46,776 nt of DNA. Origin: Planctomycetia bacterium. Its GTDB lineage: Bacteria; Planctomycetota; Phycisphaerae; Phycisphaerales; SM1A02. The notes under the pieces were generated by a model. That model had not been told where the DNA came from and did no database searches. It worked only from the letters and a program-made list of their open reading frames with translations. The translations under genes were made by a program, and so were the position numbers. The DNA is taken from positions 1-46,776 of the forward strand of contig SYGP01000038.1 in assembly GCA_005799495.1 (NCBI GenBank), read 5' to 3'. Shown here piece by piece: positions 1 through 46,776 of this stretch (position 1 is the first letter of the stretch; the number at the start of each line of letters is the position of its first letter).

Positions 1-521
1 CGCCAGCGCTCGATGTCACCATTCAGGCGCAGCTTCTCGAACTGCTCTCGGACTTGCAGCGGCGCCGCGGCATGGGCATCATGCTGATCACGCACAATCT
101 CGGTGTGGTTGCCGAGAACGCCGATGTCGCTTGCGTGATGTACGCGGGGCGCGTGGTGGAGTATGCGAAAGTCGAGGAGCTTTTCGATCGTCCGCTCCAT
201 CCGTACACACGCGGGCTCTTCCGATCGATTCCAGGCGTGCGCGATACGCGAACGAGACTGACGACCGTCGAGGATGTCGTGGACAATCCCGCAGAGTTTC
301 GCTTGCTCCCTGGCTGCCAGAACGGCATCGTTCCATGGTGGCCGTTCATGCCGCAGGAACATCGGCCGCAGCTCGCGCCTGGGCGCGAGCCCTATGCGCT
401 GCATGAGATAGAGCCCAACCGATGGGTCGGCGTTTGGCGCACACCGTTCATCGAGTCGCATCCGTCTCGCCGAGCGGATCTCGCGACCATTCGCTCCAAG
501 TCCGTGGTGGGCGTGGCATGA
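1..521 (+). CDS. Oligopeptide/dipeptide ABC transporter ATP-binding protein, C-terminal part (partial)
   Basis: This is the 3' end of a gene that begins left of the window; the frame is open from base 3. It starts in the D-loop ('ALDVTIQAQ') just after Walker B, then has the H-loop histidine in 'LITHNLGVVAE' and 'VMYAGRVVE'. The 'LHPYTRGLFRSIP' segment with a later 'PGCQ' matches the oligo_HPY C-terminal extension of DppD/DppF/OppD/OppF ATPases. Family knowledge: such subunits energise peptide or nickel uptake across the inner membrane. The Walker A half is outside the window, so D-type versus F-type cannot be decided. The stop overlaps the start of the peroxiredoxin gene as ATGA, suggesting translational coupling although the functions are unrelated. 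Confidence 0.88.
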   Translation, partial: PALDVTIQAQLLELLSDLQRRRGMGIMLITHNLGVVAENADVACVMYAGRVVEYAKVEELFDRPLHPYTRGLFRSIPGVRDTRTRLTTVEDVVDNPAEFRLLPGCQNGIVPWWPFMPQEHRPQLAPGREPYALHEIEPNRWVGVWRTPFIESHPSRRADLATIRSKSVVGVA

Positions 522-1087
522 GCCGCCCTGCGAAGCGAGCGGCGAGCACTCGGGAGGCCGCGACGAAGAAGCGAAGTGCGAGGGCAGAGGGGGGCGAACC
601 AGGAGCGCTTGTCGAAGTGGGTGCACGCGCGCCGGCGTTCAATCTGCGTGGCGGAGATGGCAAGAAGCATGCCCTTGCGGCGTACAAGGGCACGCCCGTC
701 GTTCTCTACTTCTATCCGCGCGATCAGACGCCAGGCTGCACGCAGGAGGCGTGCGACTTTCGAGACTCGCACCGCGAAATCGTCCGCAGTGGGGGCGTGG
801 TCCTGGGCATTTCGCCCGACTCGACGGACAGTCACGGCGACTTCGCCGCATCGCTTGGGTTGCCATTCGTGTTGCTGTCGGATGAACCCTCTGCGGAGGG
901 CATCCCGGCGGTCTGCGATCGGTATGGAGTCTGGCAGAAGAAGTCGATGTACGGAAAGTCGTTCATGGGTGTCGTGCGAACGACCTATCTGATCGATGGC
1001 AGAGGTCGCGTGGCACGCCGCTGGGACCGTGTGTCCGTTCGCGGTCATGCGGATGACGTGGTCTCTGCGCTGCGCGCACTTGCCTAA
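518..1087 (+). CDS. bcp: Peroxiredoxin, Bcp/PrxQ type (thiol peroxidase)
   Basis: A 189-residue thioredoxin-fold peroxidase that should reduce hydrogen and organic peroxides using thioredoxin-type donors. The peroxidatic site 'YPRDQTPGCTQEACDFRD' has Cys74 and the resolving Cys79 five residues later, the Cx4C arrangement of atypical 2-Cys PrxQ/Bcp enzymes. 'LGISPDSTDSH' and 'RTTYLIDGRGRV' are further family blocks. The start at 518 is chosen because its ATG overlaps the upstream stop (ATGA); the frame is open further upstream but would then overlap the ABC gene by about 100 bases. The first 25 residues are Arg/Lys/Ala-rich and precede the conserved domain, which is unusual for the family. Confidence 0.93.
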   Translation: MSRPAKRAASTREAATKKRSARAEGGEPGALVEVGARAPAFNLRGGDGKKHALAAYKGTPVVLYFYPRDQTPGCTQEACDFRDSHREIVRSGGVVLGISPDSTDSHGDFAASLGLPFVLLSDEPSAEGIPAVCDRYGVWQKKSMYGKSFMGVVRTTYLIDGRGRVARRWDRVSVRGHADDVVSALRALA

Positions 1088-1392
1088 GGTTCGACGAACG
1101 CGTGCCACAGCGCGAGCGCCGCGGCAACGAGCACCAGTCCAAGCAGAAGCGCGCTGATCCAGATCCGCGCCGTTGCACCTCGGCTTCGCGCAGCGCGAAG
1201 ACGATCGATCGCTGCTGCGTCCCACGCTTGACCGCACTCGGGGCAGCGCGACTGCCCGTGCGTCATCGCATGCCCACACTTTGCGCAGACGATCCACGGC
1301 CCCTGCGCGAGTTGCTTCAAACGCAGCCCAGACACCATCAGCCATCCGATCACGGCCAACAGCAGCACTCCGATGACGGCGCAGATCGACAT
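1084..1392 (-). CDS. Small membrane protein with a zinc ribbon between two transmembrane segments
   Basis: A 102-residue protein. An N-terminal hydrophobic helix (about residues 3-22) is followed by a four-cysteine zinc ribbon, 'CAKCGH' and 'CPECGQAW' (Cx2C-x10-Cx2C, about 36-53), an Arg/Ala-rich linker and a second hydrophobic helix (about 78-97). Both ends are probably membrane-anchored with the ribbon between them. No specific family is recognised, so function is unknown. The stop overlaps the stop of the peroxiredoxin gene by a few bases (convergent), and its start is about 45 bases from the divergent dut gene. Confidence 0.72.
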   Translation of the reverse strand: MSICAVIGVLLLAVIGWLMVSGLRLKQLAQGPWIVCAKCGHAMTHGQSRCPECGQAWDAAAIDRLRAARSRGATARIWISALLLGLVLVAAALALWHAFVEP

Positions 1393-1437
1393 GGCCGCAG
1401 ACGATAGCGGTCCACGCGCAGCCCTTACACTTGCGGC

Positions 1438-1881
1438 ATGACAGATGTGCGCGTTGGTTTCCGTCGGATTTCGCCGCTCGCCGTGCTTCCTGCGTACCAA
1501 TCCGAGCTTGCCGCGGGGATGGATCTCCATGCGGCGATCGAAGCGGATGTCGTGGTGGAGCCAGGCGCGATTGCGCTCATCCCACTGGGATTCGCCGTGG
1601 AACTGCCGCCGGGCTACGAGGGGCAGGTTCGTCCGCGCAGCGGGCTCGCCACACGCCATGGCGTCACGGTTCCCAACAGTCCCGGGACGGTCGATGCGGA
1701 CTACCGCGGCGAGATGAAGGTGGCACTCATCAACCTCGGACCGGCGGCGTTCACCGTAACGCCTTCGATGCGCATCGCGCAGCTGGTTGTTGCTCCCGTG
1801 GCGCGCGTGAACTGGAATGAAGTCCGCGAACTGAGCGAGACCGCGCGCGGCGGCGGCGGCTTTGGTTCGACGGGGCGGTAG
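1438..1881 (+). CDS. dut: dUTP diphosphatase (trimeric dUTPase)
   Basis: Hydrolyses dUTP to dUMP and pyrophosphate, keeping uracil out of DNA and feeding dTMP synthesis. All five dUTPase motifs are present in 147 residues: 'AGMDLHA' (26-32), 'PRSGLA' (66-71), '[10 protein letters not shown]' (83-92, containing the catalytic Asp), 'RIAQLVV' (112-118) and the P-loop-like glycine tail '[10 protein letters not shown]' (137-146). Length is typical for the homotrimeric family. It stands alone on the plus strand between two minus-strand genes, converging on the deacetylase gene with a 25-base gap. Confidence 0.97.
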
Positions 1882-1906
1882 CTGAAGCGGTTTCCCACCG
1901 GGCCCA

Positions 1907-2584
1907 TCACACTCGAAGCGCACCCACATCGAGCGGAATGCACTGGCGGCTCGCGAAGGGTTCACCGCTCTCGCAGCCGATGCGGCTGCCAAAGTAAGTC
2001 CCTGCCGCGTGCACCCACTCGGGTATCCGTCGATTCGGTTCGTGCTGCACGAACTGACTGGCATACGCCAGGATCGCACGCTGTTTGCGCTCGGCAAATC
2101 CCGTCGTATCCACGATGAACGCGGGCTGCGGTACGGTGCGAAGGTGCGTCGCGAAGTAGTGGAAGATGTGGCGAACGGTGTGTGCTTCACCGACAAGATC
2201 GCTCTTGGTGAACTTTGCCGCGAAGCAAGCTGCCTCGATGAGGCTGGTCGCAGCGACATGGTCTGGGTGCGCATCCAGAGGGTGAGGCGCGAACACGATG
2301 TCCGCTCGGAGTGTTCGGATGGCGCCGGCAACGACATGCCGCGAAGCCAAGTCGTCCATGATCGCGCGATTGCGAAGTCCCAGCGCGAGCCGCTGGACAC
2401 CCAGGATCGAAGCCGCCTCGGCCGCTTCCTTGGCACGCGTCTGCGGATCGCCCTTGGGTGTCGGCTCGCCATCGCTGAGATCGACCAGGGTGACGGCATG
2501 CCCCTCCGCCGCGAGGCGAGCAATCGTTCCGCCCATGCCGAGTTCCTGATCGTCTGGGTGTGGACCGAAGACAGCGATGTTCAT
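1907..2584 (-). CDS. LmbE/PIG-L family deacetylase, BshB1-like
   Basis: A 225-residue zinc-dependent N-deacetylase. The metal-site motif 'GPHPDDQELGMGGTIA' lies at the N terminus and the second motif 'LDAHPDHVAA' at about 104-112. The overall layout ('DLSDGEPTPKG', 'FVVD'-like 'FIVDTTGF', 'YASQF') resembles BshB1, which removes acetyl from GlcNAc-malate in bacillithiol synthesis; other LmbE members act on GlcNAc-inositol or oligosaccharides. Start: an in-frame GTG lies three codons upstream, but the ATG at 2584 places the first beta strand directly after the start. It is the last gene of the long minus-strand train, 38 bases after the GT4 gene. Substrate is not established by the sequence. 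Confidence 0.85.
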   Translation of the reverse strand: MNIAVFGPHPDDQELGMGGTIARLAAEGHAVTLVDLSDGEPTPKGDPQTRAKEAAEAASILGVQRLALGLRNRAIMDDLASRHVVAGAIRTLRADIVFAPHPLDAHPDHVAATSLIEAACFAAKFTKSDLVGEAHTVRHIFHYFATHLRTVPQPAFIVDTTGFAERKQRAILAYASQFVQHEPNRRIPEWVHAAGTYFGSRIGCESGEPFASRQCIPLDVGALRV

Positions 2585-2622
2585 CGGCGACACTCTAGGT
2601 GCAGCACAGCACGCGGTCGAAC

Positions 2623-3816
2623 TCAGCGTGGCAGGTGCGCGCGCGGCGTCGATGGCCGTTCGAGAAGGTGGCGGTAGAGCGCGAGTAGGCGTTTCACCAT
2701 CGCATCGCCGTCGAACGCACTGCGCACCTCCGCCTGCCCGCGTGCCGCGAGCCGAGCGGCATGCGAGGGATCCGACAAGACCTGCTCGATCGCTGCGCGC
2801 AGGCGCAGTGGATCACCGACGGGCACGAGCCATCCAGTCTCGCCAGCCTTGCACACCTCGGATGCACCGTCGATGTCCGCCGCGATCACGGGGCGTGCGC
2901 ACAACAGCGCCTGGACGACCGCGCGCGGCAACCCTTCGCGCCACGACGGATGCACAACCACATCACTCGCCGCGAGGAGCGCTGGAACCTGATCGGGCGG
3001 CACGAGGCCGCTGAGGATCACTCGGTCGCGGATCCCCTCACGCACAAGCCGCTGTTCGAGCCGCGTCCTCCACCACCCATCGCCGATCCACAGGAGCATC
3101 AACTTGTCGCGCGTGCTCGCGCGAAGGAGCGGCAGCACGGCCGTGATGAGATCGTCGTGCCCCTTCAGTTCCGCCAGACGCCCCAGCGTCGCCAACACTG
3201 TCGTGTTCGCTCCAACACCCAGACGATCGCGCGCTGCCGCACGAAGCAGGTGTGCTCCCAGAAAGGGAGCCGTGTCGAGCCCGCTGCGGATCGTCGAATA
3301 CTGCGCTAGCGTTCCAATCCCTTCGGCAAGCGCTTGCCGAGTCATTGAATCGGCGACACTCACAATCGCATGGCAACGCCGCGCCGCGAATCGCTCCGCC
3401 AGCACATAGGCCCGGTAGATCACGCGCGATTGGAAGCGGTGGAAGGGCAGCCCATGCACCGTGTGAACGACAGCCGGAACCCGCAGCCGCCATGCGGCAG
3501 CACGACCGAGAATGCCAGCCTTCGACGAGTGCGTGTGAACGACATCGGGCTTCCAGTCGCGGATCAACTGCGTCAGTTGACGGAAGCAGCGGAGGTCACG
3601 CAGGGGAGCGACCTGTCGAACCAAGTCCGGCACTTCGAAGCATGCGAGCCGATCATCCGCCTGCGCCCGCGGCAAGAGCGATCCCTCGGGGCCGTAGATC
3701 GGTCCGTACGCCAGCGCGACCAAATGCCCCTCGTTCGCGCTGCCGACACACGACAGCAGGGTGTTCTCCTGCGAACCGCCCACAATGAGTCTCGTGGAGA
3801 GGTGCAGGATTCTCAT
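2623..3816 (-). CDS. Glycosyltransferase family 4 (GT-B fold)
   Basis: A 397-residue GT-B enzyme that should transfer a sugar from a nucleotide donor at the cytoplasmic face. The N-terminal acceptor domain starts 'MRILHLSTRLIVGGSQENTL', the GT4 pattern with a Gly-Gly turn. The C-terminal donor domain has 'GRLAELKGHDDLI', 'WIGDGWWRTRLEQ', 'VVHPSWREGLPRAVVQALL' and 'GETGWLVPVGDP'. In the E-x7-E region the second Glu appears as Gln ('EGLPRAVVQ'). Its start overlaps the truA stop by 4 bases, and the BshB1-like deacetylase follows, so the two could act on one glycoside. Its sequence does not look like BshA, the malate GlcNAc-transferase. Donor and acceptor are unknown. Confidence 0.88.
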   Translation of the reverse strand: MRILHLSTRLIVGGSQENTLLSCVGSANEGHLVALAYGPIYGPEGSLLPRAQADDRLACFEVPDLVRQVAPLRDLRCFRQLTQLIRDWKPDVVHTHSSKAGILGRAAAWRLRVPAVVHTVHGLPFHRFQSRVIYRAYVLAERFAARRCHAIVSVADSMTRQALAEGIGTLAQYSTIRSGLDTAPFLGAHLLRAAARDRLGVGANTTVLATLGRLAELKGHDDLITAVLPLLRASTRDKLMLLWIGDGWWRTRLEQRLVREGIRDRVILSGLVPPDQVPALLAASDVVVHPSWREGLPRAVVQALLCARPVIAADIDGASEVCKAGETGWLVPVGDPLRLRAAIEQVLSDPSHAARLAARGQAEVRSAFDGDAMVKRLLALYRHLLERPSTPRAHLPR

Positions 3817-4625
3817 CGGGGCCTCGCACAGCGATCACCCTGCCCGTAGTGAATCCACTCGAGGCAAAGTCCCTCGGGCGGCATCGTTGGCCCTGCTTCG
3901 GACCGATCGCGCTGCGCAAGGATGCGATCGATGTCCGATGGCTCGAGCCTGCCGCGCCCGACCTCGACGAGCGTTCCAACAAGAATCCGGACCATGTGGT
4001 GCAGGAATCCGCTGCCGGAAACATCGAAGCGAAGGATGCCAGGTTCAGGGTTGGTGACCGCACAGCCAAGCACGGTGCGAACGGTGGTTTCGCGCTGGTC
4101 TGGTTCATGGGCGAACGCGCGAAAATCATGCGTGCCCACCACGCGCGCGGCGGCGGCGCGGACGCGCGCCACATCGATCGCATATCGGCAGACAGTCGTG
4201 AATCGCCGCTCGAAGGGTGTGGCGCGACCTTCGAGCCCTCGAGGGCGGGTGCCATCGGCCATCCGCAGCCGATAGCTGTACGACTTGCTCACGCAACTGC
4301 GCACGGGATCGAAGGACTCATCGACCTCATCGGCTGCGACGACCTCGAGATCACGCGGCAGCCGTGTATTCAGCGCCATCGCCATCCGATCGACTGGAAT
4401 GCGAAGTGAATCGATGCTGAACGATGCCACCTGACCGCGCGCGTGCACGCCCGCATCGGTCCGACTTGCTCCGAGCACAGGAATCGCAGCGCCCACCAGA
4501 TCGTGCACGGCTTCCGTCAGAACCCCTTGCGCAGTACGCAACTCGGGTAATCCAGGAGGAACTTGCCGCTGCCAGCCGTGGAAGTCGGTGCCGTCGTACG
4601 CGACCAGGAGGCGCAGTCTCGGCAC
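3813..4625 (-). CDS. truA: tRNA pseudouridine(38-40) synthase TruA
   Basis: Isomerises U38-U40 of the tRNA anticodon arm to pseudouridine. The 270-residue protein starts 'LLVAYDGTDFHGWQRQ', has the catalytic Asp57 in 'GASRTDAGVHARGQVA', and later 'FRAFAHEPDQRETTVRTV' and 'SGSGFLHHMVRILVGTLVEVG', all diagnostic for TruA. Translation begins at a GTG 14 bases after the preceding gene, and the stop overlaps the GT4 start by 4 bases, so it sits inside the minus-strand train. Confidence 0.96.
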   Translation of the reverse strand: MPRLRLLVAYDGTDFHGWQRQVPPGLPELRTAQGVLTEAVHDLVGAAIPVLGASRTDAGVHARGQVASFSIDSLRIPVDRMAMALNTRLPRDLEVVAADEVDESFDPVRSCVSKSYSYRLRMADGTRPRGLEGRATPFERRFTTVCRYAIDVARVRAAAARVVGTHDFRAFAHEPDQRETTVRTVLGCAVTNPEPGILRFDVSGSGFLHHMVRILVGTLVEVGRGRLEPSDIDRILAQRDRSEAGPTMPPEGLCLEWIHYGQGDRCARPR

Positions 4626-4639
4626 GGGTGGTGGCGTCT

Positions 4640-5794
4640 TCAGTGACCGAACAGCGATGCGGGGGAGAGCATGCCCTTGGTCTCGAAGAAACTCAGGGCC
4701 TCCTGCACGCTTCGGAAGACCTTGGTCGCTGTCTCACTGATGAACGGGCTTGGATTCTTCTTCGGCTTCCAGACCACATACACCTCTTTGGTGTGTTCAA
4801 ACGCGTGATGGAGTTCGCGCTCGACACCGCTCGACAGGGCGGGGACGCCTCCCGGCAACTCAGGCACGAGCGACACGATCATGTCGCTCTGGTCGATCAG
4901 CTTGAAGTCGCGCATGTAGATCTGCCCATCGATATCGCCCGCAATATCGAGGACTTCACGCACGGGCAATCGCATCGTGGGGTTGCCATCGCGTCCGCCA
5001 AACGCGTGCGGCTGCACTTCGACGAAGTCCTCTCCCTTGCGTGCGGCTTCGATGGCTCGGTCGAGCAGCATCTTTTCATCGACATCGGCTGGATCGAATG
5101 TGATGAAGTGCTTCGCCAGTTCCGCACGGAAGTGCGCGATCTCTTCGAGGACATCGGGCATATCCACGACATGGCTCATGGGGAACGATGGATACACCTT
5201 TCGCATGTCGGGGCGGGTGACCAGCCGCAGGCAGGTCTCGATCGTGTCCTGTTGCCGTCCGCGGCTGAGGATGTAAAAGTTGTTTCCGCATCCCATCGCC
5301 TGCGCCATCAATTCCGTCGCAAGAATCTCCTCCTCGCGCCAGACCATGCAGTCCTTGAGGGTGGCGTCGATGACATGCTCTCGGTGCAGCCGATGGTGCA
5401 CGGTCTCCACGTTGTCCACGATGCAGATGAAGCAGTTGGGTTCAAGTTTCTGCAACTGATCGAAGTCGAACGCACTGAAGAGTCCGTGCCGCCATCGGAA
5501 AGTGGCGTGCGTGTTGACGATGATGTTGGGGTGGTCCGACTTCGGCTGCGTCGCGGCGATCACATCCTTGAACGCGGCTCGTCGAAGGCTGGCAAGACGC
5601 GAAATCGGGAGATCGAGGATGCGCCCAGGCGTGATGTCGGATGCCTCCGAGTACATCAGGTCGCCGATGTTGAACAGTTCGATGCGTTCGCCGCGCTCAC
5701 CGCCAAGGTCCATGACCTGCTGGAGATACGGACGCTTGTCCACCCCAATCTGACCTGTCACAAAGGCTCGCATGACCTCGAGTATACGGCTCAC
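4640..5794 (-). CDS. Archaeal-adenylate-kinase-like protein with altered P-loop and a C-terminal deoxyribosyltransferase-like domain
   Basis: A 384-residue protein with no standard name. Residues 9-190 follow the plan of archaeal adenylate kinase AdkA: 'FVTGQIGVDKRPYL' at the P-loop position, 'IELFNIGDLMY', then 'IIVNTHATFRW', 'LQKLEPNCFICIVDN' and 'HHRL'. The P-loop is changed: where GxxGxGK[ST] is expected it reads G-Q-I-G-V-D-K-R, losing the last Gly and the Ser/Thr, so phosphate binding may be weakened or altered. The last ~110 residues ('KLIDQSDMIVSLVPELPGG', 'GVERELHHAF', 'VYVVWKP') resemble nucleoside 2-deoxyribosyltransferase/TIR-like folds. The GTG start overlaps the ispF stop (GTGA); an ATG at 5773 is an alternative. 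Domain assignments are by eye. The role is unknown, perhaps nucleotide sensing or processing. Confidence 0.7.
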   Translation of the reverse strand: MSRILEVMRAFVTGQIGVDKRPYLQQVMDLGGERGERIELFNIGDLMYSEASDITPGRILDLPISRLASLRRAAFKDVIAATQPKSDHPNIIVNTHATFRWRHGLFSAFDFDQLQKLEPNCFICIVDNVETVHHRLHREHVIDATLKDCMVWREEEILATELMAQAMGCGNNFYILSRGRQQDTIETCLRLVTRPDMRKVYPSFPMSHVVDMPDVLEEIAHFRAELAKHFITFDPADVDEKMLLDRAIEAARKGEDFVEVQPHAFGGRDGNPTMRLPVREVLDIAGDIDGQIYMRDFKLIDQSDMIVSLVPELPGGVPALSSGVERELHHAFEHTKEVYVVWKPKKNPSPFISETATKVFRSVQEALSFFETKGMLSPASLFGH

Positions 5795-6294
5795 CCTGCA
5801 GCGGACCGCGCCACCAGCAGCGCCACGACATGCACTTCGATGGCGCGCCCCTCACCGACGGCATCGACGCGTTCATGCGTCTTCCCCTTCACATTGACCT
5901 GATCACGCTTGCAACGGAGCAGGCGGGCGATGTTCGCCGCGATCGAATCCTTGTGCGGACCGATCTTGGGACGCTCACAGATGACGGTGCAGTCGATGTT
6001 GCCCACTTCGAAACCAGCGGCATGCATGCGTTGCACGGCCTCGCCCAGAAACGCGGCGGAGTCGGCGCCGTCGTGACGCGGATCATTGTCGGGAAACAGC
6101 TGTCCGATGTCCGGAAGCCCGAGCGCACCGAGAAGCGCGTCCGTCACCGCGTGCAGGAGCGCGTCGCCATCCGAGTGGGCCACAGGACCGCGAGACGATT
6201 CGATGCGAATGCCACCGAGCACGAAAGGCCTGCCTGGTCCCTGCGGCGAGCAATCGTCGAGGCGGTGCAGGTCATACCCGTGTCCGATCCGCAT
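5791..6294 (-). CDS. ispF: 2-C-methyl-D-erythritol 2,4-cyclodiphosphate synthase
   Basis: Fifth step of the MEP isoprenoid pathway: converts CDP-ME 2-phosphate to MEcPP and CMP in a trimeric zinc enzyme. The 167-residue protein has the N-terminal metal motif 'RIGHGYDLHRL' (Asp8, His10), 'AHSDGDALLHAVTDALLGA' with His48, 'IGQLFPDNDP', and a C-terminal 'NVKGKTHERVDAVGEGRAIE' block. The usual 'NVKATTTE' reads 'NVKGKTHE' here. The start at 6294 is the Met right before the conserved strand; the frame is open 28 codons further upstream without family similarity. It lies 7 bases after the lipoprotein gene and overlaps the next gene by 4 bases. Its product should feed undecaprenyl carrier synthesis for the envelope genes nearby. 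Confidence 0.96.
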   Translation of the reverse strand: MRIGHGYDLHRLDDCSPQGPGRPFVLGGIRIESSRGPVAHSDGDALLHAVTDALLGALGLPDIGQLFPDNDPRHDGADSAAFLGEAVQRMHAAGFEVGNIDCTVICERPKIGPHKDSIAANIARLLRCKRDQVNVKGKTHERVDAVGEGRAIEVHVVALLVARSAAG

Positions 6295-6301
6295 CCGGGG
6301 G

Positions 6302-6802
6302 TCAGTCCTTCGGACGCGTGAAGGTGGTGGTTCCGCCGGATGTAGTTCCGCCCATCCCCGATGCGGTGCTGGTGCCATCGAGATCGGGCGGCAGCAACAA
6401 TGTCGGATCCGGCGGCGGATCTTCGGGCGGAGTTCGGTAGGAGATGTCGATCCGCCTGCAGGAGGCGGGGGGCGCAGTCATCTGATTGCTGAGTGATCCG
6501 ACTTGATCTCCCGCAGCCCACATTCCCCACGACATCGTGACTGGCTTCGCCTTCGCGCTGTCATTGGTTGTGGTGCCATCGGAGAAGCGGAAAGTCAACT
6601 GCTGTCCCGCCGGGATGTCCATCTTGTAGAACGACTCATTCGTTCGCGTGTCGATGAGCGTGACCGTCACCGGCTGCGTCGGCGTCGAGATGTAGGTGAA
6701 TCCGCGCCCTGTGGTCGGCATCAAACCGCCGTCGGGCGAGTAGCAGCCGATAAGGCAGCAAGCGGCGAGCGCAGCAAAGGCAAGTGGAGTCGATCGCGTC
6801 AT
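6302..6802 (-). CDS. Putative lipoprotein of unknown function
   Basis: A 166-residue protein with a classical lipoprotein signal, 'MTRSTPLAFAALAACCLIGC', the lipobox ending 'LIGC' at about residue 20. The mature part contains 'FTYISTPTQPVTVTLIDTRT', 'YKMDIPAGQQLTFRF' and 'MSWGMWAAGDQ', which look like a small beta-sandwich, then a Pro-rich and Gly/Thr/Ser-rich tail. I recognise no named family. The start at 6802 is set by the signal peptide. It lies between murD and ispF in the minus-strand train with short gaps (37 and 7 bases), so an envelope role is likely but unproven. LspA, needed to process it, is encoded at 31672-32316. Confidence 0.75.
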   Translation of the reverse strand: MTRSTPLAFAALAACCLIGCYSPDGGLMPTTGRGFTYISTPTQPVTVTLIDTRTNESFYKMDIPAGQQLTFRFSDGTTTNDSAKAKPVTMSWGMWAAGDQVGSLSNQMTAPPASCRRIDISYRTPPEDPPPDPTLLLPPDLDGTSTASGMGGTTSGGTTTFTRPKD

Positions 6803-6839
6803 GGGAGAAGAAAGCGGTGAGGTACCGCGGTCGCAGAGT

Positions 6840-8228
6840 CTAGCAGCGCACCGCAGGTCTCGGGCCTTTGACGAGATCGACAAACTTCCGTCCGCGTTCT
6901 TCGAAGTTGGTGAACTCGCCGAAACTCGCACACGCAGGCGAGAGCAGGAGGATGTCTCCCGGCTTGCCGCGCGAAAACGCCTCGTCGACTGCAGCGGCGA
7001 GCGTGGCGAAGCGCATCGCGGGAGGCGCAGGCGCAAGCAGGGGTGCAGTGGCACCGATGGCGTACAGTCCGGCAAGCTGCGGCGCGAGATCGCGGACCGA
7101 TGACAGATCCACCTTCTTGTCGTATCCGCCCACGATCAGGTGGATGCGCGACCAATCCGAAAACGCGCGCAGCGCGATCGCGGTCGCTTCGGGTGTCGTC
7201 GCCTTGGAATCATTGAAGCACTGCATGCCATGGAATGTTCCGACGAGCTGCAGCCGATGCTCGAGTCCCGTGAACGCCTCCAGGCCTGCCGCTGCACGCG
7301 CCCCGTCCCACGGCAGCCCATCGATCGCGGCGCACGCGGCGGCTGCTGACCAGGCGAGCCGTGCATTGTGCGACTGATGTTCGCCCGGTGTCGCCAGTTG
7401 CATTCGAGGCACATCGCCAAGACCGAGTCCACCGCGCCACCATGCGCCGATGGGACATGCCTGAGCCATCGCCTTCGCTTGCGCAGGATGCTCCGCCTCG
7501 AAGCCGCTGATGAACACCCCGTCCTCACCCTGAACGGCGCGGATTCCAGCCTTGGATGCGAGATAGTGGCCGAGCGATCCATGCCAGTCGACATGATTCG
7601 GCGCAAGGTTGGTCAACGCCGCCACGCGTGGTGACCAACCAGGAAACCCTGATTCCGGCGACAACCACCACAGTTGCGCGCTCGACAGTTCGAGCACGGT
7701 CCATTCGCGTGGCTCCGTGCATCCAAGCAGGGATCCGCCGATGTTTCCTCCAAGCACAACGCGCCGTCCAGAAGCGCGAAGCGCACACGCAAGCATGGAA
7801 CTGGTCGTGCTCTTCCCGGCGCTGCCAGTGACACCGACCGTCCGTGATCGATCGAGTCGCTCGACAGCAAGTCGGATCTCACTGGTCACTGGAACGCCTG
7901 CTTCCCGTGCGGCGCAAAGCAGCGGGTGTTCCCATGGCTTGGGGACCGCTGCATTGGCGACAACCAGTTCACTCCGTGTGAAGTCGTCCGCCGCATGGCC
8001 GCCAAGCCGTAGCGTGATCTGCCCAGACTCGATCGCGTCTTTCAGCCCCGCGAGCGGCTCCGCGAGCGTCTTCTCTTGCGCCACATCGGTGATGCACAGG
8101 CGCGCGCCACGCTGCAGAAGCCACCGAACCACGCCGAGTCCGCCGCCGAACTGCCCGAGCCCCATCACCGTCACGCGCCGCCCACCCAAGGAGTGGTCGT
8201 CGATGCCGCGGATGGACTCTGCGCTCAT
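6840..8228 (-). CDS. murD: UDP-N-acetylmuramoyl-L-alanine--D-glutamate ligase
   Basis: Adds D-Glu to UDP-MurNAc-L-Ala in the cytoplasm during peptidoglycan precursor synthesis. The 462-residue protein has the N-terminal UMAG-binding fold ('VTVMGLGQFGGGLG'), the Mur-ligase ATP site 'VGVTGSAGKSTTSS' (P-loop 135-141), 'LGGNIGGSLL', 'LELSSAQLWW', 'LTNLAPNHVDWHGS', 'LEHRLQLVG', 'FNDSKATTPEAT', 'IVGGYDKK' and 'LLSPACASFGEFTNFEERG', which together single out MurD. The P-loop reads GSAGKST where GTNGKST is usual. The start is the ATG 10 bases after the MlaF-type gene; the frame is open 44 codons upstream into that gene. It is separated from ftsW and murG, which lie about 9 kb away on the other strand. 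Confidence 0.96.
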   Translation of the reverse strand: MSAESIRGIDDHSLGGRRVTVMGLGQFGGGLGVVRWLLQRGARLCITDVAQEKTLAEPLAGLKDAIESGQITLRLGGHAADDFTRSELVVANAAVPKPWEHPLLCAAREAGVPVTSEIRLAVERLDRSRTVGVTGSAGKSTTSSMLACALRASGRRVVLGGNIGGSLLGCTEPREWTVLELSSAQLWWLSPESGFPGWSPRVAALTNLAPNHVDWHGSLGHYLASKAGIRAVQGEDGVFISGFEAEHPAQAKAMAQACPIGAWWRGGLGLGDVPRMQLATPGEHQSHNARLAWSAAAACAAIDGLPWDGARAAAGLEAFTGLEHRLQLVGTFHGMQCFNDSKATTPEATAIALRAFSDWSRIHLIVGGYDKKVDLSSVRDLAPQLAGLYAIGATAPLLAPAPPAMRFATLAAAVDEAFSRGKPGDILLLSPACASFGEFTNFEERGRKFVDLVKGPRPAVRC

Positions 8229-8238
8229 GGATGCTCGT

Positions 8239-9153
8239 TCAAATCCGCTTGGTCGGAACCGATCCGCGGATCGCGGATTCCACATTGTCATCCTCGCCGA
8301 GCAGATCTTCGCGGTAGTCGTCCGCGCTGCGGCGACGCGTGATCGGTCCTTGAGCCGCACCGCGCAGGAACTGCCGGATGATCTGGTCGTCCTCGCTCAG
8401 TGCGCTCGCCTCAGCGTCGCCAATCTGACGGATGCGCTCAAACTCCTCGCGGTCACCGACCTTCAGCACACGACCCCCATCGAGCATCAGCATGCGATCG
8501 GCGATCGTGAACGCCGAATCCATCTCGTGCGTCACGACCACGCTTGTCACCGCGAAGTTTCGAGTCAGTTCCTTGATGAGCTGATCGATCTCCGCACTCG
8601 TCACGGGATCGAGTCCTGCGCTCGGCTCGTCGTAGAACAAGATCTTGGGATCCATCGCCATCGCGCGTGCCAGACCTGCACGCTTCGCCATCCCTCCCGA
8701 AATCTGCGAGGGCAGCTTGTCCGCATGCTGCCGAAGACCGACCAATTCGAGCTTGATCTTCACCATCATCTCGATCACCTCTGGATCAAGATTTGTGTGC
8801 TCCCGAAGCGGGAGCGCCACATTGTCGGCAATCGACATCGACTGAAACAGCGCCGCAGACTGGAAGAGAATCCCAAACTGGCGCTTGATGTCGTCGAATG
8901 CCACATCGCTGATGCCGGCGATGTCCTGCCCGAGCAAATGGATCGACCCACTCGTTGGCTTGTGCGATCCGATCAGCAGCCGCAGCAGAGTGCTCTTGCC
9001 GCACCCCGATCCGCCCATGATCACGAGCGTTTCGCCGGCGCGCACATCGAGGTTCACGCCCTGCAATACCGTCTGCGAGCCGAATGTCTTCACCAGATCA
9101 CGCACGGTGATGCGGATCTCGGGCGATGCGGCAGTCGTCTCCGCTGCGCTCAT
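8239..9153 (-). CDS. ABC transporter ATP-binding protein, MlaF type
   Basis: A 304-residue ATPase. It has Walker A 'GGSGCGKST' (47-55), Q-loop 'GILFQSAALFQSMSI', signature 'ISGGMAKRAGLARAMAMDP', Walker B 'ILFYDEPSAGLDPVTSAE' and H-loop 'VVVTHEMDSAF'. The SGGMxKRxxLARAxAxxP signature and 'FQSxALFxSxxxxxNV' pattern are those of MlaF/Ttg2A, which powers retrograde phospholipid transport between outer and inner membrane. An acidic tail of about 50 residues follows the domain. No MlaE permease or MCE-domain protein is next to it; instead it is coupled by a 4-base overlap to a DUF4190-like membrane protein. Partners may therefore be elsewhere or non-standard. Confidence 0.9.
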   Translation of the reverse strand: MSAAETTAASPEIRITVRDLVKTFGSQTVLQGVNLDVRAGETLVIMGGSGCGKSTLLRLLIGSHKPTSGSIHLLGQDIAGISDVAFDDIKRQFGILFQSAALFQSMSIADNVALPLREHTNLDPEVIEMMVKIKLELVGLRQHADKLPSQISGGMAKRAGLARAMAMDPKILFYDEPSAGLDPVTSAEIDQLIKELTRNFAVTSVVVTHEMDSAFTIADRMLMLDGGRVLKVGDREEFERIRQIGDAEASALSEDDQIIRQFLRGAAQGPITRRRSADDYREDLLGEDDNVESAIRGSVPTKRI

Positions 9154-9821
9154 GGCGTGCCCTCCACAGGTGTCGGAGAGGCGGGTGTTGGATAGGCGAG
9201 ATTGCCAGCGCTCGGATCGATGATCTCGACGGCAATCAGTTTCATCGTCAGTTGATCCTTCGGATCGGTGATTTCGATGCTGCAGCGTGCTCGGATGCGT
9301 CCGCCGCTGCAGTCGAGCAGGTACTCGCCCTCGAAGGCCTTGCTGCCCGGCGAGGGCGCCGCGGGTGCCGAGTTCTGATCCAGCGCTGCACTCTTGAGCG
9401 TTCCGTAGCGGCGAGTCAGTTCTTGGATGAACGCGCTCGCCGCCGCCTCGGATCCTCCCTTCGCATCACTGATGGGAATGAACGAGTTTCGGAATGCGGT
9501 GATGTCTCCGCCCTGACCAGCAATGATCGCACTTTGCGGACCGTTCAGGATGGGTTTGAGGACCGCGTTGTAGCCCACGACCACACCTGCGCCCTGCAGA
9601 GACAGTCCCGCGACACCCAGCAGGATGCCGAGGGCGGCGAGCCACTTTCCAGTCACCCGCTTTCCACTGCCGAAGATCGCAATCAGGCCCGTCACGATCC
9701 CCGCGACCGAGGTGAGCGGACAGCAGAACACAAGTGAAAGCGCAAGTGACGCGATGGACGCCTTGCTCACCGGGCGCGGCGCATCGAAGTCCGACAGAAC
9801 GAGCGTGTCTGGATCAGCCAT
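9150..9821 (-). CDS. DUF4190-like membrane protein
   Basis: A 223-residue protein. Two hydrophobic helices at about 19-48 and 56-82 form the DUF4190-type hairpin ('SIASLALSLVFCCPLTSVAG', 'KWLAALGILLGVAGL'). A soluble C-terminal domain of about 135 residues follows, probably outside the membrane, ending in a Pro/Thr-rich tail. The start at 9821 is the ATG that overlaps the stop of the preceding gene by 8 bases; the stop overlaps the MlaF-type start by 4 bases. The function of DUF4190 is not known. Tight coupling to an MlaF-type ATPase suggests envelope transport or maintenance, which is an inference. Confidence 0.78.
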   Translation of the reverse strand: MADPDTLVLSDFDAPRPVSKASIASLALSLVFCCPLTSVAGIVTGLIAIFGSGKRVTGKWLAALGILLGVAGLSLQGAGVVVGYNAVLKPILNGPQSAIIAGQGGDITAFRNSFIPISDAKGGSEAAASAFIQELTRRYGTLKSAALDQNSAPAAPSPGSKAFEGEYLLDCSGGRIRARCSIEITDPKDQLTMKLIAVEIIDPSAGNLAYPTPASPTPVEGTP

Positions 9822-10476
9822 CGCTTGGCAGCGTAGCACCTGCCTCGCGAGGGTCAACGCGTGGAAAGCGCACGTTTGTCGGCTTCGCTGCTTCTGCCTG
9901 TTCCAACGAGACTTCTTTGGTACTGCGTGGCATGGCAATCTCCATGCTGCGCAGCCGCGGACCAGGAAGCCAAGTGCTCCAGTCCGTGATCAGCAGCGCC
10001 TCGACCGAGGCGATTGCATCGCCAGATCGAGTTTGCAGGATGAGTCGGAAGCGGCCGATGGGTGGATTCCCAATCTGGGTGTCTGTCTGCGTGGTTGCAC
10101 CGACCTTGACAGGTGCGAGCAGAGCGGACACTTCGCGCTGAAAGTCAGGCAAGCCAGCATGTGCCTCGGGAACCCACCAGGCAGAGGCATCGACGCCGCC
10201 AGCGAGTGTTTGCTCCACCGCGGTTCGCACATCGGACAGAGTGTTGGAGGACTGCGCAGTTTGGAGGCGTTCAGTCACCAGCAGAGAAGCCGCACCGATG
10301 AGCAGTGAGAGGGTGATACCGAACCATGCCACGCCGGTCCCCCCAAGAAGCCCGTCTGACTTTCGAATACGAAGCAGCGAGACCATGCCGACAAGGACGC
10401 CGCCAACTGCCGCAGCGGGGCAGCACGCGGCAATACCAAGCCCAACGGCAATCCAGGCGAGCGGGTCCGTACGCAC
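9814..10476 (-). CDS. DUF4190-like membrane protein (second copy, divergent)
   Basis: A 220-residue protein with the same plan as its downstream neighbour: two N-terminal hydrophobic helices ('DPLAWIAVGLGIAACCPAAA', 'GTGVAWFGITLSLLIGAASL') and a soluble domain of about 150 residues ('FRLILQTRSGDAIASVEALL'). The GTG start at 10476 is the first gene of the minus-strand train and lies 28 bases after the metallopeptidase stop. The two DUF4190-like genes may be an old tandem duplication, but sequence similarity between the soluble domains is low by eye. No enzymatic motif is visible. Confidence 0.75.
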   Translation of the reverse strand: MRTDPLAWIAVGLGIAACCPAAAVGGVLVGMVSLLRIRKSDGLLGGTGVAWFGITLSLLIGAASLLVTERLQTAQSSNTLSDVRTAVEQTLAGGVDASAWWVPEAHAGLPDFQREVSALLAPVKVGATTQTDTQIGNPPIGRFRLILQTRSGDAIASVEALLITDWSTWLPGPRLRSMEIAMPRSTKEVSLEQAEAAKPTNVRFPRVDPREAGATLPSDG

Positions 10477-10504
10477 CGCGATGTTTTATGCGAAAGCCCG
10501 TGCG

Positions 10505-12808
10505 TTAGTTGCAGGGACCCCATGCACTGAGGAGCGCGGCCAGGTCGGCTCCGTCCACACTTCCGCTGTTGTTGATGTCACCTTGCCCTGAGTTGCCCCA
10601 GTTGGCAAGCAACACCGCCAGATCTGACGCGTCGGTGTAAAGATCATCGTCGAGGTCACCCGCGCAGTCCACACAAGTCACCGCCAAGGTGCCAGTGCCA
10701 CCCGCAGTCGCTCCACCCACTCGGAAGTAGTAGGTATTCGAGATGAGGGTTGTGAACGACACCGAGGATGTGCCAGATGAGCAACCGGCAGCGTCATCGT
10801 TGCATGCACGCACGGTGGTCGAAAGGCCTGGGCACTCTGCGATCGGACCGTACACCACGACTCGCGTGTCGAAGCCCGCGAGTCCACATGTCGACACCGT
10901 CGTGTTGCCAGTGCACGGAGCCACGAACTTGTACCAAACATCCTTCGCAATCGCGCCGCTTCCATTTGCCGTGCAGGTCGTTGGCAGCGGGATGGCTGTG
11001 TCCGTGGCATTGGAGGTGTTGAAGGATGTGCTGCCCGTGTTGATGGTGATGGCTGCCGAGCAATCGTCGTTCGCCGGCGGCGGCGGGGCGACGACTGTCA
11101 CCACACTGACATCATCGATGTACCAGTTGTCGGAGGTGTCGGCGCCATCGGGGCGGAAACGGAGGCGGAACGCGGCGTGCCGTGCGTTGGACGGCAAGGT
11201 GTGCTCGTAGGCGGTGAAGGTCGTCTGCGCAGCGCCGTCCGAGGTGATCGTGTTCAGAGCAGTCCAGTCCAGGGTGTTGCTCAGATACTCCACGATGAGC
11301 GTCTTGCCCGACTCGACTCCGTTGCGCTGCACCTTGTACGAGGCAGTCGCAGAACTCGTGCCGCCGAGGTTGATGAAGTTGGTTCGAACTTCGTCGTCGT
11401 CGTAGGTGTTGCTGCCCGATGAGTTCACATTGAGCGAGTACGGTGCCGTCGGCTCATTCTGTGCTGCAGTGCTCACGGCACCGCCGTCGTTGAAGATCCA
11501 ACGGTCCGTGGACAGCGTCGTGGCCGTGAATGTCTCGGTGAACGGAGGCGTGACGGCAACGGGGCGAGGGAAGTCGCATGTCACTTGTCCACGCCAGCCG
11601 TTGATCTCTGACACGCTGAGTGTGTTCAGTCGCAGATTCGATCCGCTGATGCCGCCGCAACCTCCGTTGCTCGAACACATGATGTTGCAGTTCGCGGACC
11701 CTTGGGTGTCGCAGTGCGTGCAATCCCAGTTATGTCCAAGCTCGTGTGTGCTCAGCGAGATGCGGAAGGTCAGGGTCGTTGTATAGCGGCTCTCGACAAC
11801 GCCGTACTGCGTTCCGTTGATGCCCGTGCACACTCCACCGAGGTACGCAAGTCCGATCGTGCCGCCCGAGAAGGCGTATCCGGAAAAGAAGTGCGAAATG
11901 TTGCGGAAGATCCCCGACTCGGGGGCAGAAGCCCACTTGGTCCCGAACTCGTCGAGGCGCGCATCGATCGTGGTGCCGCTGTACGGGTCCGTGGTGGCCG
12001 ATCGGATCACGATGGTCCCGAGTTCATGAGTGACATTCGCATCTCGGTCGTAAATCGTGTTGACATTCGAGATGATCAGCTCGACATCGTTCACGGTGTT
12101 CGCCACACTCGAGCCGTTCTTCTGGAAGAACTCGTAGTCCGTCTCGCAGGAAATCACCACCTGACCGGGGGTCGTCCCTGCCAGACCACCCTCCTCGCCA
12201 CCGCCGCCGCCATTCTCGCGCGGAACTCCAAAGCGTTCGAAGCCGCGTTGGCCGAACGCGCAACCGCGACCATCGGGGATGGCATCCGACGCCGCGTAGG
12301 CGACATGACGAGGATCACCCGCAGCGACATCGCGGCGGAAATCCGACAGGGGCTGGATCGCCCAGTCGGATCCATCCTCCAGATGGATCAGGCCGCTGAA
12401 CCCGCTCTCGAGCAACGATCCAGTGACAATCGTTCCGGGGCGGTTGACGATCTCTCCCTTGTAAGTGCGGACTACGGGATCAGGCACGCGCACCAGCTTG
12501 CCATCGCCGCCATCGACCAAAACCTTGAACGAGTCTGATCGACATGAGTGCTTGTCGACTGTGATCTCCACATCGACACCCGCAATCGGCGCCACGAAGC
12601 GGAACTGCGCGGGTGGTGCACTTGGCAGCCTCGGGGTGAAACTCGTGAACGCGGAGAGCTCTGCAATCGGCAGGACGTCTGCGGCTCGAGGGCTGGTCTT
12701 CCGCGTGACATCAGCGCCCGCAAAGCCGACTTGAAGCGAGGACACCACAGCAGTGCCGAGCACACCGAGAATGGCGTAGCGAGAACCACACCGAGGGAAG
12801 AGTTTCAT
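10505..12808 (-). CDS. Secreted metzincin-type metallopeptidase with PPC-like domain and C-terminal dockerin-like module
   Basis: A 767-residue exported protein. After a signal peptide ('AILGVLGTAVVSSLQVGFAG') comes a propeptide-like region, then a reprolysin/M12-like catalytic domain: zinc site 'STHELGHNWDCTHC' (His355, Glu356, His359, His365) and a Met-turn 'CNIMC' with Met377, with many Cys suggesting disulfides. The usual Gly of HExxHxxGxxH is Asp362 here. A beta-sandwich ('FTETFTATTLSTDRWIFND' onward) and a domain starting 'NDDCSAAITINTG' with 'DVWYKFVAPCTGNTTVST' (PPC-like) follow. The last ~53 residues hold two Ca-loop-like repeats, 'DLDDDLYTDASDL' and 'DINNSGSVDGADL', each followed by 'LLxxWG'. 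Probably a surface or extracellular protease; substrate unknown. Confidence 0.85.
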   Translation of the reverse strand: MKLFPRCGSRYAILGVLGTAVVSSLQVGFAGADVTRKTSPRAADVLPIAELSAFTSFTPRLPSAPPAQFRFVAPIAGVDVEITVDKHSCRSDSFKVLVDGGDGKLVRVPDPVVRTYKGEIVNRPGTIVTGSLLESGFSGLIHLEDGSDWAIQPLSDFRRDVAAGDPRHVAYAASDAIPDGRGCAFGQRGFERFGVPRENGGGGGEEGGLAGTTPGQVVISCETDYEFFQKNGSSVANTVNDVELIISNVNTIYDRDANVTHELGTIVIRSATTDPYSGTTIDARLDEFGTKWASAPESGIFRNISHFFSGYAFSGGTIGLAYLGGVCTGINGTQYGVVESRYTTTLTFRISLSTHELGHNWDCTHCDTQGSANCNIMCSSNGGCGGISGSNLRLNTLSVSEINGWRGQVTCDFPRPVAVTPPFTETFTATTLSTDRWIFNDGGAVSTAAQNEPTAPYSLNVNSSGSNTYDDDEVRTNFINLGGTSSATASYKVQRNGVESGKTLIVEYLSNTLDWTALNTITSDGAAQTTFTAYEHTLPSNARHAAFRLRFRPDGADTSDNWYIDDVSVVTVVAPPPPANDDCSAAITINTGSTSFNTSNATDTAIPLPTTCTANGSGAIAKDVWYKFVAPCTGNTTVSTCGLAGFDTRVVVYGPIAECPGLSTTVRACNDDAAGCSSGTSSVSFTTLISNTYYFRVGGATAGGTGTLAVTCVDCAGDLDDDLYTDASDLAVLLANWGNSGQGDINNSGSVDGADLAALLSAWGPCN

Positions 12809-12865
12809 GATCTATAAACATACGAGCCCTCAACAAAGTTGCTACTCCCCGTGCGCACTTTTTGC

Positions 12866-12898
12866 AAAAAAACCGCCCGCGGATAATTCCACGGGCGG
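12866..12898 (-). terminator. Rho-independent terminator downstream of the 12948-14399 gene
   Basis: On the minus strand a 7-bp GC stem, CCGCCCG paired with CGGGCGG around a loop of about 12 bases, is followed directly by seven T residues. It lies 50 bases after the stop of the dockerin-tailed gene and 58 bases before the metallopeptidase start, so the two secreted-protein genes are probably separate transcription units. Confidence 0.85.
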
Positions 12899-12947
12899 TG
12901 AAGGTTCAGGTTGTTCGAACGAAGAAAAGTCTGAAAACTTGCTGCGC

Positions 12948-14399
12948 TTAGGCGGTCCAGGCACTCAGAAGTGCAGCGAGGTCCGCGCCATCGACCAAGC
13001 CGCTGTTGTCCACATCGCCCATGCCTGAATTGCCCCAGTTGCCGAGAAGCGCTGCGAGGTCAGCTCCGTTGACCGACCCATCGTTGTTCAAGTCGGAGGG
13101 GTTCGATGGCGGTGGAGGCACCGAAGGACCTCTTGAGGCCATGGAAACAGCCGTCGCCGTGCTCGACGAGGTCGCCGGACGGAACAAACCGAGCGATGCG
13201 TTCGCAGACTGGGGAGGCTGGTTGGCATCGAATCGGAAATTGAACATTGTCGACCAGCGGAGGGCGTTCGCCGACTGGTCGGTCGCGTAAGGCACGCCCG
13301 ACCAGGTGATCATTCCATTGGCGACGGTCGCGGTCCAAGGAGTGTTCTGGTTGTAGCCACCGGTGCCCGCCTTCTGATCGCCCGAGTGATACTCGGGGCT
13401 GTTGAACCCGATGTTGGTCACAACAACTCCAGCGGGAACGGGGATGCTGAACGAGCCGCCCGATCGGTGGCTATTCATGTTGAACACCGCATATTCGTAG
13501 TGCCATGTTCCGTTGCCGTTGTCGCTTGTACGGTAAGCAAAGACGAAACGACCGTCGCCAACCACATCGTATTCGCGGGTGGTGACATCTGTCTGAATCG
13601 TCTGCCACGCATTGATGGCTGGCTGCTGCTGGATGGTGCTTCCACTCAATGTGAGCGGGTAGCCCTGTGATGTACTCCAAGTTGTTCCAACGGTGACCTT
13701 GCGATACGAGCAGTTGTTGTCATCGTTGCCGCCTGCTGCATCATCTGGGTGCGCGTACTGCCCCTCAACGAAGTACTGTGCGCCCGGATTGGAGGACGGA
13801 TTCAGATCACTGCGCTTCACACGAAGGCGTTCGCGGATGGAGGTGGGTTCAGCCGTCTCCGCAGAAGGATCCGAATAGTTCGACCCGAAGGATCCCGTCG
13901 CTGCATTGACTCCACGACGGCTCTTCAGGTCCCCCTGATCGCCGTTGAGGCTCGCTGTGTAGGGGTCGGAGCATCCGACGCCAAGCACCGTTGGGCAGCC
14001 AGAGCCAGCTGGAGTGCAGGTACCGCAGAGCGTCTGCTGCAGAGCACAGAACCCGTGCTTGATCCAGCTCAGGCCGATTTGCTCGAAGCGACCGTTGGAG
14101 TACCGATACATGTTCTGGGGAATCGTCGGATGCAGCGTGCTTGGCATTGGCTGCCACTGCAACTGGGTCGTCCCGATGTTGCAGCTCGTTGTGCCGATGG
14201 CATAGGACGCGTACTCCACCGAGTTGAATGTTCCCGGTGCGTAGCGCGCTACATCGGGGATGGCACCAACGATCACATCTGGACCAGCAGACACGCCTCC
14301 CTCGCTGCCATCTTGCGGCAGGGCCGTGGCGTTCATCTGTCCGATGAAAACAGCGAGGCCGCCGAGGGCAAGGGATCCGACCAAAGTTCCAATCTTCAT
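12948..14399 (-). CDS. Secreted protein with C-terminal dockerin-like module, function unknown
   Basis: A 483-residue protein. The N terminus 'MKIGTLVGSLALGGLAVFIG' is a signal peptide. The mature part is rich in Gly, Ser, Asn and Thr, with four to six Cys in 'CALQQTLCGTCTPAGSGC' and 'VGCSDP', and regions such as 'TWHYEYAVFNMNSHRSGGSF' and 'GMITWSGVPYATDQSANALR' that suggest a beta-rich fold. I recognise no catalytic motif. The last ~48 residues repeat the module of the neighbouring metallopeptidase: 'DLNNDGSVNGADLAALLGNW' and 'DVDNSGLVDGADLAALLSAW'. A GGAGG lies 11 bases before the start. It is flanked by a promoter candidate upstream and a clear terminator downstream. Confidence 0.8.
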   Translation of the reverse strand: MKIGTLVGSLALGGLAVFIGQMNATALPQDGSEGGVSAGPDVIVGAIPDVARYAPGTFNSVEYASYAIGTTSCNIGTTQLQWQPMPSTLHPTIPQNMYRYSNGRFEQIGLSWIKHGFCALQQTLCGTCTPAGSGCPTVLGVGCSDPYTASLNGDQGDLKSRRGVNAATGSFGSNYSDPSAETAEPTSIRERLRVKRSDLNPSSNPGAQYFVEGQYAHPDDAAGGNDDNNCSYRKVTVGTTWSTSQGYPLTLSGSTIQQQPAINAWQTIQTDVTTREYDVVGDGRFVFAYRTSDNGNGTWHYEYAVFNMNSHRSGGSFSIPVPAGVVVTNIGFNSPEYHSGDQKAGTGGYNQNTPWTATVANGMITWSGVPYATDQSANALRWSTMFNFRFDANQPPQSANASLGLFRPATSSSTATAVSMASRGPSVPPPPSNPSDLNNDGSVNGADLAALLGNWGNSGMGDVDNSGLVDGADLAALLSAWTA

Positions 14400-14462
14400 T
14401 TTTCTAAGGCCTCCATGGGAGTTGTTGAATCACCGTACACCGCTCCAAGTTCAGACGATTCG

Positions 14463-14491
14463 ACTCTAGCTCCAATCATGGCACCCGACAA
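14463..14491 (-). promoter_or_regulatory. Sigma70-like promoter candidate for the dockerin-tailed gene
   Basis: On the minus strand TTGTCG is followed by 17 bases and TAGAGT. This would place the start point about 55 bases before the ATG at 14399. Four of six bases match the consensus in each hexamer and the spacing is ideal, but planctomycete promoters are not well defined, so this is tentative. Confidence 0.4.
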
Positions 14492-14636
14492 CATCGCGAA
14501 GTCAGATTCGCCATTTTTTCCCAAGGCGTCCCAGGGCAGATTGACTCCATCACGAGTCACGAGCCTTTGAGCATCCGGTTCGGTCTCTGCGCTGCCCTCA
14601 CCCTAGTGCCGCCCAAACGACTTCCCGAAGCCCCTC

Positions 14637-14674
14637 AAAAAGGAAGAAGCCCACCACCCGAAGGTGGTGGGCTT
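14637..14674 (-). terminator. Terminator hairpin after the PEP-CTERM-like gene
   Basis: A perfect 12-bp stem (AAGCCCACCACC with GGTGGTGGGCTT) and a CGAA tetraloop occupies 14647-14674. On the minus strand it is followed by CTTCC and then five T residues, so the T-run is offset by five bases. It lies about 105 bases after the stop of the 14780-15463 gene, the only gene it could serve. Confidence 0.7.
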
Positions 14675-14779
14675 GAGTCGCTTCCCAGTTTGTGAGGGGC
14701 GCACGCTTGATGCCGCGCGCGACCCGCACGAGGACTTCGCCAACCGCAGTCAGCAGTCCTCAGTTGCCAATCGGCGGGA

Positions 14780-15463
14780 TCAACCGCGACGGCGACGAGC
14801 AGCCAGACCAGCGAGTCCAAGCAGCGCAACCGCGCCTGGGGCTGGAACGCCGATCGTGATCACCTGACCCGTGCCAGCAAAGAGCGCGGTTGTGGTGTTG
14901 GCAAGCTTCCAACCAATCGTGAAACCGAAGGTTGCGATTGGATCATCGCCCGAACCGCTGCGCACGATTTGCATCAGCAGCATTCGGTATCCACCTTGGG
15001 ATCCACCCGCCGCCACCACATTTGGCGCTCCAGGGGTCGCGTCGTACCATCCGGCGTTGACCGGGATGAAGCTGCGATCGGAGCCAGCGCTTGATGGATA
15101 CTCGAAGCTGGGGTCGAGAGCTGTGCCATTGCCGCCCGAGGTGCCACTGCCGCTCGCCGTGACCCACGAGTCGTTGTCGCGAGCAGCTACGCCCAGCAGA
15201 TTCACATTGGCGCTCCAAGACCCGAGGGGATTGCCATCGGCATCTTCGCCAGCGTCCTCATGACGAGCGTTGAGGCTGCCTGACATCTGGGTGAAATTGA
15301 ATCCATTGAGCATGACCGCGTTGCTTTGATCCCAGTTTCCATAAATCTTGTACTGGGTGTTGCCAGCAGCGGTGACCACACGATCCACCGAGAAACCGGT
15401 GAACGCGGCCGATGCGGAGGACGCCACGAGGGCGACTGCACCAAACATTGCGAGGGACTTCAT
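14780..15463 (-). CDS. Exported protein with PEP-CTERM-like C-terminal sorting signal
   Basis: A 227-residue protein. The signal peptide 'MKSLAMFGAVALVASSASAA' is followed by a beta-rich, Gly/Asn/Ser-rich domain ('VDRVVTAAGNTQYKIYGNW', 'FGFTIGWKLANTT'). The C terminus has the tripartite sorting pattern: a short 'VPAPGA' motif, a hydrophobic stretch 'VALLGLAGLAA' and a terminal 'RRRRG' cluster. Family knowledge: PEP-CTERM proteins are sorted by exosortase and are often linked to exopolysaccharide export; the motif here has PAP in place of PEP. The exosortase is not in this window. It is followed by a terminator hairpin. Confidence 0.83.
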   Translation of the reverse strand: MKSLAMFGAVALVASSASAAFTGFSVDRVVTAAGNTQYKIYGNWDQSNAVMLNGFNFTQMSGSLNARHEDAGEDADGNPLGSWSANVNLLGVAARDNDSWVTASGSGTSGGNGTALDPSFEYPSSAGSDRSFIPVNAGWYDATPGAPNVVAAGGSQGGYRMLLMQIVRSGSGDDPIATFGFTIGWKLANTTTALFAGTGQVITIGVPAPGAVALLGLAGLAARRRRG

Positions 15464-15610
15464 GAGAGAGGCCTTTCAATAAAAGGGAAGGGACATAAAA
15501 CCGACACGCCCTTTTCCAACCTCTCCTAGACAGGCGGAGGATGACACGGAATCATGAACGGTCAAATTTTGGCAACAATAATTGCGGTGAAGAAGACGCT
15601 CATACAGCGT

Positions 15611-17272
15611 TCAGAATCGCGATGGAAGCGTTCCTAAACGCAGCAAGAGCGGCCCAGATGCAAGAATGCTCATTCTTTCAATCTTTCCCGCCATTTCTTT
15701 TGCGGAAGCCTCATCATTTGCGATCGCAGAACAGATTAAGTCGCCGCTCGTCCGGCCGATTGCTTGCCAGCACGTTGACACTGCGTCGAGGCCATCAGCA
15801 CGCGGGGAGCGACCTGTGCGGTCGTTGCTCGCGTGCGCCGCGGCAAGTTGCGGCAGTTCGATGACGCCTCCATGACTTCCCGCGACTTTTCCGCGCATTT
15901 CTGGTGTTCCATCACCGCGTAGCCGCGGCGCACGCACCTCGCTGAAGAAAACATCCACGGTGCGCCCGACCCACGCAGCGTGCACGCGGCGCGATGTCTC
16001 GCTTTGGATCGCGAGAAGCGTGTTGTTCCGGAGGCGCTTCACGGCATCAGGAACGTCATCGGTGAATCGATCGATGGCCACCGTGCCCGGTCGCGGCGAA
16101 TACTTGAAGATGAAGTTGTTCTTGAATGGAAGTTCGCGCACGAGCGAGCAAGTCTGTTCGAAGTCTTCGTCCGTTTCGGTCGGAAATCCGACGATGATGT
16201 CGCCCGCAATGCAGACATCGGGCACCCAGGCGAGCGCACGCTGAACGAAGTCGACATACTCCCCGCGCGAATAGCCGCGGTTCATGAGCTTCAGGATTCG
16301 GTCGGAACCGCTTTGCGCGGGAATGTGCAGATACTTGCAGATGCGGGGACAGTCGCGCAGCACGGCGAGCACATCGTCGCCGAAATCGCGCGGATAACTG
16401 GTCACGAAGCGCAGGCGAAGGATCTGCGGTACTTCGTCGTGGATTCGCCGCAGCAGTTGCGCAAAAGTCGTGACGCGCGAGCCGACGGGCGGCGATTGGC
16501 GAAACGCACGGAGCCCCGGACCAACTTGCGCTGCTTGTCGTCCATCGACGGTGAGTGCGAGGCCGTGTTCGTAGCGGTAGTGGTTGACCGTCTGACCGAG
16601 CAGCGTGACTTCGAGTGCGCCTGCGTCGGCGAGCCTTCGGCACTCTTCCACGATGTGGTCAGGCGGACGGTGAATCTCCGCCCCGCGCGTCGCCGGCACG
16701 ACGCAGTAGGTGCAGAACTTGTTGCAGCCTCGCGTGATCCGTACCTGCGCACTGCGGCGCGCACCGCCCATGGCCTGCTCATCGAACGCCCGCGAAAGAT
16801 CGAGGGTCTCGAGATTGTCCTCCGCAGCCGCAAGAGTGCTCGACCGCCTGCTGCGGTTTCCCGCGAGGGCGGTGCGTTCCTCCTGGGAGAGCACCATCGC
16901 GTTCTCGGCGGATTGGGTGCGCAGGGCGTTGTCGATCAACTGCGGCAATCGGTCGAGTTCCGCGGGACCGCACAGGAGGTCGACTTGCGGGTGGCGGCGA
17001 AGCAGGTCGACCCCGTCGCGTTCCGCCATGCAGCCGATGACACCGAGAACGATCGTCTCACCTGCTGCCTTGCGCTTCCCCACGATTCCAATGCGACTGT
17101 AAGCCTTCTGCTCGGCCTGTTCGCGCACGGAACAGGTGTTGAACAGCACGACACGAGCGTCCGCGGGGTCGTTCACGAAGCGGTAGCCGAGTGTGGTGAG
17201 TTGCCCCCGCACGAGCTCGCTGTCGAGCTCGTTCATCTGGCAGCCGAAGGTCTCGAGAAAGACTGGGTGCAT
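15611..17272 (-). CDS. miaB: tRNA-2-methylthio-N6-dimethylallyladenosine synthase MiaB
   Basis: Radical-SAM methylthiotransferase that converts i6A37 of tRNA to ms2i6A37. Of 553 residues, the N-terminal UPF0004 domain has 'LETFGCQMNELDSE' with cluster ligands Cys11, Cys47 ('FNTCSVREQAEQKAY') and Cys81 ('VIGCMAER'). The radical-SAM cluster is in 'RITRGCNKFCTYCVVPATRG' (Cys183, 187, 190), followed by 'IPAQSGSDRILKLMNRGYS' and 'GDIIVGFPTETDEDF'. The C-terminal TRAM region seems interrupted by an insertion of about 50 residues before 'QAIGRTSGDLI'. The start is the Met before 'HPVFLETFG'; 78 further open codons upstream lack similarity and would run into ftsW. It is divergent from ftsW with a 20-base gap. 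Confidence 0.95.
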   Translation of the reverse strand: MHPVFLETFGCQMNELDSELVRGQLTTLGYRFVNDPADARVVLFNTCSVREQAEQKAYSRIGIVGKRKAAGETIVLGVIGCMAERDGVDLLRRHPQVDLLCGPAELDRLPQLIDNALRTQSAENAMVLSQEERTALAGNRSRRSSTLAAAEDNLETLDLSRAFDEQAMGGARRSAQVRITRGCNKFCTYCVVPATRGAEIHRPPDHIVEECRRLADAGALEVTLLGQTVNHYRYEHGLALTVDGRQAAQVGPGLRAFRQSPPVGSRVTTFAQLLRRIHDEVPQILRLRFVTSYPRDFGDDVLAVLRDCPRICKYLHIPAQSGSDRILKLMNRGYSRGEYVDFVQRALAWVPDVCIAGDIIVGFPTETDEDFEQTCSLVRELPFKNNFIFKYSPRPGTVAIDRFTDDVPDAVKRLRNNTLLAIQSETSRRVHAAWVGRTVDVFFSEVRAPRLRGDGTPEMRGKVAGSHGGVIELPQLAAAHASNDRTGRSPRADGLDAVSTCWQAIGRTSGDLICSAIANDEASAKEMAGKIERMSILASGPLLLRLGTLPSRF

Positions 17273-17292
17273 GGGGAGAGGGGCAGGATAGG

Positions 17293-18567
17293 TTGCGACG
17301 CCGCGCTTTCTCGCGTGCGCATGGGGATTTGGACGATAGACAACCCGTGTTGAGGGCCCGCCACGGCATCGCCCTGTCCTGTCTCTGCCTCGTCGTGCTC
17401 GGCGTGGTGTTCGTGACATCCGCCAGTCTGGATGTGGCGCGTGGCGGACAGACCACGCTCGAAGAGCTGCTGTTGGGTCGTGCCACGCTGTTTGCCGCAA
17501 TATCAATGGGATGCCTTTGGATCGGTTCGCTCGTGCCCGTGGATCGCCTGCAGCACTTGCGCGGAGTCTGGAATCCTGTGTGGTGGATCCTCCTCGCGAG
17601 CGTGGCGGCGATCGTTCTCGTCCATGTGCCGGGCATCGGGCGCGAGGTCAATGGAGCAAGCCGTTGGATCGCGATTGGGCCGATCATCTTTCAGCCGAGT
17701 GAGATCGCCAAATGGGGGATGCCGCTCGTGCTGGCGTGGTGGTGCTGTTTCCGCGGGGCGGATGGGTTGGCGCGCTTCTGGAGCGGCTTCGTCCCGCCGA
17801 TGCTGTGCGTCGGTGCCATTGCGCTCGGGATCGCCGTCGAGGATCTCGGAACGGCGACGCTGGTGATGCTTGTCGCACTGATCGTGCTCGTTGCAGCGGG
17901 ATGCCGTTGGTGGCATGCGGCGCTGCTGATGCCTGCCGCCGCGCTGGGATTCGTGGCGCTCATCGTCACGAGCCCGTACCGCGTGAATCGCATCCTTGCT
18001 TATCTCGATCCCTACCAAGACGCGCGCGGCATCGGCTACCACATCATTCAGTCGATGGGCGCGATCTCTGGTGGCGGGCTCACGGGGCGTGGGCTTGGCA
18101 ACAGCATCCAGAAGTTCGGCTATCTGCCCGAGGGAACGACTGACTTCATCTTTGCGATCATCTGCGAGGAGATGGGGCTGATCGGCGCGCTGCTCGTGGT
18201 GCTCCTGTTCGCGGGACTGCTGTGGTCTGGCTGGTGCATTGTGGGTGCGGTGTGGAGTGCGGGTGATGGATCGACGGACGCGGTCGCGCGCGAAGGTCGT
18301 TCACGGTTGAGTCCCTATTGCCAGATCGTCGGGCTCGGCGTGCTTGCCACGATCGGCTTTCAGGCGCTCATCAACATGCTGGTCGTGACGGGGCTCGCCC
18401 CGACGAAGGGCATCGCGCTTCCACTGGTGTCGCGCGGCGGCACTGGTTGGATGCTGACATGCCTGTCGTTGGGGCTGCTGATGGCGATGGACCGTGCCAT
18501 GCAGCGAGAGGACACGCGCACGCTTGGGGCGGTGAACGCTCCGGCGCCGTCCACGGGAGGCGGATGA
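17293..18567 (+). CDS. ftsW: FtsW/RodA/SpoVE family peptidoglycan glycosyltransferase, probably FtsW
   Basis: A multi-span SEDS membrane protein that polymerises lipid II into glycan strands with a class B PBP. It has about ten hydrophobic helices, with 'NGASRWIAIGPIIFQPSEIAKWG', recognisable by 'RWI', 'FQPSEIAK', then 'YHIIQSMGAISGGGLTGRGL' and 'KFGYLPEGTTDFIFAIICEE', and the late 'TGLAPTKGIALPLVSRGGT' block, all SEDS signatures. Adjacency to murG favours FtsW over RodA. Start is uncertain: TTG at 17293, with GTG at 17347 just before the first helix also possible. The 4-base overlap ATGA joins it to murG. Confidence 0.92.
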   Translation: MRRRAFSRAHGDLDDRQPVLRARHGIALSCLCLVVLGVVFVTSASLDVARGGQTTLEELLLGRATLFAAISMGCLWIGSLVPVDRLQHLRGVWNPVWWILLASVAAIVLVHVPGIGREVNGASRWIAIGPIIFQPSEIAKWGMPLVLAWWCCFRGADGLARFWSGFVPPMLCVGAIALGIAVEDLGTATLVMLVALIVLVAAGCRWWHAALLMPAAALGFVALIVTSPYRVNRILAYLDPYQDARGIGYHIIQSMGAISGGGLTGRGLGNSIQKFGYLPEGTTDFIFAIICEEMGLIGALLVVLLFAGLLWSGWCIVGAVWSAGDGSTDAVAREGRSRLSPYCQIVGLGVLATIGFQALINMLVVTGLAPTKGIALPLVSRGGTGWMLTCLSLGLLMAMDRAMQREDTRTLGAVNAPAPSTGGG

Positions 18568-19799
18568 GCGGCGCGGCGTTCCAGTTTGCCTCCTCGATGC
18601 GCACGACGCCTCATGCGAGCTTTGGCGGCGGCGTGCCGCGGCCGCGGTCGATCGTGCTCGCGGGCGGCGGGACGGGCGGGCACATTTCGCCGGGACTTGC
18701 CATCGCCGAGCGCATTGGAGCCGCGGATCCATCGGCGCGCGTTGTCTTTGCCTGTTCGTCGCGAGCGGTCGATGCGAACATGCTGCGCGATGCGGCGGCG
18801 CGCTTCGTACCCATTCGTGCAGAGCCATTCAGCCTGAACCCGCGTCGACTGCTTCGCTGCGTGCTCGGTCTGGTGCGCGCGCGCCGCGACGCCGATCGCC
18901 TGCTGCGTGAATGCCGCCCCGATTGGGTCGTCTCACTTGGTGGTTTCGTGACTCCGCCCGTGGCGGCGGCCGCGCATCGGGCTGGCGTTCCTGTGCTTCT
19001 GGTGAATCTCGATGCCACCCCTGGCAAGGCGAATCGTCTGGTGGCGCGGCGCGCAACGAAAGTCGTGTCGGCGGTGCCCGTGCCATCGCTGCCTGGGTTC
19101 GCGAGCGCTGTCATCGGCATGCCGCTGCGGCGCATCGCGGTGGCGCCGGCGTCGACGGAACTCTGCCGCGCCGAACTGGGACTCGACCTGCAAGTTCCCG
19201 TGCTGTTGATCACGGGTGCGTCGCAGGGCGCGCAGTCGCTGAACGACTTGGCGTGCGAGTTGGCGCGTGCGAATCCAGCGGCGTTCGCTGATTGGCAGGT
19301 GCTGCATCTGTGCGGTCCGTCGCCTGCGGGGGGAGTCAGCCGATACGAGCGTGCGTGGCGCGAGGCGGGTATCCGCGCTGCGGTGATCCCGTTCCTCCAT
19401 CGCATGGGAGTTGCCTGGGGTGCTGCGGAACTTGCGGTCAGCCGCGCGGGCGCGAGCAGTGTGGCGGAGGCGCAGTGCAATCAGGTGCCGACCATCTTCG
19501 CGCCGTACCCGTATCACAAGGACCAGCATCAGCGCGAGAACGCACTGCCCCTCGTGCACGCGGGTGGCGCGCTTCTCGAGACGGATCGCGTGGACCCGCG
19601 GCGGAATCTCGGCGGAGTTGGAGCGCGCATTCTGGAGTTGATGGGGGCGCCCGAGCGGCGCGCCAAGATGCGGCGTGCTTTGGCTGAGTTGCCGCCGCCA
19701 TCGAGTGCCGAGCAGATTGCCGACTTCGTGCTGCGCGGAAGCGAGTTTCGCGCCAGCGTGGCTGGGGATGAAAGTCGTGGCGCACTCGTCGCGGGCTGA
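18564..19799 (+). CDS. murG: UDP-N-acetylglucosamine--N-acetylmuramyl-(pentapeptide) pyrophosphoryl-undecaprenol GlcNAc transferase
   Basis: Makes lipid II from lipid I at the inner face of the cytoplasmic membrane. The 411-residue GT28 enzyme has the 'LAGGGTGGHISPGLAIAE' loop (34-40 for GGGTGGH), 'VSLGGFVTPPVAAAA', 'ITGASQGAQSLND', 'SRAGASSVAEAQCNQVPTIF' and 'YHKDQHQRENA', the donor-site HQxxNA. The start is the ATG overlapping the ftsW stop. About 25 extra residues precede the first strand. The C-terminal ~50 residues are variable. The product is the substrate of FtsW encoded just upstream. Confidence 0.96.
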   Translation: MSGAAFQFASSMRTTPHASFGGGVPRPRSIVLAGGGTGGHISPGLAIAERIGAADPSARVVFACSSRAVDANMLRDAAARFVPIRAEPFSLNPRRLLRCVLGLVRARRDADRLLRECRPDWVVSLGGFVTPPVAAAAHRAGVPVLLVNLDATPGKANRLVARRATKVVSAVPVPSLPGFASAVIGMPLRRIAVAPASTELCRAELGLDLQVPVLLITGASQGAQSLNDLACELARANPAAFADWQVLHLCGPSPAGGVSRYERAWREAGIRAAVIPFLHRMGVAWGAAELAVSRAGASSVAEAQCNQVPTIFAPYPYHKDQHQRENALPLVHAGGALLETDRVDPRRNLGGVGARILELMGAPERRAKMRRALAELPPPSSAEQIADFVLRGSEFRASVAGDESRGALVAG

Positions 19800-19824
19800 G
19801 CGTTCTCCCTAGTCTGCGCGGGGC

Positions 19825-20985
19825 GTGCGCGGCGACCGATCCATCGTTCATGTTGACCTCGATGCGTTCTTTGCGAGCGCCGAGCAGCTCGATGACGCGT
19901 CCTGCCGTGATGGTCCCGTACTCGTCGGTGGTCTCGGTCCGCGCAGCGTGGTGGCAGCGGCGAGTTACGAGGCGCGTGCGCAGGGCTGCCGCTCGGCGAT
20001 GCCGATGGCGGAGGCGCGGCGTCGCTGCCCAAGCGCGATCGTTCGCCCCGTGCGCATGCGCCGCTATGTCGAACTGTCCCGGCAGTTCATGGAGGCTCTG
20101 CGGTCGTTCTCGCCCGCCGTGGAGGCGCTCTCGCTCGATGAGGCATTCGTGGATCTGACGGGTACGGAACGGTTGCACGGCGATGCCGCGCGGACGGTTC
20201 GTCGACTGGTGGACCGCGTGCGTGCGTCGACGGGACTCGACTGTTCGGCGGGACTTGCGCAGAGCAAGTTCGTGGCCAAGATCGCATCGGATCTTCGCAA
20301 GCCGCGCGGGTTGGTGATCGTTCCTGCGGTGGGACTGATGGAGTTCCTCGCGCCTCTGGAAATCAGTCGATTGTGGGGGGTTGGGCCCGTGGCTGAGGAG
20401 CGCTTTCGGCGGCTTGGCTACCTGAAGTTCGGGGACCTGCAGTCGGCGACGCGAGAGCGAGTCCAGGCGGATCTTGGATCGGCTGGCGAGCGAGCATGGC
20501 TTCTGGCGCAGGGAATCGATGATCGGCCCGTGGAGAGCGATCTGGAACGCAAGAGCATCGGGCATGAGGAGACCTTTGGCGAGGACATCAGCGATCCTCG
20601 GCAGTTGCGCGAGATTCTGCTGCGACAGGTGGAGAGTGTCAGCGGGCAGTTGCGCTCGCGTGGACTGTCTGCGCGCACGGTGACGCTCAAGATTCGGCGC
20701 CCTGACTTCACGACGATGACTCGGCAGGCATCCGATGTTTCGCCGACGGATTCGACTGCGCAGCTGTGGCGGACCGCGAGTGCGCTGCTCGAAGCCTGGC
20801 GCGCCGCGGAGTGGTCGCCTGTGCGACTGCTTGGCGTATCGCTCTCAGGATTCGGTGGCGCGGCGGACGCTGAGGGACTGTTCCCAGATCCGAACGCGGC
20901 CCGCGAGCGGCGTCTGGATGCAGCGACGGATGCGCTGCGGCGCCGATTCGGAGAGTCGGTCATTCGCCGCGCTGGCGGCGCATAG
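19825..20985 (+). CDS. dinB: DNA polymerase IV (Y-family translesion polymerase)
   Basis: A 386-residue Y-family polymerase for lesion bypass. The palm motifs are 'IVHVDLDAFFASAEQ' (Asp11) and 'ALSLDEAFVDLTG' (Asp105, Glu106), the metal-binding carboxylates. 'GLDCSAGLAQSKFVAKIASD' and 'KPRGLVIV' follow, then the thumb helix-hairpin-helix 'RLWGVGPVAEERFRRLGY' and a little-finger domain ('SIGHEETFGEDI'). It lacks the QL[SD]LF beta-clamp consensus at the extreme end, but 'EGLFPDP' is close to it about 35 residues earlier. GTG start, 25 bases after murG, so it may be read with the ftsW-murG unit. No SOS box was seen in front. Confidence 0.94.
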   Translation: MRGDRSIVHVDLDAFFASAEQLDDASCRDGPVLVGGLGPRSVVAAASYEARAQGCRSAMPMAEARRRCPSAIVRPVRMRRYVELSRQFMEALRSFSPAVEALSLDEAFVDLTGTERLHGDAARTVRRLVDRVRASTGLDCSAGLAQSKFVAKIASDLRKPRGLVIVPAVGLMEFLAPLEISRLWGVGPVAEERFRRLGYLKFGDLQSATRERVQADLGSAGERAWLLAQGIDDRPVESDLERKSIGHEETFGEDISDPRQLREILLRQVESVSGQLRSRGLSARTVTLKIRRPDFTTMTRQASDVSPTDSTAQLWRTASALLEAWRAAEWSPVRLLGVSLSGFGGAADAEGLFPDPNAARERRLDAATDALRRRFGESVIRRAGGA

Positions 20986-21015
20986 GGCAGAGGTCGCAGG
21001 GTTATCCTTGTCTCG

Positions 21016-21675
21016 GTGATCGTCCTTGCAGATCAGGTGACCGATGCGTGGGCATTCTTCGCGGGCACGCTGCACCCAGCGGTGCTGCACTTTCCGCTCG
21101 CGCTTGCCCTGCTTGCCGCTGCTGCAGAGGTGTGGGCTGCGCTGCGAGGGAGTGCTGCGCCGTCGCCGTTCGCATTCGCGTGCATCTGGATTGCTGCGCT
21201 GACCGGCGTGATCGCGTGTTTCACTGGATGGATGAACGCAGAGTCGTACGGCGAGGGTGACTCGAATCTGTTCCTGCACCGATGGACTGCGATTGGGTGT
21301 ACGGCAGCACTGTTCGCGCTGTGGATAAGCGGGGGAGTACTGCGCTCGAAGGCGAGTGGTTCGTCGACCTCATTCATCGCAGGGTGGCGGCTTGGCCTAA
21401 TTGCGGTGGCGCTCGCGATGGGGGCGGCGGGACACCTTGGTGGCGAGATGGTGCACGGCGAGGGCGCCGTGCAGGAGGCGTTCATGCGGGCGCTCGAGGC
21501 AACCGAGCAGGCAAAGCGTGACCGGGCCGCGTCGGATGCTCGCGAGGCGCTTGGCATCACGCCCGCGCCGGCGCCCGAACCCGCACCAGCGCCCGACCCC
21601 GCGCCCGCACCAGCACCTGCGCCCGAACCTGCGCCCGCGCCCGAGCCCGCGCCCGAACCAGCGCCCAAGCCCTGA
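21016..21675 (+). CDS. DUF2231 membrane protein with Ala-Pro-rich tail
   Basis: A 219-residue protein. The four-helix DUF2231 domain (about 15-150) has the diagnostic 'GTLHPAVLHFPLALALLA' opening and the closing 'GAAGHLGGEMVHGEG'. Family knowledge: DUF2231 proteins are integral membrane proteins, function unknown, often near cytochromes. After a short charged helix come about 37 residues of alternating Ala-Pro with Glu or Asp ('PAPAPEPAPAPDPAPA'), likely a stiff extracytoplasmic or cytoplasmic spacer. GTG start 30 bases after dinB. Almost the whole gene is covered by an open frame on the opposite strand (21033-23633). Confidence 0.82.
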   Translation: MIVLADQVTDAWAFFAGTLHPAVLHFPLALALLAAAAEVWAALRGSAAPSPFAFACIWIAALTGVIACFTGWMNAESYGEGDSNLFLHRWTAIGCTAALFALWISGGVLRSKASGSSTSFIAGWRLGLIAVALAMGAAGHLGGEMVHGEGAVQEAFMRALEATEQAKRDRAASDAREALGITPAPAPEPAPAPDPAPAPAPAPEPAPAPEPAPEPAPKP

Positions 21676-23633
21676 TCGCGATCCCACTCCGCGAAGATCG
21701 CAGAGATTTCCCGCGCGCAGGCACCAGCCTGAAATCCATCGATCGTGCTCGGCGGTGGAAGGCCAACCGACTCCACCACTCCCGCGTGCTGCTCGCGCGC
21801 GGCCATCCACAAGCCCATGGCGAGGACCGCTTGATCGCCTCCCGATGCGGTCGATTGCACGGGCGCAAGACGCCAGGGCAACAAGTGTTCGCGGATGCGC
21901 CGCCAGAGTTCGCGCTCAGCTTCCGCCGAGTCGCTGCAGAGCGCCGACCATGCGACATGGTCCGCCTGCCAGAATCGCCCTGATGCCGTTGCACGCAGAC
22001 ATGCCGCGCGTCGCTGCCAGGCGGGCAGAGCGGCGGCCTCGTTCCTGTGCAGCGTCTCCAAGAGCAGGAGAATCGGATCCGATGCGCCCGATGCGGCCAT
22101 CGACTCTGCGAAGCAGCAGAGCTCGTCCATCATCGAAGACGCAATCTCCTCCTGAGTGAGCGCGCGCCCGAGCAGGAAGCGGAGTTGTTGCAAGGTTTCC
22201 GACAGCAGTGCACAGTCGGCGTGCATGCCCGCATACCAGGCGCGCGCGCTGCACTGCGCAAGCAGTATGGAAGGAGCCGACTCCGTGGTCTGTTCGTCGA
22301 GTCGTGGCAGTGGCAGCGACGAGAGATCCCACACCGTCTGGACTTGCTGCAGTGCATCGACCGCCTCGAACCACGCCATACTCCGCTCGCGAAGCCCTTT
22401 GGAAGCGGCGCCAACTTCGACGATGTCGCACTGCCACGACTCATGCCCATCCTGCAGGCAGCGGATGCGCTGTGGAAACAGCAGGAACTCTGGCGCGTCA
22501 CTCGAGATGACGCGGAAGACAGGCGCAAAGTCAACTTCCAAGACACTGCCATCCTCCACAAGAGGGACTTCGGTGGAAGGGCGGAGCGAGAGTCGATGCA
22601 GTGCAACCGCACGTGGAGTGAGTGTGAACCCTGCGGTTCGGTTCGCCGCGCATGAGCGCAGTGCCATTCGCATCCGCCATCGCATCCCGCTGCCGATGAT
22701 TCCGGACGCAGTCGTCCCATCGCTCGCGTCGCGCGCAGCCGACGCAAGAGGTATCCACTCCACATGGCGAGCACGGGACGAGTCGGATTGCTGCTTGATT
22801 GTCCGACTCCACCACGCAGCGCGCAGGGTGTCGAGCGGGTCGTAGACATCACCCAGATGGATGAACTGAGACGCTTCCGTCGGCCACGACTCGGTGAGAT
22901 GCGTTGGACTGCCTTCCACACGGACATGCATGGACTTGGGATCACATGACACGACTGTGCGATCGGCCGGCAGCGGGTAGTTGCCTCCGCGCTGCCCGAT
23001 GCTTGGGCTGCACCAATCGCTTTGGACCTCGAAACCATCTGCACTGACTCGCCCAGTCCATTCGATCGTCATGCCGCACTCGCTGCCTCCGCCGCCCTGC
23101 GCACGCGAACGCCAACGGATGCCAATCGGACCCGCCATGCGCGCGAGTGCCTCGAGCGAGCGAACGATCTCTGCAGGGGCAGGCCCTTCGTGCGCCGCAG
23201 CGGGCGAAGCCCCGTAACAGTCGTCGAGCAACGCGAGCCACTGCCGCGGTGGGTCGCCGCGGAGGATCTGCATCAGGAGCAGGGGTGGAGCGAGTGAGAG
23301 ATCCACCGCCTGCTTGCGCCGAGCGAGCAGCATGTGATCCGCTGCCGCGAAGGCATCCTGCAGAGTGGCTGCCGTCGCACGGAAGGAGTCGACGAGGCGA
23401 GAGTCGACCAGATCGACCGCATCCTCGCTGCTTGCCGAAGAAACGCCATCTTCGGGTGAGTGCACAAGCGCATGTGCCGCTGATGCAGCGAAGATCACGA
23501 TGGATCCGAGCGCTGCGGGCAGGGCGAGCCCCTTCGTCAACCATGACGGGGACCCGCCCGCCCGAGCCAATCCAGTTCGCCGCACCACCGATCCTGGCGG
23601 GCAACGACTGCATTTGTGCATGGAGGAATCCAT
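21033..23633 (-). CDS. Exported or membrane-anchored protein of unknown function; 3' part antisense to DUF2231 gene
   Basis: An open frame of 866 residues from the ATG at 23633 (other starts: 23678 and 23621). It begins with a short Cys motif 'HKCSRCPPGS' and a hydrophobic segment 'GLALPAALGSIVIFAASAAH', followed by an alpha/beta-looking sequence such as 'PPRQWLALLDDCYGASPAA' and 'EASQFIHLGDVYDPLDTL'. No known domain is recognised. From about residue 653 the frame enters a Gly-Ala-Ser repeat and then 190 residues rich in Ser, Arg, Ala and Pro that are exactly antisense to the DUF2231 gene and look non-coding. The real C terminus is therefore probably near 21670, and the missing stop may be an indel or a true overlap. 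It follows a second unknown exported gene on the same strand. Confidence 0.55.
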   Translation of the reverse strand: MDSSMHKCSRCPPGSVVRRTGLARAGGSPSWLTKGLALPAALGSIVIFAASAAHALVHSPEDGVSSASSEDAVDLVDSRLVDSFRATAATLQDAFAAADHMLLARRKQAVDLSLAPPLLLMQILRGDPPRQWLALLDDCYGASPAAAHEGPAPAEIVRSLEALARMAGPIGIRWRSRAQGGGGSECGMTIEWTGRVSADGFEVQSDWCSPSIGQRGGNYPLPADRTVVSCDPKSMHVRVEGSPTHLTESWPTEASQFIHLGDVYDPLDTLRAAWWSRTIKQQSDSSRARHVEWIPLASAARDASDGTTASGIIGSGMRWRMRMALRSCAANRTAGFTLTPRAVALHRLSLRPSTEVPLVEDGSVLEVDFAPVFRVISSDAPEFLLFPQRIRCLQDGHESWQCDIVEVGAASKGLRERSMAWFEAVDALQQVQTVWDLSSLPLPRLDEQTTESAPSILLAQCSARAWYAGMHADCALLSETLQQLRFLLGRALTQEEIASSMMDELCCFAESMAASGASDPILLLLETLHRNEAAALPAWQRRAACLRATASGRFWQADHVAWSALCSDSAEAERELWRRIREHLLPWRLAPVQSTASGGDQAVLAMGLWMAAREQHAGVVESVGLPPPSTIDGFQAGACAREISAIFAEWDRDQGLGAGSGAGSGAGAGSGAGAGAGAGSGAGAGSGAGAGVMPSASRASDAARSRFACSVASSARMNASCTAPSPCTISPPRCPAAPIASATAIRPSRHPAMNEVDEPLAFERSTPPLIHSANSAAVHPIAVHRCRNRFESPSPYDSAFIHPVKHAITPVSAAIQMHANANGDGAALPRSAAHTSAAAASRASASGKCSTAGCSVPAKNAHASVT
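21561..21672 (+). repeat. GC-rich coding repeat (Ala-Pro/Glu-Pro units)
   Basis: A run of degenerate 6- and 12-base units of the type GCGCCCGAACCC or GCACCAGCGCCC encodes the (AP)n(EP)n tail of the DUF2231 protein. On the opposite strand the same bases encode a Gly-Ala-Gly-Ser repeat in the 21033-23633 frame. Such tracts are prone to slippage and to assembly or sequencing indels. Confidence 0.85.
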
Positions 23634-23728
23634 GTTTTGAACCCAGTGCATCACCTGTGGGTGCGTCCGCTCGTGCATCGCGTGGAATCTCGGTTCAGAA
23701 GCCACACCGATTGCTCGAGCATCGGCAC

Positions 23729-24766
23729 TCACTGGATCGACAGCGTGAGCGTTGCAGACGCCGAGGCGCTTGCTGCTCCGTTGCCATCCACTCCCGCAGC
23801 GATCGCGACTGCCGCTGCACCCGACCACTGCGCAATGACCGGGAGATTCGTAAGCGCACAGTAGGTGCGATCAGGCTTCACAGAGAAAGCGAGCACGCCG
23901 ATGGCACTGCCCTCGCCCTTCACTTGCCAACTGCCCTCGGCAGAGAGACTGCCCTCGATCGAGGCGGTGGAGATGGGCAGCGGAATGCCGACATTGCCTT
24001 GAATGCGCGTGTTGTTTTCACTCGAGTTGAACTGCGCCGATGCTTGGATGGCGGTCGAGTCGATGGTTGCTTTCGCCTTGCCGCGACTCGATGCACTGCC
24101 CGTGCATGTGCCGCCAGCGGTCGATGAGCAACCTTGCCGAGCGGAGCAGGAGACGCCGACGGTCACGCTGCCGCCCCCCGATGCGGCGAGCAAGCAAAGC
24201 CGCGGACATGCTGGCATGGATCCGAGCCAGCGTTCGTTGAAACCGCCGGCGAAGTTCGCGAATGCCGTATCTGATCGCGTACCTGCGTGCCAAAAGGTGC
24301 TTTGTCCGTGAAGAGCCGTCGAGGCAGAAGCGCTCGTCGGTGTGGCGGAACGACAGCGCGTCCATCGCCAAGTGACAAACTGCTCGTTCGTGCGACCGAA
24401 GTCCTCTTGGTCGGTGAGAGGGTTCATCATGGGTGCGCGTGGATAACGAAACCACTCGCCTGGACCACACTGGCAGAGTTGCGAGATGGGGTCCTCCGTT
24501 CTTGGTGGCGCTTCGTCGCACGGCCACTCGAGGGAGGGACAGGGGGGAGTCGTCGGCGGTACATCTTGCTTCGGCTCCGCCGCGCAAGGCAACACGAAAG
24601 CCCCCATCGCCACAAGGGCAGCACCGATCGCTTGACTTGTGGGCGTTGTTCCCACTCGCGGCGAACGATCCGCGCGGGCGTTCAGCGGACTCCAAGCAAG
24701 AACTGGACGGACGCGGCAACTGAGAAAGTGGCCGGCAACAAGCGAAGCGTGTGAAAGGAATGACAT
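23729..24766 (-). CDS. Exported Cys- and Ser/Ala-rich protein of unknown function
   Basis: A 345-residue protein. The ATG at 24766 is chosen because GGGGGA lies 8 bases before it. A hydrophobic stretch 'AIGAALVAMGAFVLPCAAEP' at about 45-65 could be a late signal or anchor. A Cys-bearing part follows ('CPSLEWPCDEAPP', 'SQLCQCGPGEWF', 'CPRLCLLAASGGGSVTVGVS', 'CSARQGC'). The C-terminal half is beta-like with many Ser, Ala and Gly ('GNVGIPLPISTASIEGSL', 'ASASASATLTLSIQ'), as in secreted beta-sandwich or jelly-roll proteins. No family recognised. The next gene on the strand (from 23633) may be its partner. Four degenerate repeats lie upstream. Confidence 0.62.
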   Translation of the reverse strand: MSFLSHASLVAGHFLSCRVRPVLAWSPLNARADRSPRVGTTPTSQAIGAALVAMGAFVLPCAAEPKQDVPPTTPPCPSLEWPCDEAPPRTEDPISQLCQCGPGEWFRYPRAPMMNPLTDQEDFGRTNEQFVTWRWTRCRSATPTSASASTALHGQSTFWHAGTRSDTAFANFAGGFNERWLGSMPACPRLCLLAASGGGSVTVGVSCSARQGCSSTAGGTCTGSASSRGKAKATIDSTAIQASAQFNSSENNTRIQGNVGIPLPISTASIEGSLSAEGSWQVKGEGSAIGVLAFSVKPDRTYCALTNLPVIAQWSGAAAVAIAAGVDGNGAASASASATLTLSIQ

Positions 24767-24928
24767 CGTGAGATCCCCCAGGAAGAGAAGAGCGAAACAA
24801 CCGCTCCAGACCGAACATGGCTCGCCGTGGCTCGTCCCCGTTTGATGACTGCCGTCGTGCCGCGGGCACCATAGAAGGACGCAGAACGCCCTCGCCGAAA
24901 TCTGCCGAAACTTCTCCCGCTCCGCCCT

Positions 24929-24986
24929 GTACCCCAGAAAGTTGACCCCAGAAATCGGATCCCAGCAGGTGGGCTCCCGAAGGTGG
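24929..24986. repeat. Four degenerate ~14.5-base direct repeats
   Basis: Reading the plus strand, units begin at about 24929, 24943, 24958 and 24972: tgtaCCCCAGAAAgt, tgacCCCAGAAAtcg, ggatCCCAGCAGgtg and ggctCCCGAAGgtgg. A further short tandem, GCCGAAA twice, lies at 24894-24910. They sit between the tatA stop and the start of the 23729-24766 gene, that is, in the likely promoter/leader of the latter. They may be protein-binding sites or decayed repeats. Confidence 0.5.
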
Positions 24987-24990
24987 ACGC

Positions 24991-25010
24991 AAAAACGCCG
25001 TCCGAAACGG
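24991..25010 (-). terminator. Possible short terminator after tatA
   Basis: Directly after the tatA stop, the minus strand reads CCGT-TTCGG-ACGG and, two bases later, GTTTTT. The stem is only four to five base pairs, so this is a weak candidate. Confidence 0.35.
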
Positions 25011-25295
25011 TCAGTTCTTTGGCTGTTGCAGCGGATCCTTCGAGGCAACGCCAATCGAACGGTCGCCCGCGGGCAGCGCCGATGGCGGTGACGAGGCCGA
25101 AGACGAGTTGGCGGAGTTGTTGACATCCGACTCGATGCCAGCCAAGCCCTTCTTGAACTCGACGATCGTCTTGCCGACGGACCGTCCCAGCTCCGGCAGG
25201 CGACGCCCGAAAATCAACAGCCCAAGGACCAAGAGGATGGCGAGTTCCCATCCAGAGAATCCCCAAGCGAGCAAGAACGGTTGGGCCGTGATCAT
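25011..25295 (-). CDS. tatA: Sec-independent protein translocase protein TatA
   Basis: A 94-residue TatA-family protein. A short N-terminal transmembrane helix ('WELAILLVLGLLIFG') is followed by the family hinge 'FGRRLPELGRSVGKTIVEFK' with the Phe-Gly and an amphipathic helix, then a Ser/Pro-rich tail. It forms the pore of the twin-arginine pathway that exports folded proteins. The start at 25295 is preferred over the ATG at 25310 because GGAGG lies 8 bases before it. TatC is not in the window. It is divergent from mltA (76 bases between). Confidence 0.93.
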   Translation of the reverse strand: MITAQPFLLAWGFSGWELAILLVLGLLIFGRRLPELGRSVGKTIVEFKKGLAGIESDVNNSANSSSASSPPSALPAGDRSIGVASKDPLQQPKN

Positions 25296-25371
25296 GGCGA
25301 GTACCTCCATCTGCCGATGATAGCGCAGGCGGGACGAAATCACGCACCCCGATCCCGTACCATCTTGCCCT

Positions 25372-26667
25372 ATGCACGGACGCATCCACCACACCACGAT
25401 TCTCGCCACCATCACGCTCGCCCTGCTTGCAGGCTGCGAGACGCCGCCGCCGCCCGCACCCACTGCCGACTTCGCCCGCCCGCTCGCGCCGGGGGAGTGC
25501 GCGCTGCGCAAACTCGGCCCAGAGGAACCATGGCCTGACCTCACCAAGGCGTGGGATGGGCGCGATGCCTATCTCACCGAGGCACTCATGCAGAGCCAAA
25601 AGTGGTTCGAGGCGCCATCGAGCCGCACACGATTCCCGCAGATGTTTCCCTTCCCCGATGTTGCGACATGGGATCAGGCATCGGCAAGCATCATGGCGTT
25701 CCAGCAGGTGCTGACCGACAGTGCGAGCTCGGATGCGTTCACGGCGGCACTGAAGCAGATGTTCGACTGCTATCAGACCAAAGGATGGAACGGCAAGGGC
25801 GGTGTGCTCTTCACTGGCTACTTCGCGCCAGAGTTCCGCGCAAGCCTGACTCGGCAGCCTGGCTTCGACTTCCCCGTGTACCGACGACCCAAGGAACTCG
25901 AGACCGATCCAGTCACGGGCAAGGCGCTCGGTCGGCGCGTCTCCGAAAGTTCGGTTGTCCCGTGGCCCAACCGCGCCGAGATCGAGTCGAGCGGCATGCT
26001 GAAGGGACTTGAACTCGCCTGGTTCCCGACAGCGCTCGACGCGTACATCGTGCAGATCAACGGCAGCGCAAAGTTGACGCTGACGGACGGACGCATCCTC
26101 TTCATCGGCTATGCAGGTGCGACGGACGGCGAGTATGTCGGTCTCGGCACCAGCCTCATGAAGGCGGGACTGATTCCGGCGGATCAACTGAGTCTCACAG
26201 CGGTCCGCCGCCTCTTCGAGAAGGATCCAGCAAGCGTCGAGCGTTACATGAACATGAACAACCGCTTCGTGTTCTTCCAGGAGTATGACGGCAAGACATG
26301 GCCGGCGGGCAGCCTCGGCGTGAAGGTCACCGATCAGGCGTCGCTCGCAACCGACAAGAGCGTGTATCCACCGGGCGGCGTCACGTTCGTCGACACGATG
26401 GGGGCAACCTACGGATCGTCCAAATCGGTTTTCCAGCGCTTCATGCTCGATCAGGACACGGGCGGCGCGATCCGCGCACCCGGGCGCGCCGACATCTTCA
26501 TGGGCATCGGTCCGAGCGCGGAGATCCTTGCGGGCGGTCAGTACGCGGAGGGCACGCTCTATTACTTCTTCCTGAAGCCAGACTATGTCTCGCAGTTTCC
26601 GCTGCCAGCCAAGTCAACGCCGAAAGCCCCTGCGACGAGCAAGAAGCCTGCGCGCCGCGCTCAGTAA
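25372..26667 (+). CDS. mltA: Membrane-bound lytic murein transglycosylase A (MltA)
   Basis: Cleaves the MurNAc-GlcNAc bond with formation of 1,6-anhydro-MurNAc during wall turnover. The 431-residue lipoprotein has the signal 'TILATITLALLAGC' (lipobox LAGC). The MltA domain includes 'GVLFTGYFAPEFRASLTR', 'GFDFPVYRRPKELE', 'INGSAKLTLTDGRILFIGYA', 'MNMNNRFVFFQ', and the 3D (double-psi barrel) part 'FMLDQDTGGAIRAPGRADIF' with the Asp residues of the catalytic site. A Lys/Pro-rich tail ends the protein. It should sit in the outer or inner membrane facing the periplasm. It converges with the ABC permease gene, stops overlapping by 7 bases. Confidence 0.94.
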   Translation: MHGRIHHTTILATITLALLAGCETPPPPAPTADFARPLAPGECALRKLGPEEPWPDLTKAWDGRDAYLTEALMQSQKWFEAPSSRTRFPQMFPFPDVATWDQASASIMAFQQVLTDSASSDAFTAALKQMFDCYQTKGWNGKGGVLFTGYFAPEFRASLTRQPGFDFPVYRRPKELETDPVTGKALGRRVSESSVVPWPNRAEIESSGMLKGLELAWFPTALDAYIVQINGSAKLTLTDGRILFIGYAGATDGEYVGLGTSLMKAGLIPADQLSLTAVRRLFEKDPASVERYMNMNNRFVFFQEYDGKTWPAGSLGVKVTDQASLATDKSVYPPGGVTFVDTMGATYGSSKSVFQRFMLDQDTGGAIRAPGRADIFMGIGPSAEILAGGQYAEGTLYYFFLKPDYVSQFPLPAKSTPKAPATSKKPARRAQ

Positions 26668-27743
26668 TCGCGCCGCACGAAGACAACGGTCGCCAGCAGC
26701 AGGATTCCCGCTTCGAACGCAGCACTCGTTCCCAGCACCCAGACGATCGAGCGCGAACGCTCCTCGTCCTTGAGCGCACGCTCGTATTCGCCGCGCTTCA
26801 CCCGTCGAGGCCCGAACGCACGCTGCGGACCGCGCTCCGAATCTGGATCGCGCGTGGGCATCGAGGCAGATGCGAGCAGCCACCGATCGAGCAGTTCGAG
26901 CGTGTCGCCCGTCTTGGGGACGAACGACTTGATCCCGTGGAACCAGAAGTAGGCGCGGTCCCAGTTGGTGCGGTTGTCCTTCGCTTTCTGCAAGTCCGTG
27001 CGCAGCGCGTCGATGTCATCTTCCTGCAGCGGCTCTGAACCATCCTTCGTCACGCCCGCAGCAAGTTCCTTCTCGATTGCAGCAGTCTCCAGCGAGTTGG
27101 CGATGCGACCAGCCACAACGATCGACTCGGAGAGATTCACCGAGAAGATCACCGTCCACGCCAGCAGCGTCAGGATCAGTGAAGCGACCGAAGACTTCGT
27201 CAACATCCCCACGAGCGCGCAGATGCAGTACAGCAGGCTGTAGAAGAATGTGACGATGGGTACGGCGAGGAAGAGTCCCCACTCCCACACTCCGCCGCGT
27301 AGGCCGATCGCCGCGAAACTCGCCAGAGAAAAGACGCTCACTTGCAGCGCCGCGAACAGAAGCCCCGTGGCGTACTTCGTGAGAAAGAGGCGCGCGCGCC
27401 CGATCGGCTTGGCGAGCAGCAAATCGATCGAACCCGGCGCGACCAGATCGGGGATGATCCCGCATGTCGTCACCAGAGCGAGCAGTGTGGCGATCAGCCC
27501 AAGCCACCAATCCACGCCGAGCGCAACGAACAGAGACTTGTAGAAGGTCTCGGGTGAGGTGGTGGTGGTGTTGTAGAAGGGGCTGTCAAAGGTCCATCCG
27601 AGGAAGCCGATGCCTTGCTCGTTGATGCCAAGCGACGCGAAGAGCGCCACCACCAGAACATTGATGACAAGCGCGAGCCAGAAGAGGCGCCGCGCGCTGA
27701 GTTCGCGGTAGGCACTCAGGAAAATCGCGGCCGTCTGCGTCAT
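26661..27743 (-). CDS. ABC-2 type transporter permease
   Basis: A 360-residue membrane protein. An N-terminal helix ('LFWLALVINVLVVALFASLG') is followed by a loop, then four to five helices (about 75-225) including 'DLVAPGSIDLLLAKPIGRAR', the 'E/P-I-D-LLL-KP' block seen in ABC-2 permeases of simple exporters. A soluble region of about 110 residues (225-335, with 'QEDDIDALRTDLQKAKDNR', possibly coiled) lies before the last helix 'AAFEAGILLLATVVFVRRDY'. The ATG start overlaps the stop of the cognate ATPase by 4 bases. The exported substrate is unknown. Confidence 0.87.
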   Translation of the reverse strand: MTQTAAIFLSAYRELSARRLFWLALVINVLVVALFASLGINEQGIGFLGWTFDSPFYNTTTTSPETFYKSLFVALGVDWWLGLIATLLALVTTCGIIPDLVAPGSIDLLLAKPIGRARLFLTKYATGLLFAALQVSVFSLASFAAIGLRGGVWEWGLFLAVPIVTFFYSLLYCICALVGMLTKSSVASLILTLLAWTVIFSVNLSESIVVAGRIANSLETAAIEKELAAGVTKDGSEPLQEDDIDALRTDLQKAKDNRTNWDRAYFWFHGIKSFVPKTGDTLELLDRWLLASASMPTRDPDSERGPQRAFGPRRVKRGEYERALKDEERSRSIVWVLGTSAAFEAGILLLATVVFVRRDY

Positions 27744-28732
27744 CGCGCCGCACCTGGCTTGAGGATGAGCCCCGTTGAAGGATCCGTGACGGCGCGAAGG
27801 AAGAGATCCTCGAGCGATTCGCGCACGGTGTGCACCGAGACCACCGTTCGCCCTTCCGCGCGGAGTCGGTCGAGCAGCGGCTGCGCGCCGGGTGCATCGA
27901 GACCGAGGAACATCAGTTTTGTCCCGGCGCCCGCGATGCCGACGCTTTGCAGCGTCCCAGCTGGAACGCTCTCGATGCGCGTTTCCGCGTCGCACCAGCT
28001 GGGTGCCTCGCCCGCAATGACGATCTCATAGCGGCGGCTCGACGCGGTCAGTTCGTCGATCGTGCCTTGCGCCGCGAGCCGACCCTGCACAAGAATGCCG
28101 ACACGGTCACAGACGCCTTCCACCTCAGACAGCAAGTGGGAGTTCAGCAGCACCGTGCGCCCCTCCGCGCGCATCTCCACGAGTAGGTCGCGGATTTCGC
28201 GGCGGCCGACGGGATCGACGCCATCCGTCGGCTCGTCGAGTACCACCAGTTGCGGATCGTTCACCAGCGCGGCCGCGAGTCCAGCGCGCTGCTTCATGCC
28301 CTTGGAGTACGAGCCGAGCTTGCGGTCCATCCACGATCCAAGACCGACTCGATCGAGCAAGTGGGCGGCACGGCGCTTTCGCGTCGGGCGGTCCACTTTG
28401 GACATCGCGCCGCTGAACTCCACAGCCTGTCGACCTGTCAGGAACGCGGGGAATCGATGGTGCTCGGGCAGGTAGCCGATGCCTTCGAGCGCCGCGGAAG
28501 AACCGACAGGATGTCCAAGGACGGAGCCGTGCGCCTCATCAGCGCGCACGAGCGTCATGAGAACCTTCACGAGAGTGCTCTTGCCGGCGCCGTTGGGGCC
28601 AAGCAGGCCGAAGATTTCGCCAGGCGCGACATGCAGCGCAACGCCTTGGAGCGCACGAATGCGGCGACCGTAGGTCTTCCGAACGCCATCGACGTCGACG
28701 GCAAGGACGCCGGCAGTCGATCCGTTGGTCAT
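27740..28732 (-). CDS. ABC transporter ATP-binding protein (exporter type)
   Basis: A 330-residue ATPase. Walker A is 'GLLGPNGAGKSTLVKVL' (45-53), the Q-loop region 'IGYLPEHHRFPAFLTG', signature 'YSKGMKQRAGLAAALVNDP', Walker B 'LVVLDEPTDGVDPVGRRE', H-loop 'LNSHLLSEVE'. The signature reads YSKGM rather than LSGGQ, as in many ABC-2 drug/lipid exporter ATPases. An accessory domain of about 100 residues ends with 'SLEDLFLRAV', the usual CcmA/NatA C-terminal block. It is coupled by 4-base overlaps to proC before it and the permease after it. Confidence 0.92.
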   Translation of the reverse strand: MTNGSTAGVLAVDVDGVRKTYGRRIRALQGVALHVAPGEIFGLLGPNGAGKSTLVKVLMTLVRADEAHGSVLGHPVGSSAALEGIGYLPEHHRFPAFLTGRQAVEFSGAMSKVDRPTRKRRAAHLLDRVGLGSWMDRKLGSYSKGMKQRAGLAAALVNDPQLVVLDEPTDGVDPVGRREIRDLLVEMRAEGRTVLLNSHLLSEVEGVCDRVGILVQGRLAAQGTIDELTASSRRYEIVIAGEAPSWCDAETRIESVPAGTLQSVGIAGAGTKLMFLGLDAPGAQPLLDRLRAEGRTVVSVHTVRESLEDLFLRAVTDPSTGLILKPGAAR

Positions 28733-29574
28733 GTACCGCCCGTAACGGCTGGCGAGGGACTGGCCTGCCGTGCGGCAGCCGCTGCAAGATCGCGCCCTCG
28801 ATCCCGTGCAGCGCGAAGCGCGTTGTGCATCATGGACTGGAATCCATGCGATTCAAACACTGCCATCGCTGCGCTCGTCGTGCCGCCCTGACTGGTGACC
28901 ATTCCGCGCAGCTCCGCAGGACTTCGGTCACCGCGCGCGAGAAGCGTGGATGCGCCGAGCAGCGCCTGACGAACGAGGCGGTCTGCCGTCGGACGGTCGA
29001 ACCCCAAACGCATCGCGCTTTCGATCATCGACTCGGCGAGCAAGAAGAGATAGGCGGGCCCCGATCCGCTTGTGGCGGTGGCTGCATCGAAGAGATGCTC
29101 CGCAATCTCCACGGTCGAGCCGATCGACCCGAGCACGCGGAGGGCGCGCGTGCGGTTCGCGTCGGAACACTCACTGACGGCTGAATAGGTCGTGACCGCA
29201 AGTCCAACCTGTGCGGCCACATTGGGCATGCAGCGCACCGTGTGGATGCCTGCGCCAAATGCCTCGATGAGCCGCGCGGTGGAGACGCCGGCCATCACGG
29301 AGATGACCAGGGTGCCCGGCTTGAGAAGCCCGATGCCGAGCGCCGCCTCGGGGAATGTCTGGGGCTTCACGGCAAGCACGACGGTGTCCGCACCCGACAC
29401 TCGCGAGAGGTCGACTGTCGCCGCGCAGCCAATCTGCTCGGCGCGCTCGCGTGCCGCTGCATCGGAATCAACGACGGTGATTTGTCGGGCGGTGAACACC
29501 GAGGCGCGTATGCAACCCGTCACCAGTGCGCTGCCCATGCTGCCGAAACCAACCACCACAACTGTTTCAGCCAT
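28729..29574 (-). CDS. proC: Pyrroline-5-carboxylate reductase
   Basis: Last step of proline synthesis: reduces pyrroline-5-carboxylate with NAD(P)H. The 281-residue protein has the Rossmann motif 'VVVVGFGSMGSALVTG', 'VVLAVKPQTFPEA', 'VISVMAGVSTARL', 'RCMPNVAAQVG', and the substrate/dimer region 'ATSGSGPAYLFLLAESMIE' and 'ELRGMVTSQGGTTSAAM'. The start at 29574 is the Met before the first strand. It is first in a three-gene minus-strand unit with an ABC exporter and divergent from accA (34 bases between). Confidence 0.96.
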   Translation of the reverse strand: MAETVVVVGFGSMGSALVTGCIRASVFTARQITVVDSDAAARERAEQIGCAATVDLSRVSGADTVVLAVKPQTFPEAALGIGLLKPGTLVISVMAGVSTARLIEAFGAGIHTVRCMPNVAAQVGLAVTTYSAVSECSDANRTRALRVLGSIGSTVEIAEHLFDAATATSGSGPAYLFLLAESMIESAMRLGFDRPTADRLVRQALLGASTLLARGDRSPAELRGMVTSQGGTTSAAMAVFESHGFQSMMHNALRAARDRGRDLAAAAARQASPSPAVTGGT

Positions 29575-29608
29575 GCGACAACAATAGCATGGGCGGTACC
29601 ATCTGCGC

Positions 29609-30574
29609 ATGGCCCAGAACTCGATTGGGTCGGTCGCGCTGCTCGACTTTGAGCAGTCCGTGGCCGAGGTGGAACGGCAGATTGCGGCGCTCGAGGCATC
29701 GGGATCGGCGTCACCCGATGAGGTGGCGACGCTGTGGGGCACCCACAAGACCGTTCTGGAAAAGACCTATCGAGAACTCACCCCTTGGCAAACGGTCCGC
29801 GTGGCTCGCCATCCCGCGCGGCCGCAGACGCTCGATTATGTCGACCTCATCTGCCGTGATTTTTGCCCGTTGCACGGCGACCGCCGATTCGCCGATGATC
29901 CCGCGATTGTCACGGGGTTTGCGCGGCTTGGGGCGTTCAAAGTGCTGCTCGTCGGTCACCAGAAGGGGCGCACGACACCCGAACGCATCGCCTGCAGGTT
30001 TGGCTGCGCCAATCCAGAGGGCTATCGCAAGGCGCTGCTGAAGATGCGGCTTGCGGAGAAGTTCGGCCTGCCGATCGTGACGCTCGTTGACACGCCTGGC
30101 GCGTATCCAGGCATCGACAGCGAGCAGCGTGGACAGGCGGAGGCGATCGCCGTGAACCTGCGTGAGATGAGCCGCATGCGCACGCCGATCGTGACGATCA
30201 TCATCGGCGAAGGTGGGTCGGGCGGCGCGCTTGGCATCGCGGTCTCGGATCGCGTGGCGATGATGGAGAACGCCTGGTACTCGGTGATCTCGCCTGAGGG
30301 ATGCGCGGCGATCCTCTGGAAGGAGGCGAATGAGCGCACGAACCCCCAGGCCGCGAAGGCGTTGGCTCTGACGGCGAAGGACAATCTGGCGAACGGTCTT
30401 GTGGACGCGGTGATCCCGGAGCCCGTGGGGGGTGCGCACCGCAATCCGCGCGCCGCATCGCAGGCGGTGCAGGCGTGGATCGTCGAGCAGTTGACGCACT
30501 TGACGAGGATCGACACCGAGACGCTGCTGGCGCAGCGCTACGAGAAGTTCCGCCGCATCGGCGCGCCGCGCTGA
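29609..30574 (+). CDS. accA: Acetyl-CoA carboxylase carboxyltransferase subunit alpha
   Basis: Alpha half of the carboxyltransferase that moves CO2 from carboxybiotin to acetyl-CoA, giving malonyl-CoA for fatty acid synthesis; works with AccD. The 321-residue protein has the N-terminal coiled helix ('LDFEQSVAEVERQIAALEAS'), 'CPLHGDRRFADDPAIVTG', 'RFGCANPEGYRKAL', 'LVDTPGAYPGIDSEQRGQAE' and the oxyanion-type loop 'IIGEGGSGGALGIAVSDRV'. Length is standard. AccD is not in the window. A short inverted repeat (30607-30620 region) lies after the stop without a T-run. Confidence 0.97.
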   Translation: MAQNSIGSVALLDFEQSVAEVERQIAALEASGSASPDEVATLWGTHKTVLEKTYRELTPWQTVRVARHPARPQTLDYVDLICRDFCPLHGDRRFADDPAIVTGFARLGAFKVLLVGHQKGRTTPERIACRFGCANPEGYRKALLKMRLAEKFGLPIVTLVDTPGAYPGIDSEQRGQAEAIAVNLREMSRMRTPIVTIIIGEGGSGGALGIAVSDRVAMMENAWYSVISPEGCAAILWKEANERTNPQAAKALALTAKDNLANGLVDAVIPEPVGGAHRNPRAASQAVQAWIVEQLTHLTRIDTETLLAQRYEKFRRIGAPR

Positions 30575-30634
30575 TGGACGGGTTGGGCACGCCGCAACCG
30601 CCCGCGCGCCCGAGGGGCGCGTGTTGACAACGCG

Positions 30635-30663
30635 TTGACTTTTTGGCGAGATTTCGTTAGAAT
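30635..30663 (+). promoter_or_regulatory. Sigma70-type promoter for the DksA-like/lspA unit
   Basis: TTGACT (30635-30640), 17 bases, TAGAAT (30658-30663): five of six consensus bases in each hexamer with optimal spacing. A second perfect TTGACA lies at 30624-30629 but has no matching -10 at proper distance. The predicted start near 30670 leaves a leader of about 58 bases with AGGAGG before the GTG at 30728. Confidence 0.8.
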
Positions 30664-30727
30664 GGCAGGGCTGCGGACAGGGTCCCGATCACGAGGGCGT
30701 TCGCAGCCGAACCAGGAGGACAGACGC

Positions 30728-31675
30728 GTGGCATCCAAGAAGAAGAACGCATCCCGTTCGACTGCCCGCAGTGGCAAGGGCTCGGAGAAGGACAACAAGA
30801 AGTCCGAAAAGAAGCCCGACAAGAAGCCGGTCTTGGCGGCAGGGGGCAAGGCGGCTGCGGCAGCGAAGCCGATGCCCCAGCTCATTGCGAAGAAGCAGGC
30901 GCCACCCACAGCGCCGCAGCTGACCAAGCTTCCGCCACCGAAAAAGGTGTACGAGATGCCCGAGAGCATTGTGGGTCCGCCACCTCCGCCGCCCAAGCGT
31001 TCCAAGGGCGCACCGCCACCAGTCATCGCGAAGCAGCGTCCGAAGGCGAAGCCAACCCGCGCGGGCGAGAAGCCGAAAGAGTCGCGCAAGAAGATCGACT
31101 TCGCCAACGCGCGGTCCGTGGCGGAGGCAGCGGTGGCGGCGGCAAGCACGCAGAAGGCGCCTGCCGGCTTCGTCATCATCAACGGGCGCCGCGTGCGCGT
31201 TCTCTCGATGAAGGGGATCAAGGTCGTCAAGCGCAAGGCCGCGCCCAAGCTTGCGTCCACCGTGGAGCAGGAGCCGCAGACCCTGAAACTCGGCAGGACG
31301 AAGCTCTCCCCGCGCGATCTCGACCGCTACCACGACATCTTGCTGCGACTTCGCGCCGAGCTCGTCGGCCGCGTCGATGACACAGAGCGCGAAGCGCTCA
31401 AGAGCAGTGACGGCGGACTTTCCACGATGCCGCTGCACATGGCGGACATCGGTACGGACACCTTCGAGCAGGGCTTCGCCCTCGAGTTCGCGCAGCACGA
31501 CCGAGAGATCGTGCGTGAAGTGGATGACGCGCTTGCTCGCATCAAGGACCTCACCTATGGACTTTGCCTGATGACGGGCAAGCCCATTCCCAAGGCGCGA
31601 CTCGATGCGAAGCCATGGGCGAAGTACACCGTCGAGTCCGAGCGGATCGTGGAGAAGAGCAGAGGTCTTGTGTGA
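30728..31675 (+). CDS. DksA/TraR-like protein with long Lys/Pro/Ala-rich N-terminal region and degenerate zinc finger
   Basis: A 315-residue protein. Residues 1-125 are Lys-, Pro- and Ala-rich and probably disordered, with a poly-Pro tract ('GPPPPPPKRSKG'). A small block 'GFVIINGRRVRVLSMKGIKV' lies at about 148-167. From about 193 the DksA plan appears: 'LSPRDLDRYHDILLRLRAEL', a coiled hairpin, then 'EVDDALARIKDLTYGLCLMT' and 'GKPIPKARLDAKPWAKYTVE'. Of the four zinc cysteines only Cys280 remains; the C-terminal pair is replaced by Tyr-Thr-Val-Glu. Family knowledge: DksA binds the RNA polymerase secondary channel with ppGpp. The GTG start follows AGGAGG by 7 bases. The stop overlaps lspA (GTGA). 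Confidence 0.85.
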   Translation: MASKKKNASRSTARSGKGSEKDNKKSEKKPDKKPVLAAGGKAAAAAKPMPQLIAKKQAPPTAPQLTKLPPPKKVYEMPESIVGPPPPPPKRSKGAPPPVIAKQRPKAKPTRAGEKPKESRKKIDFANARSVAEAAVAAASTQKAPAGFVIINGRRVRVLSMKGIKVVKRKAAPKLASTVEQEPQTLKLGRTKLSPRDLDRYHDILLRLRAELVGRVDDTEREALKSSDGGLSTMPLHMADIGTDTFEQGFALEFAQHDREIVREVDDALARIKDLTYGLCLMTGKPIPKARLDAKPWAKYTVESERIVEKSRGLV

Positions 31676-32316
31676 ACGCCGACGGCCCTGCGTGGCGCTC
31701 GCCGCGCGCGTGGGCCGTGCTGCTCTGCGTGTGGGCACTCACGCTCACTGCGGATCTCTGGAGCAAGCACGCAGCCTTCGCCACGGTCGCGGGCGACCCC
31801 ATCGTCCTTGCGCCGCGCGAGGTCGTCGCGGATCCCGCCTATCGCCTGCCGTGGCACAGCGGCGTTCAAGTTCTCTCGCCTGACTTGCTCGACTTCCACC
31901 TCGTGGTCAACCACGGCGCGGTCTTCGGCATCGGGCAGGATGCACGCGGCATGTTCATCGTGCTCACCGTTGTCGCTGTCTCGGTCGGTCTCGTGCTCTT
32001 CGCTTTCTGGACGCGGGCGAGTTCGACCGTTTCGCACATCGCACTCGGCCTCGTCCTCGCCGGCGGGATCGGCAATCTTTACGATCGCATCACTTTCGGC
32101 GCCGTCCGAGACTTCCTCCACATGCTGCCGCGCCGCGACCTGCCGTTCCAGCTCTGTTGGCCAGGCGGATCGCGCGAGATTTTTCCTTGGGTCTTCAACA
32201 TCGCCGATGTCGTTCTCCTCATCGGCATGGCGATCCTGATTCTGCAGTCGATCCGCGCAGATGCTGCCGCGCGCACCGCGGGCAAGATCGCACGCGGCAC
32301 GTCCGTTCAGCCCTGA
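31672..32316 (+). CDS. lspA: Lipoprotein signal peptidase (signal peptidase II)
   Basis: Inner-membrane aspartic protease that removes signal peptides from prolipoproteins. The 214-residue protein is longer than the usual ~165 because of an inserted loop after the first helix (about 40-75) and another before the last helix. Conserved sites: 'HLVVNHGAVFGIG', 'AGGIGNLYDRITFGAVRDFL' with the catalytic Asp in NLYDR, and 'VFNIADVVLLIG' with the second Asp. The GTG start overlaps the DksA-like stop. Substrates in this window include the 6302-6802 lipoprotein, MltA and the DUF900 hydrolase. It converges on truB, overlapping by 10 bases. Confidence 0.95.
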   Translation: MNADGPAWRSPRAWAVLLCVWALTLTADLWSKHAAFATVAGDPIVLAPREVVADPAYRLPWHSGVQVLSPDLLDFHLVVNHGAVFGIGQDARGMFIVLTVVAVSVGLVLFAFWTRASSTVSHIALGLVLAGGIGNLYDRITFGAVRDFLHMLPRRDLPFQLCWPGGSREIFPWVFNIADVVLLIGMAILILQSIRADAAARTAGKIARGTSVQP

Positions 32317-33044
32317 ACCTCTGGCGCCGCGCGCAGGTGCTCCTGCAGCAGCCGAGGCGGCAACGCATCGAGCGGCATCGCATCCTCGAGTTGGAACGGT
32401 GCGCTCCATGTTCGGCGGATCGAGCGGCAAAAGCCGCCCGTCCCGAGCGCCCTGCCGAGATCGCGTGCAAGGCTTCGTACGTAGAAACCCTTGTCGCAGT
32501 GGATTCGCACCGTCAGCAGCGGCCACTCCCACGCAACCACATCAATCCCATGCACGCGCACTGCGCGCGCCTGCGGCTGCACCGATCCTGCATTGCCACC
32601 TGCGCGTACGTCGCGCCGCGCGAGGTCATACGCGCGGTGCCCCGCGATCTTCACCGCACTGAACGCTGGCGGCGCCTGCATGATCTCTCCGACAAACGAG
32701 TTCACCGCGCCCTTCACCCGCTCCAGCGAGGGCGGCGCCGACACCTGCACGACCTCCATCGCGCCCTCACTGTCATCCGTTGCCGTGAACGCCGACAGAT
32801 CCATCAGGCTCTCGTACCGCTTGTCGCCCGCCATCCACTGACCCAACTGTTTCGTGCACGAGCCAAGCCCAACCACGAGCAGCCCGCTCGCAAGTGGATC
32901 GAGCGTCCCCGCATGCCCACAGCGCACCCCGCCCGCCGCACGGCGCACACGCTCGACCGCTCGCATGCTTGTGGGGCCGACCGGCTTGTCCACGAGCAGG
33001 ATGCCATCGAGTCCAGATCTTTCACCTTGAGCGGACCGCCTCAC
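32307..33044 (-). CDS. truB: tRNA pseudouridine(55) synthase TruB
   Basis: Makes pseudouridine 55 in the T-loop of tRNAs. The 245-residue protein has 'DGILLVDKPVGPTSMRAV', the catalytic 'GHAGTLDPLASGLLVVGLG' with Asp49, 'KRYESLMDLSAFTATDDSEG', 'QAPPAFSAVKIAGHRAYDLA' and 'GFYVRSLARDLGRALG'. Only a short C-terminal region follows; a PUA domain is absent or reduced. GTG start at 33044. Gene lies back-to-back with tRNA-Ser (40 bases), so the two may share a bidirectional control region. Confidence 0.96.
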   Translation of the reverse strand: MRRSAQGERSGLDGILLVDKPVGPTSMRAVERVRRAAGGVRCGHAGTLDPLASGLLVVGLGSCTKQLGQWMAGDKRYESLMDLSAFTATDDSEGAMEVVQVSAPPSLERVKGAVNSFVGEIMQAPPAFSAVKIAGHRAYDLARRDVRAGGNAGSVQPQARAVRVHGIDVVAWEWPLLTVRIHCDKGFYVRSLARDLGRALGTGGFCRSIRRTWSAPFQLEDAMPLDALPPRLLQEHLRAAPEVQG

Positions 33045-33084
33045 TTCTCCGCTAGACTAGGTCTGTCCCGACCATTGGGTACAT

Positions 33085-33171
33085 GGACAGGTGTCCGAGC
33101 GGTTGAAGGAGCAGCATTGGAAATGCTGTATACGGGTAACCGTATCGTGGGTTCGAATCCCACCCTGTCCG
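33085..33171 (+). tRNA. tRNA-Ser (anticodon GGA)
   Basis: Acceptor stem GGACAGG (33085-33091) pairs with CCTGTCC (33164-33170), with discriminator G33171. The D-arm is GTCCGAGCGGTTGAAGGAG-like, the anticodon loop TTGGAAA has GGA at 33119-33121, a long variable arm (class II) TATACGGGTAACCGTATC follows, and the T-arm is GTGGGTTCGAATCCCAC. CCA is not encoded. It reads UCC and UCU serine codons. A TAGACT at 33053-33058 could be its -10 box. A strong terminator follows at 33180. Confidence 0.97.
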
Positions 33172-33179
33172 CTTGAATT

Positions 33180-33214
33180 GGGAGACGGTCGCGAGGCCGT
33201 CTCCCGTTGTTTTT
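33180..33214 (+). terminator. Rho-independent terminator of tRNA-Ser
   Basis: A 9-bp perfect stem GGGAGACGG / CCGTCTCCC with an 8-base loop is followed by GTTGTTTTT. It begins 9 bases after the tRNA. Confidence 0.9.
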
Positions 33215-33337
33215 GGCCTCTCGGCGGTGCCCCAAGTTCGCCGTGAATGCAATCGCCGTGGCCAGCATCGCCATCTCCATGATCACGACACTTCCGCACC
33301 TTCCGCTCGGTTTGCGCCGCAAGGAGTGGGGGGGCAA

Positions 33338-34381
33338 TCAATACTGACGGATGCGGCGTGAGTAGTCAACGCCTTGCAGGTCCGCCGCTGCGCGGCCGTT
33401 CACGAAGCCTCGTTGGCGAAGCGTCTCGAGCGGGACGGATGAGTCAATCGTGCCACGCTCGTGCATCACCTCATGCAAGGATCCGTTGGCGATCCAGCGC
33501 CAGTCGAGCGCAGCATCTGGGTTGATGATGGCGCGCGTGTGTCCGATGAGCGTGGTCGTACAGTTGTCGAGCAGTGCGTTGTACCACTGCGGTTGATCGC
33601 GGATGTCGTTGGTCAGTTGCAGGAACGCCAGCAGTGCCTGTCGCTCGCGCTCCAATGGAATGCAGAGGCGATAGACGAAGACTTGCTCGCCGCGAAAATC
33701 AGTTCGCAGTCGGACAAGATCGGTTTCATCACCCCAGATGCAAATCAGTTCATACTGCCGGAAGAATCCCTTGAGGGCGTCGTACCGTTCGCCGCGCTCA
33801 CGGCGCGTTTCGACGGAGAGACACACGCGACGCCCGTCATCGAAGCCGAAGCTGAGCATCGTGTGTGCGATCAGCGAACTTCCCCAGTACACCTGAAAGA
33901 GATCCACATCGGTCAGGCGCGACAGGTCGAAGGTGTCATCGCGGTAGCGCAGATCGAAGTCATGTTCGCTGCGGTAGGAACACGTGCGAATGTTGTGGAT
34001 GGTGATTCGATCGCCCTCCATTTCTGCCCACGGCAGCGCCGAAACCTCGGGGGACCAGTCGCGGTTGTGCGAGGGGCGCTGCGCCAAGAATGTCAGGATG
34101 CCTGCCGCGGAGATGCCCAGAAGCAGCAGGATCGCCCTCCGCAGGCTTGGGGCATGCCACAGAACCAAGCTTGCCGCAAGGATGACCACGAAGGGAACAC
34201 TTGGTCGAAGCCCTCCCGGCAGCGGCAAGCACAGAGTCAGCGCAGTACACGCCCAGGCTGCGAGCGGCGCCAGCGCCACGACGGTCACAGCCTTCCCACG
34301 ATGGAATCGCCGCGACGGCGACTGTGGGGTCGGAGTTTCGGCGCGCTCCGAATGCGCGGGACTGTCGCTGTCCACATTCAC
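33338..34381 (-). CDS. DUF4105 (Lnb N-terminal-like) membrane protein
   Basis: A 347-residue protein. Three hydrophobic helices between about 30 and 110 ('AVTVVALAPLAAWACTALTL', 'FVVILAASLVLWHA', 'AILLLLGISAAGILTFLA') precede a DUF4105 domain: 'NRDWSPEVSALPWAEMEGDR', 'IHNIRTCSYRSEHDFDLRY', 'DVDLFQVYWGSSLIAHTMLS' and 'YNALLDNCTTTLIGHTRAI'. The Cys-His-type residues ('IAHTMLSF', 'NCTT') are those conserved in the family, thought to be papain-like in fold; activity is not established. A GTG at 34381 overlaps the upstream stop (GTGA), so it is chosen over a TTG at 34447. It is coupled to the DUF900 hydrolase. Confidence 0.85.
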   Translation of the reverse strand: MNVDSDSPAHSERAETPTPQSPSRRFHRGKAVTVVALAPLAAWACTALTLCLPLPGGLRPSVPFVVILAASLVLWHAPSLRRAILLLLGISAAGILTFLAQRPSHNRDWSPEVSALPWAEMEGDRITIHNIRTCSYRSEHDFDLRYRDDTFDLSRLTDVDLFQVYWGSSLIAHTMLSFGFDDGRRVCLSVETRRERGERYDALKGFFRQYELICIWGDETDLVRLRTDFRGEQVFVYRLCIPLERERQALLAFLQLTNDIRDQPQWYNALLDNCTTTLIGHTRAIINPDAALDWRWIANGSLHEVMHERGTIDSSVPLETLRQRGFVNGRAAADLQGVDYSRRIRQY

Positions 34382-35682
34382 TTCGAACTCGGCAGGTCGG
34401 CATCCGTCTCGCCGACCTCCGCGCAGTAGTCGTTTGTCAGCAGCCAAGCGCCGTTGCCCATGGGCTTGAGCGGTCGTCCGTTGCTCGCTCCTGCATCGCG
34501 GCGGTCACGCAGCACGGCGACCACATCACTCATCGCGGCGGGATTGCCGAATACATAGGCATGCGAGGATGCGAATCCTTGGACCTGACACTCGATCAAC
34601 TGGATGTTCGGCATTTGTCGGATGAGCGCCACCTGCGTCGCGGAGAAGGGGATCTGCGACAGCGTTCCGATGCGTCCCTTGCTGTCGAAAAGCCAGCGCG
34701 AGAGGCCGATTGCTTCATCTTCGCTCGAGAAATACACCACGGTTCGCTTCGGGACGGCGCCGAGATTCTCGAGCCAGAATCGTTGTGAAAACACTTCGAG
34801 ATCGAGATCGGGAGCCGCCAGCATCAGGGTCTCCAGTTTCAGTGCGTGCTGCGGATCTTCGCCCTTCGCGCGGCACGCGATGTTGATTTCACGCAGCGCG
34901 GTGGTGGCCACATCTGTTCCGCGACTGTGGGCGATGATGTGAAGTCGCTCGAGACCAGGCACCTCGGCCAGCACCTTCAGCATCTCACGCAGGTGGAAGA
35001 TGGTGAACTCTCCTGACTCGCGGTCATAGAAGTAGCCAAACGGTCCGCCGTGTCCCGCGGGCCATGTGTACGCGATGAAGACGCCTTGCCGCGCTATCGA
35101 ATGCCACAAAATGGCGGAGCGAGCGATGGCGTCATAGAAGCTGTTGTTGAAGCCGTGGACATACAGATACACATCCTTGCTCGCCGTTTGATCGAGTCGC
35201 GATTTCACCAGCGCCACGAACTGTGCTTTTGCCAACTCCAGATCTCGCTGAGATTCCGCCGTGCGCTGCAGTTTTCGCTCGACGACTTCGAGCGACTGCG
35301 GCGTCAGGACCACCTTTCCCACCTCATCGACCTTGGTCATTTCGAGCGCGATCGATGGTTGCTCATCGCCCTGCCCGCTCAGACGCACCAGTTCCTCCCA
35401 GGTCGGCGTTGGCTTGAGAGCAACGGTGGCCGACCCGAATGCCAAGGCAGTCGCTCGACCGAAGCTGTACTCGGGTCCGCGATCACTTCGCCCGACTTCC
35501 GATCGATCCGTGACATAGAGGATTTCCATGTCTGGCTTTCGCAGCGGTTCGGCGAGTGCAGCCAACTTGGCTGACCCCGATCCATCGCGAAGAAGGTGCG
35601 GGGTGGGAGGCAGCGTCTCCATGCTCGAGCATGCAGCGGTGAGCAGGGGAAGAACTCGTGTGACGAGCGACGGAGTTCTCAT
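34378..35682 (-). CDS. DUF900 alpha/beta-hydrolase, predicted lipoprotein
   Basis: A 434-residue protein. The N terminus 'MRTPSLVTRVLPLLTAAC' ends in a lipobox-like LTAAC, so it is probably a membrane-anchored lipoprotein; an ATG ten codons upstream is possible. The alpha/beta-hydrolase region has 'VYLYVHGFNNSFYDAIARS' (oxyanion loop), 'AYTWPAGHGGPFGYFYDRES' and the nucleophile elbow 'LHIIAHSRGTDVATTAL' (AHSRGT with the Ser). 'MLAAPDLDLEVF' is likely the acid-residue strand and 'FASSHAYVFGN' contains the candidate His. This is the DUF900 pattern, with unknown substrate. It shares a GTGA overlap with the DUF4105 gene. Confidence 0.87.
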   Translation of the reverse strand: MRTPSLVTRVLPLLTAACSSMETLPPTPHLLRDGSGSAKLAALAEPLRKPDMEILYVTDRSEVGRSDRGPEYSFGRATALAFGSATVALKPTPTWEELVRLSGQGDEQPSIALEMTKVDEVGKVVLTPQSLEVVERKLQRTAESQRDLELAKAQFVALVKSRLDQTASKDVYLYVHGFNNSFYDAIARSAILWHSIARQGVFIAYTWPAGHGGPFGYFYDRESGEFTIFHLREMLKVLAEVPGLERLHIIAHSRGTDVATTALREINIACRAKGEDPQHALKLETLMLAAPDLDLEVFSQRFWLENLGAVPKRTVVYFSSEDEAIGLSRWLFDSKGRIGTLSQIPFSATQVALIRQMPNIQLIECQVQGFASSHAYVFGNPAAMSDVVAVLRDRRDAGASNGRPLKPMGNGAWLLTNDYCAEVGETDADLPSSK

Positions 35683-35788
35683 GATGGGGCAGAAGGTAGT
35701 CATCCTTTCCATGAGTGGGTTCGGGCGTCCGGCGATCGCCCTCGTTCGGCGGCAGTCGCCGTGACCGGTGCTCGTCTATCCTGCGTTC

Positions 35789-36847
35789 ATGACGGCGATG
35801 CGCAAGGCACTGATCACGGGGATCACGGGGCAGGACGGCAGTTACCTCGCCGAGTTGCTGCTGGCAAAGGGCTACGAGGTGCACGGCATCATCCGCCGCA
35901 GTTCCTCCTTCAACACTTCGCGCATCGATCACATCTATCAGGATCCGCATGAACGCGGCGCGCGCCTGCGGCTGCATTACGGCGACCTGACCGACGGGAC
36001 GGGACTGCTCGAGGTGCTCGGCAAGGCGGAGCCGGATGAGATCTACAACTTGGGAGCGCAGAGCCATGTCCGCGTATCGTTTGATCAGCCGGTCTACACG
36101 GTGGATGCCGTGGCGACGGGGACGATGCGGCTGCTGGAGGCGCAGCGCATCCATGAACGGCAGACGGGGCGAAAGGTCCGCTTCTACCAGGCAAGTTCCA
36201 GTGAGATGTATGGCAAGGTCGCGGAGGTGCCGCAGCGCGAGACCACGCCGTTCCATCCGCGGTCGCCCTATGGATGCGCGAAGGTCTTTGCCCATTCGAT
36301 CGCGGTGAACTACCGCGAGAGTTACGGAATGCACATCAGTTGCGGCATCCTCTTCAACCATGAAAGTCCGCGGCGCGGCGAGACCTTCGTGACGCGCAAG
36401 ATCACGCGGGCGGTCGGGCGCATCAAGTTGGGACTTCAGCAGAAGCTGTACCTCGGCAATCTCGACGCGCAGCGCGACTGGGGATTCGCGGGTGAATATG
36501 TCGATGCCATGTGGCGCATGTTGCAGCAGCCAACGGGCGACGACTTCGTTGTGGCGACCGGGAAGATGATTGCCGTCCGCCGCTTCTGTGAACTGGCGTT
36601 CGCGCATGTGGGGCTTGATGCGGGCGATTTCATCGAGATCGACCCGCGCTACTTCCGCCCGGCGGAGGTGGACGAGTTGCTCGGCGATCCAGCGAAGGCG
36701 CGCACCAAGTTGGGGTGGCAAGCGACCTGCACCGTCGAACAACTCGCCGCGATGATGGTGGACGCCGACTTGGAAGTCGCCGCACGCGAGCGCACGCTTC
36801 GGAACGCCGGCCACGCGATGCCCGTGGGGCAGGGGCATGATCAATGA
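35789..36847 (+). CDS. gmd: GDP-mannose 4,6-dehydratase
   Basis: Converts GDP-D-mannose to GDP-4-keto-6-deoxy-D-mannose, the precursor of GDP-fucose, GDP-rhamnose and related sugars. The 352-residue SDR enzyme has the NADP site '[19 protein letters not shown]', '[20 protein letters not shown]', '[18 protein letters not shown]', '[17 protein letters not shown]' and the catalytic Tyr-x3-Lys in '[18 protein letters not shown]'; '[20 protein letters not shown]' is diagnostic for Gmd. ATG at 35789 is chosen; 35798 is also plausible. No 4-keto reductase is in the window. First gene of the polysaccharide locus; its stop overlaps the next start (ATGA). Confidence 0.95.
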
Positions 36848-37968
36848 GGGGTGGTTCGCTGGTTGTTTTCGCCATCCTGATCAGCGCAGCGGTGTGTGAT
36901 GCTGCTCGGTCGGTCCATGCCGGCTCGGCATTGGCGGCACAGGCGGACTCCGCTGCGGGTCGGGCCGAGGCGCAGCCTGCGGTGACCCCTGATCCGATCA
37001 TTCTGTTCGATGTGCTGCCGAGTGCGAACGCGCGCGAGCGGGCGCGAATCATGGGTGCCCAGAAGTTCTATGTGTGCTACCAGAGTGCTGATCCGAATGC
37101 GGGCAAGACGGGGCAGATCGATTCGGGCAAGGTTGTCGAGGCAATTCGGCGGGAAACACAGGGGGTACGGCCAGACTGGGGCATGCTTGACTTTGAGGAT
37201 CCATTCATCGAAAACCTGAAGAAGGGTCCGCCGTCTCCAGAGTGGAAGCGCACGGTGATGACCATGGTTGCGCTCGTGCAGGCGGTCAAGACCGAGTTCC
37301 CGCAGACGAAGTGGACGTACTACGGAGTCCCAAACTTGGACCTGTGGATGGACGGATCAAGCTGGGACCGTTTGAGCGACGAAGACAAGAGAAAGAGACT
37401 TGTCGAGGCGGTCGCTATGTTTGACCCAATCACATCGCAGCTCGATTGGGTGAGCCCGACGGTGTATGGCAAGTATGACCCTGCGATGCAGACCCCGGTC
37501 AATGTGGAGTCCACCCTTCGTGCTGAGCGGGCGTGGCGCGTCGCTCAGGTCGGGGCAGCGCGTTTGTGTGCAGGAGGCAAGCCAGTTCTGCCGACGATCG
37601 ATCCGTTCTGGACACCCGGGGGGAAGGCCCCCTATGCCCGCCTCATCCCCCGCCGATTCTTCATCGAGCAACAGGTTGTTCTCACTCTGGAGGCTGGGGC
37701 TTCCGGAGTCGCCCTCTGGACCGCGATGGAGTACTTCCTCGATGTGGCCATTCAAGGAAAGACCCACTCGGGAGTGGTCGAGCCGAACTTTGGTCCGGAT
37801 GAGTGGCGCAGTGCGCTGACCAAGGACTTCTTGGAAGGACAAGCCCCGGGAGCGTGGTCTGATCCCCAAGTCAGACAGGCGCTTTCGACGGCAACATCAG
37901 ACGCGATCGTCCGTTCGATGATGGACATCAGACAGTGGGCAGCCGATAGGACTTTGCCACCGCAGTGA
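36844..37968 (+). CDS. Exported protein with hyaluronidase (GH56)-like active-site landmarks
   Basis: A 374-residue protein. Signal peptide '[20 protein letters not shown]', then an Ala-rich linker and a domain from about 50 to 310 that looks like a TIM barrel. Key blocks resemble hyaluronidases in order: '[12 protein letters not shown]' (Asp116-x-Glu118, compare IDFE/IDWE), '[11 protein letters not shown]' (compare W-G-Y/F-Y-G/L-x-P), '[10 protein letters not shown]' (Tyr208), and '[16 protein letters not shown]' with Trp292 (compare GAAGVxLW). Family knowledge: GH56 cuts beta-1,4 bonds to GlcNAc with substrate-assisted catalysis. Similarity is by eye and distant, so a GH56-like fold is a hypothesis. 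The ATGA overlap with gmd ties it to glycan synthesis; it could trim or edit the product. Confidence 0.6.
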
Positions 37969-38010
37969 TTGTGAAGGTACGCGTGTCTTGCCTCCCTTGA
38001 GCCACTCCCC

Positions 38011-38631
38011 ATGCACATCGGCATCCCATCCATCGCCTGCGGCAACTTTGCATCGGTGGTCAACACGGTTGCACGCGCGGGAGGTCAGGCCACTCTCCTT
38101 GCGCGGCCGGAGCAAGTACGCGAGTGTTCCAAGATCATCATTCCTGGAGTGGGGGCATTTGATCACGGTATGCGCTCTCTCCATGATGAAGGCTGGAGTC
38201 AGCCACTGCACGAGTTTGCAACGCAACTCAAGCGTCCTGTGTTGGGCATCTGCCTCGGGATGCAACTGATGTGCCGCTCGAGCGAGGAGGGTGTTCTGCC
38301 TGGGCTTGGTTGGATCGATGCGCAGGTGCGTCGTTTCAAGTTTCCAGAGGGGTCATCGCTCAAGATTCCTCATATGGGGTGGAATACGATTGTGGTGTGC
38401 CGGGACAATCCCCTGATTGCTCGCACCGATGGTGAGCAGCGCTTCTACTTTGTGCACTCCTATCACGCGGTGTGCAGTCAGCAAGAGGATGTCATCGCGA
38501 CCACTCGCTACGGATCCGATGTCACGGCAGCATTCCAGCGTGACAATGTGATGGGCGCTCAGTTTCACCCAGAAAAGAGTCACCGCTTCGGGCTGGGACT
38601 GATCCGCAAGTTCGTGGAGTTGCCGTGCTGA
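38011..38631 (+). CDS. hisH: HisH-type glutaminase (HisH2/WbuY) for sugar acetamidino modification
   Basis: A 206-residue class I glutamine amidotransferase that releases ammonia from Gln for a partner. The catalytic triad is visible: Cys81 in 'RPVLGICLGMQLM', His186 and Glu188 in 'MGAQFHPEKSHRFG'; also 'IIIPGVGAFDHGM', 'GLGWIDAQVRRF', 'IPHMGWNTI' and 'FYFVHSYHAV'. The same fold serves histidine synthesis, but here it is followed by a HisF2-like and a WbuX-like gene and no other his gene, so it most likely feeds ammonia to amidation of a UDP-sugar or glycan residue. Its stop overlaps the next start by 7 bases. Confidence 0.9.
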   Translation: MHIGIPSIACGNFASVVNTVARAGGQATLLARPEQVRECSKIIIPGVGAFDHGMRSLHDEGWSQPLHEFATQLKRPVLGICLGMQLMCRSSEEGVLPGLGWIDAQVRRFKFPEGSSLKIPHMGWNTIVVCRDNPLIARTDGEQRFYFVHSYHAVCSQQEDVIATTRYGSDVTAAFQRDNVMGAQFHPEKSHRFGLGLIRKFVELPC

Positions 38632-39395
38632 AGCACCGAGTCATTCCCTGTCTCCTGCTCCGCCAAGGCGGTCTTGTCAAGACGAAGCGATTCCGGGATC
38701 CCGTCTACGTGGGGGACCCGATCAATGCGATTCGGATTTTCAACGAGAAGGAGGTGGACGAACTCATGGTGCTCGACATTGAAGCGAGCCGTGAGGGCGG
38801 CGAACCGGACTTCGAACTGATAGGTCAGTGTGCGGGCGAGTGCATGATGCCGCTCTGTTATGGAGGTGGTGTCCGTTCACTGGAACAGGCGCGGCAACTG
38901 TTCGCGCTTGGGGTGGAGAAGGTCTGCATCCAGTCGGCTGCGCTGAGCGACATGAAGATCCTTCGCGAGATCGCCGATGTCTTTGGCAGTCAGAGCGTCC
39001 TGTTCAGCTTGGATGTTCGGTCTGGACTGTTTGGGAGGCGATTTGCCTACCACGCTGCGAAACGCATGGATGATTCTCGGCAATGGCATGAGTTGTTGCA
39101 GGCAGCCGTCTCCCATGGCGCAGGGGAGATCATGCTCAATGCCGTCGACCGGGATGGCATGATGAAGGGGATGGATGTCGCGCTCATACGCGAAGCGGCA
39201 GGGCAACTTTCGGTTCCGTTGATTGCCGGTGGGGGAGTGGGATCGTTGGCGGACATTCGGCAGGCTGTGGAGGCTGGTGCGAGTGCCGTGAGCGCGGGAG
39301 CATTCTTTGTTTTCTATGGACCGCATCGGGCAGTCTTGATCACCTATCCGCGTTACCAGGAGTTGGAGGCGTTGCTCCAGGGGGTCCAACGATGA
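38625..39395 (+). CDS. AglZ/HisF2-type acetamidino modification protein (WbuZ-like)
   Basis: A 256-residue (beta/alpha)8 protein related to HisF. It opens 'HRVIPCLLLRQGGLVKTKRF' where true HisF has PCLDV; the catalytic Asp near position 11 is Leu here, while the second Asp ('VLFSLDVRSG') is kept. 'VGDPINAIRIFNEKEVDELM', 'MPLCYGGGVRSLEQARQLF' and 'GVEKVCIQSAAL' match HisF2/WbuZ proteins of surface-glycan clusters rather than HisF. It probably channels ammonia from the HisH-type glutaminase to the WbuX-like enzyme. GTG start at 38625. Its stop overlaps the next gene (ATGA). Confidence 0.92.
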   Translation: MLKHRVIPCLLLRQGGLVKTKRFRDPVYVGDPINAIRIFNEKEVDELMVLDIEASREGGEPDFELIGQCAGECMMPLCYGGGVRSLEQARQLFALGVEKVCIQSAALSDMKILREIADVFGSQSVLFSLDVRSGLFGRRFAYHAAKRMDDSRQWHELLQAAVSHGAGEIMLNAVDRDGMMKGMDVALIREAAGQLSVPLIAGGGVGSLADIRQAVEAGASAVSAGAFFVFYGPHRAVLITYPRYQELEALLQGVQR

Positions 39396-40504
39396 ACCCA
39401 CAGAAGCGCGTGTGCGCTCGGTGCATTATGGATACGACGATTCCCGGAATTCGATTCGATTCGCAGGGGGTTTGCAACTTCTGTCAGGAGTTTGAGCGGG
39501 AAGCAGCCCATGTGATCTCGCCAGACCCCGCCGAGCAGAGCGCGAAGCTGGATGCGTTGGTTGCGGAAGTGAAGGCGCTCGGGAAGGGCAAGCGATACGA
39601 CTGCATTGTTGGTGTGTCTGGAGGTGTGGACAGTTCTTGGGTGCTTGTGAAGGCGGTGCAGTTGGGGCTGCGGCCACTTGCAGTCCACATGGACAACGGT
39701 TGGAACTCCGAGCTTGCCCAGAACAACATTGCCAATCTGGTGCGTGGTCTGGGGGTTGATCTCTACACCCATGTCATCGACTGGCAGGAGTATCGCGGTC
39801 TGATGCAAGCCTTCTTCGATGCCGATGTCATCGATGTCGAGCTCCTCTACGACAATGCGATGTACGCGGTGAACTTTCGCTCGGCGGCTCGGCACAGGCT
39901 GCGCCACATGCTGTCGGGATTGAATCGCGCGACCGAGGGTATGCACATGCCGCCAGAGTGGGTGTGGAACAAGTTTGATCGGAAGAACATCGTCTCCATT
40001 GCCCGTCGCGGCCGCGTCAAGATCAAGACTTTCCCCGCCATCGGCACGGTCGCCGCCGGGTGGTACTCGCTCTGGCACAAGATCCGCCTCGTCTGGTTCC
40101 TGGATCTCATGCCCTTCCGCAAGTCGGAGGCGCTCGCGTACCTGCAAGAGCATTGTGGGTACAAGCCCTATCCGTACAAACACTACGAGTCGGTCTTCAC
40201 CCGCTTCTACCAGGGCTACATCCTGCCGAGAAAGTTCGGCGTCGACAAGCGAGTTGTCCATCTCAGCTCGTTGGTGATGAGTGGGGACATGAGTCGCTCG
40301 CATGCATTGGAGCTCATGGGTGGCATCGCCTATCCGAGCCAGCAGGCGCTGGAGGACGACATTGCCTACTTCCTGAAGAAGATGCGGTGGACGCGTGCCG
40401 ATCTCGATGCGTACATCGCTCGTCCTCGGAAGTCTCATGACCAGTACGGTTCAGAAGTCGCGCTCTTCGGCGTGGCGCAGCGACTGTTTCGGGCAATCAA
40501 GTGA
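39392..40504 (+). CDS. N-acetyl sugar amidotransferase (WbuX/WbpG/PseA family)
   Basis: A 370-residue PP-loop ATPase that should adenylate the acetamido oxygen of a sugar and replace it with ammonia, giving an acetamidino group. The PP-loop is 'CIVGVSGGVDSSWVLVKAV' (SGGVDSS at 76-82). A zinc site is formed by Cys8/Cys11 ('VCARCIMD') and Cys28/Cys31 ('VCNFCQEF'). 'HMDNGWNSELAQNNIANLV' and 'MPFRKSEALAYLQEHCGYKP' are family blocks. Known relatives: WbpG with HisH2/HisF2 in Pseudomonas aeruginosa O5 O-antigen, PseA in Campylobacter flagellin glycans. Overlaps on both sides (4 bases each) couple it to HisF2 and the flippase. Confidence 0.93.
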   Translation: MNPQKRVCARCIMDTTIPGIRFDSQGVCNFCQEFEREAAHVISPDPAEQSAKLDALVAEVKALGKGKRYDCIVGVSGGVDSSWVLVKAVQLGLRPLAVHMDNGWNSELAQNNIANLVRGLGVDLYTHVIDWQEYRGLMQAFFDADVIDVELLYDNAMYAVNFRSAARHRLRHMLSGLNRATEGMHMPPEWVWNKFDRKNIVSIARRGRVKIKTFPAIGTVAAGWYSLWHKIRLVWFLDLMPFRKSEALAYLQEHCGYKPYPYKHYESVFTRFYQGYILPRKFGVDKRVVHLSSLVMSGDMSRSHALELMGGIAYPSQQALEDDIAYFLKKMRWTRADLDAYIARPRKSHDQYGSEVALFGVAQRLFRAIK

Positions 40505-42066
40505 CGAACGCCGCCGAAACGCAGGGCGACTCCCGTCTCCGTGCGCCGGCGACGCCCAGCCTCACTTCCACAGCAGTCGGGGGGACGCTGTGGACTTCTG
40601 GGCAGGCAATCCTGAACAAGGGCGCGGTGCTCGTTGCCACCTGGGCGATCGCCTTTCGCTTGTCCGAAGAGGATGTCGCGCTCGCATCGCTGGTGACCGT
40701 CCTGACGAAGTTCTTCTGCGTGCTTCCACCGCTCAACATGGGCGACGTGCTGGTCAGCCGAGGTGCTTCGTTTTCGCTGCTTGCAGCGACTGCCGCACGA
40801 GTCGCCCTTCGCTGGAGCATCTTGGTGATCGCTGCCGTCGCGCTGTGTTCGCCGCTGATCGCCCTCACCTATCGGCAGTTTCCGTCGAGTGCGCTGTTGG
40901 CGCTCCTTGGTGCGTCACTGTTCCGAGTGTTGGCCGAAGCCCTGCAGGTGACGAGTCTCGTCGCACTTCGAATGGGTTTTCGCTACCGCACGATTGCTGT
41001 GGTCGACGGAACGCTGCAACTTTGTGGATCAGTGCTGACTGTTGCTCTCGCGTTCATGGGAGCCGCAGCTTGGGCCATGGTGCTTCCTCTCTCCCTTGTC
41101 GCCATCGCCAAGGCTGTTGCCTATCGACTGCTGCGAGGCGGCCCTTCGCAGGAGCATGCTGGCGTCTCCGTGGAACAAGTCCGCGGCATCGCGCGGGACT
41201 TTCGTGTTGCAGGCTTTGCACAGTATGTGCACAGTGTGGTTGACACGCTTCCCATCCTGATGTTGGGGTATTTCGGCAGTCAGGCACAAACCGGGATCTA
41301 CGCCTTTGCGTTCAACCTTGCAGCGCAGGCCAACGCAGTCCTCGGGGGACAGTTGTCGGGCGTTCTGCAGCCTGTGCTTGTGCAACTGGGACACGACACG
41401 CAACGTCAAGTGAGGGCCTTCCTTCGGACCCTTCGAGTTCTCAGTGCCGTGGTGGTGCCGATCTGCCTCTGCCAAGCGGTCTTTTCCCAAAGCCTCTTCA
41501 ACGCGGTGTTCCCCGATCGCTGGCAGGTTGCTGTCCCTGTATTCGAGGCACTTTCGATGAGCGAGGCGTTCTTCTTTGCTTCAGCCCCGACCATGGCATT
41601 GCTGCGCGCACAAGGGAGGTTCGGCGCATTCCTGGGTTGGCAATTGATTCATGCTCTTGCGTTGGGGAGTGCTTTGCCGCTCGTCGCCGCATCGCACGGG
41701 GCCCTCGGGGTCGCCGTTCTCGGCACCCTGTTGTGGGCTGTCAGCCTTCCCTGTGCAGTGTGGGTCTGCGTGCGACCGATGGGCGAATCGCTGACAACGG
41801 TCCTGAAGTCTTTCGCCGCACCGTGGCTGACTGGGATTCCGCTTGCAGCGTTTGCGACGATCATTGGGAGGGAACTCAGCCTGTTCGGCATCTGGGGCGA
41901 CATCGTGAATCTGGTTGTTGTTGCGCCCATCATGTTGGTGGTCATGCTGCTTGCGACACGCGTGAGTCAACCAGATGTCTTTGCGCAGTTGTGGTCGCTG
42001 TGGAGCAATGCGCTCTCAAGCGTGAAGCGTGCTGTGCTCATCTCTCGAGGTATGCAGGGTCGATAG
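40501..42066 (+). CDS. Oligosaccharide flippase family protein (Wzx-like)
   Basis: A 521-residue membrane protein with about 12-14 hydrophobic helices. The opening 'VGGTLWTSGQAILNKGAVLV' and 'FYGS'-like segment 'DTLPILMLGYFGSQAQTGIY', followed by 'FNLAAQANAVLGGQLSGVLQ', match the polysaccharide synthesis (MOP/Wzx) superfamily, which moves undecaprenyl-linked repeat units to the periplasm. The GTG start overlaps the amidotransferase stop (GTGA). It follows the modification genes, so the acetamidino sugar is probably part of the unit it exports. Confidence 0.88.
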   Translation: MTNAAETQGDSRLRAPATPSLTSTAVGGTLWTSGQAILNKGAVLVATWAIAFRLSEEDVALASLVTVLTKFFCVLPPLNMGDVLVSRGASFSLLAATAARVALRWSILVIAAVALCSPLIALTYRQFPSSALLALLGASLFRVLAEALQVTSLVALRMGFRYRTIAVVDGTLQLCGSVLTVALAFMGAAAWAMVLPLSLVAIAKAVAYRLLRGGPSQEHAGVSVEQVRGIARDFRVAGFAQYVHSVVDTLPILMLGYFGSQAQTGIYAFAFNLAAQANAVLGGQLSGVLQPVLVQLGHDTQRQVRAFLRTLRVLSAVVVPICLCQAVFSQSLFNAVFPDRWQVAVPVFEALSMSEAFFFASAPTMALLRAQGRFGAFLGWQLIHALALGSALPLVAASHGALGVAVLGTLLWAVSLPCAVWVCVRPMGESLTTVLKSFAAPWLTGIPLAAFATIIGRELSLFGIWGDIVNLVVVAPIMLVVMLLATRVSQPDVFAQLWSLWSNALSSVKRAVLISRGMQGR

Positions 42067-42076
42067 ACTCCTCAGG

Positions 42077-42931
42077 ATGACGCGTTCCGCGGACCGGTTG
42101 GCTCAAGAAATCGCGTGTCCCCTTTGCCAGTCGCCCAGCTTCAAGCCTTGGGCGGTTGAGAATGGCTTCTGCTGCGTTCGGTGCGATGGCTGTGGGCTGC
42201 TCTATGTAAACCCACGACCGCGTCAAGAGGACATTGATCGTGGAGTGCAGCTTGGGGTTCACGAAACGGAACGCAAGCTCAATGTCGTGGGGAAGCGAAT
42301 GGCATGGAAGGTTCGGCAGGCGCGCAGCATCATCCGATCGGAGTATGGCGATTGGATGACCCGAGGCACATCCGTCCGTTGGCTCGATGTTGGCGCGGGG
42401 TTTGGTGAGTTTGTCGAGGGCGCGCAGTCTGTCCTCCCGTCGGGAAGCACTGTGGAGGGCATCGAGCCCATGATTCCGAAGGCGGAGGATGCCCGGGCAC
42501 GCGGCATTCGGGTGAAGACCGGACTGTTGGAAGAAGTTCAGGGCACATACGACGCGATTTCCTTGATCGATGTGTTCTCTCATCTCCCTGACTTTCGCGG
42601 CTTCATGAACTCCTTGCGCGGACTCCTCTCGCCGGGCGGCGAGGTCTTCCTGAAGACTGGCAACGCAGCGGACCTTGTGACGCGAGAGGAGTTCCCCGGT
42701 CCCCTGACCCTGCCGGATCACCTGATGTTTGGTGGTGTTTCCCAGATCAGCCGATTCGTTGAGGATGCGGGATTCTCCGTCGCGCGACTCTCGCAACATC
42801 GGATGGATGGCATTGGGTACTCACTGCGAAACTACGCGCGAAAACTGTTCGGACACCCGGTCGCCGTGGGCCTGCCGTATTGCTCGAAGGCGCGCGTGCT
42901 CTATGTCCGCGCGCGATTGAGATCGTCGTGA
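42077..42931 (+). CDS. Class I SAM-dependent methyltransferase with N-terminal zinc ribbon
   Basis: A 284-residue protein. A four-Cys ribbon ('CPLCQSPSF' Cys14/17 and 'CVRCDGCGLLYVNPRP' Cys36/39) precedes a Rossmann methyltransferase: motif I 'RWLDVGAGFGEFVEGA' (about 102-116), 'VEGIEPMIPKAEDARARGIR', 'YDAISLIDVFSHLPDFRGF' and 'LLSPGGEVFLKTGNA'. This pattern is common in O-antigen and exopolysaccharide clusters, where such enzymes methylate a sugar or nucleotide sugar. Acceptor unknown. ATG at 42077 lies 10 bases after the flippase stop. Confidence 0.87.
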   Translation: MTRSADRLAQEIACPLCQSPSFKPWAVENGFCCVRCDGCGLLYVNPRPRQEDIDRGVQLGVHETERKLNVVGKRMAWKVRQARSIIRSEYGDWMTRGTSVRWLDVGAGFGEFVEGAQSVLPSGSTVEGIEPMIPKAEDARARGIRVKTGLLEEVQGTYDAISLIDVFSHLPDFRGFMNSLRGLLSPGGEVFLKTGNAADLVTREEFPGPLTLPDHLMFGGVSQISRFVEDAGFSVARLSQHRMDGIGYSLRNYARKLFGHPVAVGLPYCSKARVLYVRARLRSS

Positions 42932-42956
42932 CCATCCAAGCAGCGAAGTTCGTCCC

Positions 42957-44342
42957 ATGATCCAGATTGTCACGCTCGCGTTGTTCGTCCTGACGAGCGT
43001 GGCCTCGGTGTTTTCTCCTCGCGCCGCGGCTGCGCTCGCCATTGCGATGTACGTCTTTGAGCAAGCCCTCCAAGGCTCGGTGGGCATTTTCGCGAGCCGA
43101 CCCGCGCTCGCCAATGTCATCGTGGCGTTGGTTGTTGGGGTGAGCGTTGCCCGCGACGCACTTGCTCGGGGCGATCTCATGCGGGGCATGCTCAATCCAG
43201 CGTTCGCTGGAACACTCTTCATCTATTCGTGGTACCTGATTTCGTTGGCATGGTCGCCCTCGACCGACGCGGGGCTCAAGCTCATTCAGGCAAACGTGCC
43301 CTACTTCGTGCTGTATGTCCTTGTGCTTCCTCTGTTGTTGCGAAGCATCGACGAAGTCATGCCCATCGCGCGCTGGGTGATGTTGATCGGGATGTTCATC
43401 CTTGGCTCGATCTTGTTCAATCCGAGTTTTACCTTCAAGGATGGGCGCCTCAGTCTTGTGTTGTCGGCGTTGGTTCGGACGAACCCACTGGTCTTGGGTG
43501 AGTTCGCCGGCATCGTGATGATCTTCGCGGCGCTGGTGACGACTGGGCCCGGCGGAGTTCTGTTTCCTTTGGTCCGAATCGGCGCATTCTTGATCGGCTC
43601 AATCATTGCCCTTCAGTCTGGATCGCGTGGGCAACTCGTGTTCGCGTTGGCGGTGGTGGTGGGGTTCATTCCGGTTGCCCGGAGGCTGAAAAGTGTTGGC
43701 GGTTTCTTCGGCACTGTCTTTCTCGTGACCACAGTCCTCGGTGGGACACTGTTCGTGGCATCGAAGGTCCTGTTTCTCGATGTGCTCGCGCGCTGGGACG
43801 CCAAGAACATCGCGCAGGGCAGCAGCCATCGACTGAGCAACATTCTTGAGCTTGGGGAGGCGTGGGCGCGGCAACCGCTCGCATGGATTTTTGGTCTCGG
43901 CGGCAACGCATACAGCGCAGTGACCGCGACGGGTGGTCTGGAGGAGTATCCCCACAACATCTTTGCCGAGATCACCGCTGAACTCGGTCTCATCAGCCTG
44001 CTGGTCTTCACTGCGATGCTGCTGGCGACCGTGCGTTCACTCCTGTGGCTCCACCGTCACTTCGCAGATGATCCGCAGCGCCGAGTTGCCGTCGCATCGC
44101 TTGCGGCACTGTTTGCGTACCAGTTTTTCCTCACGAACAAGCAAGGCAATCTCTGGAGCAATGTGTTCCTCTTCGCGATGATGATCATCGTCGCTCGCGT
44201 GCGTATTCGAATGCAGCAGGAAGAACAATTGGTCGAGTGGGAGGGACGCGGCGATTTCTTCACGGAGCAAGGTTCGGGCTCGACTCAACAGCCCTCCGCG
44301 TACCCTCCGGAAGACCAACGCGCACCATTTCCCGCAATCTGA
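42957..44342 (+). CDS. O-antigen ligase/polymerase family membrane protein (Wzy/WaaL-like)
   Basis: A 461-residue protein with about 11 hydrophobic helices and a large periplasmic loop. 'SGSRGQLVFALAVVVGFIPV' and the loop motif 'EEYPHNIFAEITAELGLISL' (the H-N-x-x-x-E-x-x-x-E-x-G pattern) are typical of the PF04932 ligase/polymerase family, which polymerises or transfers undecaprenyl-linked glycans at the periplasmic face. Wzy and WaaL cannot be told apart by sequence; beside a Wzx-like flippase, a Wzy role is more likely. The C-terminal 45 residues are Glu/Gln-rich and cytoplasmic. Confidence 0.87.
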   Translation: MIQIVTLALFVLTSVASVFSPRAAAALAIAMYVFEQALQGSVGIFASRPALANVIVALVVGVSVARDALARGDLMRGMLNPAFAGTLFIYSWYLISLAWSPSTDAGLKLIQANVPYFVLYVLVLPLLLRSIDEVMPIARWVMLIGMFILGSILFNPSFTFKDGRLSLVLSALVRTNPLVLGEFAGIVMIFAALVTTGPGGVLFPLVRIGAFLIGSIIALQSGSRGQLVFALAVVVGFIPVARRLKSVGGFFGTVFLVTTVLGGTLFVASKVLFLDVLARWDAKNIAQGSSHRLSNILELGEAWARQPLAWIFGLGGNAYSAVTATGGLEEYPHNIFAEITAELGLISLLVFTAMLLATVRSLLWLHRHFADDPQRRVAVASLAALFAYQFFLTNKQGNLWSNVFLFAMMIIVARVRIRMQQEEQLVEWEGRGDFFTEQGSGSTQQPSAYPPEDQRAPFPAI

Positions 44343-44367
44343 CCAGGTGGCGTTGTCCCGCGGAAAC

Positions 44368-45468
44368 ATGGCCGAAGCCTTCCTCATCACAAACTCGCGC
44401 TGGGAGGAGCCTCCGCGAATTCGGCATCAAGTCGCACGCTTGCTTTTGGATCACAGTGTTCGCGTGGCGTTCTTCGAACGTCCATCCATGGCGTGGGTGA
44501 GACAACCGTGCCCCATCCGAGAAGTCACGAAGGACTTGGCGATTGTCCAGACCAAGTGCCTGCTGCACGCCCAACTTCGCGTCGTTCCGCCGCTTGCCGC
44601 GACCAATGCCGCGTTCAGCCGGTGGGTGCTGCGCGCGAGACGGGACTCACTTGGATGGTCGAAGGATGCAATCATCATCAACTTCATGCACGATGGGGCG
44701 TTCCTGCGTGATGTCTTTCCTCGGCAGCGTCTGATCACCCTGATTCACGATGACTTTGAAGCCCAATCTCACTTTCCCTGGTTCAGACATGTCACGCGCG
44801 CGCTTCGGGCGACCTGTGAGGTCAGTGATCAAGTGTTGGCTGTTTCCACCCCGCTTGTTGCTCGCTTGAAGCAGTGGTCTCCCTGTGAGTTGTTCCTTCC
44901 GTGGTCTGTGCGTGAGTATCGCGCTCCCTCTGCGGCTGTGGGCTCGCGAAAGGTGTTGTTGTTCTGGGGTTCCGTGGACACCGCCATCGATGTGGATGTG
45001 GTACGGCAGCTCTCCGCGGAGTGCGTTCGTCGAGGGTCCGATTGGAAAGTGCTGTTCGTTGGTCCAACCGAGCGATCCGATCGACGACGCAGGATGACAA
45101 CGATTCTCAAGCAGTTTCCGCAGGTCGAGATCCATCCGGCAGCTCCGCTTGACGATCTGCCGATTGACTCAGTCCTTGCCGCGGTCATTCCGTACGGTGG
45201 TGCCCCGCACACCAAGGCCATCACGCTGGCAAATAAGTCCATGCAGTTACTGGCCTGTGGATTGCCGCTCTTGATCTCAGGCATGCCAGCATTCCTGCGC
45301 CAACCCTTCATCCTTCGCATCGGAGAGGACGGCGAAGTACGCGACTGTTGTGATCAAGTGATGGATCAGTTTGCCGAGTGGCAGCCCTTGGTACGGGCGT
45401 TCGTCGAGTCTCAGCGTCCAAGCGATCGACTCAGACAGCTCGGCTTCGGCAAGGCGGATTCGGGATAA
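44368..45468 (+). CDS. Glycosyltransferase-like protein (GT-B type)
   Basis: A 366-residue protein. N-terminal part: 'FLITNSRWEEPPRIRHQVAR', 'RVAFFERPSMAWVRQP', 'RQRLITLIHDDFEA' and 'CEVSDQVLAVSTPLVARLK' as in GT1/GT4-like enzymes of polysaccharide loci. C-terminal donor domain: 'VLLFWGSVDTAIDVDVV', 'WKVLFVGPTE', 'AAVIPYGGAPHTKAITLANK' and 'LACGLPLLISGMPAFL'. Donor and acceptor are unknown. ATG at 44368 is chosen over a GTG at 44347; neither has a clear ribosome site. It follows the polymerase gene by 25 bases. Confidence 0.8.
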   Translation: MAEAFLITNSRWEEPPRIRHQVARLLLDHSVRVAFFERPSMAWVRQPCPIREVTKDLAIVQTKCLLHAQLRVVPPLAATNAAFSRWVLRARRDSLGWSKDAIIINFMHDGAFLRDVFPRQRLITLIHDDFEAQSHFPWFRHVTRALRATCEVSDQVLAVSTPLVARLKQWSPCELFLPWSVREYRAPSAAVGSRKVLLFWGSVDTAIDVDVVRQLSAECVRRGSDWKVLFVGPTERSDRRRRMTTILKQFPQVEIHPAAPLDDLPIDSVLAAVIPYGGAPHTKAITLANKSMQLLACGLPLLISGMPAFLRQPFILRIGEDGEVRDCCDQVMDQFAEWQPLVRAFVESQRPSDRLRQLGFGKADSG

Positions 45469-45489
45469 GGGGACTATCCTTCGCGCTCC

Positions 45490-46554
45490 ATGCTGAAGTT
45501 CGCCCTCATCGGCTGTGGTCGCATCGCGAAGCGGCATTCCGAACTCCTCGGTCACAATCAGATTGAAGGCGCCCAACTGGTGGCGGTGAGCGACATTGTT
45601 CGGAGCCGCGCAGAGACAATCGGCCAGCAGTTCGGTGTCCCCGCATATTCCGACATGCACGACATGATGACCAGGGAGGCGGTCGATGTCGCGGTCGTGC
45701 TGACGGAGAGCGGCATGCATGCGGAGCATGTGGTGGCACTCGCTCGACATGGGAAGCACATCATGGTGGAGAAGCCGATGGCGCTGACGCTCGGCGATGC
45801 GGACCGCATGATCGCGGCCTGCGACGCGGCACGGGTACGCCTCTTCGTGGTGAAGCAGAACCGCTTGAATGTGCCAGTCGTGAAGCTTCGGCAGGCGCTC
45901 GAGGCCGGTCGCTTCGGAAAGCTGGTCATGGGAACGGTCCGCGTACGGTGGTGCCGCGACCAGTCGTACTACAAGCAGGACAAGTGGCGAGGGACTTGGG
46001 CGCTCGATGGCGGCGTGCTGACCAATCAAGCGAGCCACCACATCGATCTGCTTGAGTGGATGATGGGCGATGTGGAATCGGTGTTTGCGATGAGCCGCAC
46101 CGCACTTGTGGACATCGAGACCGAAGACACGGCAGTCGTGGCACTGCGGTTCATGAATGGTGCGCTCGGCGTCATCGAAGCAACGACGGCTGCGCGGCCG
46201 AAGGATCTCGAGGGATCCATCTCGATCCTCGGTGAAGGCGGGACGGTCGTGATCGGCGGCTTTGCCGTGAATGAGATGCTGACCTGGAACTTCGCGAAGA
46301 AGGAAGCGGGCGATGAGGAAGTGCTGGCGAAGTACTCGGTCAACCCACCCAGCGTGTACGGCTTCGGGCATCAGGCTTACTACGACCATGTGGTCAAGAG
46401 CATCCGAGAGGGGACATCGCAATTGGTCGATGGGCTCGCGGGCCGCAAGAGCCTGGAACTGATTTCAGCGATCTATGAGTCGATCGAGACGGGGAAGGAA
46501 GTATCGCTGCACTTCCGGCCTTCACGCTGCCGACTTGGGCACCGTCATGGGTGA
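45490..46554 (+). CDS. Gfo/Idh/MocA oxidoreductase, WbpB/WlbA-like
   Basis: A 354-residue NAD(P)-dependent dehydrogenase. Rossmann opening 'FALIGCGRIAKRHSELL', 'VVLTESGMHAEHVVALARHG', the conserved 'IMVEKPMALTLGDADRMI' with the Lys of EKP, then 'VKQNRLNVPVVKLRQAL', 'GTWALDGGVLTNQASHHIDL' with the His-x2-Asp pair, and 'EDTAVVALRFMNGALGVIEA'. This run closely follows WbpB/WlbA, which oxidise UDP-GlcNAcA at C3 before transamination. Gene product is thus probably step one after UDP-GlcNAc 6-dehydrogenase in a UDP-2,3-diacetamido uronate path. The stop overlaps the next gene by 8 bases. Confidence 0.88.
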   Translation: MLKFALIGCGRIAKRHSELLGHNQIEGAQLVAVSDIVRSRAETIGQQFGVPAYSDMHDMMTREAVDVAVVLTESGMHAEHVVALARHGKHIMVEKPMALTLGDADRMIAACDAARVRLFVVKQNRLNVPVVKLRQALEAGRFGKLVMGTVRVRWCRDQSYYKQDKWRGTWALDGGVLTNQASHHIDLLEWMMGDVESVFAMSRTALVDIETEDTAVVALRFMNGALGVIEATTAARPKDLEGSISILGEGGTVVIGGFAVNEMLTWNFAKKEAGDEEVLAKYSVNPPSVYGFGHQAYYDHVVKSIREGTSQLVDGLAGRKSLELISAIYESIETGKEVSLHFRPSRCRLGHRHG

Positions 46555-46776
46555 ACCGAGGCTGCTCCAGAGCGGCATCGTGGATGTCCGCTTCGGCGAT
46601 CGGGTCAAGGTGGTACAGCCTGTGAACATCTACGGCTGCGCAATCGGTGACGACTGCTTCATTGGGCCGTTCGTCGAGATCCAACGAGACGTGGTGATTG
46701 GCGCGCGCTGCAAGGTGCAGTCACATGCGTTCGTCTGTGAACTGGTCACGATCGGCGATGACTGCTTCATCGGCCA
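46547..46776 (+). CDS. Left-handed beta-helix acyltransferase, WbpD-like (partial)
   Basis: The first 76 residues of a hexapeptide-repeat transferase that runs off the window. Hexapeptide turns are visible in 'VVQPVNIYGCAIGDDCFIGP' and 'VVIGARCKVQSHAFVCE'. The 'FVEIQRDVVIGARCKVQSHA' segment resembles WbpD/WlbB, the N-acetyltransferase that acetylates the 3-amino group of UDP-GlcNAc3NA with acetyl-CoA. It directly follows the WbpB-like gene with an 8-base overlap. In the known pathway the aminotransferase (WbpE) acts between the two and may lie just outside. Confidence 0.85.
   Translation, partial: MGEPRLLQSGIVDVRFGDRVKVVQPVNIYGCAIGDDCFIGPFVEIQRDVVIGARCKVQSHAFVCELVTIGDDCFIG

Follow-up and report, generated by a model that had tools for sequence, protein, structure and literature searches.

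Three consecutive genes of a planctomycete (Planctomycetia bacterium) were found to encode HisH-, HisF- and WbuX-like proteins, and it was concluded that they very probably constitute an acetamidino-transfer cassette within a surface-polysaccharide operon. An amidine product is, taken separately, highly probable; a 3-acetamido sugar was considered the probable acceptor, with some reserve, and the modified glycan would be located at the cell surface, as judged from the neighbouring genes. The machinery is of a known type. The window, that is, the whole stretch of 46,776 nucleotides analysed, contained the following genes of the predicted operon:

38011 to 38631, + strand: HisH2-like class I glutaminase (206 aa, ATG start; Cys81-His186-Glu188; TIGR01855)
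38625 to 39395, + strand: HisF2/AglZ-like (beta-alpha)8 barrel (256 aa, GTG start; NF038364; Asp11 replaced by Leu, Asp130 kept)
39392 to 40504, + strand: WbuX/WbpG-like PP-loop N-acetyl-sugar amidotransferase (370 aa, ATG start; TIGR03573; Zn-type tetracysteine)
40501 to 42066, + strand: Wzx-type flippase (Polysacc_synt_3, 73.6 bits, cut-off 23)
42029 to 42931, + strand: SAM-dependent methyltransferase (profile match)
42957 to 44342, + strand: Wzy/O-antigen ligase-like membrane protein (weak match, PF04932 at 26.7 bits, under the 31.7 cut-off)
44347 to 45468, + strand: presumed glycosyltransferase (assigned from its context and a 35% paralogue on contig C47, as no family was matched)
45490 to 46554, + strand: WlbA-like Gfo/Idh/MocA dehydrogenase (3q2k/3q2i are its nearest solved relatives; proposed to oxidise the sugar at C3, the WbpB/WlbA role)
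46547 to 46776, + strand: opening 76 codons of the gene for a WbpD-like hexapeptide N-acetyltransferase (truncated at the contig end; remainder at L161:1-249)

The first three genes formed a single run. A preliminary description of this DNA had reported overlaps of 4-7 bases between them, the glutaminase triad, a PCLLL segment in the barrel protein and an SGGVDSS motif in the PP-loop protein, and all of these were recovered: the reading frames overlapped by 7 and then 4 bases, the triad stood at the listed positions of the HisH-like translation, the segment appeared as VIPCLLL in an alignment with solved HisF proteins, and SGGVDSS began at residue 76 of the WbuX-like protein. The profile E-values were 1.5e-62, 2.9e-100 and 3.8e-73 for the HisH-, HisF- and WbuX-like proteins, respectively; these values, together with an identical order of the trio in two further genomes of the genus, ruled out chance reading frames. 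The identification as a HisH2-HisF2-WbuX acetamidino cassette was upheld by the profiles, a quick tree and the predicted-structure match of WbuX.

The WbuX-like protein passed TIGR03573 (246.9 bits, cut-off 203.2) and carried the tetracysteine C8, C11, C28 and C31. The PP-loop SGGxDS and a CxxC...CxxC tetracysteine are the defining motifs of N-acetyl-sugar amidotransferases (PMC10607449). Its predicted structure (pLDDT 93.9) matched the Legionella LpNASAT structure 8wex best, with a Z of 26.1 and an rmsd of 3.2 over 312 residues, the second-best match having a Z of 11.8. The two proteins share the fold, the PP-loop and the Zn tetracysteine; however, they are only 19% identical over the aligned residues (phmmer E 2.1e-05).

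The HisF-like protein was recognised by the AglZ/HisF2 model NF038364 (334.8 bits, cut-off 310) and fell short of both the hisF model (168.6 bits against 294.55) and the WbuZ model (267.5 against 299.7). A common barrel was indicated by 144 bits to HisF-LUCA. Residue 11, a catalytic Asp within PCLDV in the solved HisF proteins aligned (ACLNV in 1gpw), was Leu, while the other catalytic residue, Asp130, was retained. Asp11 was missing from 74 of the 78 HisF-like sequences that a script had linked to WbuX within 4.5 kb; this label denoted a BLAST match to the window's WbuX and missed L043, L044 and L047, which had been fetched for a WbuX match and were counted as unlinked. Four short sequences (L077, L098, L050 and L027) were removed before counting, and three duplicates remained in the residue counts and were removed before the tree was built. 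The loss was not universal, as seven WbuX-linked sequences kept Asp11. The phylogeny proposed in the preliminary description placed the protein apart from HisF: in the quick tree, 77 sequences without Asp11 formed one side of a branch with an SH-aLRT of 97 and 18 planctomycete HisF sequences lay apart, these references being drawn from planctomycete genomes only and not forming one branch (2 changes). Arg5, Glu46, Lys99 and Glu168 were invariant across 80 sequences without Asp11; Arg5/Glu46/Lys99/Glu167 are presumably the gate residues of HisF. Since true HisF keeps them too (21 of the 26 unlinked sequences with Asp11), they point to a usable channel and not to a new use of it.

Downstream, the flippase-like gene overlapped the WbuX-like gene by 4 bases. 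Of the flippase and polymerase previously placed directly downstream, the flippase does adjoin the cassette, whereas the Wzy-like gene follows the methyltransferase gene and gave the weak PF04932 match listed above. For a 374-aa neighbour, no solved relative was found at E up to 5 and the predicted structure was unusable (pLDDT 43.7). Repeats flanking the operon were limited to weak pairs, 70-78% alike.

Putative genes for a 3-amino sugar, overlooked in the preliminary description, surround the cassette, and one of them begins in the last 230 bases of the window. Contig C47 resumes inside this truncated acetyltransferase gene and continues with a WbpE-like aminotransferase (DegT) and, 2.3-5.6 kb beyond the acetyltransferase, with FnlA-, FnlB- and FnlC-like genes. 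The Gfo protein scored 112.9 bits against NF040723 (cut-off 450, failed) and was far from the solved chain labelled wbpB (34 bits). We take 3q2k/3q2i to be WlbA and 3mqg to be the matching acetyltransferase; the database labels read 'oxidoreductase'/'dehydrogenase' and 'LPS acetyltransferase'. DegT and the acetyltransferase passed no NCBIfam cut-off, the FnlA-like protein reached 608.2 bits, under the cut-off of 730, and the FnlB-like protein was identified by visual inspection of the translated sequence. Candidates for WbpA were UDP-sugar dehydrogenases on contigs C4 and C19, not linked to the cassette. No WbpI was found beyond the FnlC-like gene, which was the only WecB-family gene found in the genome.

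The favoured acceptor is likely to be UDP-2,3-diacetamido-2,3-dideoxyglucuronic acid or a close relative. A diacetamido uronate had been suggested previously, and the adjoining WlbA-, WbpE- and WbpD-like genes make it likely; it is no more than likely, since C47, onto which the operon runs, also has putative UDP-L-FucNAc genes. A close parallel to the favoured route is P. aeruginosa O5, which presumably has the HisH2/HisF2/WbpG form of the trio. There it accompanies WbpA-B-E-D-I, and WbpB-, WbpD- and WbpE-like genes are likewise present here. WbpG is reported to form the C3 acetimidino group that gives D-ManNAc3NAmA (PMC10607449), and steps of the Wbp pathway are described in PMC10622841. In contrast to O5, a separate WbpI and a linked WbpA were not found here, the Gfo protein is nearer to 3q2k/3q2i than to the chain labelled wbpB, FnlABC-like genes lie in the operon and the host is a planctomycete.

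The same cassette and chemistry might instead act on UDP-L-FucNAc made by FnlABC of the operon, which would give L-FucNAm, as has been reported in E. coli O145; this is possible, though on the unlikely side. WbuX of O145 is reported to have a part in L-FucNAm synthesis (PMC10607449), and that system likewise combines a WbuX-family amidotransferase with a HisF-like partner (WbuX/WbuZ); here FnlABC-like genes share the operon, yet the WbuZ cut-off was missed and they stand farther from the cassette than the 3-amino-sugar module does. Among 79 loci (L090 was excluded as belonging to the same MAG as L072), Gfo, acetyltransferase and DegT occurred together in 14 (fetched flanks, E up to 1e-8, any identity); in six of the 79, one being the genus relative L070, this set came with both Gfo and acetyltransferase at 60% identity or more. 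FnlA and FnlC occurred together in two at 50% identity or more, and still only in these two, L074 and L094, at any identity, whereas FnlB at 40% or more was found in none. Neither Gfo, acetyltransferase nor FnlA was present in 45 of the 79, where the flanks were no longer than 7 kb and a contig end often came sooner. In L074 and L094, FnlA and FnlC lie close to the cassette and show identities of 60-70%. The L074 genome (G436, Polaromonas), whose HisF2 falls in the same 13-row branch (support 90) as the window's, yielded neither a Gfo match at 1e-60 nor an acetyltransferase match at 1e-15, which favours L-FucNAc; the L094 genome, on the other side, has Gfo (74%) and acetyltransferase (78%) beyond the fetched stretch. 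The AglZ/HisF2 and WbuZ scores were rejected as a guide to the acceptor, as NF038364 accepts L074 too and L057 scores above both cut-offs. Since no dedicated WbpI was found and the 3-acetamido module and the FnlABC-like genes share an operon, it was tentatively considered, as a rather doubtful reading, that in the glycan of this organism the acetamidino group may sit on a uronic acid of D-gluco configuration, or that two different sugars may bear one.

The cassette gene was present in 3 of the 19 genomes of the genus. The trio stood in the same order in the two others, where Gfo and DegT also recurred, and the full gene order was identical in one of them; L070 (Planctomycetota bacterium WB4_1_1472) had the same order with 83-98% identity over ten shared genes. 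The DegT protein of C47 was 97% identical to the G009 copy, and G007 (80% complete) gave no acetyltransferase match at 1e-15. Outside the genus, the closest cassettes found were about 60% identical and lay in other phyla, which suggests that the cassette was acquired horizontally from other bacteria. In Pollutimonas (L071), a Burkholderiales MAG (L072), Chlorobium (L075) and Candidimonas (L077), WbuX was 60-62% identical to that of the window, with the adjoining Gfo at 71-73%, acetyltransferase at 62-70% and DegT at 44-49%. In the fetched flanks of these loci, unlike in the C47 operon, FnlA matches reached at most 34-35% and FnlC was not matched; in L071, a UDP-sugar dehydrogenase nearest to TuaD adjoins Gfo.

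The rarity of the gene in the genus and a fall in GC from 0.636 (bases 1-33000) to 0.596 (38011 to the end) would also suit an operon that is decayed or silent, or a contig foreign to the bin. This was judged improbable: the reading frames are open, C47 continues the same gene at the window end, and two separate genomes of the genus also have the trio, Gfo and DegT, one of them in the full order.

The preliminary description had linked the Campylobacter acetamidino modification to a trio of this kind. An acceptor of the nonulosonic type (pseudaminic or legionaminic), in line with the acetamidino pseudaminic acid reported for C. jejuni flagellin in PMC3068675, was nevertheless disfavoured as highly improbable, as no NeuB-family gene was found in G000, G007 or G009 with a model that gave matches in 9 of 14 control genomes.

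A true histidine-pathway HisHF pair beside an unrelated PP-loop protein was also weighed. The HisH-like protein passes the ordinary hisH model TIGR01855 (210.9 bits, cut-off 105.4), a model that fails to separate HisH2 proteins from HisH, and its partner has the HisF barrel. The preliminary description had named two observations against the cassette, a genome lacking other hisH and hisF genes and a grouping with HisF; no second hisF or hisH was found in the host genome (G000), and the grouping was not seen in the quick tree. The absence of further copies is explained by an apparent loss of histidine synthesis in the lineage: hisD was not found in G000 and IGPD/hisB was found in 0 of the 19 genus genomes, in a search that covered hisF, hisH, hisD and IGPD/hisB and whose hisD and IGPD models each missed one of 14 control genomes, B. 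subtilis. A histidine role of the trio is therefore very unlikely, and it was rejected with next to no probability left to it, given also the lost Asp11, the failed hisF model and the tree position.

Based on the acetamidino reading, it was proposed that HisH2 would hydrolyse glutamine to NH3, which would travel through the HisF2 barrel, where Asp130 and the presumed gate residues are kept. Without the general acid Asp11, HisF2 should not cyclise PrFAR, and it was proposed to be a pure NH3 conduit. WbuX with ATP would condense NH3 with the N-acetyl group of a nucleotide sugar, forming the acetamidino group. The acceptor would be made by the WlbA-like 3-dehydrogenase, the WbpE-like aminotransferase and the WbpD-like acetyltransferase, and the modified sugar would be assembled, flipped and polymerised by the downstream gene products.

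A further relative is the acetamidino system of Methanococcus maripaludis, which we take to be AglXYZ; HisF2 here passes the model named AglZ/HisF2, although the archaeal modification belongs to a flagellin N-glycan and the present cassette to a Wzx/Wzy-like operon. Deletion of MMP1081 is reported in PMC2952790, as an unpublished result, to abolish the acetamidino group together with the fourth sugar. No paper naming both planctomycetes and the acetamidino group was found in the literature searched, and wider searches showed none joining planctomycetes and acetamidino sugars among the matches listed.

Acetamidino sugars carry a positive charge; most known cases come from archaea and from pathogens, where they occur in O-antigens and flagella. 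HisF2 proteins lacking Asp11 are numerous in nature and their gate residues do not vary, which makes them well suited to studies of how ammonia is channelled when no cyclase reaction takes place. Annotation calls for care here, since the HisH model of the histidine pathway accepts HisH2 in a genome otherwise seemingly unable to make histidine. From the cassette, a sugar modification of this charged type is predicted for a planctomycete, and the findings suggest that these genes travel between phyla as a set.

The three cassette genes were found where the preliminary description placed them, all on the + strand and with overlaps of 7 and 4 bases:

38011-38631, + strand: HisH-like gene, overlapping the HisF-like gene by 7 bases
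38625-39395, + strand: HisF-like gene, overlapping the WbuX gene by 4 bases
39392-40504, + strand: WbuX gene, with a 4-base overlap with the flippase gene

The catalytic residues Cys81, His186 and Glu188 of the HisH-like protein were likewise correct, and the HisF-like protein indeed lacked the first catalytic Asp, carrying Leu at position 11 (HisF numbering) and Asp at position 130. A published account assigns these positions as the general acid and the general base of HisF, respectively (PMC11350729). In profile searches the HisH-like protein passed the TIGR01855 cut-off (210.9 vs 105.4 bits), so a histidine-enzyme label would probably be expected from automatic annotation. The HisF-like protein passed NF038364 (334.8 vs 310 bits) and reached the cut-offs of neither WbuZ (267.5 vs 299.7 bits) nor hisF (168.6 vs 294.55 bits), while WbuX passed TIGR03573 (246.9 vs 203.2 bits). 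The predicted WbuX structure (pLDDT 93.9, 44 sequences in the alignment) matched 8wex with a Z of 26.1 (312 residues, rmsd 3.2), and the second-best entry reached 11.8. The PP-loop residues S, G, G, D and S were each present in 44/44 aligned sequences, and the four cysteines in 44, 41, 43 and 41 of the 44.

A set of 110 HisF-like rows, including three duplicates, was compiled after four short ones were removed; 78 were linked by script to a WbuX within 4.5 kb. Asp11 was absent from 74 of these 78 (72 Leu, 1 Met, 1 Gln) and kept in four. Arg5, Glu46, Lys99 and Glu168, which we take to be the HisF channel-gate residues, were each conserved in 80/80 Asp11-less rows and also in 21 of 26 unlinked Asp11 rows, five of the 26 being HisA-like; Asp130 was retained in 77/80 Asp11-less rows. 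A phylogenetic comparison separated the cassette protein from HisF: in a quick tree of the 107 different rows, the 77 Asp11-less ones formed one side of a branch (support 97), apart from 18 HisF, five HisA and a seven-row WbuX-linked Asp11 class. The window protein and two genus relatives fell inside an 18-row branch (96, quick tree) shared with Pseudomonadota, Chlorobiota, Nitrospirota, Bacteroidota and Synergistota.

The Asp11-keeping class formed its own branch (100; L043-L048 and L082:1983), with Glu at position 130 in the four of its rows that the script linked to a WbuX. The other three (L043, L044, L047) were unlinked by the script, though they came from loci fetched for WbuX. Separately, locus L017:160-3728 (- strand, genome G048) held a 760-aa open frame (160-2439) having a HisF-like part, Phe at position 11 and much added length, and a HisH-like protein was encoded in another frame (2235-3728) that overlaps the first.

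On the basis of what is known of these families and of the anatomy of the proteins, it was proposed that HisH2 would act as the glutaminase, the HisF2 barrel as the conduit and WbuX as the ATP-dependent amidotransferase. According to one source, WbpG makes the C3 group of ManNAc3NAmA, E. coli O145 WbuX takes part in L-FucNAm formation, and ATP-to-AMP chemistry is likely (PMC10607449).

The operon, in which GC was 0.596 against 0.636 over bases 1-33000, was still running at the window end:

45490-46554: Gfo/Idh/MocA protein, nearest solved relatives 3q2k (304 bits) and 3q2i (299 bits)
46547-46776: hexapeptide acetyltransferase, first 76 residues, cut by the contig end

The acetyltransferase part was 57-62% identical to counterparts beside four cassettes of other phyla. 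A second contig of the same genome, C47, opened (1-249) with residues 77-159 of this protein, 95% identical to the copy of the congener G009; since the last gene is split and its second half opens C47, the two contigs are probably neighbours. The next gene on C47 encoded a DegT aminotransferase with 97% identity to its G009 counterpart, and after it came a presumed glycosyltransferase gene and then FnlA-, FnlB- and FnlC-like genes; G009 had the identical gene order on one contig. The G009 DegT protein matched 7b0d (labelled glutamine--scyllo-inositol transaminase) at 326 bits, QdtB at 295 and WbpE at 261. Among solved structures the acetyltransferase matched a WxcM-like protein best (62 bits), then a group including 3mqg and QdtC (52-54 bits); neither protein passed an NCBIfam cut-off. 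Installation of a C3 acetamido group requires oxidation, transamination and acetylation, as stated in PMC10622841, and by sequence the putative Gfo, DegT and acetyltransferase proteins are the set needed. The neighbourhood moderately favours a 3-acetamido sugar as the acceptor. L-FucNAc is a live rival, because FnlABC-like genes share the operon and the close relative from Polaromonas (L074, genome G436) had FnlA and FnlC but yielded neither a Gfo nor an acetyltransferase match under the search thresholds. UDP-sugar dehydrogenase candidates lay on contigs C4 and C19, and the sole WecB-family gene found in the genome was the FnlC-like one.

Directly upstream of HisH2, a 374-aa protein (36844-37968), judged by eye from its N-terminus to be secreted, had no Pfam, NCBIfam or solved relative in the searches. 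It preceded HisH2 in 3/3 cassette-bearing genus members, at 83% identity in one relative and, for a fragment truncated at the edge of its contig, 43% in the other.

Scanning genome_contigs with seven WbuX sequences gave at least 80 loci. The best match listed was Planctomycetota bacterium WB4_1_1472 (L070, WbuX 93%), followed among the matches listed by Pseudomonadota and Chlorobium (59-63%), with a further planctomycete (L123) at 42%. Among 79 listed loci (L090, from the same MAG as L072, was left out), 65 had HisH- and HisF-like matches together, 14 had all three of Gfo, acetyltransferase and DegT (at E values up to 1e-8, whatever the identity), two had FnlA with FnlC, and 45 had none of Gfo, acetyltransferase and FnlA (FnlA threshold at least 50%). 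Gfo and acetyltransferase both reached at least 60% in six of the 14: L070, L071 (Pollutimonas), L072 (Burkholderiales MAG), L075 (Chlorobium), L077 (Candidimonas) and L089. Gfo at 63% or more occurred in 10 of 27 genomes (three of the genus and 24 with close cassettes). WbuX exceeded its cut-off in 24/392 sampled Planctomycetota genomes, so this genome is not the only one to encode it. A tandem pair of WbuX-family genes was also observed (G098:C22:132680-134994; 407 and 385 bits).

The histidine search covered hisF, hisH, hisD and hisB. In the 2.36 Mb, 97.8% complete genome, the single HisF-like and single HisH-like genes found were both those of the cassette, and hisD was not found. Among the 19 genus genomes (70-98% complete), HisD matched in two (G006 and G009, over the cut-off in G006 only), IGPD (hisB) in none, and NF038364 in three, always at the cassette. 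Both the hisD and IGPD models matched 13 of 14 control genomes, each missing B. subtilis, and NF038364 matched 14/14, over its cut-off in 0/14. Based on these results, the genus appears to be without histidine synthesis.

That the cassette belongs to an already known kind is well supported, and this member is new. Its setting is unusual, with a probable cross-phylum acquisition, an apparent histidine auxotrophy of the host and two candidate acceptors.
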